This document shows, one piece after another, positions 1-27,872 of a stretch of DNA of 27,872 nt. Position numbers and translations under genes: made by a program. The first letter of the stretch is position 1. Every line of letters starts with the position of its first letter. The stretch is from a virus. Below the pieces are notes generated by a model. It did no database searches. It was not told the origin of the DNA and saw nothing but the letters and a program-made list of their open reading frames with translations. The stretch is taken from IMG/VR virus record IMGVR_UViG_3300048763_000035, positions 1 through 27,872 of that record; one strand, 5' to 3'.

Positions 1-49
1 AGAGCACCCTATGTTTTTCTATAAAAATCACTGTAATTATTTTTTGCAT
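1..49 (-). CDS. Start of an unidentified gene, cut by the window edge
   Basis: An ATG at 49 (minus strand) opens a frame with no stop down to base 1. Only about 16 residues are visible, beginning MQKIITVIFIEKHR. The start overlaps the last 13 bases of the preceding 56-aa gene, and a GAGG-type ribosome site lies about 9 bases upstream inside that gene. The tight overlap continues the pattern of the three genes before it, so it is probably the fourth cistron of the same minus-strand operon. Too little is visible to assign a role. Confidence 0.4.
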   Translation of the reverse strand, partial: MQKIITVIFIEKHRVL

Positions 50-207
50 TCTACTTGCCTCATCTCTATCATAGTCTCTTTTGCCCTACGTATTTTATAT
101 TCGGTGTACCATACACCGCAAATTAGTACTATTACTAGGTATATAATACCGGTCTTTAAAGTCCATTTGCTAGTCAAAGCAGCGTTAATATATCTAAGGA
201 ATTTCAT
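37..207 (-). CDS. 56-aa single-pass membrane protein, unknown
   Basis: The peptide begins MKFLRYINAALTSKW and has one hydrophobic segment at about residues 20-33 (GIIYLVIVLICGVW), followed by a basic, helical tail (YKIRRAKETMIEMRQ). A near-consensus ribosome site, AAGGAG, lies 7 bases before the ATG, which strongly supports the gene despite its length. The start lies inside the end of the 60-aa membrane gene upstream, so the two are translationally coupled. Small overlapping membrane proteins in a phage can be lysis functions (holin or spanin), but no family motif is visible here and I do not assign one. Confidence 0.6.
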   Translation of the reverse strand: MKFLRYINAALTSKWTLKTGIIYLVIVLICGVWYTEYKIRRAKETMIEMRQVECKK

Positions 208-376
208 GATTAGTCTCCTTTAATTTTTTCATATTATTTTTCACATTATCATAATCTTTAGCTCTGTCTATCTTTCCCATAGTCGAATCAATTTTCATTA
301 ACAAACCCAGTATAAGAAAACCAATAGCTACTATGACTAAAACATGCTCTTTTTTGAGTGGATTCCTAAAATTCAT
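194..376 (-). CDS. 60-aa membrane protein, unknown
   Basis: A short basic N-terminus (MNFRNPLKKEHV) precedes one hydrophobic segment at about residues 12-27 (VLVIVAIGFLILGLLM). A charged tail follows, KIDRAKDYDNVKNNMKKLK, that looks helical. The ATG overlaps the stop codon of the 472-aa gene in an ATGA arrangement, and a GATGAG ribosome site lies just before it. It is the second cistron of the minus-strand operon. The topology is one N-terminal anchor with a soluble coiled tail. Its function is not recognised. A holin or spanin-like role is possible but unsupported. Confidence 0.6.
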   Translation of the reverse strand: MNFRNPLKKEHVLVIVAIGFLILGLLMKIDSTMGKIDRAKDYDNVKNNMKKLKETNHEIP

Positions 377-1791
377 AACTCATCATGTATATAGGACGGT
401 TGAATAGAGCATAACTCACAATCTGTTTTATACTCTTTATTCAATTCTCGTATTGAGTCACAGTAAGTTTTTATTTCTTTTTCTATATTTTCATTCTCTC
501 TTATCATATCTAATTCATTTTCCCCTATTGTCTGTAGTTCGCGCATTGTAACAGCCACACCTAAAAGCTTAAGAACAGGATGTAGAAAGGATATCTTACT
601 AAGTAATGCTGCTGACATAGATATAACTCCATCCTTAGCAAAATCTTTTATAAAATTGGTGGCTAAGCTATTTTTCTTGTCTTCAAAGCCCTTTTCTTGC
701 TCCCTTACTGATTCTTCGTGAACAAGTTTATTATGATGCCACATTGCCTTCTGTTCTGCGCTCCCTTTAACATCTTGCACCGCCTTATCCCTCATTACCT
801 CTTCCTGAGCAGTCTTCAATGCTTCATTAATTCGATCATCTTCTGCTTCCTTAGCTATCCTAGCCTTCTCTGAGTGTTGCATCGCTGTATCCATAGCTGC
901 TTTAGCAGTTGCTACTTTTTGTTCACGCTTTTCTAGCATTTTTACTCTATGTTTGTGCTCACTACCACCAGGATACTTTTCAGGTTGATTTTCAAAAGCC
1001 TTAATCAATGCTATTCTTTCTGCATCTTTTGAATTGAAATGCGCAGTAGCTGCATTGGTTACTGCTACTGCGTCTTCGGCTCTTTGTGTTAGGCTCATAT
1101 CATGCCATGACATCGCTTTTCGTAATTCACTTATCCCAGCGAAATTTGCTGTTTGTTTAAGGTTGGTCATATAACCATTATAAGAAAAATCATCTTTTGT
1201 ACCAGGCGGGATAGAATCAGGCATATGCGCATAGTGCTCACCCCATGTTTGAGCTCCAAGTGTATCAAAATGACCCGTTTTATCAAGTCTATAAGGAGAA
1301 TCTAAATTAATAAGTAGTTTATTCCATACTTCATAATCTTTTTTTAAAAAATAGCTAGTTCCCTCAATAAACCAATGCTCTGTCATTTTAGTACCAGGAG
1401 TTTTTGCCCTATATTCTTCAAAAGTTAGCAAGTTTATTTTGGTATTACTTTTATCTTGATGATAATACATTTTACTAATTATTGCGCCCATACGATGTAT
1501 ACCTGCATCTTTTGCTCGGTTATCTGAATTATGACTGTTGCCGCCTCTATCGCTTCCTCTGTCGCTTCCTGTATCGCTGTAATAATTACTTACACCCCCC
1601 CCGCTTCCTGTACCGCTATCATCATCACAACCATTGTCTGACCAATCCCAATTATCATTGCCGTCATTACTTGCGAAATAAAGCTGCCCTGAGTTAAAGA
1701 AATCATTACCTACTCGTACTGCCTCCCCTACCTGTAATCCACACCCATTATCATTATCATTATCATCATCATTATCACTAAAAAAACCCAT
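373..1791 (-). CDS. 472-aa Asp/Gly-rich protein with central coiled coil, unknown
   Basis: The start is well supported, with GGAG 7 bases upstream of the ATG. Residues 1-95 are low complexity: an Asp/Asn run at 6-15, then Asp-Gly-Ser-rich sequence with repeated GSDRGSDRG units near 75-83. Residues 100-250 look globular and rich in Tyr, Trp and His. About 255-375 is Ala/Glu/Lys-rich and probably a long coiled coil. A hydrophobic stretch at about 387-416 could be a membrane or membrane-insertion segment, and the C-terminus is helical and charged. It starts a minus-strand operon with tiny membrane proteins and is divergent from the virion genes. Possible roles are a virion-associated or lysis-associated protein or a lysogenic effector. 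I do not recognise the family. Confidence 0.75.
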   Translation of the reverse strand: MGFFSDNDDDNDNDNGCGLQVGEAVRVGNDFFNSGQLYFASNDGNDNWDWSDNGCDDDSGTGSGGGVSNYYSDTGSDRGSDRGGNSHNSDNRAKDAGIHRMGAIISKMYYHQDKSNTKINLLTFEEYRAKTPGTKMTEHWFIEGTSYFLKKDYEVWNKLLINLDSPYRLDKTGHFDTLGAQTWGEHYAHMPDSIPPGTKDDFSYNGYMTNLKQTANFAGISELRKAMSWHDMSLTQRAEDAVAVTNAATAHFNSKDAERIALIKAFENQPEKYPGGSEHKHRVKMLEKREQKVATAKAAMDTAMQHSEKARIAKEAEDDRINEALKTAQEEVMRDKAVQDVKGSAEQKAMWHHNKLVHEESVREQEKGFEDKKNSLATNFIKDFAKDGVISMSAALLSKISFLHPVLKLLGVAVTMRELQTIGENELDMIRENENIEKEIKTYCDSIRELNKEYKTDCELCSIQPSYIHDEL

Positions 1792-1823
1792 AAAATAACT
1801 CCATCAAAAAAATGAGTTCGTAC

Positions 1824-1829
1824 ATTATA
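1824..1829 (-). promoter_or_regulatory. -10 element for the minus-strand operon
   Basis: Read on the minus strand this is a perfect TATAAT, 32 bases before the 472-aa start codon. The best -35 candidates (TTTGTA or TTGTAT) are weak and at 15-16 base spacing, so the promoter may need an activator. Confidence 0.35.
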
Positions 1830-1863
1830 ACGCCAGCATATCAAATACAAATAATGTTTTGTT

Positions 1864-1932
1864 AAGAAAGTACGTTTTCTTACATTAAGGTTTACGGCTA
1901 ATGTAAAAATTGCATTTGTTAGGCGAATTCGC
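1864..1932. promoter_or_regulatory. Dyads in the divergent intergenic region
   Basis: The 221-base gap between the minus operon and the helix-turn-helix gene holds several inverted repeats. There is an imperfect AAGAAAG/GTTTTCTT dyad near 1864-1881, ACATTA/TAATGT at about 1880-1903, and a perfect 10-bp palindrome GCGAATTCGC at 1923-1932. They lie where a regulator of divergent transcription would bind. The neighbouring helix-turn-helix protein is an obvious candidate ligand, but that is inference. Confidence 0.3.
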
Positions 1933-2012
1933 TAAGCGATTTACTCTCCCCGTTATGAATTGGGTGGTATAAATGTGTTGCAAATCAATAGTTTATATGC
2001 CATGTCATATTA

Positions 2013-2390
2013 ATGATATATGTAGGCCACCTAATGATTGAACCGGAAATTAAAAAAAGAAAAAAGGTATTTTTAAATAAAAAGCAATTATTAGAATTAG
2101 AATTCAAGCATTTAAAACTCGGACTCATAAGTCCTAAAAAGGCAGCTGACTATTTAGGAGTGCCGATTAGAATACTTACTTATTTTGCAAAAAATAAACT
2201 CATCCCCTTATATGCAATTAAAACTAAGGATAAATATATAAGATATAGGATAAGCCATTTAGAACAATTTAATAAGGTGTATATAATAATTGGAGAACGT
2301 GCACATCTCAGGGTGTACTATGATGATAATTATCGCCCTAAAAAGTTATATGAAGATTTTAATAAGGAAGACTATAACAGATTCTATTAA
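2013..2390 (+). CDS. Small helix-turn-helix (excisionase/MerR-like) DNA-binding protein
   Basis: The segment at about residues 38-85 reads LISPKKAADYLGVPIRILTYF and then a basic wing ending RYRISHLEQF. This is the layout of the excisionase/MerR-type helix-turn-helix, in which a 'xxxAAxxLGV' helix pair is followed by a wing. Flanking residues are strongly basic at the N-terminus and acidic/Tyr-rich at the C-terminus. An alternative start at 2034 (MIEPEIK) removes seven residues, and neither start has a clear ribosome site. It is the only plus-strand gene between the minus operon and the virion operon, a position that suits a regulator or an excisionase. No integrase is visible, so a transcriptional role is at least as likely. 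Confidence 0.6.
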   Translation: MIYVGHLMIEPEIKKRKKVFLNKKQLLELEFKHLKLGLISPKKAADYLGVPIRILTYFAKNKLIPLYAIKTKDKYIRYRISHLEQFNKVYIIIGERAHLRVYYDDNYRPKKLYEDFNKEDYNRFY

Positions 2391-2410
2391 CTACTAATTA
2401 ACTACTTGTC

Positions 2411-2525
2411 ATGGCGGCTTATATTGTTTATGATATCGAAGCGACCAGAAGTATTGTTGATACTAACCCTATAACGTATTAATTTTCTATCCCATTAGAA
2501 TTTTCTATTCATTTAGACTGGTCGC
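2411..2525 (+). other. Gap with 23-codon frame and 8-bp inverted repeat
   Basis: The space between the helix-turn-helix gene and the late promoter contains a 23-codon ATG frame (2411-2482, MAAYIVYDIEATR...) without a ribosome site. It also holds an inverted repeat GCGACCAG (2441-2448) / CTGGTCGC (2518-2525). The frame may be chance. The paired arms could form a long-range stem. Nothing else is recognised. Confidence 0.25.
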
Positions 2526-2594
2526 ACCATTTAAATTTTTTAGCGCAATAAAATCCCTCCCATAGAGATATATCGGGGAGAAAATGATTAATAT

Positions 2595-2623
2595 TTGATA
2601 CTTGTATCAATTCAATATACAAT
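2595..2623 (+). promoter_or_regulatory. Late promoter for the virion operon with overlapping operator dyad
   Basis: TTGATA (2595-2600) and TACAAT (2618-2623) are separated by exactly 17 bases. The -35 box is the left arm of a near-perfect dyad, TTGATAC-TT-GTATCAA (2595-2610), a likely regulator site. The portal gene starts 32 bases beyond the -10 box. Confidence 0.6.
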
Positions 2624-2638
2624 CTAACGTATTGAATT
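2609..2638 (+). promoter_or_regulatory. 9-bp inverted repeat before the portal gene
   Basis: AATTCAATA (2609-2617) and TATTGAATT (2630-2638) are perfect 9-base complements around a 12-base spacer. They straddle the -10 box and the predicted transcription start, so they act more plausibly as an operator in DNA than as an RNA hairpin. No T-tract follows, so it is not a standard terminator. Confidence 0.4.
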
Positions 2639-2654
2639 ATATGCAATTTATTTG

Positions 2655-4751
2655 ATGTTAGAAAATCAAAAGACAATTCCTGGTCTCGATATAACGGATG
2701 AAGATATTATTCGTCAAATGGAAAAGGGAATCAATGAAAGTCTATTAGTACAAGAAGACTGGAGACAATCCGAAGTTACAGAAAACTATAATATGTATGA
2801 TGGCAGTCAATGGACTGTTGCCGATACGAACCGCCAATTAGCCAATGGAATGCCTACATTAGTAGTTAATAGGGCAAAGCCTGTACTTGACGCTATTGTC
2901 GGTTTTGAAATACAAAATAGGCTAGATAAAAAATACGTTCCTAGGCTCAATACCGAAAAACAGAATAGTTTTACTGATATTGTTGGTAATATGGTTAAGT
3001 ACATAGACCAGCAAACCGATGCCGACCTACAAACCACTCTAGCCTTTAAAGATATGGCTATTTGTGGCATTGGGTGCACCGATACCTTCTTTGATTATTC
3101 TAGACCACCTTATAATGGTGTTTGTCGTAAAAAGCGTTTGTTTCCTGCATTCGTTTTCTGGGATTGTAGCGCTAGGGAAAAGAATATACTCGATGCTAAT
3201 CATGTAACGGTACTTAAAATAGTCGATAGAGAGGCGTTAAAGGCAGAATATGGCGATGAAGTCTTCGCGGATAACTACTCATTTGCATTAGATGCGCGTA
3301 TATTGCAGTTTTTCAATTCCGTATTAGCAATTAAACAATTGGGTGTTATTTACGAGCACCAATGGCGTAAAAAAGTATCATTTCATAGGGTGGAAAACCC
3401 TTTTGTAGAATTAAGTAAGAACCCCAAGTTAGCCCTTGATCTAGCGAAAGAAAAAGGTATTCAAAGTTGGGATGCTACCCAGGCCTTTATTACTATGTTA
3501 GTTGATCAAGCAGATTATTACGGAGAAAAGTTTAATTTTGACCCAAAACGTGATCAGTTATTTAGTATTACAGAATCCGGAGACTTTAGGGGTTTTAGGG
3601 AAGCAATGGAATTCTATGGCATTAAAGTTAAGTATACTAAACAAGAGCGTTATAAATACTTTCGTGCAGTCATTACGGGCAATAAACTAATAAGCAAAGC
3701 CGAGAACTTTTCTCAAGAGGGTTTTTCGGTAAAGTTTATGACCGGTGAATTTTCAGAAATAACTCAATCATATTATGGCCTAATGAGAGGTTGCAAGATC
3801 CCTCAAAGAATACTTAATCAAACCATATCTGATCATATGGGCTTTCTGGCAAGTATTCCTAAGGGAGGTGTGAATATAGAAAAAGATGCAGTAAATGATA
3901 TCCAAGCTTTCTTAGATACATACAGCAAAGCGAGATTCGTTACTATTTTCGAACCCGGAGCATTACAAAATGGTAAGGTACTACCTAAAATAGCACCACC
4001 TATACCGCAGGGTATATTAGAAATGATTCAATATGCCGATGGTCAAATAATGGCGGTTTGTGGTGTTACTCCTGAACTTATGGGTATGATGCAATCCAAA
4101 GAGATGAATTCAGGTTTTTATAGGCAGCAAATCCGACAAGGTTTAACTACATTAAGTACTTATTTCGATGCGCGGCGTTCTTATATGAAAGAACAAGGCA
4201 AGCTAGATATAGATTGTGTACGCGTATTACTCGAGAATTCCGAGGGCACATTAGTGTCTGATGTAATAGGGGAATATAATGGTCAAGATGTCTATTTATT
4301 AGAGAATAATATAGCTGAAGAATACGACATTATTATTGATGAAATGCCTGTTTCCCCTGATGAAAAGAATGATAACTTCATTAAATTAATCGAACTTCAA
4401 GCGCAAATGCCTAATAAGGATATTACTCCTATAATATTAGAGTATCTACCATTTGATAAAGAGATTACCGACAAACTTAAAGAATTAATGAAACCCGCAC
4501 CCCCCCCAGAACCTGATCCTGTCTCTATCAATTTACTAATTGGCGAAACTGAAATGAAAAAAGCTTCTGCCTATAAAATGACCGTAGAAGCTATGGAGAA
4601 GGAGCAAAATATGCGCTTTGCCGAACCTAAAGCAATTGCTGATATTAATTTGACCGAATCAAGGGCAGCAGGTGAAGTTGCTAGAATTCATCAGATGACG
4701 GCAGATCAAATCGACAAGCGTATTAATACAATTTTCAATCAACGTTTATAA
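2655..4751 (+). CDS. Portal protein (P22-like portal family)
   Basis: This 698-aa protein would form the dodecameric ring at the packaging vertex. The size and order fit P22 gp1 (725 aa), with a scaffold and coat directly downstream. Family-like features include the N-terminal SEVTENYNMYDGSQW segment, a VVNRAKPVLDAIVGFE helix near residue 75, GIGCTDTFFDY near 142, and a long helical C-terminus rich in Gln/Glu. A TTG lies immediately before the ATG at 2655 and could also initiate. No clear ribosome site is visible, which is odd for a late gene. It is the first gene after the late promoter. A terminase gene, normally just upstream, is absent. Confidence 0.85.
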   Translation: MLENQKTIPGLDITDEDIIRQMEKGINESLLVQEDWRQSEVTENYNMYDGSQWTVADTNRQLANGMPTLVVNRAKPVLDAIVGFEIQNRLDKKYVPRLNTEKQNSFTDIVGNMVKYIDQQTDADLQTTLAFKDMAICGIGCTDTFFDYSRPPYNGVCRKKRLFPAFVFWDCSAREKNILDANHVTVLKIVDREALKAEYGDEVFADNYSFALDARILQFFNSVLAIKQLGVIYEHQWRKKVSFHRVENPFVELSKNPKLALDLAKEKGIQSWDATQAFITMLVDQADYYGEKFNFDPKRDQLFSITESGDFRGFREAMEFYGIKVKYTKQERYKYFRAVITGNKLISKAENFSQEGFSVKFMTGEFSEITQSYYGLMRGCKIPQRILNQTISDHMGFLASIPKGGVNIEKDAVNDIQAFLDTYSKARFVTIFEPGALQNGKVLPKIAPPIPQGILEMIQYADGQIMAVCGVTPELMGMMQSKEMNSGFYRQQIRQGLTTLSTYFDARRSYMKEQGKLDIDCVRVLLENSEGTLVSDVIGEYNGQDVYLLENNIAEEYDIIIDEMPVSPDEKNDNFIKLIELQAQMPNKDITPIILEYLPFDKEITDKLKELMKPAPPPEPDPVSINLLIGETEMKKASAYKMTVEAMEKEQNMRFAEPKAIADINLTESRAAGEVARIHQMTADQIDKRINTIFNQRL

Positions 4752-4759
4752 GAGGACTT

Positions 4760-5764
4760 ATGACCACAACTAACCAAGAAATATTTAAATCTCCAGAAGC
4801 CTTTCAGGCTGCATTAGCAGAGGCGCAAAAAGTTCCTTTTCCATCTTCTAGAGAAGGAGGCGATAACAGACCCGCTGATGTTGCAGCTATAGAAAGTGTT
4901 CCTATCACTGAAGATGTGCCTCAGTCATCACCAGAGACCCATGCAGAGCAATTTGTTGCTACTGATGAAGTTGCTGCACCTCAAGAAGAGCCTATTGCTG
5001 AAACACAGGAAAAAAGCCATTTAATCCCTAAATCAAGATTCAATGAAGAGTCAGCAAAGCGAAAGGTTGCTGAAGAACAGTTACAAATAGAAAGAGAAAA
5101 TAGAATAAGGGTAGAAAGCCAATGGGAAATGCTCAATAAAATGCAAGAGCAGCAAAATGCTAAAGCTGTTTCTGCTGAGCCTGAATTTGAACCATTAGAT
5201 GTAGATACATATAACTATGCTAATAAAAAAATCCAAGAGCTTGAAAGAAAATTAGAAACCGTGTCTAAAGAAAGTAGTGAGCGTGCAAGGGAATCCCTGT
5301 ACATGAGTCTTGCTCTTGAGCAAGAGCAAGACTTTACCAAAGAACACCCTGATTTGCGTAGCGCTATAGAACATGTCAGAAGCGTTGAGATGAATGTTAC
5401 TGAAAGTTTTATTCCTGACCCGATCCAAGCTAAGAATTATGTAGATCAAAAACTACGAGGAATAATAGTAGGTTGTATTTCTAACCGCAAAAATGCTGCT
5501 GAAACTCTTTACAATATGGCTAAAACCTATGGCTATCAAAACAACTCTACGGCCAATGATTCCGGCAAGCCATCCGTAAATATCGATAATATTAATAGGA
5601 ACAAAGAACGTACTGCTACTATTCAAAATCTTAATACTAACGGTAGCCTTGGCTCGCCTCCAACCGACTTTAAAGCATCGCTTGATGAAAAAGGAAGATT
5701 CGTTCAAGAAAAGTGGGATTCGTTGATGGCGAAGAATAAAAGAGCGGCTGGATATTCTAGTTGA
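4760..5764 (+). CDS. Scaffolding protein
   Basis: The 334 residues are highly charged, with no cysteine-rich or enzymatic motifs. Residues 1-85 are acidic and Pro/Glu/Ala-rich. Residues 90-190 are Glu/Lys/Gln-rich and almost certainly coiled coil. The C-terminus is basic (LMAKNKRAAGYSS). That layout, and the position between portal and coat with a GAGGA ribosome site, matches phage scaffolding proteins, which bind coat through a short basic C-terminal helix. It would direct procapsid assembly and then be released. Sequence similarity among scaffolds is poor, so the assignment rests on order and composition. Confidence 0.75.
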   Translation: MTTTNQEIFKSPEAFQAALAEAQKVPFPSSREGGDNRPADVAAIESVPITEDVPQSSPETHAEQFVATDEVAAPQEEPIAETQEKSHLIPKSRFNEESAKRKVAEEQLQIERENRIRVESQWEMLNKMQEQQNAKAVSAEPEFEPLDVDTYNYANKKIQELERKLETVSKESSERARESLYMSLALEQEQDFTKEHPDLRSAIEHVRSVEMNVTESFIPDPIQAKNYVDQKLRGIIVGCISNRKNAAETLYNMAKTYGYQNNSTANDSGKPSVNIDNINRNKERTATIQNLNTNGSLGSPPTDFKASLDEKGRFVQEKWDSLMAKNKRAAGYSS

Positions 5765-5773
5765 TGTTAATAT

Positions 5774-6028
5774 TTACTTATAATGATCTCTAGCGGATAG
5801 GATAATTATTTTATCTTCGTATATTTCATAAACTAGCCTATGTTCTTGGTCTATGCGTCTTGACCAAGTCTCAATCTCATGGTGTTTAAGATGTTCAGGT
5901 TTTCCGATGCCTTCTCGAGGATTAAGTTTAATACTGCGTACCAATTCGCGAATCTTTTTCGCTTTTTTGGGATCTACTTTTTCCCAATGGTTTATTTCCT
6001 TCTTTGCTAACTTCAGAAAAAAAAGCAT
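5774..6028 (-). CDS. yoeB: YoeB-family mRNA interferase toxin
   Basis: The 84 residues match the length of E. coli YoeB and keep its signature blocks: EGIGKPEHLKH (40-49), WSRRIDQEHRLVYE (55-68) and ARDHYK at the end. The catalytic set of YoeB (Glu46, Arg65, His83, Tyr84) corresponds here to Glu45, Arg64, His82 and Tyr83, so the enzyme looks intact. It should cleave mRNA at the ribosomal A site. The ATG has GAGG 6 bases upstream, inside the antitoxin gene, giving coupled translation. The pair lies antisense between scaffold and coat genes, ten bases from the scaffold stop. Its role could be element maintenance, phage exclusion or abortive infection. Confidence 0.9.
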   Translation of the reverse strand: MLFFLKLAKKEINHWEKVDPKKAKKIRELVRSIKLNPREGIGKPEHLKHHEIETWSRRIDQEHRLVYEIYEDKIIILSARDHYK

Positions 6029-6257
6029 CTATATCCTCTACTAATATTAAATTTTCATTTTTCTTCGCCATTTCAGAGCGTTCTATAATCATTAAAGCAT
6101 TGGGCATATCTAACCAATCATTAGCTTCTGACATTTTATATGCTTGCAGTACTTTCATAGCGTATTTAATTTGCATAGGGATTGAGCGGCATGCAGTGCT
6201 AGCTTCTTCTTTAATCTTTTCATATAGATCATCCGGTAGACTTAATGAATGTGCCAT
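5928..6257 (-). CDS. ParD-like antitoxin
   Basis: The N-terminus MAHSLSLPDDLYEKIKEEAST followed by ACRSIPMQIKYAMKVLQA is the ribbon-helix-helix-like pattern of the ParD-like antitoxin family, in which a short beta strand is followed by 'R(S/T)IxxQI' helices. It should neutralise the YoeB toxin encoded directly downstream and repress the pair's promoter. A GAGG ribosome site lies 6 bases before the ATG. It is unusually long (109 aa against roughly 70-80 for the family as I know it). Its last ~33 codons are read in a second frame through the first 100 bases of the toxin gene, and that tail is basic (KSRSQKSEKDSR). A run of eight T's (minus strand) sits at this overlap. Confidence 0.75.
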   Translation of the reverse strand: MAHSLSLPDDLYEKIKEEASTACRSIPMQIKYAMKVLQAYKMSEANDWLDMPNALMIIERSEMAKKNENLILVEDIDAFFSEVSKEGNKPLGKSRSQKSEKDSRIGTQY

Positions 6258-6277
6258 GTGTTACCTCTAATAATAAG

Positions 6278-6309
6278 TGGTATTATACCATCTTATACCA
6301 GGATAGCAA
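6278..6309 (-). promoter_or_regulatory. Toxin-antitoxin promoter and operator
   Basis: On the minus strand, TTGCTA and a perfect TATAAT (6282-6287) are spaced 16 bases apart. The -10 box lies inside a 13-base palindrome TGGTATTATACCA (6278-6290), and the half-site TATACCA recurs at 6294-6300. This is a typical autorepression layout for a ribbon-helix-helix antitoxin. Confidence 0.6.
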
Positions 6310-6352
6310 CCGATTTATAAACAAAAAAATCATCCCTATTGTACTCACGACC

Positions 6353-6413
6353 ATTCTAGTTGACATTATAAATCAATAGGTTAGGGTGGTATTTACTATT
6401 CTAGTTATACTAG
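6353..6413 (+). promoter_or_regulatory. Candidate coat-gene promoter with repeats
   Basis: TATACT at 6406-6411 could be a -10 box, but no good -35 is present at normal spacing. A TTGACA at 6360-6365 lacks a partner at 17 bases. The motif ATTCTAGTT occurs at 6353-6361 and again at 6398-6406, and CTAGT-TAT-ACTAG (6401-6413) is a small perfect dyad over the -10. The arrangement suggests an activator- or repressor-controlled promoter added after the toxin-antitoxin insertion. Confidence 0.35.
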
Positions 6414-6480
6414 GGCAACGTATGCCGACAGAGATAAGCAACTCTATAAAAGGTTGGAGCTAAGGAAATCTCCGTAAACG

Positions 6481-6539
6481 ACCTCGTAACGTAAATAACA
6501 AGAAATTTAATCAGATTTTTTATTAATTGCTTACGAGGT
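6481..6539 (+). promoter_or_regulatory. Coat-gene leader stem that masks the ribosome site
   Basis: ACCTCGTAA (6481-6489) is a perfect reverse complement of TTACGAGGT (6531-6539). The right arm contains the GAGG ribosome site of the coat gene, 6-8 bases before its ATG at 6545. Pairing would block initiation. Smaller paired arms occur just upstream (GGAG...CTCC around 6456-6473, AGAG...CTCT around 6430-6445), so the whole 5' leader may be structured. Confidence 0.5.
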
Positions 6540-6544
6540 TTTCA

Positions 6545-7663
6545 ATGACAACGTCATTCCCTAGTAGCTCGAACTCCACGGTAAAACTGTGGGCGGAAAG
6601 AGCGTTATACGACTTTCAAACAGATACACAATTACTCGGCCAGATGATGAAGTCTGGTGTACTTAAAAGAGAAGATCAAACTTCAAGAACTGCTGGCGAT
6701 AGAGTAAGGATTTCTTACTTGCAAAAACTGACCAATCCTGGATTGATCGGTATGCAAAGCGCTACAGGTGAAGAGCAATCTCTTATATACTTTACTGAAG
6801 ATGTTTTAATTGATCAGCTAAGGAATCCGGTTGGAATACCTGCGCCTTATACTATCGATCAACAAAGAGTGCTTTATGATTTGCCAGAAGATTCCTTTAG
6901 GGTACTTTCTGAGTGGATGCAAATCCATGGTCTAGCAGGTGCATTTAACCAATTAGCGGGTAACACCTCTTCTAGTATCGTTTTTCAAGGAACTACATAT
7001 ACAGGTGGGTTGCTCGGAAGTATAACCGGTTTAAATCTTCCTACCGCTCCTTCGGTTACTACTGGAGATACCCGTATAATTAGACAAAACGGCAATACGA
7101 CAGATGATGAAGTAGGTGCTGACCCAACTTGTACAGCAAAACTTACTGACATTCTTAATATGGAGACTATAGCTGCAACTTCATTGCACTATATACGCCC
7201 ATTATCTGAAATGAGTGAAATAAAATATCACTATTACGTTCACACACAATCTTATCAAGACTTAATGACCGATGCTTCAAGCTCACTACAATATCGTGAC
7301 ATTCAACAAGCATTGATTACTTCAGGTCGTGGCGAAGGTGAGATGCAACGTAGTTTTGTGTTTAGTCAGACTCGAGTCTTCAATTCCGATAAAATACCTC
7401 AGGGAGTAGGTTCTAGCAGTGGTTTATCAATTGCTAATACTCGTAGGAATATATTCACAGGTCGTGAAGCTGGCGGTATCGCATTCGGTAAAGGTTATAC
7501 CGATGGGCGCGAAACAGTAGCTGGATTCAGGATTAACAGTGATTTCTGGGATATCGGTAATGTACAACGTATCGCGATTTCTGGAATATTCGGAATCAAG
7601 AAAGTTACGTTTAATGGAGTCGATCACGGTGTGATTGTCTCTACAAATTATAGTGCAATATAG
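6545..7663 (+). CDS. Major capsid protein (N4-gp56/DUF4043 family)
   Basis: The 372-aa protein has the HK97-fold coat pattern of the N4-gp56 family. Early there is GDRVRISYLQKLTNPGLIG and then a FTEDVLIDQLRNPV block, with QQRVLYDLPEDSFRVLSEW after it. The IKYHYYVHTQSYQDL and C-terminal FGIKKVTFNGVDHGVIV segments fit the later part of the fold. It would form the icosahedral shell. An upstream TTG at 6527 is in frame, but the ATG at 6545 has a GAGG ribosome site and starts MTTSFPSSS, so I prefer it. It follows the scaffold gene after the antisense toxin-antitoxin pair and has its own leader, suggesting separate control of this most abundant virion protein. Confidence 0.85.
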   Translation: MTTSFPSSSNSTVKLWAERALYDFQTDTQLLGQMMKSGVLKREDQTSRTAGDRVRISYLQKLTNPGLIGMQSATGEEQSLIYFTEDVLIDQLRNPVGIPAPYTIDQQRVLYDLPEDSFRVLSEWMQIHGLAGAFNQLAGNTSSSIVFQGTTYTGGLLGSITGLNLPTAPSVTTGDTRIIRQNGNTTDDEVGADPTCTAKLTDILNMETIAATSLHYIRPLSEMSEIKYHYYVHTQSYQDLMTDASSSLQYRDIQQALITSGRGEGEMQRSFVFSQTRVFNSDKIPQGVGSSSGLSIANTRRNIFTGREAGGIAFGKGYTDGRETVAGFRINSDFWDIGNVQRIAISGIFGIKKVTFNGVDHGVIVSTNYSAI

Positions 7664-7672
7664 GAGGTTAAT

Positions 7673-8185
7673 ATGGCTACGGCTTTTACGTTTGGTTCAC
7701 TAGTTCCCGAAGGCTCACAAGCTCCGAGATTTGAAAATGGAATGCTATATACTACGGAATTTCAGTTAACATTAGCACAGACAGTTGTAACGGGAGATAC
7801 CTATACTACTCCTTCCGGTGCGCTTCCTTCTAGTGGTATTAGAATCTATAATATAGAGCTTATTACCCCACCACTTGATACTAATGTTACCCCTACGGGT
7901 ACATTAGCTGTTGGTGATTCTGGATCGGCTACTAGGTTTATTAGTGGTGCTCCAATGGGCATTACTGGGATTACTAGCACTACTTATCAAGTCTACAATA
8001 CCATTAATGTTGCTCAGGGCTTTACTAGCAATGTTGTTACGTCAGGTAACTACTATTGTTATGGAGCAGGTACTACGCCTCAGTTGATTGTTACGGTTGG
8101 TGGAACTATCGCGACCGCAGCAGCTGCTGGGTTGGTAAGACTAAGAGTAACTTTCTACTGTACGGCTGAAAATGCAGGGTCGTAG
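7673..8185 (+). CDS. Probable capsid decoration or minor head protein
   Basis: The 170 residues are rich in Thr, Gly, Ser and Val with few charges, typical of an all-beta virion protein. No signal peptide or catalytic motif is seen. A strong AGGAGG ribosome site lies 6 bases before the ATG, so it should be made abundantly right after the coat, with which it is probably co-transcribed. Coat-proximal genes with this composition often encode decoration proteins, but the family is not recognised and this is inference from place and composition. Confidence 0.55.
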   Translation: MATAFTFGSLVPEGSQAPRFENGMLYTTEFQLTLAQTVVTGDTYTTPSGALPSSGIRIYNIELITPPLDTNVTPTGTLAVGDSGSATRFISGAPMGITGITSTTYQVYNTINVAQGFTSNVVTSGNYYCYGAGTTPQLIVTVGGTIATAAAAGLVRLRVTFYCTAENAGS

Positions 8186-8842
8186 ATGGCAACAACTCTT
8201 GGTAGTTTGGCAATACAAATCTTAAATGATACGAATAGGGATGCTGGGGCTTTTTTAAACCCTGGCAATCCCCAAACGTATCAAGATGCCGTCCAAAACG
8301 CCATTGTGACCGCCATTAAATACCTAGAATATGATTACTATTGGTTATTTAAAAAACTCAATACTATTACCATTCTTCAAAATTCGAATGTTACGGCACT
8401 TCCTGTTGATTTTGGAATGCTAATTAATGCCGGCTACTCTTTAAATGGTGGGTTATATAATCAGAGGCAAGGTTTCTTACCTATGCCTTATGATGAATTA
8501 ACCAGTCTTTTTTGGAATACTTCAAGCACAGGATATCCGACTAAGTATTCTATTCTCGCTAACAATTTTTATGTCTTTCCTTATTGCTCTGCCAATACGG
8601 TATTTAACCTTACCTACTACTATAAGGACGTTACTTATCCGGTAAATCCTGAAGATACCTCTATATGGTTTAATGATTTGACCGTTGATTTAGTACGCAT
8701 GATTGCCATGCAACGCTTTTATAAAGACACGCTACAAACCCCCGAAATCGCCGATACCTATGACAAAGATATAGCAATGTTTCAGGCTGGCTTAATGCGA
8801 CAAAACAATAACCGACAAGTTTCAAATGTAATGAGTATATGA
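8186..8842 (+). CDS. Head-tail adaptor (connector) protein
   Basis: The 218-aa protein starts at the base after the previous stop. It has the pattern of podovirus adaptors of the SU10/P22 gp4 type. There is an N-terminal helical domain ('QDAVQNAIVTAIKYLEYDYYW'-like), then LPVDFGMLINAGY and a YPTKYSILANNFYVFPYCSAN...LTYYYKDV beta segment. A C-terminal helix contains IAMQRFYKDTLQTPEIADTYD. It would dock under the portal ring and receive the tail. Position between coat and the gp10-like protein agrees with P22 order. A different connector subtype remains possible. Confidence 0.65.
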   Translation: MATTLGSLAIQILNDTNRDAGAFLNPGNPQTYQDAVQNAIVTAIKYLEYDYYWLFKKLNTITILQNSNVTALPVDFGMLINAGYSLNGGLYNQRQGFLPMPYDELTSLFWNTSSTGYPTKYSILANNFYVFPYCSANTVFNLTYYYKDVTYPVNPEDTSIWFNDLTVDLVRMIAMQRFYKDTLQTPEIADTYDKDIAMFQAGLMRQNNNRQVSNVMSI

Positions 8843-8843
8843 T

Positions 8844-9728
8844 ATGGCCAATACCCCTAATTATAACTTAGCTCTACCTATTATAGGCGGTAATAGAGAT
8901 GTATGGGGACAGTTAATTAATGGCAACACAAGCTCTATAGATGTTTTACTTGAGGGTATTCAAACAGCGTTTATTGGCAATAATGCTCCCATTCAACCTT
9001 CTCCCTTACCTGCTGGGACATTCTGGATTAATACCTCGGCTAGCCCTTGGAGTTATAGCGTTTGGGATGGTAGTGATTGGGTATTGATAGGCAATATCGA
9101 TCCTACTTTACATAAATTTATACCGATAAATCCCTTTACGGGTTTTCAAATCAACGTACAGATAATTACTAATTCTGGTACTTATACCCCTACCCTGGAT
9201 ATGATCCAATGTTTTACAGAATTAACAGGCGGTGGTGGCGGTGCTGGGAGTGGAAGCGGGACATCTTATGGGGGCGGGGGTGGTGGCGCTGGTTATGGTA
9301 AATCCATATTCACTGCTGCTGAAATTGGTGCGTCGCAAGCTGTTGTTATAGGCGTAGCGGGTTTAGGTTCGGTTGGTGCTGGAGTCGGAGGGAATGGCGG
9401 GGTTTCTACTTTCGGTTCTTTTATTACTGCACCTGGTGGCAATGGTGGGGGAGGCTCTGGTTTTAATGTACCAGGTGGTAATGCTGGCATAGCAACTGGA
9501 GCTAATATTATTAATTCGGGTGGTAGCCAAGGGGGCGGTGGTTTAAATGGTGTCCAAGGTTCAGGTGGTTCAAGTTTACTTGGTATAGGGGGGCAAGTCG
9601 CTAATGGTAGTAGTCCTGGTAATAATGGGACGGGTTACGGTTCAGGTGGCGGGGCATGTAATATGAGCCAAACCGCCGGTAATGGCGCAGCGGGTGTTTG
9701 TATAATTACCGAATACATTATGGGGTAA
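8844..9728 (+). CDS. Glycine-rich tail fibre / adhesin
   Basis: Residues 1-100 form a typical fibre N-terminus (PNYNLALPIIGGNRDVWGQ at 5-23, then FWINTSASPW and a WDGSDW motif). A TYTPT motif at 113-117 leads into a long Gly-rich domain from about residue 129 to 285 with many GGGG runs, closing with GAAGVCIITEYIMG. Such polyglycine domains form receptor-binding tips in fibre adhesins. The final ~180 residues resemble the C-terminus of the 252-aa protein at 18630-19388, so the element has two related tips. It is unusual to see a fibre gene between the adaptor and the gp10-like gene. No chaperone is recognised. Confidence 0.7.
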   Translation: MANTPNYNLALPIIGGNRDVWGQLINGNTSSIDVLLEGIQTAFIGNNAPIQPSPLPAGTFWINTSASPWSYSVWDGSDWVLIGNIDPTLHKFIPINPFTGFQINVQIITNSGTYTPTLDMIQCFTELTGGGGGAGSGSGTSYGGGGGGAGYGKSIFTAAEIGASQAVVIGVAGLGSVGAGVGGNGGVSTFGSFITAPGGNGGGGSGFNVPGGNAGIATGANIINSGGSQGGGGLNGVQGSGGSSLLGIGGQVANGSSPGNNGTGYGSGGGACNMSQTAGNGAAGVCIITEYIMG

Positions 9729-9729
9729 T

Positions 9730-11856
9730 ATGCTAACTGCAAAAAGAATCCCCATAGATATACCACCCGGTGTTAATAAAGATGATAACGCCTATACTTC
9801 TTTTCTGTGGTCTGACGCTGATAAAATAAGATTCTATAGATACTTCCCTCAAAAAATAGGTGGCTGGGTCTCAATTGACTTTGATAATTCCGCAACTATA
9901 AGTGGCTGTCCTAGGTCGGCTTTTTCTTATATTGATAATAGTGGATTTGAACACCTTTTAATAGGGACTAATTACGGACTTTATAGTTATGAAGGTGGAG
10001 ATTTATATAATATCACCCCTTTAGTTGCTGATACTACGGCAATTCCTAATAGTCTGGCTACAAATTTCAAAACACTGTCTACCGCTAATCCTATAACTAC
10101 TGTGATTAATAGTAATGTCGTAACTATAACTATTGCTGGCTATTCTTCCGGTACTTTTGTAGCCGGAGACATTATTGAATTAAGTGGAATAACCGGAAAT
10201 CCAGGCGGTATACCTAATGCGGATTTAAACGGAGACTTAATTATTAATACGGTTTCAGCAACCTCTATTACTGCAAATGCGCTTAATAATGCTGTTGCTA
10301 CTGGTAGCGCGTCGGGGGGGGGTAGTTCGGTAGTTTTGTCAACCAGAGTAATAACCGTAACTCAAACGGCACATGGATTTAGTAATGGCGATAGAGTAAA
10401 GATAGCTTCCGCTGCACAGGTAGATAATTTTACTACTGCCGATCTTAATATAGAAACTATGATTAGAAATAAAACCACCAATACTTATGATTATTATTTA
10501 ATTAATACGACTAATTGGGCTGGCGCTCTTGTAACCGGTGGTGGGGGTTCTGATGCTACCGTACAGGGTCAAATAGCCGCGGGTACTTGTGCGATGGTTT
10601 CTCCTGATGGATTCGGAGGCGGTGATTTCGGCGAAGGTATTTATGGGCAGGGATACCCTTTTGGTGGTGGCGTTATCTATCCGCAAATTTGGTTCTTTGC
10701 ATTATTTAACGACACCATAATTATGACTCCTGGTAATCAAGGGGCTATTTATATATGGAATGGGGACGTAACCGTAGCTCCTACTTTGTTATCTGCACGA
10801 TCAGGTGCGGCTAATGTTCCAAGTGCGGTTAATTACTTATTCGTTGCACAAAATCAAATTGTTGCTCTAGGAGTGGGTGGCGTTCCTAATAGTATCGCCA
10901 CTTCCGATACTAACAATGCTATAGCCTGGAATGTTGGGGTAACTACCAACGCTTTTGCTGGGGAAGTAGTTGATGCCGAGCCTTTTATAGCGCATGGATA
11001 TGTTAAAAATCAATATCTCTTATTTACCCAGAATTCTGTTTCTCTGATGTATTATGTCGGTAAACCTGATTTATGGATAATAACATCATTACTACCATCC
11101 GATGGTGCTTTATCTCCCAAATCTATAGTATCCTTCAATGACTGCGTGGCGTGGAGGGGTCAAAAGGATTTTTATATTTATAATGGCTCTATCGTTTCGA
11201 CTATTCCTAATAACAGTTTGAAGCAGTGGTTTATTTCTAATACAAGTACTGCTACCTATTATCATTCTTTTATACATCAAAGTGCCGTGTTCAATGAATT
11301 ATGGTTTTATACACCCTTTGGTAACAATATAGAATGCAGCAATTATTTAATTTGGAATTGGGAAGAAGGGCATTGGACTAATGGCACTCAAACCCGTACC
11401 GCCTCTGAAACGCCGCCCAATCTAAACCGCGACCAATATATGCTAACAGGAAGCTGCGACGGTAGTATTGCACCAACTTTGTATCAGGTAGAAATCTTTG
11501 ATGTGTATGGCGATGACGGTGAAAATATGACCGGAAGTCTTAGTAGTAATTCAGCCCTTATTGCTGAAGGTGATTACATGCAGCAGATATTTAGAATCAT
11601 TCCAAGCAATGTTTTGTTACCTTATGGAAAAGTACCAGAAAATAATCTTTTATATTCTTTTACAGTTTTAACTAAAGAATATGACGGCCAACCATCCTTT
11701 CGTTCTTTCGGTGCATATAATGTTTATGATACTACCGGAAAAATCGAAACCCGGATTAACGGCAGACAACGCCAATATGTATTAAATTTCTCCAATCAAT
11801 TTGGCTTTCGTATTGAAAGGTTCTTTGAAGAAGTTAAGCAAACTACAGTGAGATAA
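9730..11856 (+). CDS. Tail hub / DNA stabilisation protein (P22 gp10-like)
   Basis: The start, AKRIPIDIPPGVNKDDNAYTS then KIRFYRYFPQKIGGW, is the hallmark of P22 gp10-type packaged-DNA stabilisation proteins. Repeated blades with motifs such as GTNYGLYSYEGGDLYNITP, IYIWNG, GQKDFYIYNGSI and NYLIWNWEEGHWTNG fit a beta-propeller. At 708 aa it is longer than P22 gp10 (472). An inserted Ser/Thr/Gly-rich beta region at about 115-280 probably accounts for the extra length. It would close the portal channel below the adaptor and form the tail tube. Adjacent genes are fibre and ejection proteins, consistent with this. Confidence 0.75.
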   Translation: MLTAKRIPIDIPPGVNKDDNAYTSFLWSDADKIRFYRYFPQKIGGWVSIDFDNSATISGCPRSAFSYIDNSGFEHLLIGTNYGLYSYEGGDLYNITPLVADTTAIPNSLATNFKTLSTANPITTVINSNVVTITIAGYSSGTFVAGDIIELSGITGNPGGIPNADLNGDLIINTVSATSITANALNNAVATGSASGGGSSVVLSTRVITVTQTAHGFSNGDRVKIASAAQVDNFTTADLNIETMIRNKTTNTYDYYLINTTNWAGALVTGGGGSDATVQGQIAAGTCAMVSPDGFGGGDFGEGIYGQGYPFGGGVIYPQIWFFALFNDTIIMTPGNQGAIYIWNGDVTVAPTLLSARSGAANVPSAVNYLFVAQNQIVALGVGGVPNSIATSDTNNAIAWNVGVTTNAFAGEVVDAEPFIAHGYVKNQYLLFTQNSVSLMYYVGKPDLWIITSLLPSDGALSPKSIVSFNDCVAWRGQKDFYIYNGSIVSTIPNNSLKQWFISNTSTATYYHSFIHQSAVFNELWFYTPFGNNIECSNYLIWNWEEGHWTNGTQTRTASETPPNLNRDQYMLTGSCDGSIAPTLYQVEIFDVYGDDGENMTGSLSSNSALIAEGDYMQQIFRIIPSNVLLPYGKVPENNLLYSFTVLTKEYDGQPSFRSFGAYNVYDTTGKIETRINGRQRQYVLNFSNQFGFRIERFFEEVKQTTVR

Positions 11857-11857
11857 T

Positions 11858-12151
11858 ATGATTAATAATGCTTCAATTAATAGATCAAATCCCTTGATAA
11901 ATTCAGAAAGTGAATTAATCAGACGCGTTGCTTTACTTGAAAATCAACTCAGATCAATAACGCAAACTTTAAATGCTTTCTATCTCAAAGGGCGGCTTAG
12001 AACTGATCGAACCGCTCCCGCGAATAGCACAGATATAAATAAAAACGTTGACCTACTCTATGACCGAGTAATTACGCCGACTTACGAATATATTTTGCTT
12101 AATAATTCAGGTACGTTAGAATGGGTAAGGATAAGTGCATCAACATTTTAG
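11858..12151 (+). CDS. 97-aa small tail-region protein, unknown
   Basis: A heptad-like helix (ESELIRRVALLENQLRSITQTLNAFY, about residues 18-43) is followed by a short beta-rich end (YEYILLNNSGTLEWVRISA). It starts two bases after the gp10-like stop. A helix-plus-beta layout in the P22 position of gp26 and gp14 suggests a small tail or assembly component, perhaps a trimer. No family is recognised. Confidence 0.55.
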   Translation: MINNASINRSNPLINSESELIRRVALLENQLRSITQTLNAFYLKGRLRTDRTAPANSTDINKNVDLLYDRVITPTYEYILLNNSGTLEWVRISASTF

Positions 12152-12177
12152 AGTAAGTTTTAATAAAAGGTAAAGAT

Positions 12178-13014
12178 ATGGATCCAGCTACAGTTTTAGC
12201 GCTAGGAAGTTTAGCAGGTTCGCTATTCGGGGGCAATGATGAAGAAGCAGCTCCTGATATGAGTTCTACTCAAAGAGGGTATAATGCATTACCCCAGCAA
12301 GGCAAGGGAGCATGGGATAATTTCTTTAACATGCTTAATGATCTAGCTTCACGTAGTGGTAATTTTCCAGAGCTAAATCAAACACAGCAAAATGCCATTG
12401 GTCAATATGCTAATCCCAACTATTCAATGGAAGGACTAGCACCATATGCAAATCCATTTCAGCAAATGATACAAAAGCATGCCGAAGATGCAATTAATCG
12501 TGGTTATGAAACCGATAGATCGTGGTTAATGGATAGATCGTCTCAATTAGGCTCTCAAGTAAAGCCTAACACTAACTCAGCACTTAATACTCAATTAGGG
12601 CAATTAATGGAGTCTAAAAATAGAAATCTTGGAAATAGTGCGGCTAATCTCGGATATCAGGGTTATAAAGAAGCGCTCGGACTCAGGTCGGATACGTTGG
12701 CACAAATGCTACAAGCTGGCAATCTTCAGCAGGAAGCCCCTTATAGAAAAGCTGGTTTATATGGTAATTTAGCTAGCCTAATACCTCAAAGCGAGACAAC
12801 CTCTCATACCGGAGCGGTAGAAGCGCGACCTGGTATATTTAAAACAATCGGTAATGCTGTAGGTGGCCTGGGTGGCATAGGGGGAATACCTGAGACCCAG
12901 ATGAAGGATGCTCAAGGCAATATTTTACCTAATGCAGGCAAATTTGCTAATAATACTCTGGGTAATTATTTGAATAATTTTAATACTAATTTTAATGGTC
13001 TAATCGGTGGGTAG
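12178..13014 (+). CDS. Ejection protein, P22 gp7-like position
   Basis: The 278-aa protein has a short hydrophobic N-terminus (MDPATVLALGSLAGSLFGG) followed by Gln/Asn/Ala-rich helical sequence (NPFQQMIQKHAEDAINRGYETD and so on) and a Gly/Asn-rich C-terminus. The pattern and place match the first of three internal virion proteins ejected with the DNA in P22-like phages (gp7, gp20, gp16). The N-terminal segment resembles the removable leader of such proteins, though no cleavage site can be proved. AAAGG precedes the ATG. Function in membrane passage is inferred from order. Confidence 0.6.
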   Translation: MDPATVLALGSLAGSLFGGNDEEAAPDMSSTQRGYNALPQQGKGAWDNFFNMLNDLASRSGNFPELNQTQQNAIGQYANPNYSMEGLAPYANPFQQMIQKHAEDAINRGYETDRSWLMDRSSQLGSQVKPNTNSALNTQLGQLMESKNRNLGNSAANLGYQGYKEALGLRSDTLAQMLQAGNLQQEAPYRKAGLYGNLASLIPQSETTSHTGAVEARPGIFKTIGNAVGGLGGIGGIPETQMKDAQGNILPNAGKFANNTLGNYLNNFNTNFNGLIGG

Positions 13015-13016
13015 TT

Positions 13017-14276
13017 ATGTTAAGTCAATTATTGGGTAGTTATTTGAGAGAGCCTAGACAGCAGGGGCAACAACAGCAGCTTCAGCAACAGCAGCAACCC
13101 CAGCAACCCCAGCAACAGCAGCAACAGCAGCAACCCCAGCAACCCCAGCAACAGCAGCAACAGCAGCAACCCCAGCAACAGCAGCAGCAAATGCCTACTC
13201 CGGACAATACTCTTGGATTGGCTATGCTGATTGCAGCGGGCAGCGGTAAATCCCTAGGAGATACATTACCTATTGCAGCAGAGATAACTTATAAGCAACA
13301 GATGGCACAGGCAGAAGATGCTAAACGCCAGCAAGCTTTGTATGCGCAAATGCAGCCTGAAGAAAACGTTATCAGTAATCATGTCACGGGTGAATATGTC
13401 AAGCAGCGCAAGCAAAATGGGTTAGTGACGGGACTTTCAAATATAGTGCCCGATGCACAGGGTGGCCAAGGAATGGGCGGAATGGCCAATCTTATACAAC
13501 AGCAACGTGAAAATCCTATACCTGATAGCATAGCCCCTATGCCGGAAACACAAAATCCCAATAATCCTTATATTACTCCGCGTGATAAGATGGACATCAG
13601 GCGTGAAACTGCCGAAGAAGAAAAGGAAGTCCGGAAAGAAAAAAGAAAGATGAATGATGAGTTTTTAACTAAAGCGGGTGATGTAAGTATAGCTAGCTCT
13701 AAATTGCTTCCGCAGTTTCAACAGGCAAAATTATTAATACCTAAATTTTCTTCTGGGACTTTTAATGCGCTATCCTATCAACAGCAGAGAGCTTTTAAAA
13801 CAAAAAGGGCCGCAGCTTATGAGCGTTTTGTTGCCATTACCAGTCGATTGGCATTAGATATTGCCATAGAGCAAAAAGGCTCACAAAGTGATAACGATAT
13901 GAAGATTATATTGGCTACCAAACCTAACGTAGACAATACAGAAGAGGGCAATCGTCAAATAATAGAGAATCTGGAGCTTTCCGCTCAGCGAGATATAGAA
14001 TTCTCAGATGCCGCTAACGAATGGATTAAACGAGGGGGAAATGCTAATGAATTTAAAGTCGCCTGGGCAAAATATGTGAATCAGAATCCACTATTTGCTC
14101 AAGATAACAACAATAATATAACAGTTAATAGAGACAGTCTGACTAACTGGAAAGAAGCAATTTTTGGTGAAAAGCCACAAAAAGGTGATGCTGCCGAAGT
14201 TTCTAGCAAAAGAGACCCAAGCGAAGGGTATTTATTAAAGCGAATAAGAAAGATAGATCCGAATTACAAGAGGTGA
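13017..14276 (+). CDS. Ejection protein, P22 gp20-like position, with Gln/Pro tract
   Basis: A short N-terminal helix (MLSQLLGSYLREPR) is followed at residues 15-58 by an almost pure Gln/Pro tract. Residues 65-100 contain a hydrophobic, Gly-rich helix (LGLAMLIAAGSGKSLGD), then long Gln/Glu/Lys-rich helices. The start follows the previous stop by two bases with a GGTGGG ribosome site. Size (419 aa) and order fit the second ejection protein of the P22 set. The Gln tract may act as a flexible linker within the virion. Similarity to known gp20 proteins cannot be tested here. Confidence 0.6.
   Translation: MLSQLLGSYLREPRQQGQQQQLQQQQQPQQPQQQQQQQQPQQPQQQQQQQQPQQQQQQMPTPDNTLGLAMLIAAGSGKSLGDTLPIAAEITYKQQMAQAEDAKRQQALYAQMQPEENVISNHVTGEYVKQRKQNGLVTGLSNIVPDAQGGQGMGGMANLIQQQRENPIPDSIAPMPETQNPNNPYITPRDKMDIRRETAEEEKEVRKEKRKMNDEFLTKAGDVSIASSKLLPQFQQAKLLIPKFSSGTFNALSYQQQRAFKTKRAAAYERFVAITSRLALDIAIEQKGSQSDNDMKIILATKPNVDNTEEGNRQIIENLELSAQRDIEFSDAANEWIKRGGNANEFKVAWAKYVNQNPLFAQDNNNNITVNRDSLTNWKEAIFGEKPQKGDAAEVSSKRDPSEGYLLKRIRKIDPNYKR
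13059..13190 (+). repeat. CAG/CAA/CCC low-complexity repeat
   Basis: The stretch is built of cag, caa and ccc codons in near-tandem blocks. A block encoding QQPQQPQQ followed by several Gln codons occurs twice almost exactly, and a shorter variant follows. In-frame slippage or unequal recombination would change the length of the Gln/Pro tract without breaking the gene. Confidence 0.85.
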
Positions 14277-14277
14277 T

Positions 14278-16443
14278 ATGGCGGAAGATAAAAAGAAAGA
14301 ATCTAAAGAATCCTTGTCGGGTATTCCTTATTTAAAAAAAGAAGCTAATAGATTGGCTCAAATCCCTGGTGAAATAGCAAGTGCGATTCCTGGTGTAATA
14401 GAAAGTATGGCGGAAAATCCTAAACAAACCCTAACGGGGATTCCGGTCGGCTTGGCTTCGCTTTTGGATCTACCGGCCGTAGGATATAATGCAGCCACCT
14501 ATCCATTTAAAAAGTATGCCGCTTATAAATATGGCGAAGAAAATGTTGGGCATCCAAAAGATGAAGATAGTATTTTTCCTTTTTCTTTGCCTTACTTTTC
14601 TCATGAAGTGGCCACCGATATAGCCGATTCTATTACGGGAAGCCCTAAAAATGAGAGTGAGCGAAAAGCGCGCTTAGGAGGGGAATTAGCTAGTGTGCTC
14701 TTTCAGCCAGGAACAGCATTTACAAAAGGTATCCCCGAAATAGAGAGATTACTAAAAAAAGGCATAGAAGAGTTTCCTACTCCCGATAGGCATGCCACTA
14801 AAAAATATACACCGTTTGATTTGGGTAAGGCCGAAGAAACCAAAAACGCCGCTCAACAACTAGGTTTTCATCTGACTCCTGCCGAAGCTTCCGGAGAGCC
14901 GTTTTTAGCAGCGAAACAAGGAGCACAGGGATATACTAAAGAAGGTGCGAAAGATTTGTACGAATTCCAACAAGGACGTGGCAAAAAGCTAGATCGATTG
15001 ATAGAGGATAATCTTGAGAATATATCTACCGGCTCTACAATTAAAGTAAGTCCTGATGCCGATTTACAAGTTGCAGCAAAAAACATCATTGGGAAAAAAG
15101 AAAAGGCATTACAAAAAGAAGCAGCCCCTTATTATGAGCAAGCAGCTAAAAAATTGGTAGGCAAGAGAGTTCCTGATAAGGAGGTGAAGGTAGTTAGCAG
15201 TATTTTAGATGCATACGGAGAGCCAATTGTTACTACTAAATTAGAACCCACAAAAGAAATAAAATGGCCTAAAGCTATAGCTGAAGACCCCGCTATTATT
15301 AGATCAATAAACAAAGTGTGGAATGACCCCCAATATTATGTTGATTTAGAGGGGTTTAAAAAAAACTCTATACGAGTCTTAGATTTAGCAAAAAGAGATA
15401 TAGATTCAAGAATAGCAAAGAACAAGTCTATTACCGCACCTAATAAAGATGCCGTCAGGGTGTTAACGGCATCTAAAAAGCGACTTACCAGCATTATGGA
15501 TCAATTGAGTCCCATATACAAAAAAGCGCGATCAATATACGAAGAAGGAAGCCCTGCAATTGAAGCGTTAAAAAACGGCACAATAGGCAAAATAGCTACT
15601 AGAAAAGATATTACTATAAAGAATATAGGAAAAGATATATTCGATCACGCGCAAACCAATCCTAAAATCTTTAAAGAGATACGAGATCAAATATATAAAG
15701 AGAGTCCTGAAGCATGGAAAAATATAGTACGTCAGGAAATGGAAAGGAAAATAGGCACAACCGAATCTGGTGCTTCTAATTTCTATAAGAAGATTTTAAA
15801 AGACAATAAGACATATAGGCAATTTCATGAGGCGCTTTCTCATAATAAGGGCGCGCAAAAAAACCTAGCTTTAATGAAAAAGACTTTTGGTAACTTGATA
15901 GAGTCGGTCAGCGTTAAATCCGCAGCAGAAAAAGGAGTTAATCTATCGACCAATAAAACAGTGCAGGTGTTGAATGCAATAGCAGAAAAGGTGGGAGTGA
16001 AATTCGATAAAGCCGCTATAGATTTAATTCTTGATCCAAGGTGGAACGAAAGAATGAGAAAAGTAGAAAAAATAACCGACCTTGATGACAGAGTCACTCA
16101 ATTTACTCGATTAATGGCTGAAGCCGCCGTTGGAGCTACAAAAGCCTCTGTTAAGGCTGTTAAAAAAGGTTCTCCCGTTGCCTCGATAGAAGGCGCTATC
16201 GCTCAAGATAGGAACATCAATCAATCCGATAACATAGAAGAACCCTCAGAATATCCCGAATACGATAATCTTTCTCTTGAAGAGCTTAAAAGTCTGGATA
16301 CCCGATTATATGGCAAGCCCAAAACAGATGAAGATAAAGAATTTGAGGCCGAAGACAAAGAGTTTGGCTATTTAACCGATGATGAAGTCGTAAGACTTCA
16401 TTCCAAGCTTTATGGAAATAATAATAACGACTTAACCTATTGA
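14278..16443 (+). CDS. Large ejection protein, P22 gp16-like position
   Basis: The 721-aa protein is the last and largest of the three internal proteins. It is strongly charged and mostly helical. The N-terminal 150 residues hold short Gly/Pro-rich hydrophobic stretches (LAQIPGEIASAIPGVIESM, LTGIPVGLASLLDLPAVGY) that could insert in membranes. The middle is Lys/Glu-rich. The C-terminal ~70 residues are very acidic (EEPSEYPEYDNLSLEEL...). A GAGGTGAT ribosome site precedes the ATG. The stop at 16441-16443 closes the virion operon before a small gap. Function follows from position and composition only; no peptidoglycan hydrolase motif was seen. Confidence 0.6.
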   Translation: MAEDKKKESKESLSGIPYLKKEANRLAQIPGEIASAIPGVIESMAENPKQTLTGIPVGLASLLDLPAVGYNAATYPFKKYAAYKYGEENVGHPKDEDSIFPFSLPYFSHEVATDIADSITGSPKNESERKARLGGELASVLFQPGTAFTKGIPEIERLLKKGIEEFPTPDRHATKKYTPFDLGKAEETKNAAQQLGFHLTPAEASGEPFLAAKQGAQGYTKEGAKDLYEFQQGRGKKLDRLIEDNLENISTGSTIKVSPDADLQVAAKNIIGKKEKALQKEAAPYYEQAAKKLVGKRVPDKEVKVVSSILDAYGEPIVTTKLEPTKEIKWPKAIAEDPAIIRSINKVWNDPQYYVDLEGFKKNSIRVLDLAKRDIDSRIAKNKSITAPNKDAVRVLTASKKRLTSIMDQLSPIYKKARSIYEEGSPAIEALKNGTIGKIATRKDITIKNIGKDIFDHAQTNPKIFKEIRDQIYKESPEAWKNIVRQEMERKIGTTESGASNFYKKILKDNKTYRQFHEALSHNKGAQKNLALMKKTFGNLIESVSVKSAAEKGVNLSTNKTVQVLNAIAEKVGVKFDKAAIDLILDPRWNERMRKVEKITDLDDRVTQFTRLMAEAAVGATKASVKAVKKGSPVASIEGAIAQDRNINQSDNIEEPSEYPEYDNLSLEELKSLDTRLYGKPKTDEDKEFEAEDKEFGYLTDDEVVRLHSKLYGNNNNDLTY

Positions 16444-16510
16444 TATTTATCTTTTATTTTGTTTTTTTTCATGTAGACTTACCCTATCAAATTAACCAAG
16501 TAGGTTTATA

Positions 16511-17203
16511 ATGCGCGCAGGTATTAATAGGGCAGAAGGTACAGTAGTAACGAGTGCTATTTCAAGTGATACAATTCTACTTCAAAGACTAAATACTAGC
16601 GACAATATCGTTGAGCCTAGGCAAATCACCGTTACCAATCTATTAGCGGGTGGTACGGCTGAGCCTAATTTAGTTTTAGGTTCTTCAGGTATACCGGGAA
16701 GTTTAACTATATTTCCTGCAACGGCTTCCAAAGGGACTTTAAAATTAGTCGCCACAAATAGTACCGGTAATACACTCACTGAAATAACCAACGCTGCAAT
16801 GGGGCAGGCTACAACCATAACCATTCCTGATCCTGGCGCAGCCACAGCTAAATTCTTATTGGATCACGGCACTAATACATTGGCGGCAGGTGCTAGTATT
16901 GTTGCTAATAAAGTTAATGGTACAGAATCTTCTAATGCAGTTACAGCAAGTGGTATGTCGGGAGTTATTACAACCAGTTCTTTAAGTACCGCTGGAGCAG
17001 GAAGCTATGCGATTACATGGACAAATACTTTTATTGGTAGCACCAATACGGTTCTTCTATCGATACAAGGCGGTAGCAATACCACGGAAAATATTACTCT
17101 AAAAGTAGCTCCAAGCTCAGGTACAGCAACACTAACCATATACAACAATACGGCTGCTACAGCTTTAAACGGCACAATACTCATTGGTTACTTGGTAATA
17201 TAA
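16511..17203 (+). CDS. Fibre or appendage protein, all-beta
   Basis: The 230-aa protein is Thr/Ser/Gly/Ala-rich with few charges. A typical fibre segment, SLTIFPATASKGTLKLV then TTITIPDPGAATAKFLLD, occupies about residues 65-120. This segment type recurs widely in phage fibre and baseplate-appendage genes. It is the first of five short appendage genes after a 67-base gap that may hold a promoter, although no convincing -10/-35 pair was found. The C-terminal half could be a trimerising beta domain. Its receptor or partner is unknown. Confidence 0.6.
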   Translation: MRAGINRAEGTVVTSAISSDTILLQRLNTSDNIVEPRQITVTNLLAGGTAEPNLVLGSSGIPGSLTIFPATASKGTLKLVATNSTGNTLTEITNAAMGQATTITIPDPGAATAKFLLDHGTNTLAAGASIVANKVNGTESSNAVTASGMSGVITTSSLSTAGAGSYAITWTNTFIGSTNTVLLSIQGGSNTTENITLKVAPSSGTATLTIYNNTAATALNGTILIGYLVI

Positions 17204-17216
17204 TTAAAGGTTAAGG

Positions 17217-17546
17217 ATGGCCAGTAATAGCACAATAATATTCTTCACGAATCAAACTCAAAATATATCCAGTATTCCCTATAGTTTTTCTAGTGCTACT
17301 GGTTCTTTTAAGGTTTGGGGCACTTGGGATGGTGCGAACATAACGCTTTTTACAGGGGTTGTAGGCGATTCTAGTACTTTCATTCCGGTGACTATAACTG
17401 GTAACGGGACTCCTTTATTTCTCACGGCCGATGGGGGGGTAGGGATTGAAAATATTGTTAATAATGAAGAAATAGTTGCAGTTCTATCTGATGTTGGTGG
17501 TAGCACAAGTTTAAATTGTACTATGCAGGCGACACAAAATGGCTAA
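17217..17546 (+). CDS. 109-aa small beta-rich appendage protein
   Basis: It consists of short hydrophobic and Thr/Gly-rich strands (SFKVWGTWDGANITLFTG, FIPVTITGNGTPLFLTADGG), a beta-sandwich-like composition. AAAGG lies 6 bases before the ATG. Its last eight bases overlap the next gene. Membership of the appendage cluster is inferred from position and composition. No family is recognised. Confidence 0.55.
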   Translation: MASNSTIIFFTNQTQNISSIPYSFSSATGSFKVWGTWDGANITLFTGVVGDSSTFIPVTITGNGTPLFLTADGGVGIENIVNNEEIVAVLSDVGGSTSLNCTMQATQNG

Positions 17547-18009
17547 CACCAGTTTGCCAGGAATGTTTTTAGGGGCTACCGCCAGTACAAATGGCTCGAT
17601 AGGTTTAGTACCTCAGCCGATAGCAGGTCAGGAAAATTTTGTTTTATCAGGAGATGGCTCATGGTCTCCTGGGGCTTCAGTAACTACTGTTTGGTCGGTG
17701 GTAACTTCTAGTACTGCGTTAGCAGGTGGTAATGGTTATTTTGCCAATAGCGCCTCTACTTTGACATTCACTCTTCCTGCAACTTCTGCGGTAGGGGATA
17801 CGTATCAAATAGCTGAGATGAATTCAGGCGCTTTTACCATTGCTCAACGGGCATCTCAAGCAATCATTTTTAATGGTAGTACGACCACCACAGGTATTGG
17901 CGGTTCTATTACATTAACTTCTACAGGTGGCACAATTTCTGTTGTTTGCAATGTAGCTAATACAAGATTTCAAGTCTTAACATCGCTTGGAGAATTTACG
18001 GTAACTTAA
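17539..18009 (+). CDS. Appendage protein, paralogue of the next gene
   Basis: The N-terminal 45 residues form a short fibre-like lead (LVPQPIAGQENFVLSGDGSW). From about residue 50 a beta domain begins with a WSVVTSSTALAGGNGYFANS block. It continues LTFTLPATSAVGDTYQI, FTIAQRASQAIIF, TTTTGIGGSI and ISVVCNVANTRFQVLTSLG. The 198-aa protein encoded next has the same blocks in the same order, so the two share a duplicated C-terminal domain. It starts inside the end of the previous gene and so is probably coupled to it. Confidence 0.6.
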   Translation: MANTSLPGMFLGATASTNGSIGLVPQPIAGQENFVLSGDGSWSPGASVTTVWSVVTSSTALAGGNGYFANSASTLTFTLPATSAVGDTYQIAEMNSGAFTIAQRASQAIIFNGSTTTTGIGGSITLTSTGGTISVVCNVANTRFQVLTSLGEFTVT

Positions 18010-18022
18010 TTAAGGTATAATA

Positions 18023-18619
18023 ATGGCTATTCAAAATGCGATTAATGCTAATGCAAGTACTCCTATATCGCCTACTATTGGTGGCACGGGTGTTTCTAAT
18101 CCTACGGCTCATGGCATTTTAATAGGGGAAGGTTCTAGCGCTGCAACTTCATTAGTTTTAAGTGCGGGTCAAATTCCTATAGGTACTACTTCAAGTGATC
18201 CAGCGGGCGCTACATTAACGGCGGGGACTGGGATTTCTATTAGTAGTGCGACCGGCGCTATTACCATCACTAATACCGCTGGTGGCGTTCTTACATGGTC
18301 TGACGTAACCGGCACTACTCAAGCAATGGCAATCAATAATGGTTATATAGCCGATAATGCAGGTTTAGTTACTTTAACTCTTCCTGCGACTGCTGCGATA
18401 GGAAGCGTTATTTCTGTGCAAGGTAAGGGAGCGGGCGGTTGGGCAATAGCTCAAAATGCCTCTCAGGCTATTCACTTCGGAAATATAGTAACCACAACAG
18501 GAACTGGGGGAAGTTTAGCCAGTAGTAATCAGTGGGATTCTATCACAGTAATTTGTGTAACTGCTAATAATATCTGGGCTGTTTTAGGGGGTGCTCAAGG
18601 TAATATTACATATGTATAG
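18023..18619 (+). CDS. Appendage protein with fibre lead and duplicated C-domain
   Basis: The N-terminus (NAINANASTPISPTIGGTGVS, then AHGILIGEGSSAATSLVLSAG) is the common 'GGTG...AHG' module of phage fibres. From about residue 92 the domain WSDVTGTTQAMAINNGYIAD, LVTLTLPATAAIGS, WAIAQNASQAIHFG and ITVICVTANNIWAVLG matches the neighbouring 156-aa protein block for block. The NNAINAH/QNAINAN start is also shared with the following gene, so modules are being reused across the cluster. Confidence 0.6.
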   Translation: MAIQNAINANASTPISPTIGGTGVSNPTAHGILIGEGSSAATSLVLSAGQIPIGTTSSDPAGATLTAGTGISISSATGAITITNTAGGVLTWSDVTGTTQAMAINNGYIADNAGLVTLTLPATAAIGSVISVQGKGAGGWAIAQNASQAIHFGNIVTTTGTGGSLASSNQWDSITVICVTANNIWAVLGGAQGNITYV

Positions 18620-18629
18620 GTAATACAAA

Positions 18630-19388
18630 ATGACTACAAATAATGCGATTAATGCTCATGGCACTCTACTTTTAGCGGCCAATAATTTAAGTGACCTTGT
18701 AAGTGCGGCAACCTCAAGATTGAATCTAGGGGTCAATTTGTGTTTCTATCAAATTACCCAACAAACTCTTGCTTCGACTGCCACATATACCCCTACTCCA
18801 GGAATGGTGTACTGTATAAGTGAAGTTCTAGGTTCTGGTGGTGGTGGTGGTGGTGCTGTTAGTGGTTCGACGGGTAGTTATGGTGGCGGTGGTGGCGCAG
18901 GTGGATATGGGGTTGATATTTTTACTGCGGCAACTGTAGGTGCATCGCAATCTGTTATTATCGGAGCAGCGGGTACGGGCGGGACAGGATATGCCCCAGG
19001 AACTTCTGGTGGCACGTGTAGTTTTGGTACTTTGATTTCTTGTACGGGGGGCGCTGGTGGTGGTTATACTACTAACTCTTCTGTGAATCTAGCGATTGGT
19101 GGTCTAGGAGGGGCTGGCACAACTACAGCCGGAATTAATGGGGTTGGTCAAAGTGGGGGGGTAGGGATTAATTTAGGAATTGGAGTAGGATGCGGGGGTG
19201 CAGGAGGCAGCACGATTTATGGTGCTGGTGGCATTGCATTAGTTAGTCAAGGTAATAATGGCGCATCAGGAACTGGTTACGGAGGCGGTGGGGGTGGTGC
19301 GTGTGTGTGGAATCAAGGTGATTCTAATACTGGTGGCGCAGGAGCGAAAGGCGTAGTGAGAGTTACCGAATTTATACAAAGATCATAA
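18630..19388 (+). CDS. Second glycine-rich fibre / adhesin
   Basis: The 252-aa protein begins with the fibre motif NAINAHGTLLLAANNLSDL (5-23) and AATSRLNLG, then TYTPT at 52-56. From about residue 68 it is a Gly-rich domain with GGGGGG runs ending GAKGVVRVTEFIQRS. The layout TYTPT, CxSEVLGxGGGGG, IFTAATVGASQSVIIGAAG and the closing VTEF match the fibre at 8844-9728 (IFTAAEIGASQAVVIGVAG, ITEY). It is the last gene of the appendage cluster. Two versions of one tip could give different receptor ranges. Confidence 0.65.
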   Translation: MTTNNAINAHGTLLLAANNLSDLVSAATSRLNLGVNLCFYQITQQTLASTATYTPTPGMVYCISEVLGSGGGGGGAVSGSTGSYGGGGGAGGYGVDIFTAATVGASQSVIIGAAGTGGTGYAPGTSGGTCSFGTLISCTGGAGGGYTTNSSVNLAIGGLGGAGTTTAGINGVGQSGGVGINLGIGVGCGGAGGSTIYGAGGIALVSQGNNGASGTGYGGGGGGACVWNQGDSNTGGAGAKGVVRVTEFIQRS

Positions 19389-19400
19389 TATAATAAATTG

Positions 19401-19429
19401 TTTACCTGCAAAACAAGCTATGCTAGTAT
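19401..19429 (+). promoter_or_regulatory. Extended -10 promoter for the GapR-like operon
   Basis: TTTACC (19401-19406) and TAGTAT (19424-19429) are 17 bases apart, with TG directly before the -10 (TGCTAGTAT). It lies just after the last fibre gene and 32 bases before the next start codon, so the downstream genes have their own transcript. Confidence 0.55.
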
Positions 19430-19461
19430 AAAGAATACAACTAATTCAATAGGTTAGCGTC

Positions 19462-19683
19462 ATGTCATATGATACTTCTAAAAACTTTTCAGGCAATAAA
19501 AAGGCTGCTATTAAAGATCAATTTAATTTTTCGCCAGCACAGGACTGCGACTATAATTATAGAAAGGATAATAATATCATAAAGATTAATCATCTTAATG
19601 GCGTAATGACCGAACCTAAAAATATGTATACTCCTGGTGAGACTCGCAAAATGAGTAAAATGGCTAGATACGAGCAAGATTAA
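19462..19683 (+). CDS. 73-aa hydrophilic protein, unknown
   Basis: The sequence is Lys/Asn/Tyr-rich with no hydrophobic segment (start MSYDTSKNFSGNKKAAIKD, end MSKMARYEQD). It looks soluble and perhaps partly unfolded. Its TAA shares a base with the ATG of the GapR-like gene, so the two are coupled. It could be a partner of the GapR-like protein. No family is recognised. Confidence 0.5.
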   Translation: MSYDTSKNFSGNKKAAIKDQFNFSPAQDCDYNYRKDNNIIKINHLNGVMTEPKNMYTPGETRKMSKMARYEQD

Positions 19684-19919
19684 TGAGCACTATAACTGAA
19701 ACGCTACAGAAATTTGTAGATAGGATAGAAGCAAAAGAACAAGATAGAGCCGTTACAACTAGTGATCTTAAATGCATCTATGAAGAAGCTAAGGTTAATG
19801 ATTTAAATATACCTGCTCTTAAACAAGTTATAAAAGAAAGAAAATTAAGTTCTGCTGAGCGAGCACAAAAAGAATCTATTCTTGATAAATACAGATCAGC
19901 ATTGGGAATGTTAAAATAA
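19683..19919 (+). CDS. GapR-like (DUF2312) nucleoid-associated protein
   Basis: The 78 residues align with GapR over nearly their whole length. An N-terminal helix LQKFVDRIEAKEQDRAVTTSDLKCIYEEAK is followed by VNDLNIPALKQVIKERK, then ERAQKESILDKYRSALGM. The family blocks as I know them are 'IERIExLEEEKK', 'DIKDVYAEAKGxGFDxKxLRxI' and 'ALLDxYxxALG'. GapR in Caulobacter is an essential tetramer that clamps overtwisted DNA ahead of replication and transcription. A phage copy might protect replicating or packaged DNA or modulate host chromatin. The family is mainly alphaproteobacterial, which supports the host call. Confidence 0.8.
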   Translation: MSTITETLQKFVDRIEAKEQDRAVTTSDLKCIYEEAKVNDLNIPALKQVIKERKLSSAERAQKESILDKYRSALGMLK

Positions 19920-19932
19920 CAAATGCGTTGGG

Positions 19933-19938
19933 TATAAT
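19933..19938 (+). promoter_or_regulatory. -10 box before the 159-aa gene
   Basis: A perfect TATAAT lies inside a small dyad (TTGG...CCAA, about 19928-19943), 18 bases before the start codon. The -35 candidate (GTTAAA at 17 bases) is weak. Read-through from the upstream operon is also possible. Confidence 0.3.
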
Positions 19939-19955
19939 CCAATTTATAGGGTGAT

Positions 19956-20435
19956 ATGTCTTTAAATTCATTAAAAAACTTTCTAACTAAAGCGGTTTTT
20001 TCTATTCCTGTTAGCGTTCCATTTTCCGGAATAGTTGGTTATAATGTATGCGGTGCTAAATGTGCAGCCATTGCCACATCTACTAATATGGCTGACTTGG
20101 CATTAAAGTATTTTAATATTATGGATTCATATTACTTAACCTATAGTTCAATAGGGGTTATTTTTGGTCATAAATTAGGTACGCAGTGGGTACATAATTA
20201 TAAAGCCGCATCAACTGCTCCGGCAGAATGCGAGACATTAAAAGTAGAGTCGTCATTAAGTGTTATTAAAATAGGATATTTAGATAAAGTATTATCCGTT
20301 TCTATGGGCGCTACTGGTATGATAGTAGGTAATTTATTACATAAAATTGAAAATACGGTAGTTGATTACTTTAAGGATGAGGAGATAACCCATACTATTG
20401 AATTGGTTCAACCCCAGGAAGTATACGAGTTATGA
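19956..20435 (+). CDS. 159-aa probable membrane protein, unknown
   Basis: Three hydrophobic regions are visible: about residues 14-42 (FSIPVSVPFSGIVGYNVCG and on), 59-80 (YYLTYSSIGVIFGHKLG) and 110-128 (VLSVSMGATGMIVGNLL). They are rich in Gly/Ser like small membrane-packing helices. The C-terminus is acidic and soluble (FKDEEITHTIELVQPQEVYEL). An AGGGTG ribosome site precedes the ATG. It lies downstream of the GapR-like gene and just before a perfect hairpin. No family is recognised. Lysis or exclusion roles are possible but unsupported. Confidence 0.55.
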   Translation: MSLNSLKNFLTKAVFSIPVSVPFSGIVGYNVCGAKCAAIATSTNMADLALKYFNIMDSYYLTYSSIGVIFGHKLGTQWVHNYKAASTAPAECETLKVESSLSVIKIGYLDKVLSVSMGATGMIVGNLLHKIENTVVDYFKDEEITHTIELVQPQEVYEL

Positions 20436-20436
20436 T

Positions 20437-20460
20437 CATATTGTCGGTTCCGACAATATG
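20437..20460 (+). terminator. Perfect 11-bp hairpin after the 159-aa gene
   Basis: CATATTGTCGG (20437-20447) and CCGACAATATG (20450-20460) pair perfectly around TT, two bases after the stop codon. The position suits transcription termination or mRNA 3'-end protection. No T-run follows on the plus strand, so a Rho-independent role is doubtful, and a protein-binding site is an alternative. Confidence 0.45.
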
Positions 20461-20509
20461 GTATGACTTAATTCAAAAATCCCAATATTTTAAGCATTAA
20501 AAATTAAAA

Positions 20510-20572
20510 TCAAAAAAAAAGGAGATTGCGGGTCAGAACCCCTGTATGCGAATCAAATGTTGCTGTTGTCAT
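20510..20572 (-). pseudogene. Truncated copy of the 85-aa gene's 5' end
   Basis: An ATG overlapping the 85-aa gene's stop (ATGA) opens MTTATFDSHTGVLTRN and ends after 20 codons at TGA. The 85-aa protein itself begins MTTLTFDTHALIES. The shared DNA covers the ribosome site and first codons (27 of 30 bases identical). It reads as a decayed or partial duplicate. Confidence 0.5.
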
Positions 20573-20581
20573 AATTTCCCC
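20552..20581. repeat. Direct repeat, left copy (partner 20806-20835)
   Basis: Thirty bases beginning ATCAAATGTT and ending GTTGTCATAATTTCCCC recur at 20806-20835 with three mismatches, 254 bases apart. The pair brackets the 85-aa coiled-coil/anchor gene, as expected after a cassette duplication or insertion. Confidence 0.7.
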
Positions 20582-20826
20582 ATCATCTGTAAGAATCCTA
20601 ATATAATAGTACATGTAGTTATTACTGAGCCACCTAATGCTATAAATATTCTTTTTTCTGATTGTGCCATTTCCATTCTGATTTCGGCCATATCGGTCTT
20701 AGTAGCTAAGTTACTTAAATCCATTTCTCTACCGCTTTGTATAGCCCTTACTATAGATTCGGCTTGTTTCTTTGCTATTATTAAAGATTCAATCAAAGCA
20801 TGTGTATCAAATGTTAGCGTTGTCAT
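20569..20826 (-). CDS. 85-aa coiled-coil protein with C-terminal anchor
   Basis: Residues 1-58 form helices including LIIAKKQAESIVRAIQSGR and the marker LATKTDMAEIRMEMAQ. Residues 60-80 are a hydrophobic anchor (IFIALGGSVITTCTIILGFL). The layout of an N-terminal helix with Q(A)ES/ETIV, then L-ATK-D and C-terminal transmembrane segment recurs in three other genes here (21243-21533, 24628-24945, 25184-25594). It resembles DUF1640/CCDC90-like proteins that I recall from Rickettsiales and other intracellular bacteria. AGGGG lies before the ATG. It is the fourth cistron of the minus operon from 21533. Confidence 0.6.
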   Translation of the reverse strand: MTTLTFDTHALIESLIIAKKQAESIVRAIQSGREMDLSNLATKTDMAEIRMEMAQSEKRIFIALGGSVITTCTIILGFLQMMGKL

Positions 20827-20834
20827 AATTTCCC

Positions 20835-21002
20835 CTATTTTTCCCTTTTTTCAGATTTCAAAAATTCCATGTGCTTTGTAATTAAGAGCTTCATATTGTC
20901 ATCCATTTTCTTATTAGAGCGCCAAAACATTAATTCCATTCCTAGGAATATCCCTATAAAACACGCAAACATTTGTAATATATAATGCCATATTGGTAAC
21001 AT
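20835..21002 (-). CDS. 55-aa membrane protein, unknown
   Basis: MLPIWHYILQMFACFIGIF opens a single N-terminal hydrophobic segment (about residues 4-26), followed by a basic helical tail WRSNKKMDDNMKLLITKHME. AGGTGG lies about 9 bases before the ATG. It fits exactly between the WGR gene and the 85-aa gene in the same operon, supporting reality despite its size. Its function is unknown. Confidence 0.6.
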   Translation of the reverse strand: MLPIWHYILQMFACFIGIFLGMELMFWRSNKKMDDNMKLLITKHMEFLKSEKREK

Positions 21003-21015
21003 AGTAAAATACCAC

Positions 21016-21246
21016 CTATTTATTCGTTAAAACCTGAAGGCAATAGCCTCGTTTTTGGCGTACTTCTGACAATTTATCAATAGCCTTTAATGCGTCTTTA
21101 AGAGAATTAAAGGTCTCTATAGCATAGTTGCCCAATCTGCTTTTTAAACCACCCCAGGATTTTATAACCGTTGGCTCGCCAAACAAATTACCTTGTACCG
21201 AGATTATGTAATATCTATTAGGACTAATCCAAATTAATTGTTTCAT
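21016..21246 (-). CDS. Small WGR-domain protein
   Basis: The 76 residues are essentially one WGR-like domain: RYYIISVQGNLFGEPTVIKSWG then LKSRLGNYAIETFNSLKDALKAI and EVRQKRGY. WGR domains contain a 'WG(R)xG' core and a closing 'KxxKGY'. Here the core is WGGLKSRLG and the end KRGYCLQV. Free-standing WGR proteins occur on alphaproteobacterial plasmids and chromosomes. In PARP proteins the domain binds DNA ends and communicates damage. The start overlaps the stop of the 96-aa gene (ATGA), giving coupled translation. A DNA- or nucleic-acid-binding role is inferred. Confidence 0.65.
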   Translation of the reverse strand: MKQLIWISPNRYYIISVQGNLFGEPTVIKSWGGLKSRLGNYAIETFNSLKDALKAIDKLSEVRQKRGYCLQVLTNK

Positions 21247-21533
21247 TTTATATAAGTTACAACACTAAGAATTAAAGTCATTAGCCCCATAGATATGACA
21301 AGATACCATTTTAGGTCTTTTACTTGTTCTCTTAATAAACCTACATCGGTCTTAACATTTCCTATCTCAACCTTAACGGCGGATATTCCCATTGACAAAT
21401 CAGCCTTAGTGGCTAATTTCTCCAATAAATGTTTTATATCATCTTTATTGGATTCAACAATAGTCTCCGCTTGCTCTTCAGTAAAGCCAACGCTGATTAA
21501 TTTCTTTATTATTGTATGTGTATCTTGAAGCAT
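21243..21533 (-). CDS. 96-aa coiled-coil protein with C-terminal anchor
   Basis: An N-terminal helix (TIIKKLISVGFTEEQAETIV) is followed by KLATKADLSMGISAVKVEIG, a heptad stretch GLLREQVKDLKW, and a C-terminal hydrophobic anchor at about residues 76-95 (WYLVISMGLMTLILSVVTYI). The GFTEEQAETIV and LATKADL blocks are those of DUF1640-like coiled-coil proteins. It is the first gene of a minus operon with the WGR, 55-aa and 85-aa genes and has its own strong promoter. Such proteins may form membrane-anchored oligomers; the role in a phage is unknown. Confidence 0.65.
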   Translation of the reverse strand: MLQDTHTIIKKLISVGFTEEQAETIVESNKDDIKHLLEKLATKADLSMGISAVKVEIGNVKTDVGLLREQVKDLKWYLVISMGLMTLILSVVTYIK

Positions 21534-21539
21534 CGTTAT

Positions 21540-21563
21540 ACTAATTACATTGCATTAATTAGT
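21540..21563. promoter_or_regulatory. Operator-like dyad
   Basis: ACTAATTA (21540-21547) and TAATTAGT (21556-21563) are perfect 8-base complements around CATTGCAT. The dyad lies between the -10 box and the start codon of the 96-aa gene, where a repressor would block transcription. Confidence 0.45.
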
Positions 21564-21564
21564 A

Positions 21565-21594
21565 ATTATATCACATCTTTTATAATTTTATCAA
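21565..21594 (-). promoter_or_regulatory. Promoter of the coiled-coil/WGR operon
   Basis: On the minus strand, TTGATA (21589-21594) and TATAAT (21565-21570) are 18 bases apart, with TG one base before the -10 (TGATATAAT), an extended -10. This is among the best promoters in the window. Confidence 0.65.
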
Positions 21595-21598
21595 GTTT

Positions 21599-22099
21599 TT
21601 ATATGTAGCCGTTTAAGTAATCCATAAGGGTGATTTGGTCGGTTTCAGGATTGCCGTCATGATCGAATTTATAGTTTAAATCATCAATGTGATTCTTCTT
21701 ATAGATATCAACATATCTTGTGAATACTTGTTTCTTAGTATCTTCTTGAAGAGTGGGGTTAGTATAAAAAAGATCATGCATGTCTTTTATATGGATTAAC
21801 TCTTTTATACTAAGAGCGCTTTGTATGTTTTTTAAAGATTCATCTAATCTATTTTCAACAAGATTAATACGATTATCAATCGCGGTACAATCAATATTGG
21901 TTTTGTCTATTAGTACTGCAATGCTATTTTTTACTTCTTTTACCACTATTTCGATATTGGTATTAAAAATATTAAACTCAGTTGTTAAGCCATCTATTCT
22001 GGAATGTGACTTTGCTATGCCTTGATCAATAGAATCAGCTTTCTGTTTTTCTATTCTTCTTCTTTCGTCATTTTCTTCTTCAAACAGGTCTTTAGCCAT
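21599..22099 (-). CDS. 166-aa coiled-coil protein, unknown
   Basis: The N-terminus is highly charged (EEENDERRRIEKQKADSID). Long heptad-like helices span residues 25-105 (SRIDGLTTEFNIFNTNIEIV, NRINLVENRLDESLKNI). The C-terminus is Asp/Tyr-rich (DLNYKFDHDGNPETDQ) and looks globular. No membrane segment is seen. AAGG lies 8 bases before the ATG, 17 bases after the barrel gene, so the two share a transcript. The DHDGNPETD stretch resembles a loop that could bind a metal, but this is weak. No family is recognised. Confidence 0.55.
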   Translation of the reverse strand: MAKDLFEEENDERRRIEKQKADSIDQGIAKSHSRIDGLTTEFNIFNTNIEIVVKEVKNSIAVLIDKTNIDCTAIDNRINLVENRLDESLKNIQSALSIKELIHIKDMHDLFYTNPTLQEDTKKQVFTRYVDIYKKNHIDDLNYKFDHDGNPETDQITLMDYLNGYI

Positions 22100-22116
22100 A
22101 TCAATACCTTATTAGG

Positions 22117-22755
22117 TTAAAAACGATAGATCATTCCCACGGATAAAGTTTGATGGGTTATTTTGGCTTTTATGGGTGTTGCAAAAGAGCTACCACTTAT
22201 TGCGGATAGATCAGCACCCGTTGTAGCTAATCCTAGATTCATATACTTATAGCCAAATACCATATCGGATGTTGGCGATATAGATACTTTAGTGCCAATA
22301 CCTATACTATAAGCAGGTGAAAAGTTAGATTCTCCGCCTCTTATACCGTTATTACCACCCATTGCTTGTAAGGTATAGGTCTTATTAAAAGACATCCCAA
22401 GCCCTGCTGTTATAAATGGGGTAGCTATATTATATTTACCTATATCATATGTAACATTAACGAACCCCGCATGTGTTTCAAAATCTTGATTATATAGAGT
22501 GCCCTTTTTGATCTCTTGATATTTAGAATAGTTATTATAAGAGTGTAATTCCACATGAAAAGAATTAGATATTTTTCTACCTACCGATAGATGTAGGTGC
22601 ATAGTTGAATTTGGCTTATCTGAATAATTTTGGCTTTTTAATTTACTAAAAATTGATACGCCCGATTCGGCCTTAACATATGAATTATAATTATCGGCAT
22701 TAGCTAAAAAACAATACGTATTAAGTAACGCTACGATAAGGATTTTATATTTCAT
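22117..22755 (-). CDS. Small outer-membrane beta-barrel protein
   Basis: The chosen start gives MKYKILIVALLNTYCFLANA, a signal peptide cut after ANA, and a mature chain of about 192 residues. The mature part has alternating hydrophobic strands with Gly/Tyr/Ser turns (VELHSYNNYSKY, ATPFITAGLGMSF, AYSIGIGTKVSISP, MVFGYKYMNLGL). It ends TLSVGMIYRF, the C-terminal aromatic signal of BAM-inserted barrels. The size fits an 8-stranded barrel like rickettsial surface proteins. An upstream ATG pair extends the frame without a better ribosome site. In a phage or prophage this would change the host surface, possibly superinfection or host-cell contact. Confidence 0.75.
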   Translation of the reverse strand: MKYKILIVALLNTYCFLANADNYNSYVKAESGVSIFSKLKSQNYSDKPNSTMHLHLSVGRKISNSFHVELHSYNNYSKYQEIKKGTLYNQDFETHAGFVNVTYDIGKYNIATPFITAGLGMSFNKTYTLQAMGGNNGIRGGESNFSPAYSIGIGTKVSISPTSDMVFGYKYMNLGLATTGADLSAISGSSFATPIKAKITHQTLSVGMIYRF

Positions 22756-22823
22756 TTCCATTTCATTATACCATGTAACATATTGATATATAATATATTG
22801 GTTTATATATAAACACAATCGTT

Positions 22824-23084
22824 TTAGGTGTTTCCTTTAAGGCTCTTAATACCCTTAAGTCTAGCATTGAAACGCAATTTTGAGTTATATTTTTCTTGAT
22901 GCAAGACACCCTTGGAATCTTCGACTACAATAATTGCATCGCATATATCAAGGTCTTTAAATTGCACGCCATGATCGACATCCAGACAAATATAAGTTAC
23001 TTTTGCTATGGATATTCTAGGTAAAAGAGCGCCCTTAACTATATTCGGGGATTCGCTTTCTCTGATATCTATAAAAAATGGCAT
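22824..23084 (-). CDS. 86-aa protein, unknown, upstream of the barrel gene
   Basis: The start at 23084 (MPFFIDIRESESPN) fits a promoter ending near 23114. An upstream in-frame ATG at 23123 would lie in the promoter. The chain has beta-like segments (ISIAKVTYICLDVD, AIIVVEDSKGVLH) and a basic end (RFNARLKGIKSLKGN). There is no signal peptide or anchor. It precedes the barrel gene and could be a regulator or small enzyme fragment. It is not recognised. Confidence 0.5.
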   Translation of the reverse strand: MPFFIDIRESESPNIVKGALLPRISIAKVTYICLDVDHGVQFKDLDICDAIIVVEDSKGVLHQEKYNSKLRFNARLKGIKSLKGNT

Positions 23085-23113
23085 ACTGATTATTACCTGT
23101 AATGTTGCACCTG

Positions 23114-23141
23114 TATATAACATACAATTAATATGTTACAA
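23114..23141 (-). promoter_or_regulatory. Promoter of the barrel operon
   Basis: On the minus strand, TTGTAA (23136-23141) and TATATA (23114-23119) are 16 bases apart. The -35 overlaps the ATATGTTAC operator arm. Confidence 0.4.
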
Positions 23142-23200
23142 ATAGAAATAATAAGCAGGTACTGAAAATAATTATTGTTATATTACAATTGGTAACATAT
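23131..23200. promoter_or_regulatory. Paired operator arms in the divergent promoter region
   Basis: ATATGTTAC (23131-23139) and GTAACATAT (23192-23200) are perfect 9-base complements 52 bases apart. They lie between the barrel operon and the ribbon-helix-helix gene. The related sequence GTAACATAT also recurs near the barrel gene start (about 22775-22783). Two sites for one repressor with looping is plausible. Confidence 0.45.
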
Positions 23201-23231
23201 CGTTTTAATATAACCTTAATGCTAAATCGAT

Positions 23232-23456
23232 ATGAAAACAAGAACCACCAAGATTACAAAAACCTTCAGTATTCGCGCAGAGCCAGAGTTTTTTGCTACG
23301 CTCAATACTGTAGTAAGTATTAGAAACCGTACTATTTCTAATTTTATATTATTTCTTTTGAGAGAGGTGGTATCAACATATAAACAAAACTATCAAGATA
23401 TTCCTTTGATAGATGAAAAAGATATTCCTTTGATAGATGAAAAAAATACTCCATGA
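23232..23456 (+). CDS. Ribbon-helix-helix-like regulator
   Basis: The N-terminal 55 residues read KTFSIRAEPEFFATLNTVVS then RNRTISNFILFLLREVV. A short basic strand precedes two helices with a turn (RNRT-ISNFI), the layout of CopG/Arc-type ribbon-helix-helix proteins. The C-terminal tail contains a tandem duplicated octapeptide DIPLIDEK. It is divergent from the barrel operon with shared dyad operators between, so it probably represses both. No toxin partner is evident. Confidence 0.55.
   Translation: MKTRTTKITKTFSIRAEPEFFATLNTVVSIRNRTISNFILFLLREVVSTYKQNYQDIPLIDEKDIPLIDEKNTP
23397..23444 (+). repeat. 24-bp exact tandem duplication in the regulator gene
   Basis: Two identical 24-base units (GATATTCC...GATGAAAAA) follow each other without a gap and keep the frame, doubling DIPLIDEK at the protein's C-terminus. 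The perfect identity implies a very recent slip or a contraction/expansion site. Confidence 0.9.
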
Positions 23457-23627
23457 CTAACATCCTTTATAAAATATATACCACCAAGCAATCTGATGAA
23501 GTTCGGAATAAATTATTAAAATGCCTATTACAATAAGGTCACCATAAGTGACTCTGGATTTATATCTCCTTTCTTTGAAGAAATTCTTAAATTTAGTAAA
23601 ACAAGTTGTTATGGAATAAATATTCAT
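23457..23627 (-). CDS. 56-aa membrane protein, unknown
   Basis: From the ATG at 23627 the chain is MNIYSITTCFTKFKNFFKERR then a hydrophobic segment YGDLIVIGILIIYSELHQIAWW. A GAG ribosome-site remnant lies 9 bases upstream. An earlier in-frame start at 23684 would add 19 residues and overlap the upstream coiled-coil gene by 35 bases. The stop abuts the regulator gene's stop in a convergent pair with no room for a terminator. Confidence 0.4.
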   Translation of the reverse strand: MNIYSITTCFTKFKNFFKERRYKSRVTYGDLIVIGILIIYSELHQIAWWYIFYKGC

Positions 23628-23649
23628 GGTTATTTCTCTACTATTATGA

Positions 23650-23832
23650 TTAAAGCTGCCTTTTTTGCAAGTCCCAAATTTCATATTCCAGATCCTTTAA
23701 GTACTCTGCCTGCTCTTTTAAAAGCTCTAATTGCTTCTCATAATATATTTGCTGCTCTTCTAATAAAGAAATTTCATAGTCCCTGTTAAGCTCGTCTTGT
23801 TGCTCGTCTTCTGCAATTATAATATTTTTCAT
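23650..23832 (-). CDS. 60-aa coiled-coil protein reading outward from the left repeat
   Basis: MKNIIIAEDEQQDELNRDY is followed by an almost continuous heptad helix (LLEEQQIYYEKQLELLKEQ, YLKDLEYEIWDLQKR). It looks like a small dimeric coiled coil. Its ribosome site, start codon and first three codons lie inside the 30-bp repeat copy at 23824-23853, which is shared exactly with recT on the other strand. Transcription would come from the TAGACC/TATAAT promoter at 23856-23884. No family is recognised. Confidence 0.5.
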   Translation of the reverse strand: MKNIIIAEDEQQDELNRDYEISLLEEQQIYYEKQLELLKEQAEYLKDLEYEIWDLQKRQL

Positions 23833-23853
23833 TTTGAAACTCTTTTTAAGGTT
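23824..23853 (-). repeat. 30-bp inverted repeat, left copy
   Basis: Read on the minus strand, the 30 bases begin AACCTTAAAAAGAG and end TCAAAATGAAAAAT. They are identical to 25606-25635 on the plus strand. The copy covers the ribosome site, ATG and first codons of the outward 60-aa gene. Confidence 0.9.
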
Positions 23854-23855
23854 AT

Positions 23856-23884
23856 ATTATACGCCCATATAACATATGGGTCTA
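23856..23884 (-). promoter_or_regulatory. Outward promoter at the left edge of the segment
   Basis: On the minus strand, TAGACC (23879-23884) and TATAAT (23856-23861) are 17 bases apart. Between them is a perfect hairpin or operator, CCCATAT-AAC-ATATGGG (23864-23880). It fires out of the repeat-bounded segment. Confidence 0.5.
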
Positions 23885-23955
23885 GGGGTAATTTAAATTA
23901 ATCAAACAACTCGAATACCCTGTAAGTTAACTCGTAAGATAATCAAAAGCAAGTT

Positions 23956-24006
23956 AAACGTCAAGTAAAACGTTTGCTTTAATTTGAAAAAATTGTAAAT
24001 TATAAT
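23956..24006 (+). promoter_or_regulatory. Recombinase promoter and upstream dyad
   Basis: TTTAAT (23978-23983) and a perfect TATAAT (24001-24006) are 17 bases apart. Directly upstream, AAACGT (23956-23961) and ACGTTT (23970-23975) form a dyad next to the -35 box that may bind the recombinase or a regulator. Confidence 0.5.
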
Positions 24007-24026
24007 AAATTATTACAAAAGGTATG

Positions 24027-24626
24027 ATGGCATTAATAGGATATGCTAGAGTTTCTACTTCGGAACAAAATTTAGATCATCAGGTGGATGCCTTAGAAAA
24101 GGCAGGATGTATAAAAATCTTCAAAGAAAAGGCTAGTGGTAAGTCTGTTAAAAATCGCCCTGTTCTTCAAGAGTGTTTAAATTATCTAAGAGAGGGGGAT
24201 ATTTTAACGGTAACACATAGCGACCGTATCTCTCGATCAGTACTAGATGCTGCAAAAATGATTGCAGACTTTAAGGATAAAAAAATACATTTCAAAAGTT
24301 TGACAGAGCCTTTTGATACTAATGACCCAAATGGGGAGATGGTATTTAATATAATGATGTCTATTAGTCAAAGACAGCGTCAAACTATTAGTGAGCGTAC
24401 TCTTGCGGGATTGGCAGCGGCAAGAGCAAGGGGGCGTTGTGGGGGGCGACCCTTTCAATTATCACCAGAAAGTACGAAATCATTGTTAGCTTTACATGCT
24501 ACTGGAACGCCCATATATGAAATTGCAAAAATGTTTAAAATAACTACAGTTACAGTTTACCAATATATTAATAGAGCTAAGATTGATGGCACTTATCCAA
24601 CAAAAAACCAAAATCAGGAAAAATAA
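24027..24626 (+). CDS. Serine recombinase, resolvase/invertase type
   Basis: The 199-aa protein starts IGYARVSTSEQNLDHQ with the nucleophile at Ser10. A REGDILTVTHSDRISRS block follows, with Arg67 and Arg70 in place of the catalytic arginines. The long E helix (FNIMMSISQRQRQTISERT) leads to RARGRCGGRPF, and a C-terminal helix-turn-helix occupies about 155-190 (TGTPIYEIAKMFKITTVTVY). The length fits small invertases (Hin, Gin) and resolvases rather than large serine integrases. The second of two adjacent ATGs has AAAGG at better spacing. Its placement inside a 30-bp inverted repeat points to inversion, with resolution of an element as the alternative. Confidence 0.9.
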   Translation: MALIGYARVSTSEQNLDHQVDALEKAGCIKIFKEKASGKSVKNRPVLQECLNYLREGDILTVTHSDRISRSVLDAAKMIADFKDKKIHFKSLTEPFDTNDPNGEMVFNIMMSISQRQRQTISERTLAGLAAARARGRCGGRPFQLSPESTKSLLALHATGTPIYEIAKMFKITTVTVYQYINRAKIDGTYPTKNQNQEK

Positions 24627-24627
24627 T

Positions 24628-24945
24628 ATGAGACAAGAACCAGGACAAGATAAAAAACCTAAACGAGTTTACAAAACAGAGCCGAAAAAGGGTGCGGCTA
24701 AACAAACTAGACGTGACAACAATTTGAATATGGATATAAGCAACTTAGTTACTAAGGAGTATTTAGATAAAAAACTAGAGCCTTTTATTACCAAGGAGTA
24801 TTTAGATGTAAAATTGCAATCCTTAGAATATAAACTGAAATTTGAAATAATTAAATGGATTATCGGCATACAAATTACCGGAATAACCGTCATGACAGGA
24901 ATTATAATTACCGTATTAAAAGTTTTTTTAGGTAAACTTTTATAA
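24628..24945 (+). CDS. 105-aa coiled-coil/anchor protein
   Basis: A strongly basic N-terminus (residues 1-30) precedes NMDISNLVTKEYLDKKLEPF and a second TKEYLDVKL. A C-terminal anchor follows at about 76-100 (IKWIIGIQITGITVMTGIII and on). The motif DISNxVTKEYLDxKL and the anchor pattern WIIGxxITGxTxMTG are shared with the protein at 25184-25594 (WILGSAITGFTGMTG), so these are paralogues on either side of a regulator gene. An AGGA ribosome site lies 9 bases upstream, and an earlier start inside the recombinase is less likely. Confidence 0.6.
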   Translation: MRQEPGQDKKPKRVYKTEPKKGAAKQTRRDNNLNMDISNLVTKEYLDKKLEPFITKEYLDVKLQSLEYKLKFEIIKWIIGIQITGITVMTGIIITVLKVFLGKLL

Positions 24946-24973
24946 AAAATCGTGAAAAAATGAAAAATAACTA

Positions 24974-25023
24974 TTGACCACATATATTATATATACTATA
25001 TTGACTCTATATAATATATAGAG
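24974..25023 (+). promoter_or_regulatory. Promoter and 19-bp operator of the regulator gene
   Basis: TTGACC (24974-24979) and TATATT (24997-25002) are 17 bases apart. CTCTATATA-A-TATATAGAG (25005-25023) is a perfect palindrome covering the transcription start and the GAGG ribosome site, ideal for autorepression by the small protein encoded next. Confidence 0.55.
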
Positions 25024-25029
25024 GTAACA

Positions 25030-25206
25030 ATGATTCAAAGAAGGACTATAATAGTCGTCAAGTCGACTGCGGCACGTTTACGAAGATTTAAATTAGATCA
25101 CGATATAACGTATGATGAGGCTATCACTTTATTACTAGATTCATTTAAAGAATATCAAAAAATTATAAGCACCGAGGTCTGCAATGATAACACCGAAAGA
25201 CAATAA
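25030..25206 (+). CDS. 58-aa ribbon-helix-helix-like regulator
   Basis: The chain MIQRRTIIVVKSTAARLRRF has a basic beta strand (RTIIVVK) followed by two helices (TAARLRRFKLDHD, TYDEAITLLLDSFKEYQK), the ribbon-helix-helix layout. GAGG lies 5 bases before the ATG within a palindromic operator. The last 23 bases overlap the next gene's start, coupling translation. It probably represses its own operon, which reads on into the coiled-coil gene and then recT. Confidence 0.6.
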   Translation: MIQRRTIIVVKSTAARLRRFKLDHDITYDEAITLLLDSFKEYQKIISTEVCNDNTERQ

Positions 25207-25594
25207 TATTGGTAAAAGAGAGGTAATCACATATCTTGTGAGTAGGGGTATAGATATTAAGGCTGCCCAACGTATCATGAAAGAAATAAAGAAACAGAAA
25301 ATAGGTAATATTGATATAAGTAACTTCGTTACCAAAGAATATTTGGATATGAAATTGGCCGTTGTGAAGGCGGAAGTTAAGGCGGAATTTGCGGAAGTTA
25401 GGGCGGAATTTGCGGAAGTTAGGGCGGAATTTAGGGCGGAATTTGCGGAAGTTAGGGCGGAATTTGCGGAAGTTAGGAAAGAAATGTACCAAATGGAAAA
25501 AAGGCTTATCCTATGGATTTTAGGAAGTGCCATAACTGGCTTTACAGGAATGACGGGGGTAATGATTGCAGTATTAAAATTTTATTTAGATTAA
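25184..25594 (+). CDS. 136-aa heptad-repeat coiled-coil/anchor protein
   Basis: Residues 10-36 form a helix (REVITYLVSRGIDIKAAQRI). DISNFVTKEYLDMKLAVV leads into an AEVRAEF heptad repeat from about 63 to 98, and a C-terminal anchor spans 108-132 (ILWILGSAITGFTGMTGVM and on). The heptads give a rigid rod that could vary in length by slippage of its 21-base coding unit. GAGG lies about 6 bases before the ATG. It is the paralogue of the 105-aa protein upstream and the gene immediately before the right inverted repeat and recT. Confidence 0.65.
   Translation: MITPKDNNIGKREVITYLVSRGIDIKAAQRIMKEIKKQKIGNIDISNFVTKEYLDMKLAVVKAEVKAEFAEVRAEFAEVRAEFRAEFAEVRAEFAEVRKEMYQMEKRLILWILGSAITGFTGMTGVMIAVLKFYLD
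25370..25477 (+). repeat. 21-base tandem repeat encoding heptads
   Basis: The unit GCGGAAtttGCGGAAgttAGG (AEFAEVR) is repeated about five times with one partial 12-base unit (RAEF). The near-identity implies recent expansion. Each gain or loss of a whole unit changes the coiled-coil rod by one heptad. Confidence 0.85.
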
Positions 25595-25605
25595 TAGACT
25601 AAACC

Positions 25606-25635
25606 AACCTTAAAAAGAGTTTCAAAATGAAAAAT
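25606..25635 (+). repeat. 30-bp inverted repeat, right copy
   Basis: This is the perfect inverted partner of 23824-23853. It contains the ribosome site, ATG (25627) and first three codons of recT, so the two outward genes start identically (MKN). Confidence 0.9.
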
Positions 25636-26631
25636 GAATTAATACAAACTCAAGCTCCATTACCTGTGCAATACAATATGTTTGAGGCAATGGATAAAGC
25701 TTATAAATTTGCTGAACTAGTAGCAAAATCCGATATAATACCAGATATTTATAAAAACAAACCTGCAAATTGCTTTCTTGCAATAAATACAGCCTTTAGA
25801 ATGAATCTTGACCCTTTTTTAGTCATGCAAAATACTGATATTATTCAAGGTAGGCCGGGAATAAAGGCAACTTTTGCAATCGCTTTAGCTAATCAAAGTC
25901 GTATTTTTTCTGATAATATGACTTATATAGTAGATGATAAGAAGAGCAAAGAATTTTTCACAGAAAGAAAAAAAATAGAATGGATTACAGATAAAACTGG
26001 GAAAAAAATTCGAACAGAAACACTTATTCCAGACAAAAAAATATTACAAGATATAACAGTTACTGCTACTGCTATTCTTAGAAAAGGAGGCAAAGCTATA
26101 TCTTCTACAGTAAGTATGGAAATGGCTTTTAAAGAAGAATGGACAAAAAATCCTAAATACGAATCAATGCCTCTACATATGCTCACATATAGAGCGGCTA
26201 CTTTTTTAATTAAAACACATTGTCCTGAAATATTGTTTGGAATGCATACAACAGATGAATTAGAAGACATACAATTTTCTAAAATAAAGAACATTACCCC
26301 TGAATCTCAACCTCTGTCTTCAACAGAGCCTAAACCTAGTGACGTATTTGACCATCCATCTGGATTTATCTTTATTGAGCTAGACGGTAGAAAAATTCTA
26401 CTAGAAGATGCTGATAAAGTGACAACGTATATAGGTGAGAAAATACAAAACATCACAACTGAATCGGGTATTGAAAAGTTTAGAAAATGGAAAGAACTTA
26501 ACGATAAGGATTTTAGGCGTTTTTCTAAAAACAATAGAGATGATGCCCTTGATTTAGCCAATAGCTTTAAAGCGATAGAGAGTATTGTTATGAAGAAAGA
26601 TATGTCTTCAGTGGAGGCAGAAAATGAATAG
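25627..26631 (+). CDS. recT: RecT-family single-strand annealing protein
   Basis: The 334-aa protein has the RecT pattern: ANCFLAINTAFRMNLDPF near residue 47, NTDIIQGRPGIKATFAIALA near 69, an ITVTATAILRKGGK strand, and the diagnostic MLTYRAATFLIKTHCPEILF followed by TTDELEDI. It would anneal single-stranded DNA during phage recombination. After about residue 240 the chain diverges from typical RecT and adds a basic/acidic C-terminal domain. Its start lies in the right 30-bp repeat. The next gene overlaps by eight bases, so it is co-translated with the Gp157-like protein. Confidence 0.8.
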   Translation: MKNELIQTQAPLPVQYNMFEAMDKAYKFAELVAKSDIIPDIYKNKPANCFLAINTAFRMNLDPFLVMQNTDIIQGRPGIKATFAIALANQSRIFSDNMTYIVDDKKSKEFFTERKKIEWITDKTGKKIRTETLIPDKKILQDITVTATAILRKGGKAISSTVSMEMAFKEEWTKNPKYESMPLHMLTYRAATFLIKTHCPEILFGMHTTDELEDIQFSKIKNITPESQPLSSTEPKPSDVFDHPSGFIFIELDGRKILLEDADKVTTYIGEKIQNITTESGIEKFRKWKELNDKDFRRFSKNNRDDALDLANSFKAIESIVMKKDMSSVEAENE

Positions 26632-27154
26632 GAGGCTAGTAATTTACAAGGTATTTGAAGCATGCGATCTATATAATCATATGCGTGATAAGTTAGAAAT
26701 TGAGCCTATATCTATGGATGATATAGATGTAAAGGCAGCGCCAACGCAAAATGTACTACAAAGATTTCAGGATGTTGTTAGTGCCTTGATCTCAATTGAG
26801 AACGAAGAAAGGTGCATGTTAGGGGCTATAAAGATACAATTACGTAATCTTAAATCTCGTAAAAAGACAATAGAGAATAGAATTCAAAATACACGTGCCA
26901 CCTTATTTAATGCTATGGATATATGCGATATAGAAAAGATTGAATATCCTGTGGGTAATGTTAATACAAGCCTATCGCCTCCGAAATTGTGTATTGAAGA
27001 TGAACGGGCTTTATTAGCTAAACATCCTGAATATCGTATTATTAAAGACCCTGAAGTAGATAAAAAGTCTTTACTTGATGATGTAAAAAATGGAGTATTG
27101 ATCGATGGTGTTTCTCTACAGCAGACTAAAATTATTACTATAAGGAGAAAATAA
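26624..27154 (+). CDS. Siphovirus Gp157-like protein
   Basis: The 176 residues show the Gp157 plan: an N-terminal helical region (YKVFEACDLYNHMRDKLE, then EERCMLGAIKIQLRNLKSRK), a central ENRIQNTRATLFNAMDI coil, a beta stretch (GNVNTSLSPPKLCIEDE) and the closing IIKDPEVDKKSLLDDVKNG with GVSL. This family travels with phage recombination genes. GGAGG lies 7 bases before the ATG inside recT. The biochemical role of Gp157 is poorly defined, and a recombination accessory function is inferred from its partner. Confidence 0.8.
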   Translation: MNRRLVIYKVFEACDLYNHMRDKLEIEPISMDDIDVKAAPTQNVLQRFQDVVSALISIENEERCMLGAIKIQLRNLKSRKKTIENRIQNTRATLFNAMDICDIEKIEYPVGNVNTSLSPPKLCIEDERALLAKHPEYRIIKDPEVDKKSLLDDVKNGVLIDGVSLQQTKIITIRRK

Positions 27155-27321
27155 TGAAGAAAAAAGATTTAATACAGGCATTAAATGACTATGATGATAG
27201 TACAAAGCTGTTTATAACTGATTTTGAGGGAAGGTCGATTGTTCCCTTAGGGAAGGTTATTAAGTTTACTTTAAACTATGATGAAGGGTTACTACTGACA
27301 TCTGGTGACATAAAAAAATAG
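27154..27321 (+). CDS. 55-aa protein, unknown
   Basis: MKKKDLIQALNDYDDSTKL is followed by FITDFEGRSIVPLGKVIKF and a short end. The ATG shares a base with the Gp157 stop, and AAGGAG lies 7 bases upstream. It is last in the recT operon, its stop forming part of the terminator stem. The predicted small alpha/beta fold is not recognised. Confidence 0.6.
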   Translation: MKKKDLIQALNDYDDSTKLFITDFEGRSIVPLGKVIKFTLNYDEGLLLTSGDIKK

Positions 27322-27358
27322 CGTTAGAAGCAGAGTTTCAAGCCTTCTTCTAACGCTA
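27319..27358. terminator. 12-bp hairpin terminator at the end of the recT operon
   Basis: TAGCGTTAGAAG (27319-27330) and CTTCTAACGCTA (27347-27358) pair perfectly around 16 bases. A run of A's precedes it, which is a T-tract on the minus strand, so it terminates transcription coming from the right best. On the plus strand it could still protect or end the recT transcript. Confidence 0.6.
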
Positions 27359-27373
27359 TGAGTAGAAATAACC

Positions 27374-27527
27374 TTAAACTACGACTCATAACATACACAC
27401 ATACAATATATTAAAAATCGAGACCATTAACATATACACATAGGGCATATTAAAAATCGAGACTACTAACACACATACATAGGGCATATTAAAAATCATG
27501 ACCATTAACATATACACGATTTATAAT
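27374..27527. repeat. 39-bp tandem repeats (iteron-like)
   Basis: The unit TTAAAAATCGAGACCATTAA plus CATATACACATAGGGCATA begins at 27411, 27450 and 27489, with a degraded copy before (from 27374). The spacing is exactly 39 bases. Very A+T-rich sequence (TTATAATTATTT) follows. Such arrays are typical of replication origins or partition sites. No gene is seen between the terminator and the repeats at 27650, and nothing else is recognised in 27528-27649. Confidence 0.65.
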
Positions 27528-27649
27528 TATTTCAAATACTTTATAACTAATAATTATAAACATCTATTATCCAGACCATATCATAAAAGATTTTTTCTGC
27601 ATACCAATAGAGGTTATACCTTGGTTTGCAAGAGTGATTTGAAATTATA

Positions 27650-27720
27650 ACTTTTTATAATTATTTAATATAAGGAGGGATTTTGCTTGACTTATGGGCA
27701 AAAAAATATCTCCTAGTAAG
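27650..27720 (+). repeat. Direct repeat, first copy
   Basis: A 71-base segment matches 27800-27870 at a constant 150-base offset. The last 39 bases (27682-27720) are identical to 27832-27870, and the first 18 (ACTTTTTATAATTATTTA) are too. Each copy has an AGGAGG-type ribosome site in the middle. Confidence 0.85.
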
Positions 27721-27872
27721 TTACAACACAAAACATAGGAGATATATGAATAATTGCAATCTAAATCAAAAACCCAACACCCGTCAAGTTAAATTTACTA
27801 CTTTTTATAATTATTTATTAGGAGGGGTAAATTTGCTTGACTTATGGGCAAAAAAATATCTCCTAGTAAGCT
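27683..27872 (+). CDS. Unidentified frame running off the window end
   Basis: An in-frame TTG (27683) preceded by AAGGAGG, and an ATG (27746) preceded by AGGAG, both open a frame without stops to the window edge. From the ATG the frame reads MNNCNLNQKPNTRQVKF and then TFYNYLLGGVNLLDLWAKKY. The block LLDLWAKKYLLVS is repeated because the DNA repeat of 150 bases equals 50 codons. The frame may be a repeat-containing gene or an accidental frame across regulatory repeats. It is not recognised. Confidence 0.3.
   Translation, partial: MLDLWAKKYLLVSYNTKHRRYMNNCNLNQKPNTRQVKFTTFYNYLLGGVNLLDLWAKKYLLVS
27706..27745 (+). promoter_or_regulatory. 10-bp hairpin masking a ribosome site
   Basis: ATATCTCCTA (27706-27715) and TAGGAGATAT (27736-27745) pair perfectly around a 20-base loop. 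The right arm carries AGGAG immediately before the ATG at 27746. The left arm recurs at 27856-27865 in the second repeat copy. Confidence 0.5.
27800..27870 (+). repeat. Direct repeat, second copy at the window edge
   Basis: The second copy of the 27650-27720 repeat. It differs mainly around the ribosome site (TTAGGAGGGGTAAA against ATATAAGGAGGGAT). The array may continue beyond the window. Confidence 0.85.

Follow-up and report, generated by a model that had tools for sequence, protein, structure and literature searches.

An uncultured tailed-phage contig of 27,872 nt, whose full length is called the window here, contains a 1752-bp segment that encodes a small serine recombinase and lies between the two arms of a perfect 30-bp inverted repeat. 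With modest confidence, we read this locus as a putative Hin-like invertible promoter cassette with diverged sites, inversion of which would place a promoter in front of recT, the gene of a single-stranded DNA-annealing protein. The locus and its neighbors comprise the following features:

23650–23832, minus strand: 60-aa coiled-coil-like gene, the first to the left of the segment (open reading frame; no family match)
23824–23853, minus strand: left arm of the perfect 30-bp inverted repeat, with leader, ribosome site, ATG and codons 2–3 of the 60-aa gene
23854–25605, no strand assigned: putative invertible segment between the arms, 1752 bp
23856–23884, minus strand: promoter-like TAGACC-17-TATAAT, directed outward and abutting the left arm (10/12 consensus)
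24024–24626, plus strand: small serine recombinase, 200 aa, invertase-like (Pfam/PHROG, alignment, solved structures)
24628–24945, plus strand: 105-aa coiled-coil-like protein with a C-terminal hydrophobic segment (open reading frame; no convincing family match in Pfam or PHROG)
24974–25023, plus strand: promoter-like TTGACC-17-TATATT belonging to the 58-aa gene; its two AT-rich palindromic elements resemble the one in the left promoter
25030–25206, plus strand: 58-aa probable ribbon-helix-helix regulator, a weak assignment (RHH_10, BfmA N-terminus)
25184–25594, plus strand: 136-aa CCDC90-like coiled-coil protein (PF07798, E = 5e-5, below cut-off)
25606–25635, plus strand: right arm of the repeat, with leader, ribosome site, ATG and codons 2–3 of recT
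25627–26631, plus strand: recT (ssDNA-annealing protein), the first gene to the right of the segment (PF03837, PHROG 561)
26624–27154, plus strand: Gp157/Mu Gam-like gene (PF05565, 2e-16; PHROG 253, 2e-17)

The two arms run in opposite directions, are spaced 1752 bp apart and agree in 30/30 bases, which bears out the perfect inverted repeat claimed in an earlier note on this DNA. In simulated sequences that preserve the local base context of the window, the longest exact inverted repeat had a mean length of 14.9 bp and a maximum of 18 bp (100 trials); a perfect repeat of 30 bp is far beyond chance. A third copy of the arm (24-bp core, up to three mismatches) was absent from the window, where 0 are expected. 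The identity spans from 2 bp past the −10 hexamer through codon 3. It contains AACCTTAAAAAGAGTTTCAAAATGAAAAAT, that is, the leader, a weak ribosome site (AAGAG) and ATG AAA AAT (Met-Lys-Asn), and each arm does carry the ribosome site, start codon and first codons of an outward gene, as had been proposed. Within the arm, a possible site is centered on GA (positions 12–13) with AAAAA and GTTTC as flanks, and its dyad symmetry is modest (6–7/12). A degenerate third arm at 24945–24968, after the 105-aa gene, was considered and rejected, as its 19/24 matches are at chance level (random best mean 17, up to 20). The idea that the repeat represents transposon ends was also dropped, and no target-site duplication was visible by eye in the flanks.

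The same phage is represented by a second independent IMG/VR contig, 3300014501_000011 (36,273 bp, 99.7% identical), which aligns to all but the last 22 bases of the window in a single alignment. Its locus has the identical structure in the identical orientation, and therefore the repeat is unlikely to be an assembly artefact. Three substitutions distinguish the two loci, namely two synonymous ones in the recombinase and one Ile-to-Thr exchange in the 105-aa protein. Because the termini of the 36,273-bp contig overlap by 97 bp, the phage genome is about 36.2 kb long and probably circular or circularly permuted. Both assemblies break in a repeat region at 27639–27870, where two copies of an 82-bp sequence, 150 bp apart, are 87% identical, and the sister contig both starts and ends there with its 97-bp overlap. 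The approximately 8.3 kb that it carries beyond the window include a terminase, a DnaA_N-domain replication gene, a possible VRR-NUC nuclease and overlapping Gly/Ser/Asp/Tyr-rich low-complexity frames. Elsewhere in the window, a YoeB-like toxin gene with an RHH/ParD-like antitoxin upstream is found amid structural genes (5774–6257), and a beta-barrel outer-membrane-like protein is encoded at 22117–22818 (PF13505, below cut-off).

At the left edge of the segment, the earlier note had placed a TAGACC/TATAAT promoter at 23856–23884. Such a promoter-like site is present (TAGACC-17-TATAAT, 23884–23856 on the minus strand); it stops 2 bp short of the left arm, and a transcript would begin within the arm. 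Its spacer is a perfect, operator-like palindrome, CCCATAT-GTT-ATATGGG, which matches CATATRTTATATR with 0 mismatches. In the promoter of the 58-aa gene, CATATATTATATA is placed similarly to the palindrome of the left promoter, and a second AT-rich palindrome follows past the −10 hexamer. The CATATRTTATATR pattern has two exact occurrences and four when one mismatch is allowed, three of them in the segment (0.96 expected). The right edge was free of plus-strand promoter-like sequence of at least 9/12 from 25341 to the right arm (265 bp), and the promoter itself is not duplicated at both arms. Judged from its sequence, recT in the sequenced orientation is without a promoter of its own close by. 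A promoter at the left arm and none close before the right arm count for a promoter swap.

According to the proposed mechanism, the recombinase encoded by the cassette would bind both 30-bp arms and reversibly invert the intervening 1.75 kb. In the sequenced orientation, the left-edge promoter would drive the 60-aa coiled-coil gene only, and recT and the Gam-like gene would form the distal part of a rightward operon that begins at the 58-aa regulator. In that case, recT would be read from the 58-aa gene unit or from still further upstream. The Gp157/Gam-like gene overlaps the end of recT and presumably belongs to the same operon. After inversion, the left-edge promoter would stand against recT with the leader, start codon and first codons identical, and the regulator operon would read into the 60-aa gene. 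In the inverted form, GGGCGTATAATAT would thus lie next to the arm and recT (GAATTAATAC...), and the 60-aa gene would be linked to where the 136-aa gene ends. When the inversion was performed in silico, both arms were regenerated exactly, leaders and reading frames stayed intact at both ends, and approximately 23 bp separated the −10 hexamer from the ATG of recT. The relocation of the promoter to a position just upstream of the recT start, which had been predicted earlier, was thereby reproduced in silico. For the rest, we infer that the enzyme acts on the arms, that the promoters work and that the level of RecT changes. Because AT-rich palindromes are common to both promoters, our guess is that the 58-aa protein might repress both of them via the shared palindrome.

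The segment had been described as holding a serine recombinase and a ribbon-helix-helix regulator. The recombinase is supported by both Pfam and PHROG. The regulator is weakly supported: the 58-aa protein matches RHH_10 with E = 0.024 and the BfmA N-terminus with E = 0.0016, and its single-sequence AlphaFold model is all-helical, with the beta strand missing. The 136-aa protein has in-frame repeats and a C-terminal hydrophobic segment. To the right of the segment, the recT product has a RecT domain (PF03837, 7e-6, 26.2 bits against a cut-off of 24; PHROG 561, 5e-51). Several coiled-coil-like proteins are encoded to the left of the segment (20569–22099) and within it (24628–25594); some are CCDC90-like (PF07798) and several have a C-terminal hydrophobic segment. 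Just ahead of the recombinase gene, at 23950–23973, a 12-bp unit is directly repeated in tandem (CAAGTTAAACGT/CAAGTAAAACGT) and may serve as an accessory or operator site. A perfect 24-bp tandem duplication is located at 23395–23442, at the end of a gene for a 74-aa possible Arc-like repressor.

The recombinase consists of a catalytic domain (Pfam Resolvase, PF00239, 5e-41) and a C-terminal helix-turn-helix (HTH_7, PF02796), and the best-fitting PHROG annotation is DNA invertase (2e-67). With 200 aa, it has the architecture of a small serine recombinase and does not have the long C-terminal DNA-binding region of large serine integrases. The catalytic or invariant residues Arg8, Ser10, Arg44, Asp66, Arg67 and Arg70 are kept in the alignment. 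Among solved structures, Gin scored 133 bits, gamma-delta resolvase 94 and Sin 90. In a tree with 44 relatives, every dix-flanked row fell into one 27-row clade (support 100/99), and the phage recombinase was placed on a long branch outside this dix-site (Hin/Gin/Cin) invertase clade. The assumption of an ordinary Hin/Gin-type invertase agrees with the nearest solved relative, Gin; it is weakened by the position outside the invertase clade and by arms that do not match the crossover sites of that clade. Since both clade and site were tested with this outcome, the cassette cannot be filed in the Din family.

We searched for crossover sites with a matrix for which 14 natural sites were the basis; left out one at a time, these score 18–31. 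The arms do not match the dix-type 26-bp site (AAACC-NN-GGTTT), and the best score in the genome, 11.5, was reached in 27% of random genomes. Within the window, the sequence at 27609–27634 (AGAGGTTATACCTTGGTTTGCAAGAG) comes closest to classical phage invertase sites, but its score was at random level and it was discarded. A Fis-consensus site was not found in the segment using a simple core pattern, from which the Fis of the host may differ. If the enzyme acts on the arms, its specificity must differ, and its accessory factors probably do so too; the use of the arms by the recombinase is the weakest link of the inversion hypothesis. The recombinase gene follows approximately 170 bp after the left arm, and in surveyed phage loci with upstream sites the distance is approximately 70–150 bp. 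An inverted repeat adjoins the recombinase gene in about 20 of the 49 surveyed loci of relatives, mostly of the AAACC-NN-GGTTT type. Among the surveyed phage and plasmid loci of relatives outside the clade, a comparable repeat was absent, and one Tn3-transposon-linked gene has weaker repeats. The alphaproteobacterial relatives likewise had no comparable repeat, and the few repeats found there resemble transposon ends or chance. One 29/30 inverted repeat near a recombinase (locus L180) was rejected as apparently coincidental; the repeat is rich in A, and one of its arms falls within the end of a parA-like gene.

The opposite orientation was not seen in either of the two contigs, and when IMG/VR was scanned for exact copies of the 24-bp arm core and of two boundary sequences, the sister contig was the sole hit. 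Apart from this contig, no close relatives of the recombinase were present in viral contigs, and none in genome contigs. A homologous locus was not found in the collections searched. The inverted arrangement could not be compared in related genomes, because the RecT relatives are without a neighboring recombinase of this kind. Of 11 further records with portal relatives, a single one encodes a distant recombinase, and this does not adjoin the recT of that record. The closest annotated RecT/Bet relative is that of the Megaira phage MAnkyphage_25.80 (39% over 80% of the protein), and therefore a host of the Candidatus Megaira kind, a rickettsial symbiont, seems possible from sequence relatedness. 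In MAnkyphage_25.80, a CCDC90-like gene and similar coiled-coil-like genes are found near recT; unlike in the phage studied here, an exonuclease precedes the annealing protein there, and a recombinase of this kind is absent nearby. The Burkholderia phages KS14 and FLC5 have Gin-like recombinases 43–44% identical to this one, but an inverted repeat around the recombinase gene of FLC5 was not found.

Of the other explanations, the main rival is that the recombinase is a dimer resolvase of a plasmid-like prophage, with its site in the 170 bp before the gene, and that the arms are not its substrate. These 170 bp, in which the 12-bp tandem direct repeat is located, could hold a multi-part res site of the Tn3-type or plasmid resolvase kind, which would be expected as a single copy per genome, and an integrase was not seen among the open reading frames of the 36-kb sister genome. 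KS14, with a recombinase 43% identical to this one, also lacks a tyrosine integrase, and its prophage is a plasmid (PMC3091744), and several alphaproteobacterial and plasmid relatives adjoin ParA or Tn3 transposase genes. We nevertheless consider a resolvase unlikely: ParA was not recognised among the phage open reading frames, the nearest solved relatives are invertases and not resolvases, and a perfect, unique repeat that brackets exactly the recombinase gene would be left unexplained. Somewhat less probable still is that the leader and start of recT were duplicated and placed in the opposite direction before the 60-aa gene, for co-regulation or for nothing, without any inversion. The identical stretch does correspond to a functional unit of leader, ribosome site and Met-Lys-Asn, and the weak resemblance at 24945–24968 would point the same way, though it is within chance. 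However, such a duplication sits poorly with 30/30 identity when most other repeats of at least comparable length in this genome have diverged, with the exact placement on either side of the recombinase gene, and with a promoter that was not copied along.

A cassette that inverted formerly but has become fixed, through an inactive enzyme or the lack of a cofactor, would agree with the shared orientation of the two contigs and with unusual residues in otherwise conserved motifs of the recombinase (THSDRISRS, SQRQRQ). The intact catalytic residues, the purely synonymous substitutions in the recombinase and the perfectly preserved arms make this very improbable. We favor a functional inversion cassette because the repeat brackets exactly a unit with an invertase-like recombinase whose catalytic residues are kept, and because the arm distance, the segment length and the internal promoter and recombinase resemble known systems; the synonymous nature of both recombinase substitutions was also counted for it. 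Arms with modest dyad symmetry and without the crossover consensus, the lack of a Fis site, an enzyme from outside the clade, the single orientation and the absence of a comparable repeat in the surveyed relatives outside the clade count against inversion. Regarding the phase-variation switch originally proposed, the anatomy (internal recombinase, unique arms, abutting promoter) stands, and both contigs display one orientation only. Inversion is the best of the readings considered and is plausible. More tentatively, and with considerable doubt, the locus may be a self-contained, Fis-independent cassette with its own sites and its own repressor that sets the expression of the annealing and Gam-like proteins and splits the phage population into recombination-high and recombination-low particles.

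In the Hin/hix flagellar switch of Salmonella, a promoter turns together with a segment of approximately 1 kb (PMC3798978), and the P segment of e14 comprises 1797 bp (PMC12529663). Like Hin/hix, the candidate described here combines a small serine recombinase, a segment of 1–2 kb, short inverted sites, and a promoter and the recombinase inside. In contrast to Hin/hix, outward phage genes are served at both ends, a ribosome site and start codon lie within the arms, a hix-like core and a Fis enhancer were not found, and inversion is a candidate only. A phage-borne invertase beside inverted sites is also known from Mu Gin, P1/P7 Cin, e14 Pin and p15B Min, but those systems switch tail-fibre coding sequence, whereas the cassette described here would switch the transcription of a DNA-recombination gene, and its sites and clade differ. 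The phage inversion systems that we found in the literature act on tail-fibre or receptor-binding genes (PMC12529663; PMC6109161). In the open-access literature, we found no report of an invertible switch on recT, on early phage genes or on a phage annealing protein, in agreement with the earlier statement that none had been described. If the proposed inversion is true, a new site specificity would be added to those known among small serine recombinases, and a phage would phase-vary its own DNA recombination, and perhaps also the rate of genome mosaicism.
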